This document shows positions 1 to 64,000 of a stretch of 64,000 bases of DNA, in pieces (positions within the stretch are counted from its first letter, which is position 1; each line of letters begins with the position of its first letter). The position numbers and the translations under genes are program-made. Source of the stretch: Selenomonadales bacterium (GTDB taxonomy: Bacteria > Bacillota > Negativicutes > Sporomusales > UBA7701); the NCBI GenBank assembly GCA_018434945.1, contig JAHDOI010000047.1, forward strand, positions 1 through 64,000, in the 5' to 3' direction. The notes under the pieces were generated by a model. It searched no databases and was not told the DNA's origin. It saw only the letters and a list, made by a program, of their open reading frames with translations.

Positions 1-1
1 C

Positions 2-217
2 GGCGGCGACCCGGTCGCCCTCATCTCCTCGATCAACGTCGGCGCCCACCTTGTCGACAGCTCGCCGCTTTCCACCCTCGGCGCCCTCTGCATCGCCTGC
101 GCGGGCGACCACGAGGACAAAGCCAAGCTGTTCCGCAACCTACTGATCTGGGGTCTCTCCATGTCGGTGGTCGGCGCGTTCGCTTGCTGGCTGTTCTTCG
201 GCATCCTCGGTCTGTAA
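2..217 (+). CDS. SLC13/MatC-like anion permease, C-terminal fragment
   Basis: The window opens inside a reading frame that ends at TAA 215-217 and gives about 71 residues. It reads as a polytopic membrane carrier end: a polar re-entrant segment rich in Gly, Ser and Pro (ISSINVGAHLVDSSPLSTLG), a charged cytoplasmic loop (HEDKAKLFRN), and one last hydrophobic helix ending in FFGILGL. The segment before the loop resembles the SLC13 / MatC-type dicarboxylate carriers, so a C4-dicarboxylate or related anion permease of the inner membrane is the best guess. The 5' part lies outside the window, so substrate cannot be inferred. A strong hairpin follows 24 bases after the stop. Confidence 0.55.
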   Translation, partial: GGDPVALISSINVGAHLVDSSPLSTLGALCIACAGDHEDKAKLFRNLLIWGLSMSVVGAFACWLFFGILGL

Positions 218-240
218 CCGTACATTCCTTTTAGCGAAAA

Positions 241-275
241 TTGGCGGCAAAAGCCATCAAGGCTTTTGCCGCCAA
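241..275 (+). terminator. Perfect 15-bp hairpin after the permease gene
   Basis: The arms ttggcggcaaaagcc and ggcttttgccgccaa enclose the 5-base loop atcaa. It lies just after the permease stop codon. No run of T follows on the plus strand, so it may be a weak terminator or an mRNA 3'-end stabiliser. Confidence 0.6.
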
Positions 276-335
276 TAAGGCTGCCTGAAACATCGACAGC
301 GTCAAGCTGTCGCAAAAGGTTCGAAGGTGCGGAAT

Positions 336-1484
336 ATGGAAAAAACCACCGTGGCAATAATCGGGGGCGGAGTTCTGGGTGTCGGCATGCTGCGCGACTT
401 ATCGATGCGCGGCGTAAAGGCAATATTGATCGAGGAACATGATTTGGGCTTCGGGGCAAGCTCGGGGTACCCCGGACTGTTGCACAGCGGCGGACGCTAT
501 GCACTGCACGACCCCGCAACCGCAAAAGTATGTGCCGGGGAAAACGCGATTATCCGTAAAATCGGCCGGCACTGTGTCCAAGAAACAGCGGGTTATTTTA
601 TCCGACTGCCCGAAGACGATCCCGGCTATGAGGAAAAGTGGGTCACAGCCTGCGAAGCCACTGGTATTCCCCTGGCAGAAGCCAGTTTAAAAGATGCGCA
701 TCGCCTGGAACCGAACCTTACTGTGAGGGCTGCGGCAGTATATAAATTGCCTGACGCCGCTATCGACGTGTTCCGTCTGTGCAGGCAAAATGCGCTGTCC
801 GCTCAAAAGTACGGCGGTCATGCGCTTCCGTTCACCGCGGTCACGGGAATCGTGCACACAAACGCCCATGTGCAGGGGCTGAGGATTCGCAATAACCTGA
901 CCGGGCAGTTCGACACGGTCTGCTGCGATTTCATTATCAACGCCGCCGGTGTATGGGGCGGCAAGGTCGCCCGTCTCGCGGGAATTTCGCTGGATATCAC
1001 GCTGACCCGGAGGACACTTATCTACATTAATCACCGGTTAACGAACCGGATCATAAACCGTCTTCATCAACCGGCACCCGGAGATACCTTTGTGCCTTAC
1101 GACTCGATGACGATATTGGGTACGGCTTATTCGCCCGCGGAAAAGCCGGCGGACTTTGTGCCCACTACTGAAGAAGTGGTGGATTTGATCAATACGGGCG
1201 AAGTTTTGTTCGAGAAGTTGCCTTACTACCCTATTCTCCGCACCTGCACGGAAATTCGCCCTCGGTATCGGGCGGCCCCGGGAGCGGCGGCGCGGGAAAC
1301 GCACCGCGATTTCGTCATGGTAGACCACTCGCAGGAAGGCTTGCATGGGTTTGCGAGTGTTATTGGCGGAAAACTCACAACCTACAGGCTCTTGGCGGAA
1401 AAGATCACTGATTTCATCTGCGGAAAACTGTCGATCAAATCACCCTGCCGAACGGCACAAGAACCAATAATCGATATTCCTTAA
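336..1484 (+). CDS. GlpA-like FAD-dependent glycerol-3-phosphate dehydrogenase, short form
   Basis: A flavoprotein of the DAO/GlpA family, predicted to oxidise glycerol-3-phosphate or a related hydroxy acid and pass electrons to a membrane or ferredoxin acceptor. The N terminus carries the FAD dinucleotide-binding motif GGGVLG followed by an acidic strand end (LIEEHDLGFGASS), and the C-terminal half has GGKLTTYR, typical of glycerol-3-phosphate dehydrogenases. It is about 382 residues, much shorter than anaerobic GlpA (about 540), because the C-terminal BFD-like [2Fe-2S] domain is absent. No GlpB or GlpC partner lies nearby. An upstream in-frame GTG at 327 is possible, but AAGGTG sits correctly spaced before ATG 336. 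Substrate is unproven. Confidence 0.72.
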   Translation: MEKTTVAIIGGGVLGVGMLRDLSMRGVKAILIEEHDLGFGASSGYPGLLHSGGRYALHDPATAKVCAGENAIIRKIGRHCVQETAGYFIRLPEDDPGYEEKWVTACEATGIPLAEASLKDAHRLEPNLTVRAAAVYKLPDAAIDVFRLCRQNALSAQKYGGHALPFTAVTGIVHTNAHVQGLRIRNNLTGQFDTVCCDFIINAAGVWGGKVARLAGISLDITLTRRTLIYINHRLTNRIINRLHQPAPGDTFVPYDSMTILGTAYSPAEKPADFVPTTEEVVDLINTGEVLFEKLPYYPILRTCTEIRPRYRAAPGAAARETHRDFVMVDHSQEGLHGFASVIGGKLTTYRLLAEKITDFICGKLSIKSPCRTAQEPIIDIP

Positions 1485-1508
1485 GCAAGGAAGGCATCAG
1501 GCAACAGT

Positions 1509-2285
1509 TCAAGCATTCCCGCCACTTCCTTTGGCCCTGTCGATTATGTCGAACACGGTTTTCAGGTCATCGATCGGGATCTGTCCCGGAGCCGAGCTCA
1601 ACGCCCCTACCGCGAACGAAAGCGAGGAACCGAAAACTCCTCCCATCATCCGGCTTACGGCGCCGTGCTTCCCCATCGACATCGTGATCAGGGGGATCCG
1701 CACCCGCCTTTTCGCCTCGAGTGTTACGCCGAGCAGGGTAAGAACGTCCTCGAGACTCTGCGGCATTACGGCAACCTTGGCCACATCGAGCCCTAACCGC
1801 TCGGCGGCGGTGATCTTCTCCAAAAGAACCTCCCGGCTCGGCGTCATATTGAAATCATGAAAAGAACCGATAACCAGCTTACCGCAATCGGCAGCCGCTT
1901 GGCGGAGAAACCTGATGTGATCGGGGTCGTTGCTCAGTTCGCAGTCCACATACTCGGCCGCCGTCTTTCGGCAAACCTCGGCGTTCAGTTTGATGGCCTC
2001 CTCGTCGCTCAGCGATACCGGGTGCCCGCCTTCGCGGACCGACCTGAGGGTGAAAATGAGCGGCTTGTCGCCAATTACTTTTTTGATTGTGTTGACTACA
2101 TCGAGAACCTGCTCCGTATCGTCAACCCGGTCGAAAAAATCGGCACGCCATTCGATGACATCGGGCTGCTTCAAAAGGAACTGTTCCAATTGACCTGCTA
2201 TCCTCTCCTTCGTCTGCCCCACCAAAGGCGTACATATCAAAGGCCTTGTACCCTGCCCGATAAGCTTACTCCCCAAGCGACTCAT
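1509..2285 (-). CDS. aroD: 3-dehydroquinate dehydratase, type I
   Basis: Class I dehydroquinase of the shikimate pathway, converting 3-dehydroquinate to 3-dehydroshikimate through a Schiff base. At 258 residues it matches the family length (about 250). The expected motifs are visible: EWRADFF near residue 45, GSFHDF with the catalytic His near residue 143, VAKVAVM with the Schiff-base Lys near residue 170, and the C-terminal SMGKHGAVSRMMGG loop. Transcribed alone, convergent with the GlpA-like gene. The SD GGGAAGG lies directly against ATG 2285, so a TTG a few codons downstream is an alternative start. A second shikimate-pathway remnant (aroK) lies 1.6 kb away on the same strand. Confidence 0.93.
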   Translation of the reverse strand: MSRLGSKLIGQGTRPLICTPLVGQTKERIAGQLEQFLLKQPDVIEWRADFFDRVDDTEQVLDVVNTIKKVIGDKPLIFTLRSVREGGHPVSLSDEEAIKLNAEVCRKTAAEYVDCELSNDPDHIRFLRQAAADCGKLVIGSFHDFNMTPSREVLLEKITAAERLGLDVAKVAVMPQSLEDVLTLLGVTLEAKRRVRIPLITMSMGKHGAVSRMMGGVFGSSLSFAVGALSSAPGQIPIDDLKTVFDIIDRAKGSGGNA

Positions 2286-2499
2286 CCTTCCCGGCTAAAT
2301 CTGGCGACGCTGGCTCCGGCTCGAATTCCCGGCCATGCAAAAAAAATTGCCAATTATTTCACTATCTAGATTTTATAGCAAGGCTTTGATTAGTTCAATC
2401 TATGATAATAATAAGACTGGTTAAAATCTAAATTATCGATAGTTATGATAACGCTCGCGGAGTAAGGGCCGTACGGTTGACTGACCCGATCAGAAAGCG

Positions 2500-2600
2500 C
2501 ATTTGCCTGGCCTTTCCCGGCGTCAATACCTGTCAGCCTCCGTCGTCGCCTTCCGCGACTTCGTGCTCAACTGGTCAAAGCGAAGACGAAAAAAAGCGCT
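2500..2600 (+). pseudogene. Possible LysR-family regulator C-terminal remnant
   Basis: In the frame beginning at 2500 the translation includes RRQYLSASVVAFRDFVLNW, which resembles the last helix of LysR-type regulators (RYLSPAAxAFxDFLxxW). A stop lies shortly upstream in this frame and no helix-turn-helix domain precedes it, so at most a decayed tail is present. The identification rests on a short stretch and is tentative. Confidence 0.3.
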
Positions 2601-2606
2601 ACCGAA

Positions 2607-2646
2607 AAGGTCCTATCCATCCCTTGAAGGGTGCGGAAAGGACCTT
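2607..2646 (-). terminator. Inverted repeat aaggtcct / aggacctt
   Basis: Eight-base arms at 2607-2614 and 2639-2646, with a second small stem (cccttgaaggg) inside. Read on the minus strand the second arm runs into TTTT, so it could terminate minus-strand transcription. Its partner gene is not obvious. Confidence 0.35.
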
Positions 2647-2760
2647 GCTTTCAGATATTAATCCGTTATCGCTATCAGTCATATCGCAACTGTCGCTTGC
2701 AAATACGGTTGTGATATTTTAGAATTTAGTCAACTCAGATCCGGAGAGCGAGGGAGCCTG

Positions 2761-3681
2761 GTGAACTTTCCTGACCGCGTCGTCATCTGCGAGGTCGGCC
2801 CGCGGGACGGCCTGCAAAATGAAAAAGTCGTCCTGACCGTTCCCCAGAAAGTCGAACTGATCGAACGTTCCGTCGAAGCAGGGGCGAAAGTTATCGAGAT
2901 AGGTTCGTTCGTCCATCCGAAAGCCGTGCCCCAGATGGCAGACACCGATGAAGTCGCCCGGCTGATGAAACGGGCCGACGGCGTAGAATACCGCGCCCTG
3001 GTCATGAATCTGCGCGGGCTGGAACGCGCGGAAGCTGCCGGGATACGGAAAGCCAAGTTCACCGTGTCGGCCAGTCTCTCCCACTCCTTAAGCAACCACA
3101 ACAAAACGCCCGAACAGGCGGTCCGCGATTTCGCCGACTGTGCCGAATACGCCGCCGGCCACGGCATCGAGCTTTCCGGCGCCGTCTCCACCGCCTTCGG
3201 CTGCCCCTTCGAGGGACGGGTTCCCTTGGATCAGGTTATGAATGTGATCGCCAGATTCCGCGAGATCGGTGTCAGAGAACTGTCTCTGTCCGACACGACC
3301 GGCATGGCCAATCCCGCGCAGGTATTCGAATATACCGTTAAAGTCCGCAAAGAATTCCCCGACATGACCTGGGTACTGCATTTCCACAATACCAGGGGAA
3401 TGGGGCTGGCCAACGTCGTCGCCGGCATGGCAGCCGGCATCGACCGCTACGATGCATGTTTCGCCGGTCTTGGGGGGTGTCCGTTCGCTCCCGGCGCCAC
3501 AGGCAATATCGCAACCGAGGACCTGACCCACATGTGCCACGAGATGGGTATCCGCACCGGCTACGACCTGGACGCGGTGATCGCTGTCGGCCGGACAGTC
3601 CAGCAGTTTGTCGGCCACGATACAGTCAGCTTTATCCTCAAGGCCGGAAAATGCACCGACATAATCGCAGCGAATAAATGA
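2761..3681 (+). CDS. Hydroxymethylglutaryl-CoA lyase family protein
   Basis: A TIM-barrel DRE-metallolyase-family protein of 306 residues, the usual size for HMG-CoA lyase, which splits HMG-CoA into acetyl-CoA and acetoacetate. It begins with the family motif EVGPRDGLQNE (residues 11-21), has the metal-ligand HFHNTRGMGLAN near residue 205, and the HMGL signature AGLGGCPFAPGATGN near residues 235-250, including the catalytic Cys. The start is GTG 2761, preceded by GAGGGAG. It is monocistronic and followed by remnants. In anaerobes this family also includes enzymes acting on other 3-hydroxy-3-methylacyl-CoAs, so the substrate is inferred. Confidence 0.85.
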   Translation: MNFPDRVVICEVGPRDGLQNEKVVLTVPQKVELIERSVEAGAKVIEIGSFVHPKAVPQMADTDEVARLMKRADGVEYRALVMNLRGLERAEAAGIRKAKFTVSASLSHSLSNHNKTPEQAVRDFADCAEYAAGHGIELSGAVSTAFGCPFEGRVPLDQVMNVIARFREIGVRELSLSDTTGMANPAQVFEYTVKVRKEFPDMTWVLHFHNTRGMGLANVVAGMAAGIDRYDACFAGLGGCPFAPGATGNIATEDLTHMCHEMGIRTGYDLDAVIAVGRTVQQFVGHDTVSFILKAGKCTDIIAANK

Positions 3682-3689
3682 CTGCGCGC

Positions 3690-3872
3690 GGGCCCCAGGT
3701 TGTCCCTGGCATCTACCCGATCGTGCAAGCCCGAAGCCCGGGCCGCCCATGCGAATAGCGGCTTCTGCGTCTTTTCGTGCCAGCGTATATACCGGTCGTC
3801 GGCATAAACGCACCCGCCCCAGCGGGGTTCGTTCACCCGCGCCAGACTCAAGCCGGGACTGTTGACGACATT
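3690..3872 (-). pseudogene. Aldo/keto reductase remnant
   Basis: The minus-strand frame reads NVVNSPGLSLARVNEPRWGG, then CVYADDRYIRWHEKTQKPLF and AWAARASG. The order (Ser-Pro-x-LSLAR, Trp-x-Gly, a Y-x-x-W-H-E-K-T segment, PLFAWAA) matches the C-terminal third of an aldo/keto reductase subfamily. No N-terminal barrel or start precedes it and it runs into the 3' end of the HMGL gene, so it is a fragment. It lies immediately downstream of the truncated aroK on the same strand. Confidence 0.42.
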
Positions 3873-3896
3873 GCCGGGGCTTGTTTTTTACGGCCG

Positions 3897-4064
3897 TCAT
3901 GCCAGCATGAACGCGATAATCTTGTCGGCTACTACATCGGGCGTCAGTCTGTTCGTATCCACCGTGAAATCAGCCAACCTGTAACAGCTGGCGCGCTCCT
4001 GCAATAATTTGCCGGTTGTCGTTTTGCCGGCACCCATGAAACCAACCAAAACAATGTTCTTCAT
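3897..4064 (-). CDS. aroK: Shikimate kinase with large in-frame internal deletion (microprotein or remnant)
   Basis: A 55-codon frame that starts as a clean shikimate kinase: MKNIVLVGFMGAGKTTTGK, including the P-loop GFMGAGKT. It then jumps to what looks like the family's C terminus (a YRLADFTVDT strand and LTPDVVADKI helix). Normal AroK is about 165-175 residues, so about 110 central residues (shikimate site, lid) are missing, yet the frame stays open. It cannot be a functional kinase. ATG 4064 is chosen because a G-rich SD (GGGGGGACGGCGG) precedes it. It is preceded by an intact-looking tyrosine T-box leader and promoter, so it may still be transcribed. Either a fresh deletion scar or a retained P-loop microprotein. 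Confidence 0.6.
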   Translation of the reverse strand: MKNIVLVGFMGAGKTTTGKLLQERASCYRLADFTVDTNRLTPDVVADKIIAFMLA

Positions 4065-4117
4065 CCGCCGTCCCCCCACATGATAAAGACTGCGCGCCAC
4101 TGGATATAATACAAAAA

Positions 4118-4390
4118 ATCCCGTCCCTTCAGGGACGGGATTTATTCCCGCGTTACCACCCAGTTTGTATTGCTACCACCTTCAGATACGAGAAGCCAAG
4201 GCTTCCGATATCCTATCCAGCTAACGGCGGCTGCCGGCAAGGCCTACTGACACGGAAATCCGTGATGTTTGACCCGCAACTCAGGGGCGTACTTCACTGC
4301 AGACCATCGTCCGGTTCACACCAACCACCGGCTCTCTGCGCGATGCCCGTGCACTTACTCTTCCCCGTCATCATCATTTACATATATTTT
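4118..4390 (-). promoter_or_regulatory. T-box leader, tyrosine-type specifier
   Basis: On the minus strand the leader shows a stem I region with AGAGAGCCGG...GTGTGAACCGG. The specifier context is GAAGTACGCCCCTGAG, with TAC (Tyr) at 4289-4291 in register with the common GAA-NNN-ACCTCTGAG pattern. The T-box GGGTGGTAACGCGGG is at 4147-4161. A terminator follows at 4118-4141 (11-bp stem, then TTTTTT). Uncharged tRNA-Tyr would favour antitermination. The downstream gene is the truncated aroK, which fits aromatic amino-acid control. The alternative specifier GTA (Val), one base out of register, fits the pathway less well. Confidence 0.87.
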
Positions 4391-4394
4391 TTAT

Positions 4395-4423
4395 ATAGTA
4401 TCAAAACCGCCCCCCCGTGTCAA
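4395..4423 (-). promoter_or_regulatory. Sigma-70-type promoter of the T-box leader
   Basis: On the minus strand TTGACA (4418-4423) and TACTAT (4395-4400) are separated by exactly 17 bases. This is a near-consensus housekeeping promoter, placing the start of transcription around 4388, just before stem I of the T-box. Confidence 0.72.
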
Positions 4424-4742
4424 TGATAAACACTCACATTACCGCATGATGCTTCCCGGCCGCACATCAAAAGCGAAGTCACCTCCGGAGCATGGTCAGG
4501 GTGGTTTCCATTCCAGCCTTTCCCGTTCGTACGGAAGCGTTCCAGCATCATGAAGGCGTGTAATAAGGAACGCTTTAAGACTCATAGACTGCACCTCGGC
4601 CCTGCCGGGTCTGAGTTCGTGTCAGTCGTGTGGTGAATAGTCCCTGCGAAGTATTGCTACAATAATCCTCCTCAACCCCGTAGCGCATAAAAACTGCTCT
4701 TGGTCGCTAAGCTTTGGCGACTGTGCCGGTCAGAGCGAGACC
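4424..4742 (-). other. Non-coding interval with complementary arms; possible structured RNA
   Basis: About 320 bases without a recognisable gene between the Rossmann gene and the T-box promoter. Two 9-base blocks, 4445-4453 (catgatgct) and 4544-4552 (agcatcatg), are perfect reverse complements. A competing stem pairs 4537-4543 (gcgttcc) with 4567-4573 (ggaacgc). A short hairpin ccgtacgaacgg lies between them on the minus strand. A 29-codon frame (ATG near 4585) is present but unlike any family I know. It could be a structured RNA, the end of a decayed mobile element, or chance pairing; I cannot assign it to a known class. Confidence 0.3.
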
Positions 4743-5282
4743 TCACCGGTCTTGGATATTTGATAACGGGGGAGCCTTTTCCGTCATTTCCAATACATAA
4801 GCTGCCATCGTCGCAGCCCTATCGGCTAACGCGAGTATTCCGGCCGGATCCACCGGACTTTTGCCGCCGTCCACGACAAAAATGCCTTCACGGTTGGTCA
4901 GGACAGGGCAAAACTGATTGGTAGCCACGGATCCATAGTCGTTCAGCGCGATGCGTAATAAAGCGGCGATACGGGACAGTTCGGCCTCCTGCCCGCCTTC
5001 AACTGTTAGGATTACCGCTCCCGCGCTTATTTGAACTAGCGGTTGCCCAGGCTTAACCGGCCCGATATTGGCAGTAAAATTGCCGACCTCACCCCGGACA
5101 CTGATCAACTCGGCTTGCCTAAAGATTTGGATGTTGGGATGACATAGCTCTTTAAGAGCATCTGCCACCGCGGAGGACGATGAAAACGGGACAAGCGTCA
5201 CCATATGGCCTTGGTCCGCCAGTAGCCTTGCCACACGAAGCCCCGCATCCACTGCACCTAAAACAAGCGCCATATTTTTCAT
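4743..5282 (-). CDS. Small HdrA-like Rossmann-fold nucleotide-binding protein
   Basis: A 179-residue protein with an N-terminal dinucleotide-binding fold resembling the start of HdrA-type flavoproteins (VLGAVDAGLRVARLLADQGH; compare VLVLGGGIAGMQAALDLAGG in the hdrA of this operon). A GNFTANIG segment is comparable to GRFTARV of HdrA. There are no iron-sulfur cysteine motifs, and the GxGxxG is degenerate (GAVDAG), so FAD or NAD binding is uncertain. It overlaps the amidohydrolase stop (ATGA, 5279-5282), so it is translationally coupled as the last gene of the long methyl-branch operon. Function is unknown; it may bind or dock with the Hdr complex. Confidence 0.55.
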   Translation of the reverse strand: MKNMALVLGAVDAGLRVARLLADQGHMVTLVPFSSSSAVADALKELCHPNIQIFRQAELISVRGEVGNFTANIGPVKPGQPLVQISAGAVILTVEGGQEAELSRIAALLRIALNDYGSVATNQFCPVLTNREGIFVVDGGKSPVDPAGILALADRAATMAAYVLEMTEKAPPLSNIQDR

Positions 5283-6499
5283 CGCCTTTTTTCCTGGTAC
5301 TGCCGCCTGACTGGCAAAATACTTTCACCCTCTTTGTACACCTGGATGACATTGCGCAATAAGCTCATATTCTGTAGCGGATTGCCGCAAACAACGAGCA
5401 GATCGGCATGTTTCCCAGGCGCGACAGTACCGGTGGTATTACTTACCCCGATTGCTCTTGCGGCCCTGCCGGTGGCGGCTTGTATCGCCGCCAAAGGCGA
5501 CATGCCGCAAGCGACCAACAGCGCAAGCTCCCGCCAGACCTCGCCGTGGTCAACGCCCAGAGCGCCGGCATCCGTGCCGGCAATGATTTCGGCTCCGGCG
5601 GCAATACCCTGGCTGATCATTGCGCAATGCTGGTTATAAACGCGCTCGACGCCCTCTTCTGGAAAAGCGGCGGCGGAATGATCCCGGCAATAATTGAGGA
5701 TTTGCCATAAAGGTGAGATGGTTGGCACCCAATGAACCTGACTTTGGCTTAGGATGCCGACCGTCTCATTATCCACGAGAATCCCATGCTCGACTGTATT
5801 CACGTTGGCGGCAAGCGCGTCCCTCACCCCGCAAGGGCCGTTGGCGTGCACACTGACCGGGCGGCCTAGACGCTGTGCCTCGGCTACGGCCGCCTGGATA
5901 TCGTTCCTGGACAACTCGGGAATGCCGGTCTCTCCGGCCCGGAAGTCCACCATTCCCGTCACCATCAGCTTCACCAAGTCCGCGCCCGCCGCGATCTGCT
6001 CGCGGACCGCCTGGGCTATTTCCTCCGGTCCGGCCGCCTCCCGGCCGCCGGCGTAGTGAAAATGCCCGCCGGGGACGGATATCGACCGGTGGCAGGTAAG
6101 CACCCGCGGACCGAGTATTTTCTTTTCGCCGACAGCTCGCTTTAAGGTTGTTGCGATGCCGTAGGGACCGCCTAAATCTCTGACGGTGGTTACTCCTTTG
6201 CGGAGAGTCAGTTCCAGGTTCCGGGCGGCCCGGAAAAGCATGATTTCCCGCCCTTCCCGCAAGCGGCAGCGGCGCTTCTCCATGTCGTCGATCCCCTCGA
6301 GGAATAAATGGACATGGCAGTCGATCAGGCCGGGCAGCACTGTGTAAGGCGAGTAGTCCACCGCGTGCTCGACCTGCGCTGCGGCAAAATCATCCTCGCC
6401 GCCAACCGCAACGATTTTACCGTTATCCACGGCAATAAAGCGATCGTTGCGCGGCGGAGCGCCGCTGCCGTCAATGAACAGTCCCGCCTTAATCAGCAT
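5279..6499 (-). CDS. Metal-dependent amidohydrolase, imidazolonepropionase/prolidase-like
   Basis: A 406-residue amidohydrolase-superfamily enzyme. Metal and catalytic residues are in the expected order: HVHLF (HxH), ADLVKLMVTG with a probable carbamylated Lys, SVHANG, NTVEHGILVD and AGTDAGALGVDHG with the catalytic Asp. A typical C-terminal beta-sandwich return (GTVAPGKHADLLVVCGNPLQ) follows. ATG 6499 is chosen: the upstream frame extension has no family similarity, and GAGGGA lies before this ATG. It sits 28 bases after metF and is coupled to the Rossmann gene, so it is part of the Wood-Ljungdahl operon. The substrate, perhaps a folate- or dipeptide-like amide, is unknown. Confidence 0.8.
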   Translation of the reverse strand: MLIKAGLFIDGSGAPPRNDRFIAVDNGKIVAVGGEDDFAAAQVEHAVDYSPYTVLPGLIDCHVHLFLEGIDDMEKRRCRLREGREIMLFRAARNLELTLRKGVTTVRDLGGPYGIATTLKRAVGEKKILGPRVLTCHRSISVPGGHFHYAGGREAAGPEEIAQAVREQIAAGADLVKLMVTGMVDFRAGETGIPELSRNDIQAAVAEAQRLGRPVSVHANGPCGVRDALAANVNTVEHGILVDNETVGILSQSQVHWVPTISPLWQILNYCRDHSAAAFPEEGVERVYNQHCAMISQGIAAGAEIIAGTDAGALGVDHGEVWRELALLVACGMSPLAAIQAATGRAARAIGVSNTTGTVAPGKHADLLVVCGNPLQNMSLLRNVIQVYKEGESILPVRRQYQEKRR

Positions 6500-6527
6500 G
6501 ATATAGCGTCCCTCACGCTCATGACTA

Positions 6528-7481
6528 TCAGTCGATAACAGGCCGCGCGTGCAGCCCGGCGCGGGTAACAATCTCCGGCAGGACGGCTTCCCAACTTACC
6601 GGCATGATGTGAATTCCCTTTACCCCGGCAATATTCCTGAGCTTGCCGATCAGCTCGACGGCGATGGCTTTACCCTCTTCCTGCTGGTTTTCCGCTTTTG
6701 CCATCCGTTCGATAAGCTCGTCTGGTACGCTGATGCCGGCCACATTTTCCTTCATATATTTTAAGGCTCGCAACGACTTCACGGGTATGACCCCGGCCAT
6801 GATATTCACCCGCTGGTCGAGGCCGGCACTGCGCACAAGGCTCATCCAGTGCGCGAACTGCTCGACATCGAATATGGCCTGAGTCTGGATGAACTGGGCC
6901 CCGGCCCGGACCTTTTTGGCCAGCCGCATCACCCTCAGTTCAAGCGGGTCGCCGAAGGGGCTTTCGACCGCGCCGATATAAAAACGCGGTTCGTCTTTCA
7001 TCTCCTCGCCGCTCAGCATCCTCTTCTCGTCGCGCATCATCTTTACCAGGGCGATGAGCTGGATGGAATCAATGTCGAAGACATTTTTGGCGGACGGGTG
7101 ATTGCCGAAGGATTGATGATCGCCGCTCAGGCAGAGCACATCGCGGATCCCCAGGCTATAAGCCCCCAGCAGATCGCTCTGGATAGCGATCCGGTTCCGG
7201 TCCCGGCAGGTCATCTGCATAATGGGGTTGCCGCCGTGCCGCAGGATATGCACTGCGCCGGCGATGCTGGAGAGCCTGACGACGGCGCTTTGGTTGTCGG
7301 TAATATTAAACCCGTCGCAATATGTTTTGGATTCCGCGGTGTGGTGAATTATACTGTCCGCCGACGCGCCTTTTTGCGGGCCGATCTCCGAGGTAACGAC
7401 AAATTCGCCCCTGGCAAACAACTTTTCCAGTTTGCTTTCCGTCGTAAACTTCCGCCCGTCCTGTGTTGCCGGGTCACTCAT
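6528..7481 (-). CDS. metF: Methylenetetrahydrofolate reductase, catalytic subunit
   Basis: Reduces methylene-THF to methyl-THF, the last step of the methyl branch, with FMN/FAD in a TIM barrel. Family motifs include FVVTSEIGPQKGASADSI at the N terminus, DGFNITDNQSAVVR, the CLSGDHQS loop, and a PRFYIGAVESPFGDP stretch. It is about 317 residues, a normal MetF length. ATG 7481 overlaps the metV stop as ATGA; the longer open frame upstream is an artefact of metV. Order mvhD-metV-metF after hdrCBA matches the MetFV-HdrABC-MvhD complex known from Moorella, where MetF works with the iron-sulfur/zinc subunit MetV rather than as a free NAD(P)H enzyme. Confidence 0.93.
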   Translation of the reverse strand: MSDPATQDGRKFTTESKLEKLFARGEFVVTSEIGPQKGASADSIIHHTAESKTYCDGFNITDNQSAVVRLSSIAGAVHILRHGGNPIMQMTCRDRNRIAIQSDLLGAYSLGIRDVLCLSGDHQSFGNHPSAKNVFDIDSIQLIALVKMMRDEKRMLSGEEMKDEPRFYIGAVESPFGDPLELRVMRLAKKVRAGAQFIQTQAIFDVEQFAHWMSLVRSAGLDQRVNIMAGVIPVKSLRALKYMKENVAGISVPDELIERMAKAENQQEEGKAIAVELIGKLRNIAGVKGIHIMPVSWEAVLPEIVTRAGLHARPVID

Positions 7482-8146
7482 AGGAGCACATCCTCCCTTA
7501 CATACTTGCGGGGGCCGCCGTCGCGGGCTTTCGACCAGTCCTTCACCGGAAAGATCTCGCCCAGTGCGGCTTCTCTGCCTTGGCGCTTCAGCTGTCCATA
7601 GATAAGCGTCCAGGCGCACGGGGTGTCCGGGTTGACTTCGCATTTGCCGCCCTGCGAGCCGCCGCACGGACCATTGAGGATGCTCTTCGAACAACGAATG
7701 ATCGGACAGATGCCGCCGGTTTGGGCCAGGATACACTCGCCGCAGAGGGCGCAGCGCTCCTCCCAGATGCCGTGTTCGGTCGTGCCACCGATAAACTTCG
7801 TATTCTGAGCCGGAATGATAACCTTGTCCGGATAGCGCTCAGCCAGATACTGGACGCCCACTCCGCAGGCCAGCGACACTACGCAGTCGGCCGCCTGCAC
7901 TTTTTCCGCAAGCTTGTCGACATACTCTTTGTCGCACTGGCGCTCCAGCGTTTCTGTCGCCGTATCGATGGGTGTGCCATCTTTTTTCCGCAGAATCCGC
8001 AGGCTGGTGGCCAGAATATCCACTTCTTTCTGGCCGCCGGACAAGCATACGGTTACACAGCCCCCACAACCGACAACAAGTACCTTTTGGGCGTCCTTGA
8101 TATTTTCCGCTATCTCGGTCAATGGCTTTTGTTCGGCGACGATCAT
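7478..8146 (-). CDS. metV: MetV, iron-sulfur partner of methylene-THF reductase
   Basis: The 222-residue C-terminal-type MetV protein that forms the electron-input subunit of acetogen MTHFR. It shows a Cys-rich beginning (VVGCGGCVTVCLSGGQ) and CALCGECILAQTGGICPI, followed by CSKSILNGPCGG and C-rich KCEVNPDTPCAW, which supply iron-sulfur and zinc ligands. It starts at ATG 8146, which overlaps the mvhD stop (8143-8146) and is coupled to metF at its own end by ATGA. The tight coupling of hdrA, mvhD, metV and metF argues for a stoichiometric complex. Confidence 0.92.
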   Translation of the reverse strand: MIVAEQKPLTEIAENIKDAQKVLVVGCGGCVTVCLSGGQKEVDILATSLRILRKKDGTPIDTATETLERQCDKEYVDKLAEKVQAADCVVSLACGVGVQYLAERYPDKVIIPAQNTKFIGGTTEHGIWEERCALCGECILAQTGGICPIIRCSKSILNGPCGGSQGGKCEVNPDTPCAWTLIYGQLKRQGREAALGEIFPVKDWSKARDGGPRKYVREDVLL

Positions 8147-8589
8147 GCATCTTCACCATCTTTCTCTGTCTGGCTATGAGCCTTGTTCAAAGGGCTCGGC
8201 CCCAGCGCCCGGATGCGCTCGGTCATCTCGTTGGCGATTTCCGCGAACCGCGGCCCCATCGCGCTCGACAAGTTAAACATTTCCAGCCGGTCGCCGCCAA
8301 TGCCCAGTTCGTCGAGGAGTTTTTTGACATATTCCACCCGCTTGCGGGCTCTGATATTGCCTTTGAGGTAATGGCAGTCGCCCTCCATGCAGCCGGCGAC
8401 ATAGACGCCGTCCGCCCCTTCCTCGAAGGCGGTGAGCAGCATGTTATGCTCGATCTTGCCTGAGCAAGGAAGCTCGATCATCCGGATGCTGGCCGGATAC
8501 TGCAGGCGCATGGAGCCGGCCAGATCGGCCGCCGAGTATGCGCAATAGTAGCAGCAGAAAGCGATTATCCTCGGCTCGAAAGTACTCAC
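8143..8589 (-). CDS. mvhD: MvhD-type electron-transfer subunit
   Basis: A 148-residue MvhD/FlpD-family protein that carries a [2Fe-2S] cluster and links HdrA to an electron donor or acceptor. Cysteines at IIAFCCYYCAYSAADLAG, ELPCSGKIEH and VAGCMEGDCHYLKGN match the family. The start is GTG 8589, which overlaps the hdrA stop (GTGA). In Hdr complexes MvhD contacts the C-terminal HdrA half; here it precedes metV, so it probably bridges the Hdr module and MetFV. Confidence 0.93.
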   Translation of the reverse strand: MSTFEPRIIAFCCYYCAYSAADLAGSMRLQYPASIRMIELPCSGKIEHNMLLTAFEEGADGVYVAGCMEGDCHYLKGNIRARKRVEYVKKLLDELGIGGDRLEMFNLSSAMGPRFAEIANEMTERIRALGPSPLNKAHSQTEKDGEDA

Positions 8590-11500
8590 AACGACACCTC
8601 CTTGAACAGCCCGCGAATCTTGTCAAGCACCTGGTGGTCTTTGTAGTGTTGAAGCTGGATCGCTTTGTTCGGGCATTCGCCGGCGCAGCTGCCGCAGCCA
8701 TGGCACTGGACAGGCTCGATGTATGCCTTCCAGGAGGCGTCGATGCGGGGCACGCTGTAAGGGCAGATGCGGACACAGGTCAGGCAGGCGGCGCATTTGT
8801 CCTGCTCGACGGTGGCGACCACCCCGCCGGCCATCAGGTTGTCCCGGGAAAGGATGGTGGCTGCGCGGGCGACCGCGCCCTGAGCCTGGCAGATAGATTC
8901 GTCGACCGATTTTGGCGAATGGGCGCCGCCGCAAAGATAGATGCCCTGGGTGGGGAAGTCGATCGGCCCCAGCTTGGCGTGGGTTTCCACGAAGAAGCCT
9001 TCTTCGTTGACCGGCACCTTGAGGAGCATGCCGAGCGCCCGTGACGTATCCGAAGGGACGGTGCCCGGAGCCAGCACTACCAGATCGGGATTTACGGTAA
9101 TAATGGTTTTAAGGCTTTGCTCATAGATGTCGCAGCGGAGGCTGTCGCCGTCCCTGGTAACGACCGGCTTGCGGTCGGGTGTGTAAAGGATGAAGTTGAT
9201 GCCTTTGGCGCGCGCTTCCTTATAGAGTTTCTCCGCGAAACCGTAGGTGCGAATGTCCCGGTAAAGGATGAAGATGTCGGTGCCTGGCTGCCGCTCTTTG
9301 AGGGCGATGGCATTCTTCAGGGCCTGACCGCAACAGGTGCGGCTGCAGTAATTGAGCTCGTCGTTGCGGGAGCCGGCGCACTGGATCATGACAATTTGCC
9401 TGGCGGCCAGCGGCTGACCGGCAGCCACCATCTTTTCGAAGGCGGTGGTGGTAACGACCCTGGAATCTTCGCCGCACAAATAGCCTGTCGGCAGTCGTTC
9501 CTGGACGCCGGTGGCGACGATTACCGCGCCATGATCGATACTGGTTTCCGCCCCGGTTCGCCGGGCGCGGATTGTTGTCACGAAATGTCCGGCATGACCG
9601 GAGAAGCCCACTACCTCGCTGCCGGTAAAGACCTTGACCAACGGGTGACTCTCTGCGTCGGCGATTAGCTGGCGCAGGCGGGACTGGACGTCGTTGCCAT
9701 CAAAGTCCCGATACACTTCGCGGGCGTGGCCGCCCAGCTCGGCTTCCTTCTCCACGATGTAGGCGGCGAAGCCCTGGCGGGCCGCAGACAGCGCGGCAGT
9801 CATCCCGGCGACGCCGCCGCCGATGACCAAAAGCGAGTTGATAACCGGGACGGAATGCAGGTGAAGCGCCTCGTGGCGCCTAACCTTGGCCACCGCCATC
9901 CGGACGAGGTCTTTGGCCTTTTCGGTGGCGTTCGCCGGTTCGCCGCGGTGGACCCACGAGCACTGGTCGCGGATATTGGCCATTTCGAAGTAGAACTGGT
10001 TAAGACCGGCCGCCCGCAGCATTTCTCGGAAAAGCGGCTGATGGGTCCTCATGGTGCAGGAGGCTACCACCACGCGATTGAGCTGCTTCTCCCTGATTAT
10101 TTCTTCCATTCGTTTAAGCGTATCCTGAGAGCAGGTGTAAAGATTATCCTGGCAATGGATCACGCCGGGCAGCTTCTGGGCATAGGCGACAACCTCGGGG
10201 ACACTGACAACCGAGGCGATGTTGATGCCGCATTCGCAGACGAATATGCCGATCCGCGGCTCTTCCATACTGACGTCCCGTTCCGGCGGATAGACCTTCT
10301 CCCGTTTCAAGGTGTTGCGGGCGTCGGTCAGCAGTTCGCCGGCCTTGGCGGCAGCGGCACTGGCGCTCACCACCGTTTCGGGGATATCCCGCGGCCCCTG
10401 GAAGGCCCCCGCGACATAAACACCGGCGCGGCTGGTTTCCGTCGGGCTGAACGGGGCGGTGGCGGCAAAGCCGTAGGGGTTGGCCTCGATGCCCGCGGCA
10501 GCCATGAGTTCGGCCACCTGTTGCGGCGGGCGGACCCCGACGGCCAGGACGACGAGGTCGAACTCCTCGTCGACGATTTCCCCGGTCTCGTTTATGTATT
10601 TAAGAAACAGGTTGCCGGTTACCGGGTCTTCCTTGACGGTCGAGATCATGGTCCGCACGTAGCGGACGCCGCCCCGCTGGGCGGCTTCGACGTATTTATC
10701 GAAATTTTTGCCGTAGGAGCGCATATCGAGGTAGAAGATGGTCGGCTCGATGCCGGCGTCATGTTCGCGGGCGATAAGCGCTTCCTTGGTTGAGTACATG
10801 CAGCAAATGGACGAGCAGTATTCGGCTCCCCCGTCGGCGCACTCCCGCGAGCCGACACACTGGATGAAAGCCACCTTGCGAGGGGCGGCCTGGTCCGACG
10901 GGCGCACGACATGCCCGGTCGTCGGCCCGGTCGACGACAACAGCCGCTCGAATTCGAGACTGCTGATAACATTCGGGTAGACGCCGTAGCCGTATTCGCC
11001 CCTTAGGGCGGCGTCGTAGATATCAAAGCCGGGGGCGAGCACTACAGCGCCCACCGGAAGGTCAACCGCCTCGTCGGCGTCTGCATGGCGAATAACCTGT
11101 TTTTTGCACACCTTTTCGCACTGGAGGCATTCGGAACAGATGCCGCAGTTAAGGCACCGGTTAGCCTCCTCTATCGCAACTTCCCTGGTCATGCCCAGCG
11201 CCACTTCCCGATAGTCGGCGGCGCGGTCGGCGGCGGGCGCGAAGCGCTGCGGCCGGCGGGTCGCCGGGCTGACGGGCGTATCTGCCGGTTGGCCGATTTT
11301 TCCCGGTAAGGACTTTTCGCGTCCGGCGTCTAGCGGGCTGGCATTGAGGTATCTATCTATAGATATGGCGGCTTCGTGAGCGCTGGCCACCGCTTCGATC
11401 ACCGAGGCCGGACCGTGGGCGATGTCGCCGCAGGCGAAAATCCGGGCGTCGCCGGTCGCCTTGGTGATGGGGTCGGCGGCGATTATTCCTCTGGCCGTAG

Positions 11501-13019
11501 CCACAGCATCCTGTCCGCGGAGGAAATCAAGGTCGGCTGCCTGGCCGATGGCCATGATGACGGTGTCCGCTTCCAGGAGCAGCGAACACGTTTCGTCGTA
11601 CTGAGGATTGAAGCGCTTCTCGTCATCGAACACCGCCGCGCAGGCTCTGAATTCAACGGCGCTTACCCTGCCGTCGCCGCTGCCGGCGATGCGGCGGGGG
11701 CCCCAGCCGGGGTGAAGAATTACCCCCTCGTCCTCGGCTTCTTCGATCTCCCATACATGGGCCGGCATCTCGTCCCGCGACTCCAGGCAGACGACATGCA
11801 CTTCCTGCCCGCCCTGGCGCTTGGCCGACCGGGCCACGTCCATGGCTACGTTGCCGCCGCCGATAACGACTACCTTTTTGCCAACCCGGGAATCGTTGCC
11901 CAGCTTGATGTCGCGCAGAAACCCGACGCCCGGCAGAACGCCCGCCAGCCCGGCGCCTTCAATGGGCAGGTCGCGGCTTTTCTGGACGCCGGCGGCGACA
12001 AGGATAGCATCGTACTGCGACTTTATTTCATCGAGGGTAATGTCGGTCCCGACCCTGGTGTTGACGCGCACCTCGATACCATGCCTCAGCAGGTTATCGA
12101 TTTCCCGCTGGACGATTTCCGCCGGCAGCCGGTATTGGGGAATGCCGTATTTCAACCAGCCGCCCGGACTGGGTAACGCTTCGAAGATGGTGACGCGGTA
12201 GCCTTTGGCGACAAGGTCATAAGCGGCCGTCAGGCCCGCCGGACCGCCGCCGATAATGGCTACTCTCTCTTTGCGGGTCGGGGCGAGAGGCGGGTTTTCG
12301 GCTTTTGTAAGATCGTCCCAGCCATAGTCGGCCGCCGCCCGTTTGATGGCGGCGATAGCCAGCGGCTCGTCGATCTCCCGGCGGTTGCACTCCGTTTCGC
12401 AGGGATGATGGCAGATGCGGCCGCAGATACCGGCAAAGGGCAGGCGACGGTGGATAACCTCCAGCGCCTCGGCAAATTTCCCCTGCGAAACCAAGGCGAC
12501 ATAGCCCTGGACGTTGGTGCCGGCCGGGCAAGTCTGGCGGCACGGCGGGGTCCCGCGCTTGTCGATCATGTACCGGTTAGGCACCGACTGCGGGAATAGT
12601 TTGTATATCGCTTTCCGGGTGCCCATCCCCTGGTTGAAGCTGTCCTTGACTTTTACCGGGCAGGCGTCGGCGCAGTCGCCGCAGGCCGTGCATTCGTCGA
12701 TATCGACGTACCTGGCGTTTTTACGCACGCGGGCGGTGAACCGGCCCGCCTCTCCCTCAAGGCCGTACATTTGTGAGTTGGTATGGATAATGATATTGGG
12801 GTGGTTCAGGCAGTCGCTCATCTTGGGCCCAAGCAGGCACATCGAGCATTCGTTCGTCGGGAAGGTTTTGTCGAGCTGGGCCATCTTCCCGCCGATGGAT
12901 GGTTCGTCGGTAACCATGTGAACAAGATAGCCGCCGCCCGCAAGGTCGAGAGCCGCTTGCATGCCGGCGATGCCGCCGCCAAGAACGAGGACGGAGCCTG
13001 TCGCATCGGTGTTTGCCAT
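8586..13019 (-). CDS. hdrA: Giant HdrA: split HdrA, embedded NfnB/GltD module, second complete HdrA
   Basis: A 1477-residue flavo-iron-sulfur protein, versus about 650 for a simple HdrA. Order: HdrA N-terminal FAD fold with GGGIAG (14-19) and NECSMC (57-61); 4Fe-4S CTACGDCADACP (110-121); a GltD/NfnB-like module about 155-560, with helical Fe-S Cys (CRQTCPAG, CGRICHHPCETEC), FAD fold GGGPAG (258-263), second Rossmann GGGNVAMD (387-394) and the FACGD motif; CLNCGICSECLQCEKVC (622-638); the rest of the first HdrA (about 640-905); then a complete HdrA from about 920 (FVCECGINIA, SCTMRTHQPLF, CSWVH, GGGVAG) ending in two 4Fe-4S motifs (CAACLTCVRICP, CHGCGSCAGECP). ATG 13019 has a GGGGAG SD. Likely the electron hub of the MetFV-HdrABC-MvhD complex, with an extra NAD(P)H/flavin site. 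Confidence 0.93.
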   Translation of the reverse strand: MANTDATGSVLVLGGGIAGMQAALDLAGGGYLVHMVTDEPSIGGKMAQLDKTFPTNECSMCLLGPKMSDCLNHPNIIIHTNSQMYGLEGEAGRFTARVRKNARYVDIDECTACGDCADACPVKVKDSFNQGMGTRKAIYKLFPQSVPNRYMIDKRGTPPCRQTCPAGTNVQGYVALVSQGKFAEALEVIHRRLPFAGICGRICHHPCETECNRREIDEPLAIAAIKRAAADYGWDDLTKAENPPLAPTRKERVAIIGGGPAGLTAAYDLVAKGYRVTIFEALPSPGGWLKYGIPQYRLPAEIVQREIDNLLRHGIEVRVNTRVGTDITLDEIKSQYDAILVAAGVQKSRDLPIEGAGLAGVLPGVGFLRDIKLGNDSRVGKKVVVIGGGNVAMDVARSAKRQGGQEVHVVCLESRDEMPAHVWEIEEAEDEGVILHPGWGPRRIAGSGDGRVSAVEFRACAAVFDDEKRFNPQYDETCSLLLEADTVIMAIGQAADLDFLRGQDAVATARGIIAADPITKATGDARIFACGDIAHGPASVIEAVASAHEAAISIDRYLNASPLDAGREKSLPGKIGQPADTPVSPATRRPQRFAPAADRAADYREVALGMTREVAIEEANRCLNCGICSECLQCEKVCKKQVIRHADADEAVDLPVGAVVLAPGFDIYDAALRGEYGYGVYPNVISSLEFERLLSSTGPTTGHVVRPSDQAAPRKVAFIQCVGSRECADGGAEYCSSICCMYSTKEALIAREHDAGIEPTIFYLDMRSYGKNFDKYVEAAQRGGVRYVRTMISTVKEDPVTGNLFLKYINETGEIVDEEFDLVVLAVGVRPPQQVAELMAAAGIEANPYGFAATAPFSPTETSRAGVYVAGAFQGPRDIPETVVSASAAAAKAGELLTDARNTLKREKVYPPERDVSMEEPRIGIFVCECGINIASVVSVPEVVAYAQKLPGVIHCQDNLYTCSQDTLKRMEEIIREKQLNRVVVASCTMRTHQPLFREMLRAAGLNQFYFEMANIRDQCSWVHRGEPANATEKAKDLVRMAVAKVRRHEALHLHSVPVINSLLVIGGGVAGMTAALSAARQGFAAYIVEKEAELGGHAREVYRDFDGNDVQSRLRQLIADAESHPLVKVFTGSEVVGFSGHAGHFVTTIRARRTGAETSIDHGAVIVATGVQERLPTGYLCGEDSRVVTTTAFEKMVAAGQPLAARQIVMIQCAGSRNDELNYCSRTCCGQALKNAIALKERQPGTDIFILYRDIRTYGFAEKLYKEARAKGINFILYTPDRKPVVTRDGDSLRCDIYEQSLKTIITVNPDLVVLAPGTVPSDTSRALGMLLKVPVNEEGFFVETHAKLGPIDFPTQGIYLCGGAHSPKSVDESICQAQGAVARAATILSRDNLMAGGVVATVEQDKCAACLTCVRICPYSVPRIDASWKAYIEPVQCHGCGSCAGECPNKAIQLQHYKDHQVLDKIRGLFKEVSL

Positions 13020-13024
13020 ATGTG

Positions 13025-13891
13025 TCACTCCCCTTTCGCCAGCGCCGCAAGCACCGGAGCGGGATCGATGATATGCTTTTGCAGCCACCGACCTGACGCG
13101 TCGGCGCCGAACGCCACACCCATAAGTTCGGTGAAATAGAATATGGGCATAGGCCGGGCTATCTGGTTCTGGCGTGTGTCGAGGTTGACCTGGCATAAAG
13201 GACACGCGGAAACGATGGCCTGCGCGCCGGCCCTCTCAGCTTCTGTGACCAGCTTGGCAACCAGGGTAGCCACCGCGGCGGTCTGCGAAAGCGCCAAAGC
13301 GCCGCCGCAGCAGTCGGTCTTATACGACCAGCTTTTTACTTCGGCGCCGAGAGCTGTGAGTATTTTATCCATAGTCGTGGGGCGTTCGGGATTGTCGAAG
13401 GCCACGACGTTTTTCGGCCTGGTCAATAAACAGCCGTAATAGGTTACCAGCCGCAACCCCATGAGCGGTCGAACGACTTTTGCGCTTATTTCCCGCAGCA
13501 TTTCCCAGCTGCCCAGTACCTCTAAGGGATGCCGGACCTGGATGGTTGCCCCGTACTTCGCTCCCATGATTTCTTCCAGGTCGGCGTTAATTGTCATGGC
13601 CTGGCCGTCCCGCCCGCGAACGGCGTGGTCGGCGGTTTTGAGCGTGTTGTAACAGGCGGCGCATGGCGCCATGACATCGTGGCCGGCCTGCTCCGCCAGG
13701 ATGAGGTTGCGCATCGGCAGGGCCACAGCCAGAAAGTGGTTGGTCGCATGGGCGCACGAGGCTCCGCAGCAGTTCCAGTCGTTTAGCTCGGCCAGTTCCA
13801 CGCCGAGCGTTCTGCACACAAAACAAGTGGAGTCGTCATACCCGGCGGCGGTCGAATGGAGGGAGCAGCCGGGGTAATAAGTCAATTTCAT
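13025..13891 (-). CDS. hdrB: Heterodisulfide reductase-like subunit B
   Basis: A 288-residue HdrB with two CCG domains. These bind the pair of non-cubane [4Fe-4S] clusters that act as the catalytic site in HdrB proteins. Visible motifs: YYPGCSLHSTA at the N terminus, NDWNCCGASCAH and APCAACYNTL in the first repeat, then YYGCLL, KTDCCGGA and SACPLCQVNLD in the second. Coupled to hdrC by ATGA (13888-13891), with only 5 bases to hdrA. In an acetogen lacking coenzyme M/B it is unlikely to reduce a methanogenic heterodisulfide; it serves the MetFV complex. Confidence 0.94.
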   Translation of the reverse strand: MKLTYYPGCSLHSTAAGYDDSTCFVCRTLGVELAELNDWNCCGASCAHATNHFLAVALPMRNLILAEQAGHDVMAPCAACYNTLKTADHAVRGRDGQAMTINADLEEIMGAKYGATIQVRHPLEVLGSWEMLREISAKVVRPLMGLRLVTYYGCLLTRPKNVVAFDNPERPTTMDKILTALGAEVKSWSYKTDCCGGALALSQTAAVATLVAKLVTEAERAGAQAIVSACPLCQVNLDTRQNQIARPMPIFYFTELMGVAFGADASGRWLQKHIIDPAPVLAALAKGE

Positions 13892-14445
13892 ATGACCGCC
13901 TCCCTGGCTTTACGGAAAATCCGCTTAATTTCCCCTGCCCGCTTGATTCGGTCGGGCAACAGTTTCAGTTTGTTTTTGGCCACAAACTTGAGCCCCAGCG
14001 CAAGGTCCTGGGTGAAGGACGCTGTTTTCAGCTTGAACAGGCCGATGGTTCCCGCTTCATAGGAGCGCCCGAACTGCTCCACCGTGGCCAGGAAAGACTG
14101 ATGAAACGCCGCTGTTCTGGGCTCGCCGGCTTTTTTCCCGCTCGCCAGCGCCATCTCCCGCAGCACGTCGTTGATTTTGGAGATGTCGATGCCGTTGGGA
14201 CACCTGGCCCCGCAGGTCCTGCAACCAATGCAGAGCCAAATGGTGTTACTCCCCAGAACCGCTTCTTTTTCCCCATATTTGATCATCTTCAGCAGGTCAC
14301 AGTTGTATGGTTGCATGGCAAAGCTCATCGGGCAGCCGCCGGCGCACTTCTTGCACTGGTAACACAGACTGACCGGTTGCCCCGACCTGGCTTCAATTTC
14401 CTCTAAAAACGCAAGGGCTGGGGCTATGTTCGCACCTGTCGCCAT
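13888..14445 (-). CDS. hdrC: Heterodisulfide reductase-like subunit C
   Basis: A 185-residue iron-sulfur protein with two [4Fe-4S] ferredoxin motifs: CYQCKKCAGGCP near residue 28 and CIGCRTCGARCP near residue 72. It relays electrons between HdrA and HdrB. ATG 14445 is preferred over the one five codons upstream because GGAGG lies just before it at the right distance. It is the first Hdr gene after the MFS carrier and overlaps hdrB. Confidence 0.92.
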   Translation of the reverse strand: MATGANIAPALAFLEEIEARSGQPVSLCYQCKKCAGGCPMSFAMQPYNCDLLKMIKYGEKEAVLGSNTIWLCIGCRTCGARCPNGIDISKINDVLREMALASGKKAGEPRTAAFHQSFLATVEQFGRSYEAGTIGLFKLKTASFTQDLALGLKFVAKNKLKLLPDRIKRAGEIKRIFRKAREAVI

Positions 14446-14488
14446 AAAGCCTCCAATCATACCACGCCGCCACTCGATACACCGGTTC

Positions 14489-15814
14489 CTATTCTACTAC
14501 GGCAATTTCCTTCAGCGGCAGCTTGGGCACAAATCTTTTGTTACTCAGGATAAAGGTGATAAACAGACCGGCCAGCAGCAGGACTGAAGCGGTTACGAAC
14601 GTATACTGGGCCGCCTGGCCGGCATAATTATCTTTCAGGAACGCCACGATCTGGGGACCGACGATCCCGGCCAAACCCCACGCCGTGAGAATGCTGCCGT
14701 ATACGACCGGCATTTGCCTGGGGCCGAAAACGTCGAGCACAAAGGAGGGCATCGAGCCGAAACCGCCCCCGTAGCACAGCAGCACATAGCATACCAAAAC
14801 GCTGAAAAGCAGCGGGGTCTTGATGAATAACAATGCCAGGAAAACGGCGACCTGGCTGCCGATAATGAGGCGGAATGTCTGGACACGCCCGATTTTATCA
14901 GACAGTCCGCCCCAGAAAAAACGGCCCAGCCCGTTAAAAACCGAACTCACGGCAATCAGTGTCGCCCCGGACGCGGCAAGATCGGCTAATACCCTGGGAT
15001 CATTCAGTAACGCCGGCTCGACGGATTCCTTCAAGAGGTCCTGCAGCAGGGGCGACTGGAAGCTGATGAACATGATCCCGGCAATTATATTGAGGAAGAA
15101 TACCGCCCACATCAGGGCAAATTTTCCGGAGAATACACACTCTTTGGCGGTGATGCCGGCCTGAAGCCCCTGCTCTCCGGCCGACACCGCCGCGATTGAG
15201 TAACTTCGCGGCGCGTAGGCCGTGGGCGGGTTAACCAGAAAGTAGCCTGCCGGCAAGGTAACAACAAGCATTATCACGCCGATATACGAAAATACGCGGA
15301 CAAGATTTCCGCCACTAAAGTCCAGGAAAACCGGCGCCAAGACTTTGGCCATAACGAGCGCCCCTAGGCCGAAACCCATTACCACCATCCCGGTGATGAA
15401 GCCTTTCTTATCGGGAAACCACTTGGCGGCGGTAGCTACCGGCGTCACATAGCCAAGGCCCAGGCCAATGCCGCCGACGACGCCGTAACCGAAGTACAGC
15501 AGCGGAAGGCTTTTTACGCTAAGTGCATAAGCGGCCAATAGATAACCGATGCCGTATAAAAGGCCGCCGGACATTGCCAGTTTCCGTGGCCCGAATTTCG
15601 GCAGATTTACGCCCCCCCAGGCAGCCGCCAGACCTAGGAAGAAAATCGCCAGGCTGAAGGCCCATGCGGCCTGCGAATTAGTCCAGTTTCCCGCAGCCAT
15701 CACCGGCTGTTGGAAAAAACTCCAGGCGTAAACCGTCCCCAGGGCCAGCTGCAGCAGCGTCCCCATAACGGCCACCAGCCACCGGTTTGTTCTTTGTTGT
15801 GCTTCAGGTACCAT
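14489..15814 (-). CDS. OFA-family MFS transporter (oxalate/formate antiporter-like)
   Basis: A 441-residue, 12-helix major facilitator. The N terminus (LQLALGTVYAWSFFQQPV) and the glycine-rich helix GFGLGALVMAKVLAPV resemble the oxalate:formate antiporter (OFA) family. It lies between fhs (13 bases away) and hdrC on the same strand, inside the methyl-branch operon, so a C1 or small monocarboxylate substrate such as formate is a fair inference from context. OFA homologues transport many monocarboxylates, so the substrate is unproven. A second OFA-like carrier occurs at 42.8-44.1 kb. Confidence 0.82.
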   Translation of the reverse strand: MVPEAQQRTNRWLVAVMGTLLQLALGTVYAWSFFQQPVMAAGNWTNSQAAWAFSLAIFFLGLAAAWGGVNLPKFGPRKLAMSGGLLYGIGYLLAAYALSVKSLPLLYFGYGVVGGIGLGLGYVTPVATAAKWFPDKKGFITGMVVMGFGLGALVMAKVLAPVFLDFSGGNLVRVFSYIGVIMLVVTLPAGYFLVNPPTAYAPRSYSIAAVSAGEQGLQAGITAKECVFSGKFALMWAVFFLNIIAGIMFISFQSPLLQDLLKESVEPALLNDPRVLADLAASGATLIAVSSVFNGLGRFFWGGLSDKIGRVQTFRLIIGSQVAVFLALLFIKTPLLFSVLVCYVLLCYGGGFGSMPSFVLDVFGPRQMPVVYGSILTAWGLAGIVGPQIVAFLKDNYAGQAAQYTFVTASVLLLAGLFITFILSNKRFVPKLPLKEIAVVE

Positions 15815-15827
15815 ATACAGTCGCCTT

Positions 15828-17495
15828 TTAGAACAGACCGACGATTTTGCCGGTGTTGTCGATGTCCATGACCTCGGCGGCCGGTTTTTTTGGCAGTCCC
15901 GGCATTGTCATGATTTCGCCCAGGATGGCGACCAGGAAGCCCGCCCCCGCCGATACCCGCACCTCCCGCACAGTTACTTTAAACCCGGTAGGCCTCCCCA
16001 GCTTTGCGGCGTCATCGGATAAGGAATACTGCGTTTTCGCCATACAGATCGGCGTCTTGTCGAAGCCGAGGACGGTCAGCTCCTGAATGGTTTTCTCGGC
16101 GGCCGGCGCATAGGCGACATCGTCCGCCCCGTAAATTTCTTGGGCAATAGCTGCGATTTTGTCTTTGATCGGCAGCTTCTCGTCGTAGAGAAATTTGAAC
16201 TGCTTCGGCTTATCCATCGCGGCCAGCAGTTTTTTGGCCACAGCCTCACCGCCGGCGCCGCCTTTGGCCCAAACCTCGGATAGTGCGACTTCCGCGCCCA
16301 GCGCCTGGCACTTATCCTCTACGAAGCTTAGCTCGGCAGCGGTGTCGGTCGGGAAGGCATTGATGGCCACTACTGCCGGCAGGCCGAATTTACCGATGTT
16401 TTCGATATGCTTGGTCAGGTTGGCCAAACCTTTTTCCAGGGCCGGCATATTATCCCGTCCGAGATCCGCTTTGGCGACGCCGCCATGGGACTTCAGCGCC
16501 CGCACGGTGGTGACGACGACCACGGCATCAGGCTGCAGCCCGGCGAAGCGGCACTTTATATCGCAAAACTTTTCCGCACCAAGGTCGGCGCCGAAGCCGG
16601 CTTCGGTTACAAGGACATCGGCCAGTTTGAGGGCGAATTTCGAAGCCATCACGCTATTGCAGCCATGGGCGATGTTGGCGAACGGGCCGCCATGGATGAA
16701 AGCCGGGGTATTCTCCAGCGTTTGCACCAGGTTGGGCTTTATGGCGTCCTTGAACAGCAGGGTGAGCGCGCCGGCCACTTTGAGGTCGGCGACGGTGACC
16801 GGCTTATTGTCATAGGTGTACGCTACGATGATACGGCTGATGCGCTCTTTCATGTCCTCCAGGTCGGAGGCCAGGCACAAAATGGCCATCATTTCCGACG
16901 CGACCGAAATATCGAAACCGCCTTCACGCGGAATGCCGTTGGCCTTGCCGCCGAGGCCGAGCACGATCTGGCGCAGCGCCCGTTCGTTGAGATCCATTAC
17001 CCGTCGCCAGGTGATCCGGCGGGGATCGATGCCGAGTTCGTTGCCGTGATGGATGTGGTTGTCGATTATCGCCGCCAGCAGGTTATTTGCGGTGGTCACA
17101 GCATGAATATCGCCGGTGAAGTGAAGATTGATATCTTCCATCGGCACTACCTGGGCGTAGCCGCCGCCGGCCGCGCCGCCTTTCACGCCGAAGCACGGAC
17201 CGAGGGAGGGCTCCCGGAGAGCGATGACCACCTTCTTGCCCAGACGTCGCAGAGCGTCGCCGATGCCGACGGTGTTGGTGGTCTTGCCTTCGCCGGCCGG
17301 GGTCGGGTTGATCGCGCTGACAAGAATGAGTTTGCCGTTAGGGCGGTCTTTAATCTTTTCCCAGGCCGACAGTGAAACCTTCGCCTTATATTTGCCGTAA
17401 AGTTCAAGGTCGTCATCAGCCAGGCCAAGCTCGGCCGCCACCTGGGTAATTGGCTTCATGTTCGCTTCTTGGGCAATTTCGACATCGCTTTTCAT
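15828..17495 (-). CDS. fhs: Formate--tetrahydrofolate ligase
   Basis: Formyl-THF synthetase, the ATP-consuming entry of formate into the methyl branch. 555 residues, the family length. The P-loop TPAGEGKTT (residues 65-73) and flanking [20 protein letters not shown] are intact, as are [19 protein letters not shown] and [16 protein letters not shown] 17495 follows GAGGGTG. Second gene of the operon, 67 bases after folD, cytosolic. Confidence 0.97.
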
Positions 17496-17562
17496 TTTGC
17501 ACCCTCCATTCGTTCAAAGGCAATTTACAATTATTCCGGACACCCGAGCCGGCCGTTTTCCC

Positions 17563-18414
17563 CTACATGCGTTGGATTTCGGCGGCTTTAAGGGTGTTGT
17601 GAAGCAGCATGGCGATCGTCAGCGGCCCGACCCCGCCCGGCACGGGAGTGATATGCCCCGCTATTTCGGCCACATCGCCAAAATTGACATCGCCGACCAG
17701 TTTGTCGCCCACCCGGTTGATGCCTACATCGATTACCGTCGCTCCCGGTTTCACCATATCCCTGGTGACAAACTCGGGCTTGCCGATCGCCGCTACCAAA
17801 ATGTCGCCTTGCCGGCAGACCTCGGCCAGATCCTTAGTTCGCGAATGGCATACAGTCACCGTCGCGTTTCTGGCCAGGAGCAGCATAGCCATCGGTTTGC
17901 CGACAATGTTGCTGCGGCCGATAATCACCGCACGCTTGCCCTCGATGGCAATACCCTCCAGCTCAAGCATTTTGATGATACCGTAAGGAGTGCAGGGAAC
18001 GAGATGCTCCTTGCCGACGCAAAGGTTGCCGACATTCATCGGGTGAAAGCCGTCGACGTCTTTATCCGGCCGGATACGTTCCAGCACCTTTTCGGCGTTG
18101 ATATGGCGGGGCACCGGCAGTTGCACAAGAATGCCGTGGACGGCCGCGTCGGCGTTCAACCGGTCGATAGTTGCCAGCAGTTCCTCCTCGGCGGTTGTCT
18201 CCGGCAGCCTGATTACCTCCGAGTTGATGCCGGTATCCAGACAGGCTTTATGCTTCCGGCCGACATATACTTTTGACGCCGGGTCTTCGCCGACGATAAC
18301 CACGGTCAGCCCCGGAGCAATCCCATGGACCGCCTTGAAGTCCTCGACGTTTTCCTTGACCCTTTCGGTCAGTTTTAAAGCGATCGCGTTTCCACTCAAA
18401 ATATGTGCCGCCAT
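17563..18414 (-). CDS. folD: Bifunctional methylene-THF dehydrogenase / methenyl-THF cyclohydrolase
   Basis: Converts formyl-THF to methylene-THF via methenyl-THF with NAD(P)H. 283 residues. Family motifs: [10 protein letters not shown] with the catalytic Lys, the [10 protein letters not shown] segment, [10 protein letters not shown], the Rossmann motif [11 protein letters not shown], and the signature [12 protein letters not shown] near the C terminus. First gene of the operon that runs to 4743; it has a GGGAGAG SD. Its promoter region contains the ATGTATATACAT operator also seen before the CODH operon. Confidence 0.97.
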
Positions 18415-18460
18415 CTCTCCCGCCTCCTCTTATCACGGTTGCGCAATAGACCATGTTCGT

Positions 18461-18483
18461 TATACATATATATGTATATACAT
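18461..18483. promoter_or_regulatory. Palindromic operator before folD
   Basis: Two overlapping palindromes: TATACATATATATGTATA (18461-18478) and ATGTATATACAT (18472-18483). On the minus strand they lie between a possible TTGAAA -35 box and the folD start, so binding would block the promoter. The same 12-mer occurs twice before the CODH operon. HutC-subfamily GntR proteins often bind T-rich/A-rich palindromes of this type, and such a regulator is encoded at 19287. Confidence 0.58.
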
Positions 18484-18547
18484 CTTTCAACGCAAGATTA
18501 CAAACTCCTTTTTTGCTTAGAGAATTTTCAAATAATTATTTTCCGGA

Positions 18548-19246
18548 CTACACTCGCAAACTGTTGACTTGACTGACCTGGCTGTCACCACATGCGCCCA
18601 GGTCTCCCAGATGCAATTCGTCCCCCGGTTTCAGGACCACGAATTCCTCATCCCATTGGCCGAGCAGCAGCTTATGCAGCAGCCGCAGCGAACCGGGAGC
18701 TATCACATGCTTTAATCCAAGCTTGGCGGCGAACTCCTCCGTTCTCGGAGTCACGCTTTCCACCGGATATGCGCCGGTATCGATTACCATCAAGCGCAGA
18801 TAATTGCCGAGCATTGTTTTCATCACTCGCAAGGCACGACTCTCGCCGTAGCGGGAAACGCAACGCCCATACTCCCACAGGATGTTCTGTTCGTAATCCA
18901 GCCAGCCTTTTGTCGTAAAGTACGTTCCCATCTCCTGGGTAATAGCCTTGCGGGCCTCGCTCGACCCCAACAGCAACGGAATACAATCTTCGACCCGAGG
19001 GACAACGATCGTGAAGGCTGAGGATTTAATCCCCAGCATGCTGTTTCCGCAAAAGCCGAAAGCCATGAGAACGGTATCGACATTATCGAGCATGTCGAGA
19101 TGCTCTTGGATTCGCTGGTGCAGCGCTTCCGGTCTGTTATGCAGCCCTGCTTCGACATAAATCACCGGATAGTCCACACTTGTTTCCTTCAATGCCAGAC
19201 GAAGTTCGTCCCTAATGGTCTGGCAAGCCAGGATTACTGTCCGCAT
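18548..19246 (-). CDS. DUF1638 family protein
   Basis: A 232-residue cytosolic protein of the DUF1638 family, with the early Cys (VILACQTIRDEL), VLMAFGFCGNSMLGI, and the PRVEDCIPLLLGS block. Members of this family are often found beside corrinoid-dependent methyltransferases in acetogens and methanogens; their role is unknown, with conserved Cys residues suggesting a metal or corrinoid link. Here it is the last gene of a three-gene operon with a RACo protein and a GntR regulator. Not enzymatically characterised as far as I know. Confidence 0.75.
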   Translation of the reverse strand: MRTVILACQTIRDELRLALKETSVDYPVIYVEAGLHNRPEALHQRIQEHLDMLDNVDTVLMAFGFCGNSMLGIKSSAFTIVVPRVEDCIPLLLGSSEARKAITQEMGTYFTTKGWLDYEQNILWEYGRCVSRYGESRALRVMKTMLGNYLRLMVIDTGAYPVESVTPRTEEFAAKLGLKHVIAPGSLRLLHKLLLGQWDEEFVVLKPGDELHLGDLGACGDSQVSQVNSLRV

Positions 19247-19286
19247 ACGCTCTCCCCCATACTATTCGGGCTCTACCCCACTGCTA

Positions 19287-20006
19287 TCATAGCTGCGTGT
19301 AAGAGGTGGCCTTCAATTGAAAACGGTCCTTGTGGCACACCATATGGGATATTCCCAGAGGAGTATCGTCCTTGGAATATATAACCTGTCTGATCACAAG
19401 CGCGGGAGTATTGAGTTCCGCCTCCAGCAAGCCGGCTTGTTCGGGCGTAAGAATATCAACCGAAATCACCATGTCGTTGCGGACTGGTACCGTTTCCTGG
19501 TGTTTGGCAACAACTTCGGGAAAATTCGCGTATTCAAGTTGTGTTTCCAGCAGCGGCGTCCCCCGTAAATAGGGGAGATACTTCTCCTCAACGGCAACCG
19601 GTTTGTCGTTTTTATACAATATTCGTTTTAACTGCAATACCTTGCTGTCGGGGGCCAGCTTCAATTCCCGGGTGTATTGCTTATCGCGGACAATTTTTAC
19701 TCCCAGCAATCTGTAGCGGGGATTTCCCGCGTCTGCGACCGAGAGATCCTGCAGATTGATGAGGAGCTGATTCAAGCGGGGCAGGCGGACAAACGTCCCC
19801 TTCCCCTTGATAGTCTCCAGCAGTCCGGCTTCCGCCAGCAAAGCCAGCCCGTGGCGCACGGTCATTCGACTGATACCGTACTGCTCACCCAGTTGCCCCT
19901 CTGTGGGAATCATGTCGCCGTCCTTCAGCTCGCCCGACTCAATCAGACGTTTTATGTCTTCAGCCAAACGATAATAGACAGGGATAAGATTGTCTCTGTT
20001 TCTCAT
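19287..20006 (-). CDS. GntR/HutC-family transcriptional regulator
   Basis: 239 residues with an N-terminal winged helix-turn-helix (YRLAEDIKRLIESGELKDGD, then SRMTVRHGLALLAEAGLLE and GKGTFV) and a C-terminal UTRA-type ligand domain (GVKIVRDKQYT through DILTPEQAGLLEAEL, DDTPLGISHM). The UTRA fold binds small effectors. It starts 3 bases after the RACo stop with GAGGTG as SD. Nearest strong palindromes are the ATGTATATACAT sites before folD and the CODH operon, so it may coordinate the two branches. Effector unknown. Confidence 0.88.
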   Translation of the reverse strand: MRNRDNLIPVYYRLAEDIKRLIESGELKDGDMIPTEGQLGEQYGISRMTVRHGLALLAEAGLLETIKGKGTFVRLPRLNQLLINLQDLSVADAGNPRYRLLGVKIVRDKQYTRELKLAPDSKVLQLKRILYKNDKPVAVEEKYLPYLRGTPLLETQLEYANFPEVVAKHQETVPVRNDMVISVDILTPEQAGLLEAELNTPALVIRQVIYSKDDTPLGISHMVCHKDRFQLKATSYTQL

Positions 20007-20009
20007 ACT

Positions 20010-21806
20010 TCACCTCGAAAAATCCAGATTTGCCAAGAACATCTTTTGGAAATCAGGCTGCGCCGCCAACTCGACAAATGCAACTTCGCCGGCGATGCGT
20101 TCACACCGTGCCAGTATTTCTCTGGAAATCAGGGCGCGGACTGCCCCGGTCCCTGCCGCGTTGCCTACCGGTTTAATCTGTTCGCGGCAAACACCGGGTA
20201 GAAGACCGATCGCCAATGCGCTGTCGATATCAATATAATTGCCGAAAGCCCCCGCGAGAAGCACCTGCGGCGAAGACAAAGCGCCGGCCTTATCCAAAAG
20301 GATTTCTATCCCGGTACATATTGCGGCCTTAGCCAGCTGTACCTGCCGGATATCGGCCTGGGTGACGGCAATGGCCGAGCCGGTGGCGCTGTCCGCCGCC
20401 TCGACTAATACAAACTCGCTATGGCCGGCGTTAATTCTCAGCCGTTCGGCAACCTCCGGATACAAGCCTTTTTTTGCTTCGGTGTTAAAGCGGCCGCTAG
20501 GCATGATAATCCCGGTTTTTATCAGTTCGGCAATCGCCTTTACCAACCCAGAGCCGCAAATCCCCGCCGGTTTACCGTCGCCGATAGTTTGGACCCGGAC
20601 ACCATCATTATCGATTGCTACATCTACGATTGCGCCGGTCGCAGCCCGCATCCCGTCACGGATATGAGCGCCCTCAAACGCCGGACCGGCGGCCGTAGCG
20701 CATGCCCAAAGCTTATCGCGATTACCGAGCACGATCTCGCCATTTGTCCCCAGATCCACTAACAGGAGTTGGGTTGGTGAAACATCCTGGTCAGTGGCAA
20801 CAATCGCCGCCGTCGTGTCGGAGCCGATGAAGCTGGCAATATTCGGCAACATGATCACTTTGCCGCAAGAGTTGACATTTAGACCGATCATATTGGGGGA
20901 AAACGGCTCGATCTGTCTGAAAACCGCCTCGTAGGGTTTCACTGCCAGACTGCGCGGCGATATACCCAAAAGCAAGTGCCCCATTGTGGTGTTGCCGGCT
21001 ATTACGATGGCGTATACTCGATCTTGCGGGATACTTGCCGAATGACAAAGAACGGCAATAATCTCATTCAAACACCTTCTGATAGCCGTTGCCAAGGCTT
21101 CAAGTCCGCCCGGTGCACTGCAGGACTCGATTCGCGATATGACATCGGCGCCAAAAGCGGCCTGCGGATTGGTTGCGGAATGCGTTGCAACAATTCTCTG
21201 CGCATTGATGTCGACCAGCATACCGGCAACCGTTGTTGTCCCAATATCGATCGCTACGCCGAACAGAGCCTCGATAGTGTCTCCAGGCTCTACCGCAATA
21301 ACATCGTCGTCCATTGTGACTACCGTTATCCGGCTGGCCTTTGCAGCCGCCACCTCGGCCAACTGTCTCATTATACCGGCTGCGGCGACCCGTTCCGGAG
21401 CGTTGCACGCGCGGCAAATCATCTCCTGCAGGGAATGGCGCTTCTCCAATGTTGGATACTCCGGCGCGATCACCGTCTTGCAGAGCAGCGGCCGGCCATT
21501 ATCGTCAAGCCCGGCTTTCATGCTCCCCTTCGTGCTCGCTTCAGTGTGCTTTAACGCAATTGTAATATCTTGCTGAGGATAAACCTGGCAGGCTGTATAT
21601 ATATTGCCCGTTTGTGAGCTTAAGGGAATTCCCTTGGGACCTACAACCCGACCGCTAAGTATCTGTACCTTGCATTTACCGCAAGTGCCTTTGCCGCCGC
21701 AGTTAGCTTCCAAAAAAATTCCCGCATCCGTCAATGCCCTGAGCAAAGTTTGATCGCAAGAACATGGGATAGTTTTTTGCATACCGTCTATGGTAATTTC
21801 GTACAT
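20010..21806 (-). CDS. RACo-type ATP-dependent activator of corrinoid proteins (paralogue 1)
   Basis: 598 residues: an N-terminal [2Fe-2S] plant-type ferredoxin domain (CGGKGTCGKC near residue 34), a linker, then an ASKHA actin-like ATPase fold (GVAIDIGTTTVAGMLVD, LLVDLGTNGEIVLGN, GPAFEGAHI, GICGSGLVKAI). Such proteins reactivate oxidised Co(II) corrinoids by ATP-driven one-electron reduction. ATG 21806 is chosen because the 38 codons upstream are low-complexity and unlike the family. This copy is not in the acs operon; it heads an operon with GntR and DUF1638, so it may serve the methyltransferase corrinoid protein (36190) rather than AcsCD. Confidence 0.88.
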   Translation of the reverse strand: MYEITIDGMQKTIPCSCDQTLLRALTDAGIFLEANCGGKGTCGKCKVQILSGRVVGPKGIPLSSQTGNIYTACQVYPQQDITIALKHTEASTKGSMKAGLDDNGRPLLCKTVIAPEYPTLEKRHSLQEMICRACNAPERVAAAGIMRQLAEVAAAKASRITVVTMDDDVIAVEPGDTIEALFGVAIDIGTTTVAGMLVDINAQRIVATHSATNPQAAFGADVISRIESCSAPGGLEALATAIRRCLNEIIAVLCHSASIPQDRVYAIVIAGNTTMGHLLLGISPRSLAVKPYEAVFRQIEPFSPNMIGLNVNSCGKVIMLPNIASFIGSDTTAAIVATDQDVSPTQLLLVDLGTNGEIVLGNRDKLWACATAAGPAFEGAHIRDGMRAATGAIVDVAIDNDGVRVQTIGDGKPAGICGSGLVKAIAELIKTGIIMPSGRFNTEAKKGLYPEVAERLRINAGHSEFVLVEAADSATGSAIAVTQADIRQVQLAKAAICTGIEILLDKAGALSSPQVLLAGAFGNYIDIDSALAIGLLPGVCREQIKPVGNAAGTGAVRALISREILARCERIAGEVAFVELAAQPDFQKMFLANLDFSR

Positions 21807-21873
21807 TTTTCCTAGCCCTCCCGCGGGAAAACGCTGTGCTTTACGAGCCGATGAAAAATATAATTTACCGTGG

Positions 21874-21887
21874 TTAATATATACAAC
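21874..21887. promoter_or_regulatory. Degenerate operator-like site before the RACo/GntR operon
   Basis: On the minus strand GTTGTATATATTAA resembles half of the ATGTATATACAT operator and lies about 70 bases before the RACo start. It could allow autoregulation of the GntR operon, but it is AT-rich and not a full palindrome. Confidence 0.28.
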
Positions 21888-21962
21888 TATACTACCACAG
21901 CTACCGGGTTTTTCCTGCATAATTCTCTCAACTGAGCAGCGGCAAACAGAAATGCCATAACA

Positions 21963-21996
21963 GTGGCGCTTATGCCGTTACCGTCATAAGCGCCAC
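21963..21996 (-). terminator. Hairpin ending the CODH/ACS operon
   Basis: Perfect 12-bp arms gtggcgcttatg and cataagcgccac around a 10-base loop, just after cooT on the minus strand. It separates the CODH operon from the RACo/GntR operon promoter. Confidence 0.72.
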
Positions 21997-22005
21997 GAAT
22001 GTCAA

Positions 22006-22275
22006 TCAACTGGCAATATCAGGTTTATGGGACTGTCCCAGACAATTATCATCGATGTTCTCGTGGTTTTTACCTGGTTTCGTCATTCGGAGACGTTCGA
22101 TCGTAATCCGTTGATGTAAAAGCGACACTTCTTTTATCCGGCCATTTATAGTAACCCGTTGCCCGTAAATATTTTCCAAACATACTTTTGCATCATTGGG
22201 AATCACCTTTTCCACGCTCTCCATCAATAGCTCTTCCCGGCCATCTTCGCAATAATATGCATTGATATTACACAT
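22006..22275 (-). CDS. cooT: CooT-family small nickel-binding protein
   Basis: 89 residues, starting MCNINAYYCEDGREEL with the conserved Cys2 and then MESVEKVIPNDAKVCLENIY and INGRIKEVSLLHQRI. This is the small beta-barrel CooT family, of which the Rhodospirillum protein binds Ni through Cys2 and is linked to CODH maturation. It is somewhat longer than the usual 65 residues: the last about 25 residues form a polar tail. Last gene of the CODH operon, good SD GGGAGGACAATATA. A nickel-handling role fits the two CooC-type ATPases in the same operon. Confidence 0.82.
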   Translation of the reverse strand: MCNINAYYCEDGREELLMESVEKVIPNDAKVCLENIYGQRVTINGRIKEVSLLHQRITIERLRMTKPGKNHENIDDNCLGQSHKPDIAS

Positions 22276-22294
22276 TATATTGTCCTCCCATTGC

Positions 22295-23086
22295 TTATGA
22301 ATGCTGGCGGAAGACTTTTTGGTAGGAATCGCAGTAAATATCCTTGTTGAGAATTAGCCGGCCGGTGGCGATGGCATCTACCATCATATCGTCCATAACG
22401 TCGAGGATCGCCGAGTCAAGGCCGACGGCCATGGCCATGGTTGCAAACGTGCGATTGATGAGCGGCCGGTGGGGCGTTTTCTGGGATACATTCGAGAGGC
22501 CAACGGTCGTCCGCGGCGCCGGATTTGACAGCAGTTTGATCTGGCGGATGGTCTCCAGCACCTCGACGGCGTGCTCCTGGGCTACATTGACAGGAAGGGC
22601 GATCGGATCGAGGTATAGATCCTCGAAAGGCAGACCGTAGGCGTCGGCATTGGCCACAAGTTCCATCGCGAAAGCTGTCCGGTCCTCGGCGCTTTTCGGC
22701 ACGCCTTTATTCGTCATGCACAGGCCAATGATGGCCGCATTGTAATTAACGGCCAAGGGGAAGAGGCGATCGATCTCCTCCTGCTCGCATTTGCAGGAAT
22801 TGATCATGCCCGGCCGCTTTAGCACAGGCAAGGCCGCCTCAATGGCATCAAAGTTTGTGCAGTCGAGGCAAAGCGGCAGGTTGGTCACTTCCTGAACCGC
22901 CTCGGCCATCCATTTGAGCGTTTTCACCTGATCTTCGGCATTGGGACCGGTATTGATGTCCAAGTAATGGGCGCCTGCCGCCTCCTGTTTCTTAGCCCAC
23001 TCCTGCAGCGGCTTGGGATCCCACTCCTGAACCGCCTTGCCAATGTCTTTAAACATCCCGTTGATGCGTTCGCCGATAAGAATCAT
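22295..23086 (-). CDS. acsE: Methyl-THF:corrinoid/iron-sulfur protein methyltransferase
   Basis: Transfers the methyl group of methyl-THF to cob(I)amide of the AcsCD corrinoid iron-sulfur protein. 263 residues, pterin-binding TIM barrel. Motifs: ILIGERINGMFKDIG at the start, HYLDINTGP, LCLDCTN, MINSCKCE, and GLSNVSQKTPHRPLINRTF; the Asn of GLSN is the expected N5-binding residue. SD GGAGGTG precedes ATG 23086. Next to acsD, as in other acetogen clusters. Confidence 0.95.
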   Translation of the reverse strand: MILIGERINGMFKDIGKAVQEWDPKPLQEWAKKQEAAGAHYLDINTGPNAEDQVKTLKWMAEAVQEVTNLPLCLDCTNFDAIEAALPVLKRPGMINSCKCEQEEIDRLFPLAVNYNAAIIGLCMTNKGVPKSAEDRTAFAMELVANADAYGLPFEDLYLDPIALPVNVAQEHAVEVLETIRQIKLLSNPAPRTTVGLSNVSQKTPHRPLINRTFATMAMAVGLDSAILDVMDDMMVDAIATGRLILNKDIYCDSYQKVFRQHS

Positions 23087-23119
23087 CTATTAGCACCTCC
23101 ACTTTTCTTGCTTATCAGT

Positions 23120-24094
23120 TTAGACAGCCTGCGGAACCATCAGTGCGCCGATATTTTTGCGCACAAGGCTGACAGCTTCCGGGTGACGCATTACCAGGAT
23201 GTGCACGCCGCCCTGCAGCAGCGCAGTTGCTGTCATGGCTTCCCAGAGAACGCCGCGCTCGCTCTGTTCGCCCCAGGCCGGGAAGTCGCTGGCGGGAGCG
23301 TTCGCTTCCTTGGCCCGCCATGCCTCGTAGCCGACGGTGGCGATGACCGGCGTCGACAGCATCTTATCGCCTTGCAGTGCGCCAAGACGGCCCCGCTCCA
23401 GAATGGAGTAAGTATACTCGATGCCGTAGCCCAGCCCGCCGGCGCCGGGATCGACCACCACACGGTCGAGGCCGAGGCCCATTTCGGTTATGAGAATGTT
23501 AAGTTGTTTACAGATGTTGATATCGCAAGGGGTAAGGGCGATAACGTTGTGCTTGTGAACCATGGCCGCCGCTACCACCGATTTATAGTTCTCCTGCTCG
23601 GCCACGCCGATGAGAAGGTTCTCGCCGGCGGCCGCTTCGGCCACGGCCGGCAATACGACGTTATCCTTATCTTCATTGCCGCAGCCGACAACGATGAGGG
23701 GCACGCCGACGGCCGCCAGCACGTTTTTGACGATGCTGACGCATTCTTCGGGCGACTGGTTTTCCAAATCGGGGTCGGCGCCGCTCAGCTTGAGATAAAT
23801 AAGTTCGGCGCCGTACATGTCGACGCATTTCTTGGCCCAGGCCGCCGGATCGCCCAGTACGTCGGCGAACGGCTGCTTTAGTACGTCGTTCCACTGCGCG
23901 GGTACGCGGCTTTGGACCTCCATGGCGATAACCGGCTTATGAGGCATCTCGCCTTCAAAATGCAGGAACGGCAAGGCGGCGTCGCCGCCGACGGTGACGA
24001 TGCTCGTCCGCGTGCCCCCCTGCTCTTTGGTCGCGCCGATGGCCACGGTGTTGATTTTGCCGGTATTTCTTTCCTTGATAATTTGCACCGCCAT
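23120..24094 (-). CDS. acsD: Corrinoid/iron-sulfur protein, small subunit
   Basis: 324-residue TIM-barrel subunit of the heterodimeric methyl carrier CFeSP. Recognised by [15 protein letters not shown] near the start, [16 protein letters not shown]-like region ([11 protein letters not shown]), [18 protein letters not shown] and the closing [11 protein letters not shown]. It contacts AcsE and AcsC. It sits between acsE and acsF with an AAAGGAG SD. Confidence 0.95.
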
Positions 24095-24125
24095 TTTCTG
24101 TCTCCTTTCTGACTATTCTCAGCTT

Positions 24126-24878
24126 TTATATACGTACTTTCTGCAAGATTTCGTTCACGGCTCCGACTGCCGCCGCCTCGGCCGGCAGAGCGAACAGCGG
24201 CTGCCCCTCGAGATCGAAACGGGCAACTTCGCCGTCATAAGGAATTGTGCCGATCAATGTCAACCCGGTGGCAGCTATCTCCTTTTCGAGGGCTGCCAGG
24301 TCGCCGGCCTGAGTTTTGGTGATTATGAGGAAAACTTCTTTTACCGGTGTCTTCAGGCGTTCCACAAGCTCCCGCACCCGGCCGGCCGAGCGGATAGCCC
24401 GGGCCGAGGCGTCGCTGACAACGAACAGGGCGTCGATGTCGCTGGTGACCCGCCGGCTGATATGCTCCATGCCTGCCTCGTTGTCCATGACAACGTAGGC
24501 GTAGCTGTCGGCGAGACCGCTCAGGTGCTTGCGCAAAATGTTGTTGGGAAAACAGTAGCAGCCGGGACCGTCCGGCCCGCCCATCACCAGCAGGTCAACA
24601 TCCTTGGTCTCGACCATGGACGCCTGGAGCTTGTATTCGATGAATACGTCCTGGGTCATGCCGGCAGGCATGCCCTTGGCCTCCTTGGTCTGGGCGATTA
24701 TGTCGGCGATCGTCTGGCCGCGTTCGACCCCGAGGGCTTCATTGAGATTGGCGTTGGGATCGGCGTCGACAGCCAGGATGGGTCCTTTGCCGTTCTCGAT
24801 GAGGTAGCGGATAAGCAGCGAGGTGAACGTAGTTTTGCCTGTCCCGCCTTTGCCGGCCACCGCTATTTGCTTTGCCAT
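24126..24878 (-). CDS. acsF: CooC-type ATPase AcsF, ACS maturation
   Basis: 250-residue MinD/CooC-type P-loop ATPase, deviant Walker A GKGGTGKTT at residues 9-17, Walker A' region VDADPNANLNEALG, and MGGPDGPGCYC with paired Cys for metal binding. AcsF proteins help insert nickel into acetyl-CoA synthase. It overlaps the RACo gene upstream by 16 bases. It is paralogous to cooC in the same operon, but the context by acsD/acsV and the PGCYC motif favour AcsF. Confidence 0.88.
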   Translation of the reverse strand: MAKQIAVAGKGGTGKTTFTSLLIRYLIENGKGPILAVDADPNANLNEALGVERGQTIADIIAQTKEAKGMPAGMTQDVFIEYKLQASMVETKDVDLLVMGGPDGPGCYCFPNNILRKHLSGLADSYAYVVMDNEAGMEHISRRVTSDIDALFVVSDASARAIRSAGRVRELVERLKTPVKEVFLIITKTQAGDLAALEKEIAATGLTLIGTIPYDGEVARFDLEGQPLFALPAEAAAVGAVNEILQKVRI

Positions 24879-26767
24879 ATGGATTCCTCCCGAATTTTCA
24901 TGGGATCATCGGCGACCGAGGGGAAGAGACTTAGGTCGGTATGGGGCAGGAAGAGGGCCGAGATGAATTCTTCCATGAACAGATTGCCTACCGACAGTTC
25001 GATGTAGGTCAGCCGGCCGGCCTGTTCCTCTGCTGCCGCCTGGGCCGCGGTCGAAGTGAGGGCGGCGTAGGCTCCCTGGAGGGACGTGTTGCCGAGGAAG
25101 GCGTATTCGGCGGCCGGCAGATCCGGCAAAAGACCGATATTGACAGCGTCGGCAATGCTTAGATAGCTGCCGAAGCCGCCGGCGATATAGACCCGTTCGA
25201 TGGCTTCGAGGTCGAGGTCGACCATCCTCAGCAGGCTGCGGACGCCGGCGTATACAGCGGCCTTGGCGCGCAGCAGATTCTTGATGTCGGCCTCGGCAAG
25301 AACGATGTCGATACCGGCGGCATCCTCCGCCCAGGCCAGGACGAATTCACGCCCGGCCTGGCCGTGGCGAAGTCTGGGGGTAGGAAGCTCCTGCTGCAGT
25401 TGGCCGGCCCGGTCGATTACCCCGGCCTGCCGGAGCTTGGCCAGAGCGTCGATGAGCCCGGAGCCGCACAATCCCTGCGGCGGTTTGTCGCCGATAGTTT
25501 TATAGCTGACTTCGTAGGTCTCTTTGTCGATTTCGAGGCCGGCGATGGCTCCCGGCACGGCCCGCATGCCATGGGTGATGCCGGCGCCTTCGAAAGCCGG
25601 GCCGGCCGAGCAGGCGCAGCTTACCAGCCAGTCGCGGTTGCCGAGCACCATCTCGCCATTTGTGCCGATGTCGAGAAACAGCGTCAGCGGCTCCCCGGCC
25701 GCCATACCGTTTACAGTAACGCCGGCGACGATGTCGCCGCCCACATAACTGGCCACCGCCGGCAGGCAGCGGATGACAGCCTGCGGGTGAATGTCCAGCC
25801 CGAGCTCGCCGGCCGTAACCGGGGGAAAGCGACAGGCGGCCGGCACGTAAGGCTCCAGCCGGATGTTCGCCGGCGGCAGGCCGAGGAAGAGATGGGTCAT
25901 GGTCGTATTGCCGGCAACCACTACCGCCCTGATATCGCTGAGAGCCACCCGGCGCCTTTCGGCCAGAGCGGCCGCAAGGTCGTTGATCGTAGCGGCGATG
26001 GCCCGCTGCAGGTCGGTCAGGCCCCCGACCGTCTCGTCGGTATAGATGATGCGGGTGATAACGTCGTCGCCGTAAGCGGCCTGCCGGTTGTGGCTGCCTG
26101 CCTTGCCGGCGATGCGGCCGGTGGCGAGGTCGACCAGATAGGCGGCGACGGTCGTCGTGCCGACATCTATCGCCAGACCCCAGAGGCCTTTAGCGGCGTC
26201 ATGGGGCTCGACGGCAATGGCTGTCGCCGCGCCTCCCGAAGAGGCATAGGTTACGTCGATATTCCAGTTGGCGGCCCGCAGGGCGGCCGGAAGCGCCCGC
26301 AGTCCGGCCAAGCCGAAGCTTATGTCAAGGCCGGTGGCCCGCTTGAATTCCAGGGCCAGCCGGTCGGCATCGCCGGTCGCGTCAAGCAGGCTGGGCGGTG
26401 TCAGGGCAAGGCTGATCTTTTTGCAGACAGGATCGAAGGTAAATGCCTGGTAAGCCGCATAACCGTTGGCGGGAAGATCGATGAGCACTTGCTGGCCGTC
26501 GAGTCTCGAGGCAGCCGGTATTTCGACCACCAGGTCGCCGGCGACAAAAGTCCTACAGGCGACCGACAGACCGTCGCGGGCCGGCGGACCCTCTGTTTCC
26601 GTCCGGCCGCTGACAACCCTGACCAGGCATTTGCCGCAGGTTCCCTCGCCGCCGCAGCCGCCTTTGAGACCCGCGCCCGCGAGGCGGGCAACGGTCAACA
26701 GATCGGTGCCGACGGCAACGGATACTCTTTTGTTATCAGGCTGAAACAGTACGCTGCATTTTTCCAC
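24863..26767 (-). CDS. acsV: RACo, corrinoid iron-sulfur protein activator (paralogue 2)
   Basis: 634 residues with the same layout as the copy at 20010: [2Fe-2S] ferredoxin (CGGEGTCGKC near residue 38), then an ASKHA ATPase (GLAIDVGTTTVAAYLVD, LFLDIGTNGEMVLGN, GPAFEGAGI, GLCGSGLIDAL). Its place between acsC and acsF makes it the dedicated activator of AcsCD. Start is GTG 26767, preceded by GGAGGCGTGCCTG; no ATG fits. Cytosolic, uses ATP and a low-potential electron donor. Confidence 0.92.
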   Translation of the reverse strand: MEKCSVLFQPDNKRVSVAVGTDLLTVARLAGAGLKGGCGGEGTCGKCLVRVVSGRTETEGPPARDGLSVACRTFVAGDLVVEIPAASRLDGQQVLIDLPANGYAAYQAFTFDPVCKKISLALTPPSLLDATGDADRLALEFKRATGLDISFGLAGLRALPAALRAANWNIDVTYASSGGAATAIAVEPHDAAKGLWGLAIDVGTTTVAAYLVDLATGRIAGKAGSHNRQAAYGDDVITRIIYTDETVGGLTDLQRAIAATINDLAAALAERRRVALSDIRAVVVAGNTTMTHLFLGLPPANIRLEPYVPAACRFPPVTAGELGLDIHPQAVIRCLPAVASYVGGDIVAGVTVNGMAAGEPLTLFLDIGTNGEMVLGNRDWLVSCACSAGPAFEGAGITHGMRAVPGAIAGLEIDKETYEVSYKTIGDKPPQGLCGSGLIDALAKLRQAGVIDRAGQLQQELPTPRLRHGQAGREFVLAWAEDAAGIDIVLAEADIKNLLRAKAAVYAGVRSLLRMVDLDLEAIERVYIAGGFGSYLSIADAVNIGLLPDLPAAEYAFLGNTSLQGAYAALTSTAAQAAAEEQAGRLTYIELSVGNLFMEEFISALFLPHTDLSLFPSVADDPMKIREESIWQSK

Positions 26768-26788
26768 CAGGCACGCCTCCGGTCGGGT

Positions 26789-28123
26789 TTAAGCGAAATT
26801 GGCTTTGGCGAAGGCCTGAATGCCGGCCGCTTCCTGCGGGCCGACAAGCACGTTCCAGCTTGACTTTTCCTTGAGTTTACCGCTCAGAACCGCCGTATAT
26901 CCCGGGATAACACAGGTGCTGTGGCTTACTTTGCCTTTTATGCCCGAGCTTTCCAGGAAGGCGGTGATCGAGTCGGCGCTGAACTTGCCGGAGGCCCAGG
27001 AGGTAAGGACCGAAGTGCCGTCGGTGTCCACCGGCAGAATATAGGCAGGGATCTTGCTTGCGGCTACCTCGCCTTCGACCGCGAAGTAGGTGAGGGCGAA
27101 GTTCGTGCAGATATATACCGGCGACTGCGGCGTGACAGCGCCGATTTCATATATCTTTGCCTCGACGGCGATGGGTTTCTGGGGATCGGTATATACGTTC
27201 TGGCGCCAGGCGAGCAGCGGCAGTATCTGGGACTTTTCGTCGGCCTTGAGGACGATGATGCCGGCGAATTTCGCGACATAGACGCTGGCCTGGATTACTT
27301 CCTCGCGCGGGTCGGCCGCGCTGGTGAATGTGATGGTCGGGTAGCCGAAGGGACGGAATTTTTTCTTGATGGCCAGGCGGCGGATCTGGGTCTGGTCGGC
27401 CAGCACCTGGGCGATCTCGCGGCTGCCGGTATCGATTACCAGTTCTTTATATAGCGGGGCGATTTTCTCTACAAGGTCGGCGGTATCGGCCAGGTTTTTC
27501 CCCTTGACCGCCAGTGGGCAGGCATTGGCTTTGGCCAATTCGGTCATCTTCTCGTAGTTGTCGGCGGTGGCGGCGTATACCAGCGGTTTCTTGGCCGCTA
27601 CCGGCGGCAGGGCGGCGGCAATGGCCTCGGGGTTTTCGCTTACAAGGACGAGCGGCAGCTCCGTCAGCGAGCCGACTTTTGCGACCGCGTCCTTAAAGAC
27701 GGCCGGGCTGCCGGACGCATTGACGACGGCGATCAGGTCGACGGCCAATTGCTGACCGACCCGTTCGACTTTGAGATCGTTGACTTTGGCTACCTTGGCC
27801 GCCAGAGCGTCGGCCGTCAACGTGTCCTCGACGGTTATCGCCAGGCCGGTCGGATGGCAGAAAGTTTTATCGTGGCGGAAGATGACTGTTTCGTCGCCGA
27901 AGGCCAATGCTTTCGCGCCGGCGCCGACGGTAATCAGGCGTATGGGCGGGGCGGCGGCCGAACCCAGGGCCTCTTTGGCTTCCTCCGACACGTAGGGACA
28001 CTGCTCGAGGGCAGCCTTGCCGGCGGCGATCGACATAGCGAAAGCCAGGCAGGTGGGTGCGCCGCACTCTTTGCAGTTCTTTTTGGGCAGTTGTTTGAAG
28101 ATGTCTAAACCGGTTAAAGCCAT
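26789..28123 (-). CDS. acsC: Corrinoid/iron-sulfur protein, large subunit
   Basis: 444 residues. The N-terminal domain holds the [4Fe-4S] motif KKNCKECGAPTCLAFAM with a fourth Cys at LEQCPY (residues about 15-43). A TIM barrel follows, then a C-terminal cobalamin-binding domain. This subunit carries the methyl-cobamide that donates to the A cluster. ATG 28123 is used: SD GGAAAGGGGAAAAACC precedes it, and the 25 upstream codons are unlike the family. Confidence 0.95.
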   Translation of the reverse strand: MALTGLDIFKQLPKKNCKECGAPTCLAFAMSIAAGKAALEQCPYVSEEAKEALGSAAAPPIRLITVGAGAKALAFGDETVIFRHDKTFCHPTGLAITVEDTLTADALAAKVAKVNDLKVERVGQQLAVDLIAVVNASGSPAVFKDAVAKVGSLTELPLVLVSENPEAIAAALPPVAAKKPLVYAATADNYEKMTELAKANACPLAVKGKNLADTADLVEKIAPLYKELVIDTGSREIAQVLADQTQIRRLAIKKKFRPFGYPTITFTSAADPREEVIQASVYVAKFAGIIVLKADEKSQILPLLAWRQNVYTDPQKPIAVEAKIYEIGAVTPQSPVYICTNFALTYFAVEGEVAASKIPAYILPVDTDGTSVLTSWASGKFSADSITAFLESSGIKGKVSHSTCVIPGYTAVLSGKLKEKSSWNVLVGPQEAAGIQAFAKANFA

Positions 28124-28201
28124 GGTTTTTCCCCTTTCCAGATTTCCTTTATTGCGCGACGCTGCCAGGGGTAGGCGTACCCGCCCCTGGCACCGCAAGC
28201 A

Positions 28202-30331
28202 TTACATTATCGGGTCCATCGTAAGGGCCGGGTGCCCTTTTTCCTCCAGGAAGGGCAAAATTTCATCAATGGTGCAGCCGACAGTCTCGTCGGCAATCTT
28301 GTCGATAAAGTCCTCGCCCAGTCCCAGCTTGACAGCCTGCTCGGTTAAGTCGGCCCGCAGGAACTCCTTGAGCTCCTTCGGCATCCAGACGATGCGGGCA
28401 ATGCCGCCGTCGGCGGTGATGAACTTATTGCTGACGATGTAGCGACGGCCGATGCCCATGAAGCCCGGCGACTGCAGACCGCCGCCGACCGAACCGGCCA
28501 GCGTCGAGAACGACATGCCGCAAGGGGTGTTGCCGGCGAATTCACGGGTGGTGACCATGATGCCGTTGGCCTCGGGGGTTATCGCCAGGATGGCCTCGAA
28601 ACAACCGCACGAGGTCATCGGCCGGTCCATCAGGGTGTAGAGGTTGACTTCTTCCAGTGTCCGGTTGGAGGCGTTATACAGATACTCGTTGACGTTCTGC
28701 CACATGCCTTTTTCGGCGTCGAGGCATTCGCCTTTTGTGATCGGCTGATTGGGGCCGGTAGGCGTGATCTCGTTGGAGGCTTTGGCGTCCAGCCAGCTGA
28801 CGGCGCCGCACAGACCGACCCTCTCGGGGGTGACGATGCAGACATGGTTGGGGGCGAAGGACTGGCAGAGGATGCAGGAGTAGAAAGTATCGACCGCGTC
28901 GTCGGTCAGGCCTTTGAGGCGGGCGTCGCGGGCTACGTATTTCTCGCGGGCTATTTTGATTTTTTCGTCCACCTCGGCCTGGTCGGTTATCAGGGTGACC
29001 TGGACGCGGTCGACGATGGCCGGGTAATCGGATTTGAACTTGGCGATCAGGATTTCGCCGATGTCGCGGATTTTGAAACCGGCGGCGGCGGCCGTTTTGG
29101 CTATCCTGATCCAGGCCAGGTCGCGTTGGGCGACATGCCACAATCCCTCGCCGTAGTTGACGAAGTAGTGGATGCGGCGCTCGAGGACGCCCTCGAAGTC
29201 TTCCTGCATCTTGCGGCCGTAGATATCGACAATGATGCCGAGCGGCAGACGGTCGCCCTCGTTGATATCGGTTATTTCCGGGCCGATAACGGTTATCTTG
29301 CCGTCCTCGATGTCGTCGGGACCGACCATCCGTACAAGCTCGAAAGCGGTTGTCTTGCCGCCGCCAAACTCCAGGTAGGCGTCGGCGCGGCGGATGGTTT
29401 CGCCTTCGAAGGCCGGGCCGACAGTGATCGGCACCGGGATGTCAACGATCTTCAATTTGATGCCGCGAAGCTCGAGGGCGAGTTTAACCATTTTGTCGTA
29501 GTCGGGTTCGGACACGAACCAGTCGGGGATTTCCTCGGCCAACGGCTGATCGGTGACAACCGGGAAGCCCATGCCGATGGCGCCCATTTCGGCGGCGATC
29601 CGCACTTCGTCGAGTTCGCCGAGAGCCAGCACAAAGGCGAAAACCCGCCGCGCCTGGTAGGCCAGGGCCTCTTCCCTCGCCCCCGGCTTGATGCCGCCGA
29701 AGGCCAGGCCGGCGCGATAGGCGAAGTTGACCGCGTGGATGGCCTGGGTGAAGTTGCCGAGGGGAAAGGCGATGTAGTCGACTCCCAGCTTTACGTTCTC
29801 CTCGAGGAGCTGCTCGATGATGTCGTTAACCAGGAAAATCATGAGGCCCTTGGACTGGAGGTTCTTGATGAGCTTGGCCGCCTCCTTGGAGGTGCGGGCC
29901 TTGCCGATAATGACGGCGACGCCGGGAATAGTGTTGTCGACAAGCGGCACGCCGAATTTCCGGAGGATTGGGTCGCTGAGGAAGCCGGTCCAGGGGGCCT
30001 CCTCCGGCTTGCCGCCGTTTAGGTAGCGCAGAGCTTCGATGATATCGGCGGCGTAGTGGGTCGCCTCGCCGGCCAGTTTAGCGTTATCGAAGGTGAGATC
30101 CTCGCGGATGTGGGTGGTGCGGATACGGTTCAGGATGGGCGGCAAGTCACCGAGGACATTCACTTCTTCGCCGGAGAGCGCGGTGATGACCGGCAGGCGG
30201 TAGGCGGTGTCGGGATATTTGACCGGCGTATCGGCGCCGTGTTCTTTAATGGCTTTTTCCAGCAGGATCTGGGCGTAGCTGGTGGCGATGATCGCCCCGT
30301 CGTAAGTTGCCTTGAAAAGCACTGTAGACAT
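28202..30331 (-). CDS. acsB: Acetyl-CoA synthase
   Basis: 709 residues, the alpha subunit of bifunctional CODH/ACS. It joins methyl, CO and CoA at the A cluster (Ni-Ni-[4Fe-4S]). The cluster ligands are visible: FYSCILCQSFAPNHVC, GLCGAVSW and TSCGCFEAI, in the right order about residues 500-590. The N-terminal domain that holds the CO tunnel and contacts CODH is present, so it is the long bacterial form. SD GGGAGGG. Directly follows acsA. Confidence 0.97.
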   Translation of the reverse strand: MSTVLFKATYDGAIIATSYAQILLEKAIKEHGADTPVKYPDTAYRLPVITALSGEEVNVLGDLPPILNRIRTTHIREDLTFDNAKLAGEATHYAADIIEALRYLNGGKPEEAPWTGFLSDPILRKFGVPLVDNTIPGVAVIIGKARTSKEAAKLIKNLQSKGLMIFLVNDIIEQLLEENVKLGVDYIAFPLGNFTQAIHAVNFAYRAGLAFGGIKPGAREEALAYQARRVFAFVLALGELDEVRIAAEMGAIGMGFPVVTDQPLAEEIPDWFVSEPDYDKMVKLALELRGIKLKIVDIPVPITVGPAFEGETIRRADAYLEFGGGKTTAFELVRMVGPDDIEDGKITVIGPEITDINEGDRLPLGIIVDIYGRKMQEDFEGVLERRIHYFVNYGEGLWHVAQRDLAWIRIAKTAAAAGFKIRDIGEILIAKFKSDYPAIVDRVQVTLITDQAEVDEKIKIAREKYVARDARLKGLTDDAVDTFYSCILCQSFAPNHVCIVTPERVGLCGAVSWLDAKASNEITPTGPNQPITKGECLDAEKGMWQNVNEYLYNASNRTLEEVNLYTLMDRPMTSCGCFEAILAITPEANGIMVTTREFAGNTPCGMSFSTLAGSVGGGLQSPGFMGIGRRYIVSNKFITADGGIARIVWMPKELKEFLRADLTEQAVKLGLGEDFIDKIADETVGCTIDEILPFLEEKGHPALTMDPIM

Positions 30332-30351
30332 CTATTTTTTCCCTCCCTTTC

Positions 30352-32307
30352 CTACTTGGCTTCGCTTGCGGCGTATTTGGCCCTGGCCTCGCTGCGGATG
30401 CGCAGCTTCCAGGCGCGGTCGTCAAGAGCGGCAAGCAACTTGTCGGTGCCTTTGCGGTAATCGGGTTCCATTATGAAGTAGCCGCCGAAAACGTCCTCGG
30501 CGATGCGGGTGACGACGCCGTGCACCAGCTCGCTGCCGGTGGTGGGGGCGATGACCCCGATATGGACCGGAACGCCCATGGAGACGAACCAGGAACCGAT
30601 GGCGACAGCCTTCTCGGACATCGGCTCGGGGGCCGAGGCCACGAAAGGCACCTCCGGGGTATCGACACCTAGTTCGTTGGCCATCAGCGTCAGCAGGCTG
30701 ATCGTCCGCGAGTTGTCTACGCACGAGCCCATGTGGAAAATGAGCGGCAGTTCAGCTTTAAGATCGGCCTTGACGCCGATGCGCTTGAGGAAGGCTTTGA
30801 GGCCGGGGCCGGCGTAGGCTTCGACCGCCTCGCCGGTCAGCAGGCCGGCCATGGCGTAGGCCTGGGAGGCACAACCGGTGCCTACCATGAACACATCGGC
30901 GGCCGCCATCCGTTTGGCGATTTCCAGATGGTTCTCGTTGTGAGTACCCTTGAGGTTGTTGCAGCCGGCGAACACGGCGACGCCCTTGATTTCGCCTGCT
31001 TTGATGGCGTCGGTCAGCACGCTGATCGGGTTTTCCGGGTTGACGGCGGCAAAGAGATCCAAAAGCGCCTCCATGCTGAAACCGGCGACCACTTTGTTTT
31101 TCTGGTCGGACAGGCTGATCTTGTTGGGGTCGCGCTGCTTGTAGGATTCGATCGCCAGCCGGATGATGGCCTTGGCGCTGGCGGCGGCATGTTCCTCGTC
31201 GAATTCGAAGTGGTAAGATCCAGGAATCTTGCTGATAGGCATTGTGGTGATGATCTTGGTGTGGAAACACTCGGCCAGGCTGCGAAGACTAGGCATGATG
31301 CACTGGACGTCGACGACGACGGCGTCGACCAGGCCGGTCATGATAGCCAGCTCCTGGGTGGCGAAGTTGGTGGCGATAGATATGCCGGAGCGCATCAGTA
31401 CCTCGTTGCCGGTGCAGCAGATGCCGGAGAGCTTGAGACCCTTGGCGCCGGCCGCCTTGGCCTCGTCCTGCATCTCGCGGGCCACGTCGACCACCATCTG
31501 ACTGAGCAGCGGGTTGTGGCCGTGCAGACAGATATTGACCATCTCAGGGTCGAGGACGCCGAGATTGGCCTCGGAGACGGTCGGTTGCGGCGTACCGAAG
31601 AGGACATCGGACAGATCGGTGGCCAGGTACTCGCCGTCCAAGTCGCCGAGGGAAACCTTGAGGCCGCCGAAGATTATATTAATCGGGTCGCTGTCGACGC
31701 CGATGTGGGTCTGGTGGAGAAGTTCGGCGATCGAGCCGTTGATGCTCGACGGCATTATGGTGGTGTCCTTGAATTTGCGTTTGCGGCCTTCGGTGACCGT
31801 GGTCTCGATCCAGGTGCAGGGCGCGTCGTCCAGGCGGCCGAAATCGTTGAGGGCCGCTGTGGCGACGTCATGGGCAATCTCGTTTATCTGCCGGCCCGCG
31901 GTGGCGACGCCGATGCGTTCGGCCACTTTGAGGAGCTTGGCGCTGTCGGTGATTTTGTAGTCTTTGGCTTTGCCTTCGGCCACATGCAGGACGGTGGTGG
32001 CGATATGGCGCCCGTGGTCGGAGTGGGCGGCGGCGCCGCCGGCGATCATGCGGACGGTGTTGCGGGCGACGATGGTGTAGTCCTGGGCGCCGCAGATGCC
32101 CTTGTTGGCACCCGGCTTCTTGGGGATGATGCGGCAGGGGCCCTGCATACAGATGCGGCAACAGATGCCGGTGTTGCCGAAGTTGCAGCGTGGTTCCTGG
32201 GCCTTGGCCCGGTCGAAGGTGGTGAGATAGCCGATTTTTTTGGCTTTGACCATCATAGCCCGCGCCGCTGGGTCAACTGTGGCTTTTTCGAACTCCATTT
32301 CCGACAT
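30352..32307 (-). CDS. acsA: Anaerobic carbon monoxide dehydrogenase, catalytic subunit
   Basis: 651 residues, the beta subunit that reduces CO2 to CO on the Ni-Fe-S C cluster. N-terminal Cys motifs CNFGNTGICCRICMQGPC and GICGAQDYTI supply the B and D clusters. C-cluster ligands appear in SDHGRH, CCTGNEVLMR, VDVQCIMPS, AGCNNLKGTHN, GTGCASQAYAM and MGSCVDNSR. All key residues seem present. SD GGGAGG. Forms a tunnel-linked alpha2beta2 complex with AcsB. Confidence 0.97.
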   Translation of the reverse strand: MSEMEFEKATVDPAARAMMVKAKKIGYLTTFDRAKAQEPRCNFGNTGICCRICMQGPCRIIPKKPGANKGICGAQDYTIVARNTVRMIAGGAAAHSDHGRHIATTVLHVAEGKAKDYKITDSAKLLKVAERIGVATAGRQINEIAHDVATAALNDFGRLDDAPCTWIETTVTEGRKRKFKDTTIMPSSINGSIAELLHQTHIGVDSDPINIIFGGLKVSLGDLDGEYLATDLSDVLFGTPQPTVSEANLGVLDPEMVNICLHGHNPLLSQMVVDVAREMQDEAKAAGAKGLKLSGICCTGNEVLMRSGISIATNFATQELAIMTGLVDAVVVDVQCIMPSLRSLAECFHTKIITTMPISKIPGSYHFEFDEEHAAASAKAIIRLAIESYKQRDPNKISLSDQKNKVVAGFSMEALLDLFAAVNPENPISVLTDAIKAGEIKGVAVFAGCNNLKGTHNENHLEIAKRMAAADVFMVGTGCASQAYAMAGLLTGEAVEAYAGPGLKAFLKRIGVKADLKAELPLIFHMGSCVDNSRTISLLTLMANELGVDTPEVPFVASAPEPMSEKAVAIGSWFVSMGVPVHIGVIAPTTGSELVHGVVTRIAEDVFGGYFIMEPDYRKGTDKLLAALDDRAWKLRIRSEARAKYAASEAK

Positions 32308-32340
32308 GTTTCAACCTCCCGTATTGTTGAATCACTTGCT

Positions 32341-33099
32341 CTATTTATTGGCAACTTGGCTGTATATAGCTCGCATCGCCCGTCCCAGCGGGCCGCTGTC
32401 GACACTCGCATCCTGCGGGCCGCCGCGGGCCGCTTCCAGCACCGCCTCGTCAAAGGGCAAGAGGCCGACAATCTCGTCCGGAGCAAAAGCCGCCCCCAGG
32501 AAAGCCTCGTCCTCCGGTCCGCGGATTTTGTTTCCTACAACCTTTACTGCCCTTATGCCGAGGTCGCCGGCCAGTTTCTGGACAACCTTGGCGGTATTTA
32601 TGCTGTTCTTGGTGGGCTCTGTAACCACCAGCATAACGTCGACACCTTTGGCGGTTCCACGGGTAAGGTGCTCGATACCGGCTCCCATGTCGAGAACCAC
32701 GACGTCCTGCCGGTCCAGCAGCAGCGACCCGACCAAAGCATGGAGGAAGGTATTCTCCCGGCAGTAACAGGCAGATCCCCCCTGCTTCACGCCGCCCATC
32801 CTGAAAAATCTGATGCCCCCCAGGGTAAGGCTGTAGTCGTCGAGAATATCGTCTACCTTGGGGTTTAATGTGTACATGGCGCCGCCACCGCTGCGGGCTG
32901 CGATGATTTCCTGAAGCTCACTGACAGGCGTCAGGGCGGCCAGCACGGTGTCGTCAAATCCCAGGGCGCTGCCAAGGCTGGCGTCGGGATCGGCGTCAAC
33001 CGCGTAAACCTTGAACCCGTCGCCAGCGAACAAACGGGCCAGGTTGGCGGACACCGTGGTTTTGCCTACGCCGCCTTTACCGGACACGGCGATTTTCAT
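32341..33099 (-). CDS. cooC: CooC-type nickel-insertion ATPase for CODH
   Basis: 252-residue P-loop ATPase with GKGGVGKTT (residues 8-16), VDADPDASLGSALGF, and GGSACYC, the CxC metal-binding pair at the dimer interface. It inserts Ni into the C cluster. SD GGAGG, located directly upstream of acsA, which distinguishes it from acsF further down the operon. Confidence 0.92.
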   Translation of the reverse strand: MKIAVSGKGGVGKTTVSANLARLFAGDGFKVYAVDADPDASLGSALGFDDTVLAALTPVSELQEIIAARSGGGAMYTLNPKVDDILDDYSLTLGGIRFFRMGGVKQGGSACYCRENTFLHALVGSLLLDRQDVVVLDMGAGIEHLTRGTAKGVDVMLVVTEPTKNSINTAKVVQKLAGDLGIRAVKVVGNKIRGPEDEAFLGAAFAPDEIVGLLPFDEAVLEAARGGPQDASVDSGPLGRAMRAIYSQVANK

Positions 33100-33161
33100 A
33101 ATGGAACCTCCAGTAAGGCCGCCAAACGACGTGCTGCGCTCGTTTTTGAACAGCCTGATGA

Positions 33162-33800
33162 TTAACCCGCAGCCAGTTTCTTGCCGGCCCGCGCGAGCTG
33201 GCGCACGCAGTAGGCGGTGGCCTCGATCAGATCCTCGGTGGGCAGGTATGACGGCGCGCTGCTATCGTAAAGAACGGTGGCGCTGGCCGGCAGTTCTTCG
33301 TCGCCGGCCCACAGGGCAAACGTGACAGGCAGCCGCGGCAAAATGTCAATTCTGAGTCCATACTGGCCGTAAAGCGCCCTCGTACCGCCGACAATCCGCC
33401 CGGCCGCCGGCAAAAGAGCCGGCTGGCCGCCGAACACGCCGAGAAGATAGTTTATAATTCTTTTGTTGTAAGCATCTAGGTATATCATGCCGCCGCTGGT
33501 AATTTCTTTGAAAGAGATAAGGCGGCCGCCGATCGCCAGACCACCGGCCCGCAGCAGGTAATGCAGAAGAACGATCTTCACGGTGTTCGGCACAGGCTCG
33601 CCGTTGGCCAAGGCCACCTCGCCACTGGGCCAGCTGATAAGATAATCGTCATTCACATAGCGCAGCCTGATGGCGCCGCTGGCGCCGTCAAAGCCGGCCC
33701 CGCCGCTGGCGGCCATGTCGGCCGGCTGCCAGCGCCCAAATTCGGCACAGGCTTTTCGATAGGCGAGATCATAAGCCTGTCTGAGGTTGTCGGTCACCAC
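33162..33800 (-). CDS. DUF3786 domain protein, first gene of the CODH operon
   Basis: About 212 residues of the DUF3786 family, seen in the GGRLISFKEITSGGMIYLDA block, VFGG, ILPRLPVTFALWAGDEELPA and VLYDSSAPSYLPTEDLIEAT. No enzymatic motifs and no signal or membrane segment. The ATG at 33806 abuts the SD AAGGAG, so GTG 33800 is the better start. The family tends to occur with CODH and corrinoid methyltransferase genes, and the first position in this operon suggests a maturation or corrinoid-related role, but the function is unknown. Confidence 0.72.
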   Translation of the reverse strand: MVTDNLRQAYDLAYRKACAEFGRWQPADMAASGGAGFDGASGAIRLRYVNDDYLISWPSGEVALANGEPVPNTVKIVLLHYLLRAGGLAIGGRLISFKEITSGGMIYLDAYNKRIINYLLGVFGGQPALLPAAGRIVGGTRALYGQYGLRIDILPRLPVTFALWAGDEELPASATVLYDSSAPSYLPTEDLIEATAYCVRQLARAGKKLAAG

Positions 33801-33848
33801 GATCATCTCCTTTTCTCATTTGGTTGTAAGACGCGTGGTGAAGTATAT

Positions 33849-33860
33849 ATGTATATACAT
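33849..33860. promoter_or_regulatory. Operator copy 1 before the CODH operon
   Basis: Perfect palindrome ATGTATATACAT, identical to the one before folD. A possible -10 box TATACT follows on the minus strand, so it overlaps the promoter of the DUF3786-cooC-acs operon. Confidence 0.58.
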
Positions 33861-33880
33861 TCACCATCATTAATGGCTAT

Positions 33881-33892
33881 ATGTATATACAA
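33881..33892. promoter_or_regulatory. Operator copy 2 before the CODH operon
   Basis: ATGTATATACAA, one mismatch from the palindrome. Its centre is 32 bp from copy 1, three helical turns, which would let two dimers bind the same face of the DNA. Confidence 0.55.
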
Positions 33893-33960
33893 CATTCGCC
33901 CTGTATTTAAATTTTCCTACTTTTCTGGCAAAAAATTTGTGAAATTATTATCTTGTTTCT

Positions 33961-34329
33961 TCAGCCCTGGATCAGCGCCCGTTGTAGCGCAGTGTTCACC
34001 ACTGTCTCCACTGTCTTTCTGCTGTAGCCGAATACCAAAACATTGATGGTCAGCTCTAAACTGTCGACACCGGCATCTTCCGCCCGATTCCACGCGGGTG
34101 AAGCTTTGCTATCCACCTGGTCAAGTCTGGTGAGCGACAAAAAGAGTAACTCGCCACCGGCCGGAATTTTGGCCATCACCTTTATATGCCCGAGAATTAT
34201 TCCGTTATAGGATAACGCTTCGCCCACGCCAAGTAAAAACTCTTTCAGCAGCCTTTCTAAGTCGACCATGGCCGCCGGCGTTGAGAAAGCAATCTGCCGG
34301 GACTGACTGAAAACAGTAGCGTCACTCAA
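33961..34329 (-). CDS. Hypothetical 122-residue protein of the methyltransferase operon
   Basis: I do not recognise this protein. It appears soluble and mixed alpha/beta, with no Cys clusters. The start is TTG 34329, overlapping the CobW-like gene by 8 bases, with AGGAAGTG as SD. Sequence features: an N-terminal helix pair (AMVDLERLLKEFLLGVGEAL), a strand (GHIKVMAKIPAG), then a conserved-looking LELTINVLVFGYSRKTVETV end. Being the last gene of the operon and coupled to a metal GTPase suggests a role in corrinoid or zinc loading of the methyltransferases. This is inference only. Confidence 0.6.
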   Translation of the reverse strand: MSDATVFSQSRQIAFSTPAAMVDLERLLKEFLLGVGEALSYNGIILGHIKVMAKIPAGGELLFLSLTRLDQVDSKASPAWNRAEDAGVDSLELTINVLVFGYSRKTVETVVNTALQRALIQG

Positions 34330-34915
34330 GGTTAATCACTTCCTCAAACAGCTCAGGCGGCAACTGGCCTGCCGCGCTGGCAGTCAGTATCGTCACCTGG
34401 CCTACGATCGTCCTTACGTCAGCAATCGTTGTTTCTATATCTGGTCCGGCGATATCGGCTTTGTTTACGATGATCAGGTTGCTCTCTTGCACCTGGGAAA
34501 CGACGAGCGGTTCGAGCACTTCCTTCAGTTCCGCCCAACGGCCGGCGTCGACGATGGTGATTGTCTTGCACTTTGCGCCGCTGGCGTCATACCGGCGAAT
34601 AAGCTTGGCAACATTGCCCGGCACTGCCAGGCCGGTCATTTCGATTATCAGCCAATCGGGGTTGAGGGTCCTCGATATCTCGTCAACCGCACTAACCAGG
34701 TCACTGGTTATCTGACAGCACACACAGCCACCGAAAAGAGGCTTGACGGTGAACCCGCCTGCGGAAAGAAGTATGTCGTCAATACCGTCTTCGCCGATTT
34801 CATTTTCGATAATCGCCACCGTCTCCTGGCCTGAAGCGGTAATCCGCTTAGCCAACTGGAGAATTACCGACGTTTTCCCCGAGCCTAGAAAACCGCCAAA
34901 AAGAAGAATGTGCAT
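34322..34915 (-). CDS. CobW/COG0523-family GTPase
   Basis: 197 residues, a G3E-family metallochaperone-like GTPase. Walker A GGFLGSGKTS (residues 6-15), the metal-binding motif GGCVCCQ (GCxCC), EMTGLAVPGN, and NKADIAG as the G4 motif are all visible. The C-terminal CobW domain is missing, making it a short form. ATG 34915 follows GAGGAGG; the longer frame upstream is not family-like. Located between the UroD-type methyltransferase, a likely Zn enzyme, and the unknown 122-aa protein, so zinc or cobalt delivery to the methyltransferase system is plausible. Confidence 0.8.
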   Translation of the reverse strand: MHILLFGGFLGSGKTSVILQLAKRITASGQETVAIIENEIGEDGIDDILLSAGGFTVKPLFGGCVCCQITSDLVSAVDEISRTLNPDWLIIEMTGLAVPGNVAKLIRRYDASGAKCKTITIVDAGRWAELKEVLEPLVVSQVQESNLIIVNKADIAGPDIETTIADVRTIVGQVTILTASAAGQLPPELFEEVINLE

Positions 34916-34957
34916 ATTTCCTCCTCTCGCATTTTCCCGTATTGTTGCATGCATATC

Positions 34958-35006
34958 GGCCCCGGTCGCACAACGGCTTTGAAATACCCGTTGCAAAACC
35001 GGGGCC
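34958..35006 (-). other. Intra-operon hairpin between the UroD-type gene and the CobW-like gene
   Basis: Nested inverted repeats: ggccccggt (34958-34966) with accggggcc (34998-35006), enclosing caacgg (34971-34976) with ccgttg (34988-34993). No T run follows on the minus strand. It may be an mRNA processing or stability element that lowers CobW expression relative to the methyltransferase genes. Confidence 0.6.
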
Positions 35007-35052
35007 ATATTTATGCTAAATCATATTCTTTTATCGGGCCGGCAGAGCCTGC

Positions 35053-36189
35053 CTAGTTATAACGGCCATATTTTTCGACAGCGTCGAAAAATACCTTAAC
35101 GTTTTCGTGTTTGGCGTTCATCGGCAGATTGCACCCTGACGAATACATGAAGCCTTCACCGTTTTTGAAGGTGCTTAAAAGCTTCTTGGCGTACTCGTCA
35201 AGCTCGCTGGCCGAAGCGACGGTGAACAGGGCAGCCGGCACGTCGCCCTTGATGGAGCAGTGGCCTTTCAATATTTCGTACGCCTTGAAGATATCGGTGG
35301 CGCCGTCAAGTTCCAAGACAAACTTGCCTTTCGGCAGTTCGAGGAAAAACTCCAGGTTCTTGGTCCAGTCGGCATCACAATGCAGGATCGGCACAATGTT
35401 TTTCTCCGCCAGCTTCTCCACCAGGATTTTCATAAAGGGACCGACGAACCGGTCGAAGTGTTTCTTGGAAATGAATTGTCCCGCTCCACGGACCGCCCCG
35501 ACAAAAACCCGATTGTTGCCGAGCATTTTCGTCACTGCTTCGCAGCCGGCGATGGTAGCATTGTTCACTATCGGCAGCAGCTCGTCAAGAAGGTCGCCTA
35601 TCTGGAACATATCTTTATAGAATTTGTCGATGGAACGCATCATGGAAAAGTTATCAAAAGGAACCACGCCCATGATCGCTCCCCAGGTCAAGCTCTGTCC
35701 TCGGCGGAGGGTACGATCGATTTCATCCTGGCGCAACCTCGCCATTTCTTTCTGGGCGGCCGTTACCTCCTCGCGGCTGACCTGGTGAGCCCGTTCCAGG
35801 AATGTCAACCGGTATTCCATGAACCCTTTTTCCTTGAGCAGAGCATAATCATCCCTGGTCATGGCTTCGTACTCGATAATCTGGTACTGAGCGTTGTCTT
35901 CGAGCTCCGTACCCGGCATTCTCAGGCGGCCGGGGCCGCACTTCTGGCCGACGGGCGCGTAGCGGCCGTGGATCATATAAGCGTTGCTGTCCCATACCGG
36001 GTACGCCTCCCATACTTTCTCGGTGGCCTGCATCGCTTTTTCCCAGTCCCACATATATTCCTTGTTGGTGATACCGGCGAACTGCCCGGCATATTGTTCG
36101 ATGATCGGCGCGCAGACCACCCTGTCCACCGGTTCAAGATTAATGGTAGCTACTATCCGTTCTTCGGCGGTCATGGTATCTCTGGCCAT
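35053..36189 (-). CDS. UroD-family corrinoid methyltransferase (MtvB/MtaA-like)
   Basis: 378 residues of the uroporphyrinogen-decarboxylase fold used by corrinoid methyltransferases. Probable zinc ligands: HCDADWTKN (His and the following acidic residues) near residue 269 and SSGCNLPMN near residue 352. In acetogens such proteins demethylate methoxylated aromatics (MtvB) or other methyl donors. Four bases after the corrinoid protein stop, it forms a three-part system with the genes at 36190 and 36872. I cannot tell the methyl donor; UroD-type enzymes also act on methanol, methylamine-derived and glycine-betaine corrinoids. Confidence 0.83.
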   Translation of the reverse strand: MARDTMTAEERIVATINLEPVDRVVCAPIIEQYAGQFAGITNKEYMWDWEKAMQATEKVWEAYPVWDSNAYMIHGRYAPVGQKCGPGRLRMPGTELEDNAQYQIIEYEAMTRDDYALLKEKGFMEYRLTFLERAHQVSREEVTAAQKEMARLRQDEIDRTLRRGQSLTWGAIMGVVPFDNFSMMRSIDKFYKDMFQIGDLLDELLPIVNNATIAGCEAVTKMLGNNRVFVGAVRGAGQFISKKHFDRFVGPFMKILVEKLAEKNIVPILHCDADWTKNLEFFLELPKGKFVLELDGATDIFKAYEILKGHCSIKGDVPAALFTVASASELDEYAKKLLSTFKNGEGFMYSSGCNLPMNAKHENVKVFFDAVEKYGRYN

Positions 36190-36819
36190 TTAATTCACCC
36201 CCGCGATTTTCCTGCAGGCTTCCACTGCCTCGTAAGCGCTCTTGCAAACACCGTCGGCGCCCACGTATTTTCCTACGTTGGCGTCCACCGGGCCGCCTCC
36301 TACCAGGACAATGGCGCCTTTATCCGCAGCTTTGACGGCCGCTACCGTATCTCTCATGATGTCAAAAGCGGTCGTCAGCAGACAGCACATGCCGACAACT
36401 TGCGGCTTGTGGGTTTTAACGGCTTCCACGAATGTGGCTATCGGCACGTCTACCCCCAAGTCTACTACCTTGAAGCCGTTGCAGCTAAGTATCGTTGAAA
36501 CGATATTTTTCCCTATATCATGGATATCGTCCTTAACAGTACCCAGAACCATAGTCCCGACGGTTCTCATTTCTCCACCTTCGGTGAGGGCGGAATTAAG
36601 CAGTGCGGCCGCGCCGCCGAATACGTCGGCCGACATGATCAGTTCCGACAGGTAGTAATCGCCGGCTTCGTACAGCTTGCCGACACCCTCCATGCCTTTT
36701 TGCAGCTGGCCAAGCACTTCCATTGCCGGAACTCCCGCGGCAAGCTGGCTTTTTACCCCCTCCTGCACCGCATCTTCATCAAGCTCGGTCATGGCCTTGG
36801 CAAGGTCGATTTTACTCAT
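36190..36819 (-). CDS. Corrinoid protein of a methyltransferase system
   Basis: 209 residues in the MtvC/MtaC/MttC family: an N-terminal four-helix cap (residues about 1-85) and a cobalamin-binding Rossmann domain with the base-off motif DIHDIGKNIV (about 110-119), the SxL segment (CCLLTT) and VGGGPV. It carries the methyl-cobamide between the substrate transferase and methyl-THF transferase. SD GGAGG. Reactivation probably needs one of the two RACo proteins. Confidence 0.93.
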   Translation of the reverse strand: MSKIDLAKAMTELDEDAVQEGVKSQLAAGVPAMEVLGQLQKGMEGVGKLYEAGDYYLSELIMSADVFGGAAALLNSALTEGGEMRTVGTMVLGTVKDDIHDIGKNIVSTILSCNGFKVVDLGVDVPIATFVEAVKTHKPQVVGMCCLLTTAFDIMRDTVAAVKAADKGAIVLVGGGPVDANVGKYVGADGVCKSAYEAVEACRKIAGVN

Positions 36820-36871
36820 TCTATTGCCTCCTTATTAAAAATAATCGCTTTCTTGTTTTAGTAACCGGGAA

Positions 36872-37672
36872 CTATTCGTACAGCCCCTTACGATGGGCTT
36901 TTAGATATTTGGCGCAGTATTTGTCCTGTCCCAGGAGTGCCCGCGAGGCGTATACAAGCCCCATCATTGCTTTGTCGGCAGGATTCAGTATATACCCGTC
37001 CATTCCCGCCGTCATTGTCTGAACTACAAATAGCCTGTTCAATACCCCCCTATTGGGAAGACCGTAAGAAATGTTGCTCAGGCCGCAGGTGAAATGCACC
37101 GCCGGGAATTTGTCTTTTATGAGTCTGATGGCGTCCAGTACTTCGAGGCCGTGTCTGTCGTTTGTACTGAGCGGCTTGACAAGCGGGTCGAGGTAAATAT
37201 CTTCCTGGGCTACTCCCGCTATTTCCAGAGCCTTGACCAAGTCAGTGGCGATACGCAGCCTATCATGGGCAGAAGCCGGCATACCGGCGTCTTCGATGCA
37301 CAGGGCCACTACTTTGGCGTTAAACTCCCGCACCAGCGGGGCAACCGCTTTAAAGCGTTTTTCTTCGGCGCTGATGGAGTTTATCATCGGTTTATAGCCG
37401 GGCTTCAACAGGCTTAACCCCACTCTCAGTGCGCCTTCGTCCGGGCTGTCGATGCATAGAGGCGTGTCAACCGCCTGCTGGATAGTCTCGACTAGCCACT
37501 GCATGATTTCCAGTTCCTGCCCCACCATATTGCCGCAGTTTACATCGAGGTAATCTGCGCCGGCGTCCGCCTGCTGCCGGGCGACTTCTTGAATATATCC
37601 GGCGTTTCGTGCTTCGACCGCTTCCCGTATTGCTTTGCGGCTTGTGTTGATGAGTTCTCCGATGATTAGCAT
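36872..37672 (-). CDS. Methyl-THF:corrinoid methyltransferase (MtvA/MtgA type)
   Basis: 266 residues, a pterin-binding TIM barrel paralogous to acsE: LIIGELINTSRKAI at the start, DYLDVNCGN, LCIDSPD, MINSISAE and GLSNISYGLPNR. It moves the methyl group from the corrinoid protein at 36190 to THF, feeding the methyl branch. First gene of the sigma-54-controlled operon, SD GGGAGGG. Confidence 0.9.
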   Translation of the reverse strand: MLIIGELINTSRKAIREAVEARNAGYIQEVARQQADAGADYLDVNCGNMVGQELEIMQWLVETIQQAVDTPLCIDSPDEGALRVGLSLLKPGYKPMINSISAEEKRFKAVAPLVREFNAKVVALCIEDAGMPASAHDRLRIATDLVKALEIAGVAQEDIYLDPLVKPLSTNDRHGLEVLDAIRLIKDKFPAVHFTCGLSNISYGLPNRGVLNRLFVVQTMTAGMDGYILNPADKAMMGLVYASRALLGQDKYCAKYLKAHRKGLYE

Positions 37673-37731
37673 CCAATCCCTCCCATATGAATAAAGAGCC
37701 TCCGGTCCTTGTGCCAGGCAAATAGTTGTAT

Positions 37732-37748
37732 AGCAATATCAGTGCCAA
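37732..37748 (-). promoter_or_regulatory. Sigma-54 promoter of the methyltransferase operon
   Basis: On the minus strand TTGGCAC-TGATA-TTGCT, the classic -24 GG / -12 GC arrangement with correct 5-base spacing. The transcript would start near 37722, about 50 bases before the methyl-THF transferase. An activator site lies about 140 bp upstream and a sigma-54 activator is encoded divergently. Confidence 0.87.
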
Positions 37749-37863
37749 GAGCCTCAACGTTTGAAAAACCTGTATATTTAGCAATTTATCAGCTGTATGT
37801 CCGGGGACGCATGCTGATTTTGGTACCTTCACGGCAACACTATCGCTCACAGAGCGCCGCGAA

Positions 37864-37883
37864 ATGTACCGCTGACGGTACAT
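37864..37883. promoter_or_regulatory. Activator site ATGTACC-N6-GGTACAT (copy 1)
   Basis: Palindrome ATGTACC-GCTGAC-GGTACAT, extended by one base on each side. It lies between the divergent activator gene and the sigma-54 promoter of the methyltransferase operon, where an enhancer-like UAS is expected. The same half-sites with the same 6-base spacing occur at 51569, 51676 and 55421. Confidence 0.75.
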
Positions 37884-38024
37884 TGGACAAAAAACATCAG
37901 CAAAAAAATCCCATTTCGGCATTTCCAGGTACCTTGGTCGGCAGGAATTATCACAAGCAAGTATAATTAATTATTTTCAGACTCTTTACATTTTTTACCG
38001 AAGCCATTATGAGGAGTTGACAAG

Positions 38025-39419
38025 ATGGCTAACGATAAAAAAACGAAAAAGGACAATACCTTAAACCTCTCCGAGTTGTTCGACAAGTTTCCCAATCCTA
38101 TTTTTGTCACCGATGCGCAGGGAAATGTCTTGATATCCAACTCAACCGCAGCGATGACGTTAGGTATGTCCCAAGACCAATTCCTAAAAGGCAATGTTAA
38201 GGATATGGTCCAAAAGAAGTATTACACCAGGTCGTATGCTATCGAAGCGGTCGAGAAAAAATGCGCTATCCGCGGTCCGCTTATCACCGCTCGCGGTATT
38301 ACCATGATGTCATCAAGCACGCCGGTGCTTGACGACGACGGTGAAGTAATTCTGGTAGTTACGACAGGCTACCCTAAGGGTATAAACCCGAAACATACCA
38401 GCGACGATTATATATGCAGACGCAAACGCGAAATGGAATATCTGCGCAGCCGCGTCCTCGACAAAACCGAGATTGTTGCCGAAAGCCCGGCAATGCGACA
38501 AGTTCTCCTCATGGCCCACAAGATTGCCCAGACCGAGAGCCCCGTGCTGGTAACCGGCGAATCAGGTTCCGGCAAAGAAGTGCTGGCCAACTATATCCAC
38601 CGGCATAGCACAAGATCACAGGAGGCATTCCTTGCCGTCAATTGCGCGACTTTTCCAGAACAACTGGTTGAGTCCGAATTGTTCGGTTACGAAAAAGGTG
38701 CTTTCACGGGGGCCAACGCCGAGGGGAAAATGGGCCTGTTTGAAGCGGCCCACCGCGGCACATTATTTCTTGACGAAATTGCCGAGCTGCCTCTTGCCCT
38801 ACAGTCGAAACTGCTTAGGGTGCTGGAAACAGGCGGGGTTCGGCGTATCGGCAGCAACGTCGACCGCATAATCAATTTCCGTCTGATTGCCGCCACCAAT
38901 AAAGACCTCGAGCAAATGACCGAGCAGGGAACGTTCCGGAGAGATTTGTATTATCGGCTGAATGTTATTCCATTACGCCTGCCGCCGCTTAGGGAACGTC
39001 CTGAGGATATCCTCGCGCTTGCGGCCAAATTCCTGGCTCACTTCAACAAAAAGTACGATGTCACCGTTGAGCTTGACCGGCAAATTTTGGATGGATTCCT
39101 AAAACAGAACTGGCCTGGAAACGTGCGTGAACTCAGAAACCTCATCGAGCGCAAGGTTATCTGCAGTCTGCATGACTACCCGGCCTACTGCCTTGAGATG
39201 GCAGCATCCGAAACGCAAGAGCGCCTCCCGTCGGTCGATATCTTCAAACAACTTGGTTTCAGCGGTACGTTGCGGGAAGTCTTATCAGCGGTCGAACAGA
39301 AATATATCCATAGCGTTCTTAAAGCGTGTGGTGGACGCATCGGCGAGGCCGCCAACCAGCTGGGGATTTACCGGACGATCCTTTACCGGAAACTAAAGTC
39401 CTACGAACAGAATAAGTAG
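38025..39419 (+). CDS. PAS-AAA-Fis sigma-54-dependent activator 1
   Basis: 464 residues: PAS sensor (about 18-125; PNPIFVTDAQGNVLISNS), AAA+ sigma-54-interacting domain with Walker A GESGSGKE, the GAFTGA loop (YEKGAFTGA), Walker B LFLDEIAELP, the R-finger LRERPEDI, and a C-terminal Fis HTH (GEAANQLGIYRTILYRKLK). It activates RNA polymerase-sigma-54. Divergent from the methyltransferase operon, whose promoter is of sigma-54 type. The PAS domain may sense the methyl donor or redox state. Paralogue of 51707. Confidence 0.93.
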   Translation: MANDKKTKKDNTLNLSELFDKFPNPIFVTDAQGNVLISNSTAAMTLGMSQDQFLKGNVKDMVQKKYYTRSYAIEAVEKKCAIRGPLITARGITMMSSSTPVLDDDGEVILVVTTGYPKGINPKHTSDDYICRRKREMEYLRSRVLDKTEIVAESPAMRQVLLMAHKIAQTESPVLVTGESGSGKEVLANYIHRHSTRSQEAFLAVNCATFPEQLVESELFGYEKGAFTGANAEGKMGLFEAAHRGTLFLDEIAELPLALQSKLLRVLETGGVRRIGSNVDRIINFRLIAATNKDLEQMTEQGTFRRDLYYRLNVIPLRLPPLRERPEDILALAAKFLAHFNKKYDVTVELDRQILDGFLKQNWPGNVRELRNLIERKVICSLHDYPAYCLEMAASETQERLPSVDIFKQLGFSGTLREVLSAVEQKYIHSVLKACGGRIGEAANQLGIYRTILYRKLKSYEQNK

Positions 39420-39424
39420 TCGCT

Positions 39425-39461
39425 GCAAGGATGTATCTCCCGCGATGCATCCTTGCTCTTT
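39425..39461 (+). terminator. Terminator of activator 1
   Basis: gcaaggatg and catccttgc arms with gtatc/gatgc extending the stem, followed by TCTTT. It lies directly after the activator stop, between convergent genes. Confidence 0.75.
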
Positions 39462-39477
39462 AATCGATACTACACCG

Positions 39478-40293
39478 TTAGGCAATCTCGGCTACTCTTT
39501 CTATATCTGCGGCCGAATTCGCCAGATCCTGCATGGTCGCCCTGATCTGATCGGTAGCAAGCAGCTGGTTGCCGCCAAGCTCCGCCGCCTGGGAGACAAT
39601 GTCGACAACGACACGGATTTCCGCCTGGATGTTCTGCAAAATTTCCCTGATATCGCGAACCGACTGGGAACTGTTATCCGCCATCTTTCGTATCTCCTCG
39701 GCGACAACGGCGAAGCCCCGTCCGTGTTCACCTGCCCGGGCGGCCTCGATTGCCGCATTGAGTCCCAGAAGGTTTGAATTGCTGGCCACCTCGCTGACAA
39801 ACCGGAGGATGTCGTTAGTCTTGCCGATCTCGCCCAGCACCGACTCGCCCGCGTATTTCGCCTTTGCAAGGTTATCGGCAAGTTTTTCGGCCGCTTTCGA
39901 GAGCTCGTCGGTCGTCGCCGCCATCTCCTCGGAGGTCGCCGCCATCGCCTGGGCTGTGGCATGGAGCTGCTCCTGCACCTCAAGGGTCGTCGCCGTGCCT
40001 ATAACCCCCGAGATTGTCCCGTCCTCTTCGATTATCGGGTAACAGATGGCTTTGAGGGGAAGGCCGTACACCCGCGCCGGGATAATGCCGGTTGCTATTT
40101 TACGGGTTTCTATGGCGCTTTTGGCCAGGCCGCCTGGCGCCGGCTTCCCAATCGTCACGTTCGCCGGAAAAGTCTTAGCGTCAGCATACTTAAGGATGAT
40201 GGCTTCGGCGTCGCAAAGCAACACACTGCAGTCCCACGCGCTAAGGTCCCTGATTATTTCCATTACACCGCTTAACGCTCTAAGCTTTTCCAC
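39478..40293 (-). CDS. Soluble methyl-accepting chemotaxis protein
   Basis: 271 residues with no transmembrane segment. The N-terminal about 110 residues form a small sensory domain ([20 protein letters not shown], then [20 protein letters not shown]), and the C-terminal half is a short MCP signalling helix bundle, with the hairpin tip [20 protein letters not shown] and [13 protein letters not shown]. It would signal to CheA from the cytosol. Its place between the activator and the acyl-CoA operon suggests it senses a related metabolite; inference only. Confidence 0.88.
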
Positions 40294-40337
40294 CGCAATC
40301 TCCTCCGCATCAGCATCATTTATAGTTATTGCTCGCC

Positions 40338-41144
40338 TCAGGAAGATCGTACGGCGAATTGCCTTCGCAGACGATCGATCTCGGTCTGCAGCCAGGCGAT
40401 CTTCTCGGTAACGCTTCTTCCATGGTCGATTAATACATAGGCGTTCGGCATCCTGTTACGGCTTATTGCCGGTATGTTTCCGATAACAATCTTGTTCAAG
40501 GAAATGCAGGCGGCCCGTTCGCGGAGGAACCGCGAAGCTTCGGCCTGTGATGCAAAAAGCGGTACGATGTGATCGCCGCTGACCCACGCGGCCCACCATC
40601 TTTTTTTATACGGCGCGATCAGATAATCCGCTTCGTCCCCCGTCTCTTTCTCACCATGCGTCTGCAGAGGATCGTCCCCGTACCCTAGTTCATTCATCAC
40701 CGCTTCATAGCTCACCTTAGGCAGCGGCGATGTCATAAACCGGTAATAATCGGCCAGCGTTTTCTGCCGAGAAGAAGCATAAAGAAAAAATGGTGAACAT
40801 TCCTGGGCCATTTCCAGCCCGGTCATGACTATTCCAAGCAACTGAATGCTGTTTATCGAATACTCAAAGGGTATTGTCCAAAGCTTCAGGAACCTGCCGT
40901 TCGCTTCGTCGTAGCTAAAATCTGTTCTTTCAATTATTTCCCTTACACTATCAGTATTGTTATAAATCTCACATCCAATGTTAATCGCGCCCGTACCGGC
41001 ATCGTCCGCGGCAGCCGCCAAAAAAATCGCGTCAGGAGTATGACGTCCGCTAATGACGGAGTGTCCGCGCGAAAAATAAATGCGCTCTTCTGTCAGTAAT
41101 TCAATCATCTCTTGGAGCTTATAGTGCCGGTATCTGACGAGCAC
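40338..41144 (-). CDS. Hypothetical protein, about 268 residues
   Basis: I do not recognise this protein. It seems soluble, with an N-terminal [20 protein letters not shown], a central hydrophobic helix ([15 protein letters not shown]), aromatic-rich [13 protein letters not shown], and a C-terminal coiled-coil-like segment ([19 protein letters not shown]). The start is taken as GTG 41144 because GGAGGAAAG precedes it; an in-frame ATG 18 bases upstream lacks an SD. Downstream of the porin gene on the same strand, after a possible terminator, so it may have its own promoter. Confidence 0.6.
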
Positions 41145-41204
41145 AATCTTTCCTCCATGCATGGCGCCCGGCCTGTTGGCCGGAAGCAGTCGCAAGATTT
41201 CGAC

Positions 41205-41235
41205 AGGGGCCCGGAAACTCTCCGCGCCCCTATCG
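41205..41235 (-). other. Hairpin after the porin gene
   Basis: cgacaggggc and gcccctatcg form a near-perfect stem with a 15-base loop. No T run follows on the minus strand. It may mark the 3' end of the porin transcript. Confidence 0.4.
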
Positions 41236-41279
41236 ATTTCCCGATTCAGTCTAGCCCGCCCGACACGGCGGCGAGACTC

Positions 41280-42707
41280 TTAGAAATAGTAATCGAGCTT
41301 GGTCATGAACGTGGTGTCAAGCTTGCTTTCGGTCAGAGAAGGCGTGAGCGCCCGGTTCTTGACTTTGAAATCCTGCCACTCGAAGGACAGGATGACGTTC
41401 TTGTCGATTACCGTCTGGTATACCAGGTAGAGGGCGGTCAAGTTGTCGGTGCCGCGGAGATACGGGCTGAATACATTGGTATTATTCGCTACACCCGTAG
41501 TATCGAAGCCGCCGGCTCCACCCGGCAATGCGCCCGCCATGGCGCTGCGGTAAATGATCGCCCAGGCGGCGTCATTTACCTTGTTCCGGTTAACCAGTTG
41601 GAAAGACGTGGGGTAGTAGGCCATCGTCGCCCCCGGGCCTTTGCCGTTGCTCAACTGGACCGACCATGCACGCGGGTTAGACGAAAGGTTGCTGGTCGCA
41701 CCGTTAAGTTTGGAACCGACGAAATCGCCCAACAGCGTTAGGCCGTTGTCAAGTTTCCACTTTACGGATATGTCAAAACCGTTGGAACTTCTGAAGCTTC
41801 CGGATTCGGCGAGCATCGTGGCGCCAGCAGTGCCGCTGGTGCCGGGGATATCGGCCCAGTAGAAACCGGTGCCAAAACTGAATTTGTCGCTCACTTTGAA
41901 AGACAGGTCGGCGGTTGTAAGCTGGTTGGCGTTGCTGGAGCCAGAGTGCTTAATGTTGCCGGTGAAGGCGGTGAGTTTCGTGTTTGGGGTTATCGTCCGG
42001 TATAAGGTGATACCGTCTACCGCCATCGGTTTGCCGAGCAGGCCTTTGCCGATGAAATCGAGCGGCGTCCGGCCCAGCCGGATTTTATCGAACCCAAGCG
42101 CGTCTTTGTGAGTAATGTTGAAGATATCGAAGTACGCGGTGGAGCCGAAAGGTGTTTGCGCATCGGCGGTATCGCCGAGCTTGTTGCCGTAGTTGGTCGT
42201 GAGACGACCTTCGATGCTGGTCTTCTCGTTGATCGTCCCGGCGAACTTCAGCCGGATCCGGAAATCGGTCGCCTGAGCCCCTGACAGTTTCTGCCCGCCG
42301 GCATATTTGGGGTTGTTATGCAGCCAACGGAACCGGCTGTCGCCGCCGACAAGCCAGGTGCTGGTCTTGGCTTCTACCTTGGCTATGCGGGCGCCCATGC
42401 GGTTGAGCTCGCCGGCGAACTCGGCCGCCAACTGGTCGATAAGTTTTTTCTGGGCTTCGTCGGCTTTGTCGAAGCGGTCGATTGCCTTAACGGTGACAAT
42501 GGCGAACTCGTAGCGGTTCATGAGCTTGTCCCCGCGGAAGGTGCCGTCGCCGTAGCCTTCGATCAGCCCGGCCTTGGCCAGCTTGGCTACCGCATCATAG
42601 GCCCAGTGCTTGGCAGGGACATCGTTGAAAGTCTGGGCGGCAAACGCGGTAGTCGAGAGTGCGAAGGTAAATAGGGCGATAAGAACGATTGTCCACAGTT
42701 TTCTCAC
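41280..42707 (-). CDS. SLH-domain outer-membrane porin (Negativicutes type)
   Basis: 475 residues: a signal peptide (LWTIVLIALFTFALSTTAFAA), one S-layer homology domain (FNDVPAKHWAYDAVAKLAKA, GYGDGTFRGDKLMNRYEFA), a coiled coil (DKADEAQKKLIDQLAAEFAG), then alternating beta strands ending in Phe (KLDYYF), as in outer-membrane barrels. This is the layout of OmpM-like proteins that tether the outer membrane to the peptidoglycan in diderm Firmicutes. Start GTG 42707, SD AGGAGGG. Last gene of the CoA-transferase operon, so it may provide a pore for that operon's substrate. Confidence 0.9.
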   Translation of the reverse strand: MRKLWTIVLIALFTFALSTTAFAAQTFNDVPAKHWAYDAVAKLAKAGLIEGYGDGTFRGDKLMNRYEFAIVTVKAIDRFDKADEAQKKLIDQLAAEFAGELNRMGARIAKVEAKTSTWLVGGDSRFRWLHNNPKYAGGQKLSGAQATDFRIRLKFAGTINEKTSIEGRLTTNYGNKLGDTADAQTPFGSTAYFDIFNITHKDALGFDKIRLGRTPLDFIGKGLLGKPMAVDGITLYRTITPNTKLTAFTGNIKHSGSSNANQLTTADLSFKVSDKFSFGTGFYWADIPGTSGTAGATMLAESGSFRSSNGFDISVKWKLDNGLTLLGDFVGSKLNGATSNLSSNPRAWSVQLSNGKGPGATMAYYPTSFQLVNRNKVNDAAWAIIYRSAMAGALPGGAGGFDTTGVANNTNVFSPYLRGTDNLTALYLVYQTVIDKNVILSFEWQDFKVKNRALTPSLTESKLDTTFMTKLDYYF

Positions 42708-42813
42708 GTTTTTCCCTCCTGATAATGAGTAACGGTTGTTTTCCGACTAACTATTCTTCCTTCCGGCATCCCCCCTATTAGCTTTTCGCCTCCAGCCCTA
42801 GTGTCCAAGTTTC

Positions 42814-44106
42814 CTAGGCTTTGACGCTGGGAGCGCTGTCGCTGGCGGCAGGCGCCTTTGGCATGGTGGTGAATATCAGCAGGACGATACCAAGTACGCC
42901 CATAGCCACGTTGAGGTAGAAGGCTTCGTTGTAGCCTTTGAAGATGTCGAACAGCCTGCCGCCGACAATGCCTGCGCCAGACACGAGGACGGCGCTGATA
43001 GCCAGCAGGTTGCCGTTGAGTTTGGGGAAGGCAGCCGGGCCGAAGAAGTGGCCGAGCATGGTCTGCTGGGCGACGAAACACCAGCCGAAACCGGCGCCGT
43101 AGCACGCCGCGGCTATATAAACCACCATGAGAGACGATGGGCTGGCCTGAAGAGCCAGGAAAGAGCCGACAAAGTAGCAGCATAACCCGAGCATCATGAC
43201 GAAGCGGGCGGGGATCCGGTCCATCAGCCAGCCGCTGATGAGTCGGCCGGCGATGCCGCCCATGGTGAAGATGCCCATGGCGAAGGCGGCGTCGGCAGGA
43301 TTGATGCCTTTCCCGCGAAGGTGCATAATCCAGTGGGCGGTGAAGAAAAAGAACGGCCATTGACTGCAGGCGGCGGCGACAACAGTAAGCCAGTAGGCGG
43401 CGGTTTTGTATGCCTCGGACGGTGTCCAGGCGTACTTGGTGTAGAGCGGATTGGCCGCAGCAGCCGCTTTTTCGGCTTCAGTCGCTTCCCGTCCGTCGGG
43501 TATCTGGCCATAGTCCTGCGGCCGTTCCTTGATGAACATAAAAGCGACCACGCCGGCGATGATACAGGCAGCGGTGACACAGAGCCAGGCGAGACGCCAG
43601 TTGCCGCCGGTGGCGGCGATGAACTTGTTAATGGCCGGCGAGGCGATAAAGCCCGCAAAGCCGGAAGCGGTCATGGCGATAGCCATCGCCCGGCCGCGGT
43701 ACCTGACGAACCAGCGGGTAACCGTGGTCGCCAGCGGCAGCATCGTGCCCATAGCCATGCCGAAGCCGTTCAAAACGCCGAAACCGATGAGATAGTGCCA
43801 GGGCTGGGTGGCCACCTGAGACAACCATACGGTACCGATAACCAGAATCACCGCGCCCATCGCGAAGGTTTTTCTGATACCGTACTTAATTACCGCCATA
43901 CCGGCGGGTATGGCTCCCAGGCCGACGAAAAGGTTGGTCAGCGAAAAGCCTGCGCCGTAAGTCATCCTATCCATGGGGATATCCTTGATCATGAACGAGT
44001 TGATGACGGCGCCGCCGTAAAGCGGGAAGCCCAGGTTGATGAGATAGATAATCCATAATACCGCGACCATGTACCAACCGTAGAATTTCTGCTCGTTGTT
44101 ACCCAT
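42814..44106 (-). CDS. OFA-family MFS transporter
   Basis: 430 residues, 12 predicted helices with MFS motifs (GLGAIPAGMAVIKYGIRKTF, RGRAMAIAMTASGFAG, GGIAGRLISGWLMDRI). It resembles the oxalate:formate antiporter group, which also includes monocarboxylate carriers. Start ATG 44106, SD AAGGAGG; a TTG two codons upstream is less likely. It follows fixX and precedes the porin, so it should import the carboxylic acid activated by the CoA-transferase or export the reduced product. Confidence 0.85.
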   Translation of the reverse strand: MGNNEQKFYGWYMVAVLWIIYLINLGFPLYGGAVINSFMIKDIPMDRMTYGAGFSLTNLFVGLGAIPAGMAVIKYGIRKTFAMGAVILVIGTVWLSQVATQPWHYLIGFGVLNGFGMAMGTMLPLATTVTRWFVRYRGRAMAIAMTASGFAGFIASPAINKFIAATGGNWRLAWLCVTAACIIAGVVAFMFIKERPQDYGQIPDGREATEAEKAAAAANPLYTKYAWTPSEAYKTAAYWLTVVAAACSQWPFFFFTAHWIMHLRGKGINPADAAFAMGIFTMGGIAGRLISGWLMDRIPARFVMMLGLCCYFVGSFLALQASPSSLMVVYIAAACYGAGFGWCFVAQQTMLGHFFGPAAFPKLNGNLLAISAVLVSGAGIVGGRLFDIFKGYNEAFYLNVAMGVLGIVLLIFTTMPKAPAASDSAPSVKA

Positions 44107-44145
44107 TTGCAACCTCCTTATTTTTTTAAGGATCGGGGTGTATTT

Positions 44146-44436
44146 TTACCCATACCGGAACGACACCCCGAAAGTACCCCGCGGATAATTCCAGCCGGTT
44201 ATCCCCTTGTTCTTGCACATAACCCGGCAGGTGCCGCACTCCAGGCAGCCCGCGTAATCGAAGTTGATCTCCCCTCCCTTCAGCGTATAAAGCACGGCCG
44301 GGCAGATCACCAGGCACGGCTTTTCGTCACACTTAGCGCATATCGATTTATCAAGAATGATATGCGGGTGGCCTTCGTCAACGTTGAACTTGTTGAGGCC
44401 AAGGAGTTCCTCGGCACTTTGCCGCTTGATCGTCAT
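44146..44436 (-). CDS. fixX: FixX-like ferredoxin of ETF:quinone oxidoreductase
   Basis: 96 residues with [4Fe-4S] ligands in CDEKPCLVICP and CLECGTCRVMC. FixX-type ferredoxins are the iron-sulfur partner of FixC, together forming an ETF:(mena)quinone oxidoreductase. ATGA overlap with fixC (44433-44436) implies coupled translation. Contains the typical TLKGGEINFDYAGCLECGTC stretch (family), ending in NYPRGTFGVSFRYG. Confidence 0.9.
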   Translation of the reverse strand: MTIKRQSAEELLGLNKFNVDEGHPHIILDKSICAKCDEKPCLVICPAVLYTLKGGEINFDYAGCLECGTCRVMCKNKGITGWNYPRGTFGVSFRYG

Positions 44437-45716
44437 AACGCTCTATACCCCCTCCAGCCGTCGGCCAGCAACTGACCGAAAGTGACGTGCCGCCTGACGA
44501 TCTGCAGCATGGCTTTGTCCATCCTTGCCGGCACTTTGCCGTCGACGGTGAACATAAACCTCATGGCATCGTTGGCCAGCGCCGGATACTCGCTGAACAT
44601 GCGCGGCATTTCGAGGATGTTATGCCAGCCGGCGAACAGCCTCATGCTTGGCATGAGGGAAAGCTTCTCCAGCTGCTTTTCGTAAAGGGGGCCGACGGCG
44701 GCCGCACCGTCTGCCTCGATAACGGCGTTGGCCGCTGCCAGGCCGCTGACAATGGCCAGGTCGATACCGCGGATTATCACGCCGGTGTTGATGCCAAAGC
44801 CGGCGGCGTCTCCGACCATGACCAGACCGTCGCGATAGAGCTTTTTCGGCATGCCGCTAAGACCGACCTCAGGTACAAGATGGGCGCCGTATTCGGCTGT
44901 CGTTCCGCCTTCGATGAGCGGTGCTATTGCCGGATGCATCTTCAGGTCCTGAAGGATTTCCTGGATTTTCTTGCCCCTTTTCGCCGCCTGCTCGGGATTG
45001 AAAACAATCCCAAGGGAAACGCTGCCTTTGTTGGTGTAGAAGAACATGCCGCCCGAGGTGCCTTCGGTGCAGCCGAGCGCCAGTCTGGCCGCCCCTTCGT
45101 CGCCGCTCAGATTAAAGCGGGCGGCGATTACGTCGTCCGGCAGCTCGATGATTTCCTTAACGCCTACGCCGACCAGATGCGGCGTGATATCGCTCCTGAG
45201 GCCGGTCTTCTGCCCGATGAGCGAATTGACACCGTCGGCGGCGATAACGACATCGGCGTACATTTCGTCCTCGCCGGCCTTAATGCCGACAATTTTTCCG
45301 TTCTCCTCAAGCAGCTCGTCCACCAGAATGCCGGTGGCGACCATCGCTCCTTTGGCTTCGGCCTCGGCCGCGAACCACTCATCAAAAGGAGCCCGGAGGA
45401 CAGTGTACGACTGGGGCACATCCTCGCCGAACTCGAAGTCGGCGTAATCGACAGTCACGGCGCTTTTCGTCCCGAGCATCATTATCTGCTCGCGCACTAC
45501 CTTGCGCTGCAGCGGCGCCCTTTTATAAAGGCCTGGCTCCACCATTTCCATAGCATAGGTGTAGAGACGGCCGCCGGTAACGTTTTTACTGCCGGCGGTT
45601 ACGCCCCGTTCCACCATAAGAACGCTCTTGCCCTCGCGGGCCAACACATAAGCGCAGGCTGCCCCCGCCGGTCCGGCGCCGATAATTATTGCATCGAATT
45701 TTTCGTCAGCCGACAT
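44433..45716 (-). CDS. fixC: FixC, ETF:quinone oxidoreductase flavoprotein
   Basis: 427-residue FAD protein, with GAGPAGAACAYVLAREGKSV, VIAADGVNSLIGQKTG and the GDAAGFGINTG motif. It passes electrons between EtfAB and the quinone pool at the membrane surface. In an organism that uses menaquinone this would let quinol drive enoyl-CoA reduction, or the reverse. Coupled to fixX; the ETF genes lie upstream. Confidence 0.93.
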   Translation of the reverse strand: MSADEKFDAIIIGAGPAGAACAYVLAREGKSVLMVERGVTAGSKNVTGGRLYTYAMEMVEPGLYKRAPLQRKVVREQIMMLGTKSAVTVDYADFEFGEDVPQSYTVLRAPFDEWFAAEAEAKGAMVATGILVDELLEENGKIVGIKAGEDEMYADVVIAADGVNSLIGQKTGLRSDITPHLVGVGVKEIIELPDDVIAARFNLSGDEGAARLALGCTEGTSGGMFFYTNKGSVSLGIVFNPEQAAKRGKKIQEILQDLKMHPAIAPLIEGGTTAEYGAHLVPEVGLSGMPKKLYRDGLVMVGDAAGFGINTGVIIRGIDLAIVSGLAAANAVIEADGAAAVGPLYEKQLEKLSLMPSMRLFAGWHNILEMPRMFSEYPALANDAMRFMFTVDGKVPARMDKAMLQIVRRHVTFGQLLADGWRGYRAL

Positions 45717-45743
45717 TTAACCAACTCCCAACGGCGGTTATTG

Positions 45744-46670
45744 TTACTTTTTAAGCGCGGCGGTAATAAGCGGGGCAACTTCGTATAAGTCGCCGACGAT
45801 GCCGTAGTCAGCCGCTGCAAAGATCGGCGCCTTCTCGTTCGTGTCCACCGCCACGATTACTTTGGCGTCGCGGATACCGGCGACGTGCTGCACCTGACCG
45901 GACACCCCCAGGCTGAGGTAGAGCTCGGATTTGATGTTTTGGCCGGAGATGCCGATATAGCGCTCGACCGGCAGCCAGTGGTAGTCCTCCGCGATGCCGC
46001 GGGTGCAGCCGATTTCCGCCGACAGAGCCTTTGCGAGGTCTTCGGCCAAAGCCAGATCTTCTTGTTTGGCCAGACCGCGGCCTACGCAGACGACGCGAGC
46101 TGCAGAAGCAATATCTACGCCATGGCGTTCTATCGGGCAAAGGTCGCTCACTTTCACCCGCGGGTCGCCGGCGGCTGCGTCGAGCGCTATAACTTGTCCC
46201 TGGCCGTCACCGGCCACCGCCTTGTCGAAGGTGCGGGGAGCGATGGTGACAACGGCCGGCAGGCCGGTAGCCTCGCAGGCCACCGCCAGTCCGCCGTACT
46301 TGAGACGGGTAGTCTGCAGCTTGTCTTCGGCGATCTCAATAGTCTGCGCTTCAGTTACCAGCCCGGCGTCCAGCCCACAGGCGACCTTTGCGGCGATATC
46401 CTTGCCGCGGGCAGTGCCGCCAATGAGGATGACCGCGGCCAGTTCCCTCGCCGCCAGCTCGGCTATCGGCTGGGCACAGCCTTCCGGCCAGTCCTGGCCA
46501 TTGAGCAGGAAGACTTTATCGGCGCCGGCGGCGGCAAGGGCAGCAGCGTCCGGCTCGGAAAGGGCGACGGCGCAGAGCGAGTGATTCATTGTTGCTTTAA
46601 GTCCGAGGCCAGCGGTGACGAGTTCTAAGGCAATGGCATTATTTTCTGAGAAGATGAGTATTCCCGGCAT
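45744..46670 (-). CDS. etfA: Electron-transfer flavoprotein, alpha subunit
   Basis: 308 residues. The N-terminal domain precedes the FAD-binding C-terminal domain with VVCVGRGLAKQEDLALA and YIGISGQNIKSELYLSLGVSG-type motif (GISGQ, QHVAGI). ATG 46670 follows AAAGGAG. FAD-II binds here. No extra ferredoxin domain, so it looks like a simple rather than an obviously bifurcating ETF. Confidence 0.92.
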   Translation of the reverse strand: MPGILIFSENNAIALELVTAGLGLKATMNHSLCAVALSEPDAAALAAAGADKVFLLNGQDWPEGCAQPIAELAARELAAVILIGGTARGKDIAAKVACGLDAGLVTEAQTIEIAEDKLQTTRLKYGGLAVACEATGLPAVVTIAPRTFDKAVAGDGQGQVIALDAAAGDPRVKVSDLCPIERHGVDIASAARVVCVGRGLAKQEDLALAEDLAKALSAEIGCTRGIAEDYHWLPVERYIGISGQNIKSELYLSLGVSGQVQHVAGIRDAKVIVAVDTNEKAPIFAAADYGIVGDLYEVAPLITAALKK

Positions 46671-46687
46671 GTTAAGGCTCCTTTCCT

Positions 46688-47467
46688 CTAGCACACGCCT
46701 TCTTTGGCAAGTGCGGCGACAAGTTTAGCGACATTATCAGCCTGTGCTGGCTCTTTGAAGAGGATGTTTTTGCGGTTCATGACAAAGCCCTTGACCGTCA
46801 GGCTGACTGTCTTGGCGGTAAGCTGCTTGGGCGAAAGGCCAAGGTCGGCGATTTTTATCTCTTCCGCGGGTTTCTTCGCAGCGGCCAGTACCTGTTTGAG
46901 GCTGGGAATACGCGGCTTGTTTATTTCCGGCACTACGCTCACCACCGCAGGGCCTTCGACCGTTACGACTTCCGTGCAGTCGCCCAGCTTGCGGGTGGCT
47001 ACGACGCGGCCGCCTTCAAGCTTGAGCGATTGGACATAGGTGATAGACGGAAGCCCGAGATTGGCGGCCAGACGTGGCGCTACCTGTTGGTTGTAGGAAT
47101 CGGCGCTCCCTTCGCCGCAGATGATCAGGTCGTAGGGGCCGGTTTTTCGGGCGGCGGCGGCGATAACGCCGGCAGTAACGTAGCCGTCTGCTTTGTCGGC
47201 GGACGGGTCGGCTATGTAAAATACCTTATCCGGTCCGCGGGAAAGGAGGTCTTTGAGCGACTGCTTCACAGCGTCGCCACCGAAAGTTACGGCGTCAACC
47301 GTCGCTCCCTGACCCTCCTGCAGTAAAACGGCTTCTTCGATGGCGTTCTTATCGTAGTCGCTTATTTTGTATTTGGCCCGGCTTGAGTCAAGCGAGGCGT
47401 CGGCGGCATTAACCCTGATATCCTGTTCGTCGAGAACCCATTTATAGCAGACGAGTATTTTTGACAT
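46688..47467 (-). CDS. etfB: Electron-transfer flavoprotein, beta subunit
   Basis: 259 residues. KWVLDEQDIRVN near the start, ICGEGSADSYNQQVAPRLA (the nucleotide-binding loop) and VVSVVPEINKPRIPSL. Pairs with EtfA to accept electrons from, or donate them to, the two acyl-CoA dehydrogenases encoded just upstream. SD AAAGGAG. Confidence 0.93.
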   Translation of the reverse strand: MSKILVCYKWVLDEQDIRVNAADASLDSSRAKYKISDYDKNAIEEAVLLQEGQGATVDAVTFGGDAVKQSLKDLLSRGPDKVFYIADPSADKADGYVTAGVIAAAARKTGPYDLIICGEGSADSYNQQVAPRLAANLGLPSITYVQSLKLEGGRVVATRKLGDCTEVVTVEGPAVVSVVPEINKPRIPSLKQVLAAAKKPAEEIKIADLGLSPKQLTAKTVSLTVKGFVMNRKNILFKEPAQADNVAKLVAALAKEGVC

Positions 47468-47491
47468 TGTCTTCTCCTTTCAATAGAGCGT

Positions 47492-48631
47492 TTAGGCCAA
47501 CACTTCAGCAACAATCGTTTTTTCCGGGAAGTCAGCCGAGCTGTTTTTGAGGATAGCGCCTTGGACGTCGCGGTAAAAACGGGAAGCAGCCATTTCTTCG
47601 CTATAGCCGTACCCGCCTTCGATCTGAATGACGTCTATGAGGGCGCTCGCGCCGATGCGGCCGGCAAACAACCGGATCATGGCCGCCTCGACAGCAAACT
47701 TTTCACCCTTATCGACGAGATCTGCGGCATGGTAGACCGCCAGCCTTGTCAGGTGAATGTTCGCGGCCATGTCGGCCAGCATGGTCTGGATGGCAGGAAA
47801 GCTGGTAATCGGCCGCCCAAACTGGATACGCTGCTTACCGTATTTGGCGGCATCTTCCATTGCAGCCTGAGCGATACCGACGACGATCGCCCCCTCGGCA
47901 ACGCCGGTTACCGCCTGGATCTCGGCCAGCATTGCCGCACCCGCGCCCTCGCCGCCCAGAAGACCGGCGGCGGGGACCTTGACGTTGTCGAAAACAAGTT
48001 CGGCCCATTGGCAGCCTCTGAGACCCATCTTGCCGATAAGCCGGTTAACCTTAAGACCGGCTGCCTTGGCGTCCACGATGAAAGCGCTGAGGCCTTTAGC
48101 GCCGGCCTCGGGATTGGTAACGGCGAATACTATGTAGACGTCGGCCGCGCCGCCATTGGCGACATAGGTCTTCATGCCTGTCAAGTTGTACGTATCGCCC
48201 TCACGGACAGCCACCACCCTGTCGGCGCCGGCGCCGGGGGCGGCGCCGGGCTCCAGGCCGGCCACTCCGCCGAGGGCATCGCCTTTAGCCATAGCCGTCA
48301 GCCAGCTTTTTTTCTGGGCATCACTGCCCCAACGGCTGACGGCGTAAGCGGCGGCCGAGGCGTGGTTGACCAGGATAGCAGCGACGGCGCCACTGACTTT
48401 GGCGAGTTCCTCGACAGTAAGGATGTAGCTCAGGTAACCCGCTTCCGCACCACCGTATTCGCCCGGCAGATACAGGCCGAGAAAATCGTATTCGGCCATT
48501 TTGTTGACGACTTCTCCCGGATGGACACCTGTTTTATCGCATTCAGCAACCGACGGCACGACGTATTCCTGGGCGAATTCCCTAGCCGTCTGCTGTATGA
48601 GCTGTTGTTCTTCCGTTAATGTGTAACTCAT
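47492..48631 (-). CDS. Acyl-CoA dehydrogenase family protein 1
   Basis: 379-residue flavoenzyme with the usual three domains: N-terminal helices, a beta barrel containing TGMKTYVANGGAADVYIV, and C-terminal helices with IQIEGGYGYSEE, the segment where the catalytic base Glu is found in this family. In anaerobes these can act as enoyl- or aryl-acryloyl-CoA reductases with ETF. Differs clearly from the copy at 48663, so the pair is not a recent duplication; a hetero-oligomer or two substrate specificities are possible. SD AGGGGGTTAAC. Confidence 0.88.
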   Translation of the reverse strand: MSYTLTEEQQLIQQTAREFAQEYVVPSVAECDKTGVHPGEVVNKMAEYDFLGLYLPGEYGGAEAGYLSYILTVEELAKVSGAVAAILVNHASAAAYAVSRWGSDAQKKSWLTAMAKGDALGGVAGLEPGAAPGAGADRVVAVREGDTYNLTGMKTYVANGGAADVYIVFAVTNPEAGAKGLSAFIVDAKAAGLKVNRLIGKMGLRGCQWAELVFDNVKVPAAGLLGGEGAGAAMLAEIQAVTGVAEGAIVVGIAQAAMEDAAKYGKQRIQFGRPITSFPAIQTMLADMAANIHLTRLAVYHAADLVDKGEKFAVEAAMIRLFAGRIGASALIDVIQIEGGYGYSEEMAASRFYRDVQGAILKNSSADFPEKTIVAEVLA

Positions 48632-48662
48632 GCGTTAACCCCCTATCTTCATCTCTCTTGGC

Positions 48663-49811
48663 CTAGTCTTTGAGCAGGATTCCCGAAATGACAAGGCGCT
48701 GGATTTGGTTAGTACCTTCGTAAATCTGCTGGATTTTGGCGTCGCGCACGAGCTTTTCCACCACCGAATCCTGCGAGTACCCATACGCGCCCATGATTTC
48801 CATGGCCTCCGCGGCTACCCGCATGCCGGTGTCGGTGGCGAAGGTCTTGGCCATGGCCGCTTCCTTGGTGTAGGGCAAGCCGGCATCTTTCAGCCGCAGG
48901 CAGTTGCGCACAAGCTGTTTGGCTGCCTCGGTCTGGATGGCCATATCGGCCAGTTTGAAAGCAACGCTCTGGTTGGCGGCCAGTGGTTTGCCGTTAACGT
49001 CTAACTGGCTTTTGGCAAATTTAATGGCTTCGTCGAGAGCACGCCGGGCTATGCCCACACCCTGCGAGGCCACCATCGGCCGGGCCATGTCGAGGGTTTT
49101 CATGGCAATTTTCATACCCTCGCCTTCTTTGCCCAGGAGGTAGGTCTTGGGAATGCGGACGTTTTTCAGAAGCAGTTCGACGGTGTTGGAGCTGCGGATG
49201 CCCAACTTATGCTCAACGGCCCCAACGACAAGACCCGGGCGTTCTTTCTCGACGATGAAGGCGCTGAGGCCTTTAACGCCAAGTGATGGATTGGTGCTCG
49301 CGAAAATAATCATGATACTGGCATAGCCGCAGCTTGTGGCAAAGCATTTCGTGCCGTTGAGCACCCATTCGTCGCCTTCCAGCTTGGCGGTGGTGGCAAC
49401 GGCGCCGGCATCCGAACCGGCACCCGGCTCGGTCAGGGCAAAGCCCCCCAGTCCACCGGCAACGATGCGGCTGAAATACAGCTTCTTTTGTTCATCGGTT
49501 CCGGCGATAAGCAAAGGGTAGCAGCTCAGTCCGTTACCGCCGAGAGTGGTGGCAAAACCGGCGCAGCCATAGGCCCACTCTTCAACAATCGCCGCCTGCG
49601 ATACCGAATCATAACCCGCCCCGCCGTATTCGACGGGAACAGCATTGCATATGAGGCCGGCTTTCGTGGCCTCCTCAACAATAAACAGAGGAAATTCGCC
49701 GCTTTTGTCGTACTCGGCGGCAACCGGAATAATGTGCTTGGCGGTGAATTCCCGCGCCAGCAACTGCAATCTTTGCTGCTCTTGAGTCAGCGATTTGTCT
49801 GCCATGTTCAT
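48663..49811 (-). CDS. Acyl-CoA dehydrogenase family protein 2
   Basis: About 382 residues. Motifs: FALTEPGAGSDAGAVATTA (FAD/substrate loop), NGTKCFATSCGYASIMI, MEIMGAYGYSQDSVVEKL with the probable base region, and IYEGTNQIQRLVISG at the C terminus, a textbook acyl-CoA dehydrogenase end. It starts at ATG 49811 (or 49805), overlapping the CoA-transferase stop (TGATG). Works with EtfAB. Confidence 0.9.
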   Translation of the reverse strand: MNMADKSLTQEQQRLQLLAREFTAKHIIPVAAEYDKSGEFPLFIVEEATKAGLICNAVPVEYGGAGYDSVSQAAIVEEWAYGCAGFATTLGGNGLSCYPLLIAGTDEQKKLYFSRIVAGGLGGFALTEPGAGSDAGAVATTAKLEGDEWVLNGTKCFATSCGYASIMIIFASTNPSLGVKGLSAFIVEKERPGLVVGAVEHKLGIRSSNTVELLLKNVRIPKTYLLGKEGEGMKIAMKTLDMARPMVASQGVGIARRALDEAIKFAKSQLDVNGKPLAANQSVAFKLADMAIQTEAAKQLVRNCLRLKDAGLPYTKEAAMAKTFATDTGMRVAAEAMEIMGAYGYSQDSVVEKLVRDAKIQQIYEGTNQIQRLVISGILLKD

Positions 49812-51385
49812 CAACCTTTCACTTTGGCTTCAACAAGCGGCTTCAGTTCGCCCCACTTCTGCTGGAAAATGCCGGCAGGCATTGTTTTCAGGTTGGGCGA
49901 TATGCGTGGTTTGAAATCCATCAGGGCCAGCACGTCTTTTTCAAGGTCGATCCCCGGGGCGATTTCCACAAGGGTCATCTCGCCATTATCCAGGGTGAAC
50001 ACGGCCCGCTCGGTCACATACAACACCGGTTGGCCGACTTTGGCCGCATATTTGCCACTGAAGGTGACTTGCTCGACCTGGGGAACAAATTTCTTGTTTT
50101 TGCCTTCGTTGACAATGACCAGTTTACCGTCTTTGGCGGTAACTTCGAGCCCGCCAGCGGTAAAAGTGCCGCAGTACACCACTTTCTTCGAGGTTTGCGT
50201 AATATTGACGAAGCCACCGCAGCCGACTACCCGGCCCTTAAATTTGCTGACATTGACGTTGCCGGACGTATCCGTCTGGGCAAGACCGAGGAAAGCCACG
50301 TCGATACCGCCGCCATCATAATAGTCGAACTGGGCATGATGCTCGACCACGGCTTCAACGTTATACGAGTGACCGAAGTTTGGCAGGCTGGCCGGAACGC
50401 CGCCGATGCCGCCGACCTCAGTGGTCATGGTCATCATGTCGCTGACGCCTTCTTCGGCGGCAATTGCGGCGACGTCGCTGGGTATGCCGACCCCCAGGTT
50501 GACGATGGCGCCGGGAATAAGCTCCATTGCCGCCCGCCGGGCAATAATTTTGCGATCGTCCATCGGCAGTTCGGGGATGCTGTTAAGAGGCACCTTGATA
50601 TCGCCGGCGAAAGCCGGGTTAAAGTAGAGGCCTTCAGTCTGCCAGCTGCTTTCCTGTTTGCTGGCAACCACGATATAATCTACAAGTATGCCGGGAACGC
50701 GCACCGCCTTAGGGTGTAACGTTCCAGCCTTGGCCAAATACTCGGCCTGGACAATAACGATGCCCCCGCTGTTCTTAGCCGCCTGAGCAATAGGCAGTGC
50801 TTCAACCAGCGGCCCCTCCTTCTCCATCGTAAGATTGCCGTGTTCGTCGACCGTAGTGCCGCGAATGAGGGCGACATTTATCGGGAAGGTCGGATAAAAC
50901 AGCCACTCCTCCCCTTCGAATTCCACTACTTTATTGATAGGTGCGGTGGTCATGGGGTTCATTTTCCCGCCTTCCAGGCGCGGATCAACGAAGGTTCCCA
51001 GGCCTACTTTCGTAAAAAGGCCGGGGCGCTTGGCGGCGATTTCGCGGAAAAGATGGAGGATGGAGCCCTGCGGCAGACAGTAGGCTTCGATTTTGTTCTC
51101 GGCTACAAGACGCGACATGTTGGCGGAGGAACCTATATGGGCACCTATCCAGCGTTTTACGAGACCTTCCTTGCCGAGACGGGTTGTTCCGCGTTCCTTC
51201 CAGTCGCCGATGGCCGAAGCGTGCATCAACGTTATATTCCTCGGCTGCCCTGACTCTACAAAGCGTTTCTCGATGGCCTGGGCCACTTCTTCAGCCCAGC
51301 CCGCCAAGCCAAAACCTGTGGCGGCAACTGTCGCACCATCTTTAATCAGGGTCGCGGCCTGGTCGGCGGTTATGAGTTTTGACAT
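49811..51385 (-). CDS. Family I CoA-transferase, fused alpha-beta
   Basis: 524 residues with both halves in one chain, as in propionate/acetate CoA-transferases. The N-terminal Gly-rich region is ATGFGLAGWAEEVAQAIEKR, and the C-terminal half carries the catalytic Glu region TTEVGGIGGVPAS and GVGIPSDVAAIAAEE. It moves CoA from acetyl-CoA or product CoA onto the incoming acid. ATG 51385 has SD GGAGGACTG; the 13 codons upstream overlap the sigma-54 promoter. First gene of the operon. Confidence 0.92.
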   Translation of the reverse strand: MSKLITADQAATLIKDGATVAATGFGLAGWAEEVAQAIEKRFVESGQPRNITLMHASAIGDWKERGTTRLGKEGLVKRWIGAHIGSSANMSRLVAENKIEAYCLPQGSILHLFREIAAKRPGLFTKVGLGTFVDPRLEGGKMNPMTTAPINKVVEFEGEEWLFYPTFPINVALIRGTTVDEHGNLTMEKEGPLVEALPIAQAAKNSGGIVIVQAEYLAKAGTLHPKAVRVPGILVDYIVVASKQESSWQTEGLYFNPAFAGDIKVPLNSIPELPMDDRKIIARRAAMELIPGAIVNLGVGIPSDVAAIAAEEGVSDMMTMTTEVGGIGGVPASLPNFGHSYNVEAVVEHHAQFDYYDGGGIDVAFLGLAQTDTSGNVNVSKFKGRVVGCGGFVNITQTSKKVVYCGTFTAGGLEVTAKDGKLVIVNEGKNKKFVPQVEQVTFSGKYAAKVGQPVLYVTERAVFTLDNGEMTLVEIAPGIDLEKDVLALMDFKPRISPNLKTMPAGIFQQKWGELKPLVEAKVKG

Positions 51386-51432
51386 AAATTCAGTCCTCCT
51401 TTGGCAATAACCAGAATAATGCACCTATATAA

Positions 51433-51449
51433 CGCAACTTATATGCCAA
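51433..51449 (-). promoter_or_regulatory. Sigma-54 promoter of the CoA-transferase/ETF operon
   Basis: On the minus strand TTGGCAT-ATAAG-TTGCG: GG and GC 10 bases apart with conserved context. The transcript should start about 37 bases before the CoA-transferase ATG. Activator sites lie about 143 and 250 bp upstream. Confidence 0.8.
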
Positions 51450-51568
51450 TAATCGAAGCACACAAAACAAGCCCCCGCCAACACAGTCGCCGCCTGAAGA
51501 GCGCTAATTTTCACCTTAATTCAAACCAGTACCTTTTTTGGAACAATCAGGCAATTACAAGCCAAATC

Positions 51569-51588
51569 ATGTACCAATAACGGTACAT
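51569..51588. promoter_or_regulatory. Activator site ATGTACC-N6-GGTACAT (copy 2)
   Basis: ATGTACC-AATAAC-GGTACAT, same half-sites and spacing as at 37864. It is the proximal UAS of the CoA-transferase promoter. Confidence 0.75.
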
Positions 51589-51660
51589 TACATCTAAAAA
51601 TCACGTCCAAAAGATTGACCTGGCCCCTGGCAAGACAATCTGCGGGCTGACTATAAATAA

Positions 51661-51710
51661 CTAGCAAAAGTGGGTATGTACCCCGAACGGTACATACCCA
51701 CTTTTGCTAG
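51661..51710. terminator. Perfect 22-bp inverted repeat: terminator of activator 2 with embedded UAS
   Basis: Arms 51661-51682 and 51689-51710 are perfect reverse complements around the loop ccgaac. The hairpin includes the stop codon of the activator gene (51707-51709) and, at its tip, the full UAS ATGTACC-N6-GGTACAT (51676-51695). As RNA it would fold as a strong terminator stem; as DNA it is a second activator site for the CoA-transferase promoter. Confidence 0.78.
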
Positions 51711-53128
51711 TTATTCCTTTTTGTCTTATCGAAGGCTTTTAGTTTTCTGTATAACACCGTCCTATAGACACCCAGTTTTTTTGACGCCTCGCCGACACGC
51801 CCGCCACAGGACTGCAGCATATATCTGATATATCGCTCTTCAATCTTATTCATTACATCTTTAAGCGTGTATTCTGCCCCAAGTAGTTTGAAATACTCCT
51901 GGAACAGATCACGCTGAGCCCCGGCAGCTATATTAACGCTTTCATCCGGGTAATCCTGCAGGCCGCTGATTACTCGCCGCTCGACCAAGTTTCTAAGTTC
52001 CCTCACATTACCCGGCCAACTGTACCTTTGAAAAGCTTCCAGCGTGTCCAAGTCAAGTTCGGCTGCCGTCTCGTATCGCTTGTTGAAGTCGGCCAGGAAC
52101 TTCTTTGCAAGAGCCATGATGTCTTCGGGACGCTCCCTGAGAGGCGGGATACGGATCGGGATAACGTTTAGCCGATAATAGAGATCGTGACGGAAGCTGC
52201 CTTCTTCGGTCATTTTCTTCAAATCTTTGTTGGTCGCGGCAATTAGCCTAAAGTTGATTTTCCGGTCGAAGTTGCTGCCGATCCGCCTTACCTCACTAGT
52301 TTCCAGCACCCTAAGCAATTTAGACTGAAGATGGAGAGGCAACTCGGAAATCTCGTCGAGAAACAGCGTGCCCCTGTGGGCAGCCTCAAACAAACCTATC
52401 TTTCCCTCCGTCTTGGCACCGGTAAAAGCGCCTTTTTCATAGCCGAACAACTCGGCCTCCACCAGATTCTCGGGAAAAGTCGCGCAATTAACGGCTATAA
52501 ATGCCTCGGCAGCTTGTTTACTGTGTCTATATATATATTTTGCCAATACCTCTTTGCCTGTGCCTGATTCACCAATTAACAACACGGTGCTGTTTGTTTG
52601 CGAAAGAGTATGAGCGGCAAGCAAAACTTGTCGCATAAGCCGGCTTTCCGCCACAATTCCGGCATCATCCATAACCCGGTTGCGCAGGTATTCTATTTCC
52701 CTTTTCCGACGGTCTACAAGATCGCTCTCCTCTTTACTCTGGCCGCTTTCGCCCGAATCCTTCGGTGGATGCGCGGTCGTAATAACAAGAGTGACCTTCC
52801 CATCTTCATCAAACACCGGCGTGCTTGTTGAAGCATAGGTTAGGTTGAGCTTTGTTTTGAGGACGCCGCTAACTGCGCGCTTATTTTTGACCGCTTCCAG
52901 CACATTGGAATTCGTATAGTAACCCTTGCTGACAAGTTCGTTAACGTTTGTTTTCAACAGCCTGTCCAGCGTCGTATCTAAAGTCAGAGCAGTAGCCGAA
53001 TTCGCCAAGAGCACATTTCCGCGGGAATCGGTAACAAAAATCGGCTCCGGGAGATTATCCAGTACTTGTTGAAGATTTTTAGTTTCAAAGAGATGCTCAT
53101 TAATTGTTTTATTGCGCAATCTCGCCAT
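51707..53128 (-). CDS. PAS-AAA-Fis sigma-54-dependent activator 2
   Basis: About 473 residues, same layout as the protein at 38025: PAS (NLPEPIFVTDSRGNVLLANS), AAA+ with GESGTGKE, YEKGAFTGA and LFLDEISELP, then a Fis HTH (GEASKKLGVYRTVLYRKLK). The recognition helix is almost identical to that of activator 1 (GIYRTILYRKLK). ATG 53128 is used because GGTGGGAG precedes it at the right distance; GTG 53140 is less likely. It lies between the two operons whose sigma-54 promoters it should control. Confidence 0.92.
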   Translation of the reverse strand: MARLRNKTINEHLFETKNLQQVLDNLPEPIFVTDSRGNVLLANSATALTLDTTLDRLLKTNVNELVSKGYYTNSNVLEAVKNKRAVSGVLKTKLNLTYASTSTPVFDEDGKVTLVITTAHPPKDSGESGQSKEESDLVDRRKREIEYLRNRVMDDAGIVAESRLMRQVLLAAHTLSQTNSTVLLIGESGTGKEVLAKYIYRHSKQAAEAFIAVNCATFPENLVEAELFGYEKGAFTGAKTEGKIGLFEAAHRGTLFLDEISELPLHLQSKLLRVLETSEVRRIGSNFDRKINFRLIAATNKDLKKMTEEGSFRHDLYYRLNVIPIRIPPLRERPEDIMALAKKFLADFNKRYETAAELDLDTLEAFQRYSWPGNVRELRNLVERRVISGLQDYPDESVNIAAGAQRDLFQEYFKLLGAEYTLKDVMNKIEERYIRYMLQSCGGRVGEASKKLGVYRTVLYRKLKAFDKTKRNN

Positions 53129-53240
53129 ATTATCTCCCACCTTGTGGTCAACTGAGCCGAAGCTTCCAAAAATATACGGGATGTAACTTTTATACCAAAA
53201 ACCGTCTTTTGCCTTATTATCCCCTGGATAAGACTAATAA

Positions 53241-53459
53241 CTAGTCTTCACTGCAACTGCAGCCGCCCGTCCCGGGCGAAACCGGTCCCGAGGCCACCAG
53301 TTGACTGCAACTAGGAGGCTCTTTATACTCTTTTGCAGCCATGTTGACCGCAAGATCATAATAAAGGCGAAAAAGTTGAACAATCATCTCTTCTATCGCG
53401 GAAATTCTTTTTTCAAGTCTTGCGATTTCAACAAGACTTATTTCATTGGGGTTTTCCAT
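53241..53459 (-). CDS. Small Cys-tailed coiled-coil protein, 72 residues
   Basis: I do not recognise a family. The first about 45 residues are helical and look like a coiled coil (VEIARLEKRISAIEEMIVQL), then SCSQLVASGPVSPGTGGCSC, ending CSCSED. The close CxC pair could bind a metal or iron-sulfur cluster. A strong SD (GGAGGCTATT) precedes ATG 53459. It sits between the MFS carrier and activator 2, in the same direction, so it is probably part of that operon. Confidence 0.62.
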   Translation of the reverse strand: MENPNEISLVEIARLEKRISAIEEMIVQLFRLYYDLAVNMAAKEYKEPPSCSQLVASGPVSPGTGGCSCSED

Positions 53460-53540
53460 AATAGCCTCCTGAGCCGGATATTTCGGTCGTCATTACCCTC
53501 AGTTCCAACGCGAAAGCAGGGAGGGTATCCCTGCTTTCGC

Positions 53541-54854
53541 TTATTTCACCTCAGCCTGCTTGCCCGGCTTTGGCGTTTCGTTCTGCGTCTGCTCTCTAGG
53601 CAGAACAACCCCTAACCACACAATGGCGATACAGCCCGCCAGGGCAAGTCCGACAAGATACAAAAAGCCGCCGGAATAGCTGCCCGTCGCTTTGATAAAG
53701 TAGCCGATGATCATTGGGGCTAAGGCTGACGACAGCATGCCAAAACCGTTCATCAAGCCGGCCCCGGCGGCGAGAGCTTTGCCGGGCACCAGCCTCTGCT
53801 GTATCGACCATATCGCCGGCAGCCCTAGCGCCACCGTGCCGATACCGATTGAGATATAGATTGCGGCGGCGGTAGTCGTCGTTGCGGTTGTGGACATATA
53901 TATGAAAATCGCCGGCAAAAGCATGGAAACGGCCGAAAAGAAGATCTTTTTCCCGTATCTATCCGTCAGATAACCAAACAGCGCAAGACTGAACAAGCCC
54001 AACACATACGGCAGCGACGACCAGGCCCCCATCTTAGCCCAATTGAATCCCAATGCCATGCGGAAGTAAGACGGGAGCCAGGCGATAGTCCCCCAGAAGA
54101 TCGCGGCGTTGCACATATAGAAAACAACGAGCAACCAGTACCGATAGTTGGTCACAAAAAGTTTATAACTTTCCCAGGTCGTAGTCGCTCCCATGGCCGC
54201 TTCCCGGTCGGCCTCAGCCCGCAAGCCCGTCATTACGTGCTCCAATTCCTGCTTGTTCACCCCCTTATGCTGCTCCGGACGGTCGGTAGTGAAAAAGTAC
54301 AAAACCGCTAGGGAAACGAGCGAGAAAGAAGCCAGGACAAAAAAGCTCAATCGCCAACCCGTGTAGCTGATAAGCCAGGTGAAGAACGGCATCGCGATTG
54401 CCGGGGCAAACATCAATCCCAGCAGCCACGCCGAGTTTGCTTGTCCCCGCTCCTGTGGAGGAAACCAATTCTTTACGAATTTCATCTGCATCGGCCAATG
54501 CAATCCCTCCCCGATCCCGAGGACTACTCGGGCGGCGAGCAGCATTCCCAGCGACTGAGCCAACCCTCCGATTATCATGGACACACCCATAACGACAACG
54601 GCAACAATCATCATCATTCGCGGGCCGTAGATATCTCCCAACGGACTGAGAACCGCATTGGCTACGGCATAAGCCAAGAGGAATGTGGACATCAGGGAGC
54701 CAATTGCAACAGGATTGTTTTTGATCCCCAGAGCGTTGAGGAAATCTTCGTCAGCCGCCAATACTGAGGTATTAACCCTGTCGAAATAAGCGATAACGAG
54801 AATTAAGAATAATATCGCCACTAATAATACTCTTTGTCTGGTCGGTTTTTCCAT
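53541..54854 (-). CDS. ACS-family MFS transporter
   Basis: 437 residues, 12 helices, anion:cation symporter group: FDRVNTSVLAADEDF in the first loop, GIGEGLHWPMQMKFVKNWF, and GLFSLALFGYLTDRYGKK. Such carriers import organic anions such as aromatic acids, hexuronates or tartrate with protons. ATG 54854, SD GGAAGGACGG; the 17 codons upstream are not family-like. In the operon with the TIGR04076 gene and sigma-54 control, so it is likely to import the substrate sensed by activator 2. Confidence 0.87.
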   Translation of the reverse strand: MEKPTRQRVLLVAILFLILVIAYFDRVNTSVLAADEDFLNALGIKNNPVAIGSLMSTFLLAYAVANAVLSPLGDIYGPRMMMIVAVVVMGVSMIIGGLAQSLGMLLAARVVLGIGEGLHWPMQMKFVKNWFPPQERGQANSAWLLGLMFAPAIAMPFFTWLISYTGWRLSFFVLASFSLVSLAVLYFFTTDRPEQHKGVNKQELEHVMTGLRAEADREAAMGATTTWESYKLFVTNYRYWLLVVFYMCNAAIFWGTIAWLPSYFRMALGFNWAKMGAWSSLPYVLGLFSLALFGYLTDRYGKKIFFSAVSMLLPAIFIYMSTTATTTTAAAIYISIGIGTVALGLPAIWSIQQRLVPGKALAAGAGLMNGFGMLSSALAPMIIGYFIKATGSYSGGFLYLVGLALAGCIAIVWLGVVLPREQTQNETPKPGKQAEVK

Positions 54855-54910
54855 TATAAATCCGTCCTTCCTCACTGTAAACTCAAGCCAAGACTTAAGC
54901 GACAAGCCAG

Positions 54911-55171
54911 CTATACCCTTTTGACTTCAAATATAACAGTGTTATTGAAATCTTGGCAGGCCCGCTGTGTAGAACATGGGCCGCTTTCCCACGGAAAGCT
55001 CCCCCCTATCGATAGCACCGAAATCGCCGGCATCAGTGCCGCCAGGGCTGTGGTGCAAAGCCCTCCTCCCGTCAGGCCGCCCTTAAAGAGAAAGACATCC
55101 CCGGTTTTGTGCCCCGCCGGACATGATCCCTTTTGCGCCACTACTCGGATTTCTAAATCGCTTATCGCCAT
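54911..55171 (-). CDS. TIGR04076-family small protein
   Basis: 86 residues with the family pattern: VVAQKGSCPAGHKTGDVF at the N terminus, GLCTTALAALMPAISVLSIG in the middle, then a short WESG and closing CxDFNNTVIFEVKRV-like end (ACQDFNNTVIFEV). Four Cys, one in CPAGH, suggest metal binding. The family is widespread in anaerobes with no proven function. First gene after the sigma-54 promoter; its GGAGGG SD is 11 bases from the ATG. Confidence 0.75.
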   Translation of the reverse strand: MAISDLEIRVVAQKGSCPAGHKTGDVFLFKGGLTGGGLCTTALAALMPAISVLSIGGSFPWESGPCSTQRACQDFNNTVIFEVKRV

Positions 55172-55313
55172 CCAGAATCATTCCCTCCTTGTCAGCTGTC
55201 TCGTGAATATCATCCTTAATTCGCGTTGGAGATGAGCCTGCTCCCTTTGAACTCGTTTCTTGCTTGGCCAAAGACGTTATCGGTATAGGCAAAAGTTCTT
55301 TCTATATAACACA

Positions 55314-55330
55314 AGCAAATATCGTGCCAA
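55314..55330 (-). promoter_or_regulatory. Sigma-54 promoter of the TIGR04076/MFS/activator operon
   Basis: On the minus strand TTGGCAC-GATAT-TTGCT, matching the consensus at both elements. The expected start is about 55303, giving a leader of about 130 bases before the TIGR04076 gene. The UAS is about 115 bp upstream. Confidence 0.87.
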
Positions 55331-55417
55331 AACAGTGATATGGCTAGTTACCTGTAGTCTCTGACGTTTGCGCATCTAATTGTACCAATCCGGCAACAAA
55401 ATTATGGAAACATTTTA

Positions 55418-55443
55418 ATAATGTACCTAATTTGGTACATTAT
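55418..55443. promoter_or_regulatory. Activator site ATGTACC-N6-GGTACAT (copy 4)
   Basis: The longest of the four: ATAATGTACC-TAATTT-GGTACATTAT, 10-base arms with no mismatch. It is the UAS for the promoter at 55314. Confidence 0.78.
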
Positions 55444-55609
55444 TTCCTAAATGAGTTAACCACTTACTGATGTTGAGTAACTTTATCCGAAAATGCCTCT
55501 ATTCTGTTACGGCTCTGTGAATGACGTCTATGTGCTGTTTAATAACGGTGTCACTCAACGACCTGCATAGAATACGATTCTCTTTAGAGTAAAGCACAAA
55601 AAAGGAAAG

Positions 55610-55645
55610 ACCCTGAAACTACAAGACTTTGCAGTTTCAGGGTCC
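55610..55645 (-). terminator. Terminator after the decayed ABC gene
   Basis: Arms gaccctgaaact and agtttcagggtc, 12-base loop. On the minus strand it is followed by TTTCCTTTTTT, a good rho-independent terminator. Confidence 0.8.
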
Positions 55646-55701
55646 AAATGATAGAGAAGAGGTACAAAGCATATGCCGGTTATTTCTCTTTATGGGGTGT
55701 G

Positions 55702-56270
55702 TTAGGCCAGTAGGGGGATGCATACTTTTAGCGGTCCCGTGGCGGTGTCGGCGATTTCGACGATTATTACCTTAGCGCCGTATAGTCGCTGAGGCTTTCT
55801 TCGGCCATTATTTCCTCCGGGCTGCCGGCGGCGATTATCCGGCGGCGATTATCCGGCGGCGATTATCCGGCCGCGCTTCATGACCAGTACCTTGTTGCAC
55901 AGCATGAAGGCGTGACTGGGAAAGTGGGAGGTCATGAGGATGGAGTCGCCCTGCTTGGCCAGGTGGCTGATTACTTTGAGGATAAGGACCTGGTTGCCGT
56001 CGTCGAGGCTGGAGGTCGGCTCGTCCATGATCAGCATGCCGGCCTGTTGGGTTATGGCCCTGGCGATGAGGGTCAGCTGGCGTTCGCCGCCGCTGATTTC
56101 GCTGGACAGCAGTCCGCCAGATGGGCGATACCCAGTTTGCGCAAAGCTCCCCTGGCGATTGTCATGTCGGCTTTGGCGTGAGCGGCGGTAGCCTGAAAAC
56201 CACCGGGACGGTTGCCCGCGCGGCGATTGGCCGTCCGTCCTGATGGTAGGGTTTGGCCCTGGTGAAGTCC
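55702..56270 (-). pseudogene. Decayed ABC transporter ATPase (iron-chelate/molybdate type)
   Basis: Pieces of one ABC ATPase are spread over different frames on the minus strand: GALRKLGIAHLADC (frame ending near 56100), then SEISGGERQLTLIARAITQQ (signature) and MLIMDEPTSSLDD (Walker B), MTSHFPSHAFMLCNKVLVMK, a stop caused by a triple 14-bp repeat, and finally GAKVIIVEIADTATGPLKVC ending at 55702. Walker A is missing and at least three frame breaks occur. It resembles FecE/FhuC-like ATPases with a long C-terminal tail. Next to the molybdate locus, so it may be a former molybdate/tungstate transporter part. Confidence 0.8.
55825..55866. repeat. Three tandem copies of a 14-bp unit
   Basis: ccggcggcgattat occurs at 55825, 55839 and 55853 without mismatch. 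The unit is not a multiple of three, so it shifts the frame of the ABC ATPase and puts a TAA (55849-55851) in the coding frame. Confidence 0.9.
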
Positions 56271-56306
56271 ACCGAGATGATGGTAATAAAGCAAGGGTAC
56301 TGCCAT

Positions 56307-56352
56307 ATGAAAAAGATGCACCCGCCTGAACAGGCGGGTGCATCTTTTTCAT
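56307..56352. terminator. Perfect 22-bp palindromic bidirectional terminator
   Basis: atgaaaaagatgcacccgcctg and its exact complement around a 2-base loop. A-rich start and T-rich end make it work in both directions. It overlaps the stop codon of the regulator at 56349. Confidence 0.85.
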
Positions 56353-57287
56353 GTTTCGGCCATTATCTCGCCGGTGTGGCTGAGGTCATAGCCACCCATA
56401 CCGGCGACCTCATTGCGGAAGGCCGGCGATCGCAGCACCGCCAGCAGAGCCTGGAAATGGGGCTTGTCCGCGTCTTCGCGGCGGATAACCAGATCGTAAC
56501 GCTCTTTCTGCAGGGGGATGAAGTCGATCTCCTTCACCTGCAGGGCGGCCTTTTCGATGCCGAGGCCGACGTCGGCGTCGCCGCGGGCGACGCTGCTGGC
56601 CACCGCCAGATGGCTCGTCTCCTCCTGGCTGTAGCCGACGATGTCGCGCTGGTCGATTCCATGGGAACGGAGCTGCTCGTCGAGCAGCACCCTTGCTCCC
56701 GAGCCGCGTTCGCGGTTGATGAAGCGGATACCGTGCCTGGTGAGATCCTGCCAGCTCCCGACGCCCTTCGGGTTGCCCTTTAGGACGTAAAAGCCCTCCA
56801 TGCGATAGGCAAGGTTGATTAACAGCGTACGGTGGCCGGGCAGCAGCCGCCTGACATAAGGGACGTTGTAAGTGTCGCTGTCGCTGTCCCACAGGTGGGT
56901 GGTGGCGGCGTTGGCTGTGCCGCGATAAAGGGCCATCAGTCCGTCGATGCTGCCGGCATAGTTGCGCAGAAAGCGGACATGAGGCATCATCCTCTCCAGG
57001 TGCCGGGTGAGGATGTCGAGGATAACATCCTGACCGCAGATGATCAGCCCCTCCGGCTGCGCCTGGACGGCCGGGTCGAGTGGCCGTGCGGCCTGCGTCT
57101 GGGCCGCCGGCGAGAGGCTCTTCGATTTTTTGATATAGACGTCGAGGTCGGGGGCCTCGACGCGAACCTTGCGGCCGATGCGGTAAGCGGTGAGGTCGCC
57201 GCGCTTGATCATCTCGTACACGGTGAAACGCGAGATTTTGAGGATATTGGCCACTTCTTCGGGAGTATAGGAAATCGTATCGGTCAT
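56349..57287 (-). CDS. One-component regulator with excisionase-type HTH and molybdate-binding PBP-like domain
   Basis: 312 residues. An N-terminal MerR/excisionase HTH (YTPEEVANILKISRFTVYEM, GDLTAYRIGRKVRV) is joined to a type-2 periplasmic-binding-like domain (PBP_like, COG1910), with DILTRHLERMMPHVRFLRNY, FINRERGSGARVLLDEQL, ARGDADVGLGIEKAA. It probably senses molybdate/tungstate inside the cell and represses or activates the divergent mod genes. ATG 57287 has SD GGGGTG. Confidence 0.88.
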   Translation of the reverse strand: MTDTISYTPEEVANILKISRFTVYEMIKRGDLTAYRIGRKVRVEAPDLDVYIKKSKSLSPAAQTQAARPLDPAVQAQPEGLIICGQDVILDILTRHLERMMPHVRFLRNYAGSIDGLMALYRGTANAATTHLWDSDSDTYNVPYVRRLLPGHRTLLINLAYRMEGFYVLKGNPKGVGSWQDLTRHGIRFINRERGSGARVLLDEQLRSHGIDQRDIVGYSQEETSHLAVASSVARGDADVGLGIEKAALQVKEIDFIPLQKERYDLVIRREDADKPHFQALLAVLRSPAFRNEVAGMGGYDLSHTGEIMAET

Positions 57288-57539
57288 CGATTCACCCCAT
57301 TAAATCAATATCACGCTTGTATTAATTGGTAAACCCTCTTGCGTTAATCATACCGCAAAATATATAATAACACCATAGAGATATTGTTGGTTTTTGTTTG
57401 GTTATATTTGCTTATCTTTATAACTGTACGTTTATTAAGGGTTTCATTGGATATTAAATATGCTTAAACCGCATTTAAAGCCAGTTTTTGTTTGTTGGTG
57501 TTTGTTTAATTTGGCGATTTCATCAGGAGGGAAGATGTA
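57288..57539. promoter_or_regulatory. Divergent promoter region of the molybdate locus
   Basis: 252 bases, strongly AT-rich, between the regulator and modD. I see an imperfect inverted repeat-like tract (gcaaaatatataataacacc) but no clear ModE box and no convincing Moco riboswitch. Confidence 0.4.
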
Positions 57540-58367
57540 ATGCTGACCGGCACAAGCCCCAAGCTGTTCGATTGCCTGGATACGGGGCTGAAGGAGGATT
57601 GCCCCTACGGCGACATCACCACAGAATTGTTGGCGATCGAAGGGCAGGGGCGGTTCCGGTTCATTTCGCGTGTGGATGCCGTGGTGTCCGGCGCGCCCCG
57701 GCTGGCGGAGTTTTTCGCGGCGCAAAAGCTCGCCGTCGCTTCGTGCCGCCACCCTGGCGAGAGAATACATAAAGGCGATGTCATCATCGAGGCGACGGGC
57801 GATATCAAGACCCTGTTCAAATTGTGGCGGATCTGCCAGACTTATCTGACCGTTATGTGCGCTATCGCCACCCAGACGGACGCGATCGTCAGGGCGGCCA
57901 GGGCTGAGAACGGCGAGATCGGGATCGTCGTGGCCTGCCGCAAGGCCCACCCGGGGATGCGTGCCGACGAGATTCAGGCAATCGTTGACGGCGGGGCAAT
58001 CTATCACCGCAACTCGCTCAGCGATACCATCCTGATAACCCAGAACCATGTACGGACGCTCGGCACTCTGCCGGACAAGCTGCACTCCTTCCACCACAAG
58101 ATCGAGTTCGAGCCGTCCTCTGCCGAAGAGGCTTACCGTTACGCCGGGTTTGTGGACGTGATGCTCCTTGACCATTTCGAACCGGCGGAACTGGCCGTCG
58201 TCGCCCGCAAACTTAGGGAGCTCAACCCGCGGCTGGTGGTGGGCGTGGCCGGCGGCATAACCCTGGCGACGGTGAAGGATTACGCACCGCTGGTGGACAT
58301 CATCGTGCTCAGCGCGGTGCTGTACGCCCCGCCGCTCAACATCACCTGCAAAATAACCAGGTTGTGA
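57540..58367 (+). CDS. modD: ModD, nicotinate-nucleotide pyrophosphorylase-like Mo protein
   Basis: 275 residues homologous to NadC (quinolinate phosphoribosyltransferase) but of the ModD type found in molybdate operons: LKEDCPYGDITTELL near residue 18, VVACRKAHPGMR with the Arg/Lys/His of the phosphate site, and GVAGGITLATVKDYAPLVDI. Its role in Mo metabolism is unsettled. ATG 57540 follows GGAGGG. First gene of the mod operon. Confidence 0.88.
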   Translation: MLTGTSPKLFDCLDTGLKEDCPYGDITTELLAIEGQGRFRFISRVDAVVSGAPRLAEFFAAQKLAVASCRHPGERIHKGDVIIEATGDIKTLFKLWRICQTYLTVMCAIATQTDAIVRAARAENGEIGIVVACRKAHPGMRADEIQAIVDGGAIYHRNSLSDTILITQNHVRTLGTLPDKLHSFHHKIEFEPSSAEEAYRYAGFVDVMLLDHFEPAELAVVARKLRELNPRLVVGVAGGITLATVKDYAPLVDIIVLSAVLYAPPLNITCKITRL

Positions 58368-58385
58368 AAATGAGGAGGTAAGAAA

Positions 58386-59183
58386 ATGAACAAACGGACA
58401 TTAGCGATTATCGCCTGCCTGCTGGCTCTGGCCCTGCTGGCGGCAGGCTGCGGCGGCGGGACGAAACAGGCGCCGGCCGCCCAACCGGTGGAACTTTACA
58501 TCTCCGCCGCCGCGAGCCTCAAGGACGCCTTGGCCGAGATTAAGGCCAGCTACGAGAAGAAAAGCCCCAACGTGAAACTCGTCTATAACCTCGGCGGGTC
58601 CGGGGCGCTGCAGAAGCAGATCGAGCAGGGCGCGCCGGCCGATATCTTCATCTCGGCCGCCCCCAAACAGATGAACGAGCTTGAGGCCAAGAACCTGGTC
58701 AACAAGGCTACCCGCAAGAACCTCGTGGAGAATAAGCTTGTGCTGGTGGTGCCGGAGAACTCGGCCCTCGGGCTAAGCAAGTTCGAAGACATTGCCAACG
58801 CCAAGGTTCAGAAGTTCAGCATGGGCGAGACGGCCACCGTGCCGGCGGGCCAATACGGCCAGCAGGTGCTCCAGAAGCTCGGCCTGTGGGACAAGGTTAA
58901 GGATAAGGCGGTGTTCGCCAAAGATGTGCGCACCGTGCTGACCTATGTATCGACAGGCAACGTGGAAGCCGGCATCGTCTACAAGACCGACGCCGTGTCC
59001 CCCGGCGCTAAGGTGAAGATCGCCGCCACCGCTCCCGAAGGCTCGCATCAGCCGATCCTATACCCGGTAGCAATCCTGAGCGGCGCCAAACAGGGTAAGG
59101 CGGCCGAGGATTTTCTCGCCTACCTCGCCGGCCCGGAAGCCAAGGCGGTGTTCGAAAAACACGGCTTTACGATGAGCAAGTAG
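58386..59183 (+). CDS. modA: Molybdate-binding lipoprotein ModA, copy 1
   Basis: 265 residues with a lipoprotein signal (LLALALLAAGCGGG; lipobox AAGC). Mature ModA follows: ISAAASLKDALAEIKASYEK (oxyanion-binding Ser), IEQGAPADIFISAA, and ATVPAGQYGQQVLQKLG. It delivers molybdate or tungstate to the ModB permease at the cell surface. SD GAGGAGG. Confidence 0.93.
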   Translation: MNKRTLAIIACLLALALLAAGCGGGTKQAPAAQPVELYISAAASLKDALAEIKASYEKKSPNVKLVYNLGGSGALQKQIEQGAPADIFISAAPKQMNELEAKNLVNKATRKNLVENKLVLVVPENSALGLSKFEDIANAKVQKFSMGETATVPAGQYGQQVLQKLGLWDKVKDKAVFAKDVRTVLTYVSTGNVEAGIVYKTDAVSPGAKVKIAATAPEGSHQPILYPVAILSGAKQGKAAEDFLAYLAGPEAKAVFEKHGFTMSK

Positions 59184-59195
59184 GAAGGCCGGGAT

Positions 59196-59999
59196 ATGAA
59201 ACGCTTTATAATGGCGGCGTGGTGCGTGACCGCGTGCGTGATGCTGGCGCTGGCGGCGGGCTGCGGCACAAAACCGGAACCCCCGCCCGCCCCCAAAATT
59301 GAACTCAACGTTTCCGCAGCCCTCGGCCTCAGGGAGGCTTTGCTCGACATCCAGAAGGAATACGAGCAGAAGAATCCAAATATAAAGATAGTCTACAACT
59401 TGGCGGCCGCGGGTGTTCTGCAGGCGCAGATCGAGCGGGGTGTTCCGGCGGATGTCTTCATCTCCGCCGCGGCAAAGCAAATGGACGAGCTGCAGAAGAA
59501 AGACCTGCTCATGGCCGCAACCCGGCGGGACTTGGTCGGAAATAAGCTGGTACTGGTCGTGCCCAGGGACGCCGGCCTGAATTTGGCGAGTTTTCGCGAC
59601 CTGGCAGAGAAAAAGGTGACCAGGTTCGGCCTGGGCACTCCGGAGACGATGCCTGCCGGACAGTACGGCGTCGAAGTCCTCAAGCATGTCGGCGTGTGGG
59701 ACAAGGTGAAGGACAAGGCGGTTTTGGCCAAGGATGTCCGCCAGATCCTCGCCTATGTCGAGACCAAGAACGTCGATGCCGGAATCGTGTTTTCCACTGT
59801 CGCCGCCCTCAGCGACAAGGTTCGGGTGGTGGCCGAAGCCCCGCCGGGAAGCCATCAGCCGATCGTTTTCCCGGGCGCGGTCCTGAAGGGCGCGAAAAAC
59901 CCCAAAGCCGCCGAAGCTTTCCTTTCTTATCTCTCCGGCCCGGACGCGGCCAAGAGTTTTCAGAAATACGGGTTCAATGTGATAAATACGCAGAAATAA
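59196..59999 (+). CDS. modA: Molybdate-binding lipoprotein ModA, copy 2
   Basis: 267 residues, tandem paralogue of the preceding gene, 12 bases downstream. Lipobox LAAGC, then VSAALGLREALLDIQKEYEQ, IERGVPADVFISAA and ETMPAGQYGVEVLKHVG. Differences near the first binding loop (SAALGL here, SAAASL in copy 1) replace one small residue and may change oxyanion preference, for example molybdate versus tungstate. SD AGGAAGG. Confidence 0.9.
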   Translation: MKRFIMAAWCVTACVMLALAAGCGTKPEPPPAPKIELNVSAALGLREALLDIQKEYEQKNPNIKIVYNLAAAGVLQAQIERGVPADVFISAAAKQMDELQKKDLLMAATRRDLVGNKLVLVVPRDAGLNLASFRDLAEKKVTRFGLGTPETMPAGQYGVEVLKHVGVWDKVKDKAVLAKDVRQILAYVETKNVDAGIVFSTVAALSDKVRVVAEAPPGSHQPIVFPGAVLKGAKNPKAAEAFLSYLSGPDAAKSFQKYGFNVINTQK

Positions 60000-60001
60000 G
60001 T

Positions 60002-60700
60002 GTGGTGAATGTCGTGGTCGAATGGCAGCCGGTCATCCTGTCAATCAAAGTAGCTCTCTGCTCGCTTGTGTTTGTCGCCATTTTCGGCGTCCTGGCCGCC
60101 CACCTGATGCGGCGCTGCGACTTCCCCGGCAAGGCGGCGGCGGAAGCCATCTTCACTATGCCGCTGGTGTTGCCACCGGTCGTCACGGGCTTTCTGCTCC
60201 TCATCCTTATCGGCAAACAGGGGCCGGTGGGGCGGCTGCTCGACGAAGTTTTTCACACCCAGATCATTTTCACGCCGTACGCCGCCATCCTCGCCGGCAC
60301 GGTGGTCGCCTTCCCGCTGATGTACCAGAGCACAAAGGCTGCTTTTCTCGCCGTCGAGACAAACCTCGAAGACGCCGCGCGGACGCTGGGCGCCAGCGAG
60401 TGGCGCGTCTTTTGGACCGTCACCCTGCCGCTGGCCTGGCCCGGTCTCGTCGCCGGCCTCATCTTGTCTTTCGCCCGCGCCCTGGGCGAATTCGGGGCTA
60501 CCATCATGGTGGCGGGCAATATTCCCGGCAAGACCCAGACCATCCCGCTGGCCATTTATTTCGCCGCCGAGTCCAACGATCTTACCCAGGCCGGCCTGTA
60601 TGTGGTGATAATCAGCCTCATCACCTTCTCGTTGATTTTTTGGCTCAACAGCTGGTCCAAGGCAAAAGGCAAGCCGGCATCGACCAAGGTGGTGTCGTGA
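60002..60700 (+). CDS. modB: Molybdate ABC transporter permease
   Basis: About 232 residues. Start is GTG 60002 or 60005, just after the modA2 stop; the longer frame upstream is modA2 in another phase. Five or six membrane helices and the ABC permease EAA loop, NLEDAARTLGASEWRVFWTV, with LARALGEFGA-like RALGEFGATIMVAGN, the ModB-specific end. Overlaps modC by one base (TGATG). Confidence 0.92.
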   Translation: MVNVVVEWQPVILSIKVALCSLVFVAIFGVLAAHLMRRCDFPGKAAAEAIFTMPLVLPPVVTGFLLLILIGKQGPVGRLLDEVFHTQIIFTPYAAILAGTVVAFPLMYQSTKAAFLAVETNLEDAARTLGASEWRVFWTVTLPLAWPGLVAGLILSFARALGEFGATIMVAGNIPGKTQTIPLAIYFAAESNDLTQAGLYVVIISLITFSLIFWLNSWSKAKGKPASTKVVS

Positions 60701-61347
60701 TGCTGGCAGTCGATATCAGGAAGGAGCTTCCCGACTTCACTCTCGAAGTTAAGTTTACCGTCGAGCGCAACGTGCTCGTGCTGTTCGGCCCTTCGGGCAG
60801 CGGCAAGACCACCGTGCTGCGCTCGATCGCCGGCCTCGTCCGTCCGGACGGCGGCCGCATCGTCCACGACGGTCGGGTACTCTACGCCGCCGATAGCGGC
60901 GTCTTCGTGCCGCCCCGCGAGCGGAACGTCGGCTACATGTTCCAGGAATTCGCCCTCTTCCCCCACATGAATGTGAAGCGGAACATCTGGTACGGGGTCA
61001 AACGACACAACCAGACTGCACACGAGATGTACGAGCGGCTTTTGGAGCTGCTCAAGATCGGGCATCTCGCGGACCGCTTCGTGGGGCAGCTGTCCGGCGG
61101 CGAAAAACAGCGCGTCGCCCTGGCGCGGGCCCTCATGGCTGAGCCGAAAATCCTCCTCCTCGACGAGCCGCTGTCGGCGCTCGACAGCGCCACCCGCCTG
61201 GAATTGCAGGCGGAACTGAAAAAGATGCAGGAACTGTGGGACATCCCCTTCGTCCTCGTCACCCACGACCCCGACGAGGCAAAAGCCCTCGGCCACAAGA
61301 TCCTGTTCCTCGACCGGGGCCGCCAGGCAGCGCCGCGGTGGACGTGA
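60700..61347 (+). CDS. modC: Molybdate ABC transporter ATP-binding protein, short form
   Basis: 215 residues. Walker A GPSGSGKTT (residues 30-38), Q-loop MFQEFALFPH, signature LSGGEKQRVALARAL, Walker B ILLLDEPLSALD and H-loop LVTHDPDEA. The C-terminal regulatory MOP/TOBE domain (about 140 residues) is missing; the gene ends soon after the nucleotide-binding domain, so molybdate feedback inhibition of transport would be absent. ATG 60700 overlaps the modB stop; the in-frame upstream extension is modB in another frame. Confidence 0.92.
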   Translation: MLAVDIRKELPDFTLEVKFTVERNVLVLFGPSGSGKTTVLRSIAGLVRPDGGRIVHDGRVLYAADSGVFVPPRERNVGYMFQEFALFPHMNVKRNIWYGVKRHNQTAHEMYERLLELLKIGHLADRFVGQLSGGEKQRVALARALMAEPKILLLDEPLSALDSATRLELQAELKKMQELWDIPFVLVTHDPDEAKALGHKILFLDRGRQAAPRWT

Positions 61348-61379
61348 GATACGGAACAACAGCCAGAAAGATGTGTAAT

Positions 61380-61405
61380 GCCCCCGGGAACCGTTTCCCG
61401 GGGGC
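61380..61405 (+). terminator. Terminator of the mod operon
   Basis: gcccccgggaa and ttcccgggggc with a 4-base loop, a very GC-rich 11-bp stem 33 bases after modC, followed by ttgcgt. Confidence 0.75.
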
Positions 61406-61429
61406 TTGCGTATGTCGCGGCGGGCGACG

Positions 61430-61630
61430 GACGATGTTCGCCAGTCGGTAAAAGCAGCCATGGTTGAATTTATAACGTGTATCGGCGAACACGATATCGG
61501 CGTTGATGACCAGCGACTCGTCGAAGCCCGCGGCGTCGCCGTACAGATAAACGAAATGGGGCAGCCGGCTGCTGAGTTTCGCCTGCCATTTTTCGGTGCC
61601 GCCGATTACTACCGCCCTTATTCCCCGCAG
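61430..61630 (-). pseudogene. DUF2325 protein C-terminal remnant
   Basis: On the minus strand the frame AVVIGGTEKWQAKL, PHFVYLYGDAAGFDESLVIN and ADIVFADTRYKFNHGCFYRL matches the C-terminal DUF2325 domain (VLGGxxxW..L...F....D..F....L..AD.VF..T...SH..YY). A stop (TGA) and AT-rich non-coding DNA precede the GG motif, so the N terminus is lost. Confidence 0.5.
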
Positions 61631-61705
61631 TTAAATCATGCGGCTGTTAATACCATATGCGGAAAAATGCAGGCTTTTTGGTGAAAATGGCGAAATAAGA
61701 AGAAA

Positions 61706-61724
61706 GCCATGCATGACGCATGGC
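61706..61724 (-). terminator. Hairpin after the LytTR regulator gene
   Basis: gccatgc and gcatggc with a 5-base loop, 23 bases beyond the stop of the regulator. On the minus strand TTTCTTCTT follows, so it is a plausible terminator. Confidence 0.6.
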
Positions 61725-61746
61725 AACTAATTGTGATTATAATATA

Positions 61747-62469
61747 CTATTGGCTATTCAGAAGTTTGTAGAAGGCTTCCCTGGCTTTCTCTTTATTTGT
61801 TCGGCTAATTGGTATGTCCGTTCCGGCAGTTAATACAAACTTGTCATTTGCATATTTCTCGATGTATAGGAAATTGACCAGATAGCTTTTGTGTGACCGG
61901 ATAAAAGTGTTTAACGGCTGAGTTTGTTCGAATTCATCCAGTTTAGTATAAACAGTTATTTTCTCTGCTGTCTTCGCTAGGACAATATTAACTTTATTAT
62001 TTTCACTTTCGAAATAAAGGATATCTTTTGTCGGTATTTTTTGAGTTACACCGCGGTAAGTGATACAGATACTTTCTTTCTCTACATTTTCTTTCTGAGC
62101 TATTGCCCTTTCCATAACCTTGGCTAACTGACCTATCTTTATCGGTTTTACCAGATACCCCGTTGCGTTGACTTCGTATCCTTCATAAACGTAATCTGTT
62201 GAACTTGTCAGAAATATAATGTTGACTAATTTGTCCTGCTCGCGGATTATCCGCGCACATGTCATTCCATTCATATCGCCCATAATAATATCCAGAAATA
62301 TGATGTCAAAACATATGGTTTTACTCTCGATAACTGAGTTTAATTTATAAGGATTATCGTAAGTAAAGATATTTGCGTTGACACCCTGCTTGCCTAAATA
62401 GTTTTCAATTGTTTCGTACAGCTTTAGTCTGTCAGCAGCATTATCGTCACAAATCGCTATGATTATCAT
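61747..62469 (-). CDS. LytTR-family response regulator
   Basis: 240 residues: a receiver domain with the acidic pair ICDDN, the phospho-acceptor FLDIIMGD and the LVKPIK switch Lys, then a LytTR DNA-binding domain (YRGVTQKIPTKDILYFESEN, FIRSHKSYLVNFLYIEKY). AgrA/LytR/NatR type. Divergent from a GHKL histidine kinase 181 bases away, so they form a two-component pair. AT-rich codon use differs from the GC-rich genes to the left. No AgrB or AgrD is seen in the window. Confidence 0.92.
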   Translation of the reverse strand: MIIIAICDDNAADRLKLYETIENYLGKQGVNANIFTYDNPYKLNSVIESKTICFDIIFLDIIMGDMNGMTCARIIREQDKLVNIIFLTSSTDYVYEGYEVNATGYLVKPIKIGQLAKVMERAIAQKENVEKESICITYRGVTQKIPTKDILYFESENNKVNIVLAKTAEKITVYTKLDEFEQTQPLNTFIRSHKSYLVNFLYIEKYANDKFVLTAGTDIPISRTNKEKAREAFYKLLNSQ

Positions 62470-62650
62470 TGGTTGCTACCTCATACCCAGATTCACCTAA
62501 AGCGTGGGATATAAAGGATTCTGTCAACCTTGAATCTGTAGGAAAGTTGTAAACAGCGGGAAACACGACATAAATAACAATTCTGCAACATTATAGGTAA
62601 TCCTTTTTTAGTTGGATTGATTTAATGTCGCAGCAGTAGGAGAGGCTATT
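62470..62650. promoter_or_regulatory. Divergent promoter region of the two-component pair
   Basis: 181 bases, AT-rich. LytTR proteins usually bind imperfect direct repeats; I see no certain pair, and assign no specific site. Confidence 0.35.
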
Positions 62651-63949
62651 TTGCAAGAGAGTATCGTGTTTGCAAGCAGAGCTATATTTTTAATAACAAA
62701 TATTTTGCTGCTATATATATTCTTAACGCCACGGCGTCCTTTCTGGTTTCAAATAACTGCCTTTTCTGTTACCTGGATCACTATTTTCTTTTTGCGCGAC
62801 ATTTTGCAATCCGTTATCCCCGATCCCTATTTGGTTGGCTACATATTGGGCTCATTGTATATGATCCCTTGTGCACTGATCTTTAAAGAAACAATTAATG
62901 CTAAGCTATTTGTCTTTTTTATGAGTTTTTCACTTTCCCAGTCTAATTTTCTTATCTTCTTATTTCTAGAGCAATTAATATTTAACCATTTTGTAGGCGG
63001 TTTGGTTTTGACAGGTCTAATGCTTGAGGCTGCATCGCTGCCGTTAATAAAGAGATATGTGTCACCCCATGTCAGAAATATTATTGCGATTATCGATCAG
63101 CGAAATTTCGCTTTTACTTGTTTCCCCCTTTTGTCATTTGTACTGTTGGCGTATTATGGGGTGCAAAGAACATATTTGCTATCCAACTTCATTCCACTAG
63201 TAGTCAGTACCTTATTGATTCTTTTTACCTATTACCTGATTGCCACGGCAATCTATCAGACAATACGCAACCAGCAGGCAGAAAAACAACTGGCCGTGCA
63301 GCGCGAACATTATCGCAACCTGAATGATAGTATTAATGCTATGAAAACAATGCGCCATGACTTACGACATCATCTTGTGACGTGCTTGGAGTTTTTAGTG
63401 AAAAAAAATTCGGCTGCTGCAGAAAATTATCTGGGCCAGCTTTGCAAAAACTACGACGATATTGCTATCCCTAAAGTTTGTTCTAACCAATTTGCCGATG
63501 CTCTCATTAGCCATTACCTAAAGGCAGCGCAGGAGCAAGGTGTTACTGTAAATACAAACTTGCATCTGCCATACAATTTAGGTATTGATGATCAAGACCT
63601 GTGCGTTATTCTTGGCAATTGCTTGGAAAACGCTGTTGAAGCCTGCAGTAAAATACCCCAAGATCAGGTGCGTTATATTGACATTAAAACCACCATCGCT
63701 AAGAACCATCTGGTTATAAAAATTGCCAATTCTTTCTGTGGTTCCGTCATACGTCAGGGCGAAAATTATGTATCCTCAAAAGACGGCGATGATCATGGAA
63801 TAGGTCTTGCCAGTGTGAAAGCACTAACTGCCAAATACCACGGTTATTGCTCAATATCCTGTGAACAACAAGTATTCAAAGTTGCTGTCTCTTTGAAACT
63901 TCCGGAAACAGTCGCCGAATCGCGCTCACTCAGCATTCCCGGGAATTAA
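62651..63949 (+). CDS. AgrC/NatK-like GHKL-domain sensor histidine kinase
   Basis: 432 residues. Six or so hydrophobic segments fill residues 1-195 (RAIFLITNILLLYIFL, LIFLFLEQLIF, FTCFPLLSFVLLAYYG, LIPLVVSTLLI-like), then a dimerisation helix with the phospho-acceptor MKTMRHDLRHHL near residue 235 and a GHKL ATPase domain (CVILGNCLENAVEAC, DHGIGLASVKAL). Start is TTG 62651 with GGAGAGG before it; no ATG fits. The ligand, perhaps a peptide, is unknown. The stop is inside the window. Confidence 0.9.
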   Translation: MQESIVFASRAIFLITNILLLYIFLTPRRPFWFQITAFSVTWITIFFLRDILQSVIPDPYLVGYILGSLYMIPCALIFKETINAKLFVFFMSFSLSQSNFLIFLFLEQLIFNHFVGGLVLTGLMLEAASLPLIKRYVSPHVRNIIAIIDQRNFAFTCFPLLSFVLLAYYGVQRTYLLSNFIPLVVSTLLILFTYYLIATAIYQTIRNQQAEKQLAVQREHYRNLNDSINAMKTMRHDLRHHLVTCLEFLVKKNSAAAENYLGQLCKNYDDIAIPKVCSNQFADALISHYLKAAQEQGVTVNTNLHLPYNLGIDDQDLCVILGNCLENAVEACSKIPQDQVRYIDIKTTIAKNHLVIKIANSFCGSVIRQGENYVSSKDGDDHGIGLASVKALTAKYHGYCSISCEQQVFKVAVSLKLPETVAESRSLSIPGN

Positions 63950-64000
63950 AATAATTATCTGCTCCAACTGGCGAACTTGTTTATCGACTGGCTATCGGAG

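Follow-up and report, generated by a model that had tools for sequence, protein, structure and literature searches.

In acetogens with type IV reductases, it is a long-standing question which carrier feeds methylene-THF reduction and whether energy is conserved there. Mock et al. (2014), who first reported the Moorella enzyme, reportedly called its diaphorase activity NAD-specific. The window analysed here, a stretch of 64,000 nucleotides from a Selenomonadales bacterium (contig JAHDOI010000047.1), encodes an HdrA of 1477 residues with a nested GltD-type module, and the question is what this module contributes. We consider it quite likely that the protein serves as HdrA hub in a type IV MTHFR and is orthologous to that of Moorella, that its nested module would act as an NADH port, and that across the family this port would be an exchangeable NADH/NADPH cassette.

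Operon context and anatomy of HdrA

The hdrA ORF (8586..13019, minus strand; ORF, Pfam and phmmer) runs uninterrupted from an ATG at 13019, which is preceded by AAAGGGGAG, to a stop at 8586. It lies in one contiguous minus-strand cluster (6528-14460) with hdrC (13888..14460), hdrB with its CCG domains (13025..13891), mvhD (FlpD, 8143..8589) and metF (MTHFR, 6528..7481), all recognized with Pfam/NCBIfam, and with metV (MTHFR C-terminal domain, 7478..8146), recognized with Pfam. The MetFV-HdrABC-MvhD operon of the first-pass annotation is thereby borne out, as it is by the operon survey described below. Both this gene content and the presence in HdrA of two TrxR-like FAD domains and a C-terminal Fd domain (phmmer, Pfam) are those of a type IV reductase. 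Since fhs and folD are located upstream of hdrC and acetyl-CoA synthase is encoded in the same genome, the Wood-Ljungdahl setting is clear. Between fhs and hdrC, and read in the same direction as these, is an MFS transporter gene of the lactate/oxalate-formate family (14489-15814, minus strand). Downstream of metF, a 179-residue protein (4743-5282, minus strand) is similar to a TrxR domain of HdrA, but shrunken (E-values of 2e-5 by BLAST and 7e-6 with NCBIfam HdrA2).

When compared by phmmer with the solved HdrA of Methanothermococcus (5odc), the query falls into four stretches: residues 918-1091 correspond to HdrA 1-174, residues 7-155 to HdrA 143-291, residues 628-849 to HdrA 293-515 and residues 1340-1475 to HdrA 515-653. 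The protein consists of two HdrA units that complement each other and are joined in tandem. Because of this four-way split, the module can be located exactly between HdrA residues 291 and 293, and it is spliced within the inserted-ferredoxin domain of the first unit. With E-values of about 1e-173 for HdrA and about 1e-102 for a GltD relative (phmmer), chance is excluded.

Along the protein (all coordinates on the minus strand), the N-terminal part of the first TrxR-like (FAD) domain (residues 7-109; 12693..13001), which aligns to 5odc from residue 143 and has C61 as the equivalent of HdrA Cys197, is followed by the first [4Fe-4S] motif of the split inserted-ferredoxin domain, CTACGDCADACP (residues 110-121; 12657..12692; 5odc alignment). 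The latter was correctly placed just before the insert on first pass, and its cysteines are found in 103 of the 103 relatives with letters there; the relatives are a non-redundant set of 104 nested HdrAs. The GltD-type module itself covers residues 156-621 (11157..12554), as defined by Pfam (Fer4_20 at 156-232, Pyr_redox_2 at 251-546), phmmer, the NCBIfam model PRK12771 (534 bits, cut-off 516) and structure matching. It includes the FAD motif GGGPAG (257-262; 12234..12251) and the NAD Rossmann motif GGGNVAMD (387-394; 11838..11861), both read from the sequence and the alignment of relatives. The six-Cys motif RCLNCGICSECLQCEKVC (621-638; 11106..11159) links the end of the module to the second half of the inserted-ferredoxin domain, and all six cysteines are kept in 104 of 104 relatives. 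Beyond it lie the C-terminal part of the first TrxR-like domain (10305..11102; 5odc alignment), the N-terminal HdrA domain of the second unit (918-1055; 9855..10268; phmmer vs 5odc), the second TrxR-like domain (8820..9854; phmmer vs 5odc and relatives) and the C-terminal 2x[4Fe-4S] domain (1401-1457; 8649..8819; Pfam). The E/K signature of bifurcating HdrA flavins (E356/K409 in HdrA) is present in both units, as E691/K745 and E1195/K1235.

An AF2 model of residues 7-912 (pLDDT 85, pTM 0.76) matches 5odc around the insert (Z 47.3, rmsd 2.1, 415 aligned) and, inside the insert, NfnABC (9bov, Z 48.7), StnC (8oh5, Z 47.4) and NfnB (4ylf, Z 37.8). Domain search and structure prediction thus place HdrA around the insert and a GltD-type fold inside it, so that the first-pass description of a GltD/NfnB-like module nested in a tandem HdrA is confirmed. 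The module is also complete, as had been claimed: all FAD, Fe-S and Rossmann motifs are there on alignment. Its extent had been given as about residues 155-560; the start is right but the insert is longer, reaching the six-Cys motif.

The nested architecture itself is not new: it is on record for the Moorella HdrA (PMC9430772) and, from independent work, for archaea (PMC9012536, PMC12054007). According to a study of Sporomusa ovata (PMC9430772), the Moorella thermoacetica HdrA (162.8 kDa, 1487 aa) has two TrxR-like domains, both with the E/K signature, one of which is split by a GltD domain binding [4Fe-4S], FAD and NAD(P)H. In PMC9012536, the tandem HdrA of Moorella was noted along with NfnB-like segments inserted into the ferredoxin domain of HdrA in ANME-1, and a 2025 survey (PMC12054007) named the GltD-inserted archaeal HdrA type III and inferred two insertions. 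The M. thermoacetica protein, which belongs to a type IV or Hdr-type MTHFR, resembles the window protein in length (1487 vs 1477 aa), tandem TrxR domains, GltD interruption of the first, E/K in both and operon content. The HdrA of its congener Moorella stamsii (L044), the best match in a scan of named genomes that covered 80 loci over many phyla, is 62% identical. We see no architectural difference from Moorella, only sequence divergence and host lineage. In contrast, the S. ovata HdrA (Hdr-type MTHFR, 942 aa) shares the operon logic but is without the GltD module and the inserted-ferredoxin domain and has little NADH activity. The type III proteins (HdrA9-11 of ANME-1 and Bathyarchaeota) also carry a GltD/NfnB-like domain within the inserted-ferredoxin domain, as does the window protein; however, they are otherwise single type I-like HdrAs of methane metabolism, described as separate insertion events, whereas the window HdrA has two units in tandem (phmmer). 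The first-pass annotation had named as a refutation that all MetFV-linked HdrAs already described have the module with a known role. This is largely the case, in that the Moorella HdrA was described with the same GltD-interrupted TrxR domain and oxidises NADH.

Function and cofactor of the nested module

The insert takes the place of the site at which ferredoxin docks on ordinary HdrA, and the Moorella complex did not reduce ferredoxin; the 2025 survey argues likewise for archaea (PMC12054007). By its scores of 348 bits to 9bov (NfnABC), 326 to StnC and 262 to NfnB, it is nearer to the NfnABC/StnC type of GltD than to NfnB. The GltD domains of StnC and of the NfnABC large subunit, its closest solved relatives, share with it the lysine at the C7-cluster position and a C-terminal RCLxCG, although they are fused to a NuoG-like part, where the window module is inserted in HdrA, and are of the NADPH type (YRR). 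The lysine is Lys226 (12342..12344), aligned with StnC K170. In StnC this residue is on the proximal cluster, where NfnB has a glutamate, and the StnC FAD was shown to be non-bifurcating (PMC10482914). At this position the 104 relatives have K (90), H (12) or R (2), never E. Elsewhere the relatives show next to no variation at the half-motif ferredoxin cysteines, at R297, in the two glycine-rich motifs or at most cysteines of the module; the exception among the latter is C199, a Cys in 72 of 104.

On this evidence, Lys226 being of the StnC type and the StnC flavin non-bifurcating, and with Leu-Glu standing where NfnB has its NADP-binding arginine pair, we read the module as most likely an NADH-specific relay port rather than the extra bifurcation site that had been put forward as a possibility on first pass. 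In the latter scheme, a second, NfnB-type site would have the module FAD split NADH electrons between ferredoxin and the HdrA FAD. The module does share the fold (Z 37.8), the FAD and Rossmann motifs and the Arg near the flavin N5 with NfnB: R297 is the equivalent of P. furiosus NfnB R201 and is invariant, which leaves an NfnB-like role of the FAD some footing, and two such sites were suggested for archaeal fusions (PMC9012536). But StnC keeps the same Arg and its FAD does not bifurcate, and the Glu cluster ligand, the NADP arginines and the N-terminal RCLQC motif of NfnB are absent from the window module. Furthermore, NfnB has an NfnA partner in its operon and no NfnA gene was seen among the scanned products of the window operon (Pfam/NCBIfam), and the Moorella complex did not reduce ferredoxin. 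A second bifurcation site therefore appears improbable, if not negligibly so.

The choice of nicotinamide cofactor was approached through residues 411-413 (11781..11789), which are Cys-Leu-Glu in the window protein and Tyr-Arg-Arg in NfnB and StnC (alignment); in NfnB, the two arginines bind the extra phosphate of NADP (PMC6405883). Since Y-R-R is replaced by C-L-E, the window port is predicted to be NADH-specific, an assignment that rests on one pair of sequence positions. The NAD(P)H port of the first-pass annotation thus stands as a nicotinamide port, with NADH specificity predicted in place of NAD(P)H. The CLES motif is common to the M. stamsii and window proteins. The alternative, a port for NADPH or for both NADH and NADPH, draws on the GxGxxA motif, which has been read as NADP-type in this family, and on NADP-type modules in further MetFV-linked HdrAs from the core clade of the window protein. 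We hold it to be very unlikely, given that the window protein lacks the two arginines that would hold the 2'-phosphate and that NADH is oxidised by the Moorella HdrA, which has the same residues in their place, while its congener also shows GxGxxA in the Rossmann motif. With NADH oxidised by the one Moorella protein and GxGxxA present in the other, the GxGxxG/GxGxxA distinction, used in PMC12054007 and PMC7483475 to tell NAD from NADP use, was not adopted as a criterion; the NAD and NADP groups are better told apart by the residues that close the second strand. In two relatives (L089 and L118), D-P-F stands in place of Y-R-R or C-L-E and the nucleotide-binding motif is altered (GVGHSGMD, GAAHSGID); these modules may have lost nicotinamide binding.

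The reading as a port rests on the insertion point and the empty sites, on cofactor motifs complete in nearly all 104 relatives, on the StnC-type Lys226 with a StnC/NfnABC-like fold, on E/K at both HdrA FADs and on the recurrence of the operon. A natural comparison also supports it: NADH is oxidised at 190 U/mg (NADH:viologen) by M. thermoacetica HdrA vs 0.5 U/mg by the S. ovata HdrA without GltD (PMC9430772). It counts against an NADH port that NADH-driven methylene-THF reduction has never been shown for the Moorella complex. In the mechanism that we propose, NADH would reduce the module FAD, from which electrons would leave singly via the [4Fe-4S] clusters of the module to those of the inserted-ferredoxin domain and on to a TrxR-type FAD of HdrA. 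Bifurcation or confurcation, if any, would take place at the HdrA FADs, with their E/K signature in both units, and electrons would reach MetVF via MvhD and/or HdrCB, with a second partner.

Two module versions on the HdrA core

Among the 104 relatives, 55 have the NADP-type Y-R-R and 47 an acidic, NAD-type x-L/I-E. The version label changes 18 times on a tree of the HdrA core, from which the module was removed, and 6 times on a module-only tree; both are quick trees with SH-aLRT support only. Modules are unusually dissimilar in pairs of differing version: two Desulfarculaceae HdrAs (L072/L079) share 80% of the core but only 46% of the module, and sisters of the same version agree in core and module (L045/L047, 74% and 74%; L070/L073, 79% and 79%). 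L073 and L102, on the other hand, are 51% identical in the core and 73% in the module. In a two-breakpoint scan, several pairs had the changed segment near the edges of the insert (152-621, 167-620, 156-645), and the gains in likelihood exceed those of 20 block-shuffled nulls per pair; in other pairs the edges were looser, and for L047/L091 the segment is far wider than the module. AU tests, whose p-values are too optimistic because the groups were picked after viewing the trees, reject a single NAD-type clade for the core (p about 1e-109); with module data, it is the core clades that are rejected (p about 6e-6 and 1e-14). The MetFV-linked Bacillota HdrAs to which the window protein belongs form one clade on the core (support 100) but, with the same reservation on the p-value, not on the module (p about 4e-5). 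Among them, families f14 and f7 carry an NADP-type module from another lineage; many rows of the data set are metagenome bins, and these families are seven separate genomes (five f14, two f7).

From this incongruence between module and core we infer, as the more probable course of events, that whole NADH- and NADPH-type modules have been swapped repeatedly between HdrAs, with breakpoints at the module edges, including in the MetFV-linked Bacillota. L040 and L043/L145, in which the version switched without visible module exchange, look like changes in place and count against this. They would fit an accelerated divergence of the module after a cofactor change, which could also account for the NAD(P) subdomain being the least similar part in most mixed pairs. 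Such divergence, however, cannot yield 73% identical modules in 51% identical cores, and core clades are rejected on the module (p about 4e-5 to 1e-14), so that we regard it as an unlikely source of the mismatch between sister HdrAs. No description of GltD module exchange between HdrAs was found in the literature searched, most subscription journals being outside its scope; the two module versions and their exchange as a cassette look new.

What merits further work is the exchange of NADH and NADPH ports across the family. From the module, the predicted carrier is NADH in the window organism and Moorella, and NADPH in the sister branch with the same operon (f14, f7). Since both versions are predicted within the same operon type, a comparison of natural variants offers a test of the carrier question. 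If modules are indeed swapped, acetogens and sulfate reducers that share this reductase operon would draw on different cofactor pools for their methylene-THF chemistry, and exchange of the port as a unit would be a clear natural cofactor switch by module replacement, not by point mutation.

Distribution and variant layouts

In a survey of hdrA in other genomes, the nested architecture recurs: among 299 genomes sampled from the same phylum, about 40 have the full nested protein (row count), and hdrC, hdrB, mvhD, metV and metF surround nested hdrA in most inspected Bacillota loci. Within the order of the window organism, families f1 and f126 have the nested form, and in family f128 metV is accompanied by an HdrA of 948 residues that lacks the module, as published for S. 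ovata. Nested HdrA and MetV were both not found in two of five genomes of the window's genus (G002 and G003, the latter only 87% complete), which suggests that the operon was lost or gained within the genus. Only partial GltD matches were obtained in the plasmid records searched. At three loci (L143, L144, L145), nested HdrA adjoins a tandem HdrA without the module.

GltD modules also occur beside MetVF in other layouts. In a Sporomusa-like genome (G322), a 711-residue GltD module-ferredoxin-MvhD protein is encoded directly before metV and metF, and no HdrA, HdrB or HdrC gene was found beside it at this locus. Family f69 (L176, L178, L180, L182, L185) has the same layout, with C-L-E in its modules. 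These arrangements suggest that a GltD module could feed MetVF without Hdr parts. The compact operon, in which a fusion of about 700 aa is followed by metV and metF (L168:5274-8965 and the five f69 loci), is possibly a stripped-down NADH-dependent methylene-THF reductase. Stand-alone GltD modules with C-L-E or C-I-E are fused to a MetV C-terminal domain in L169:4429-6222, L170:4013-5797 and L171:4776-6611; no metF was found near these fusions.

Finally, 20 nested HdrAs have an in-frame TGA at the Cys197-equivalent position, C61 in the window protein (L051, L055, L056, L060, L067, L074, L078, L080, L083, L088, L089, L091, L097, L098, L102, L105, L110, L118, L121 and L123), where the codon probably specifies selenocysteine.
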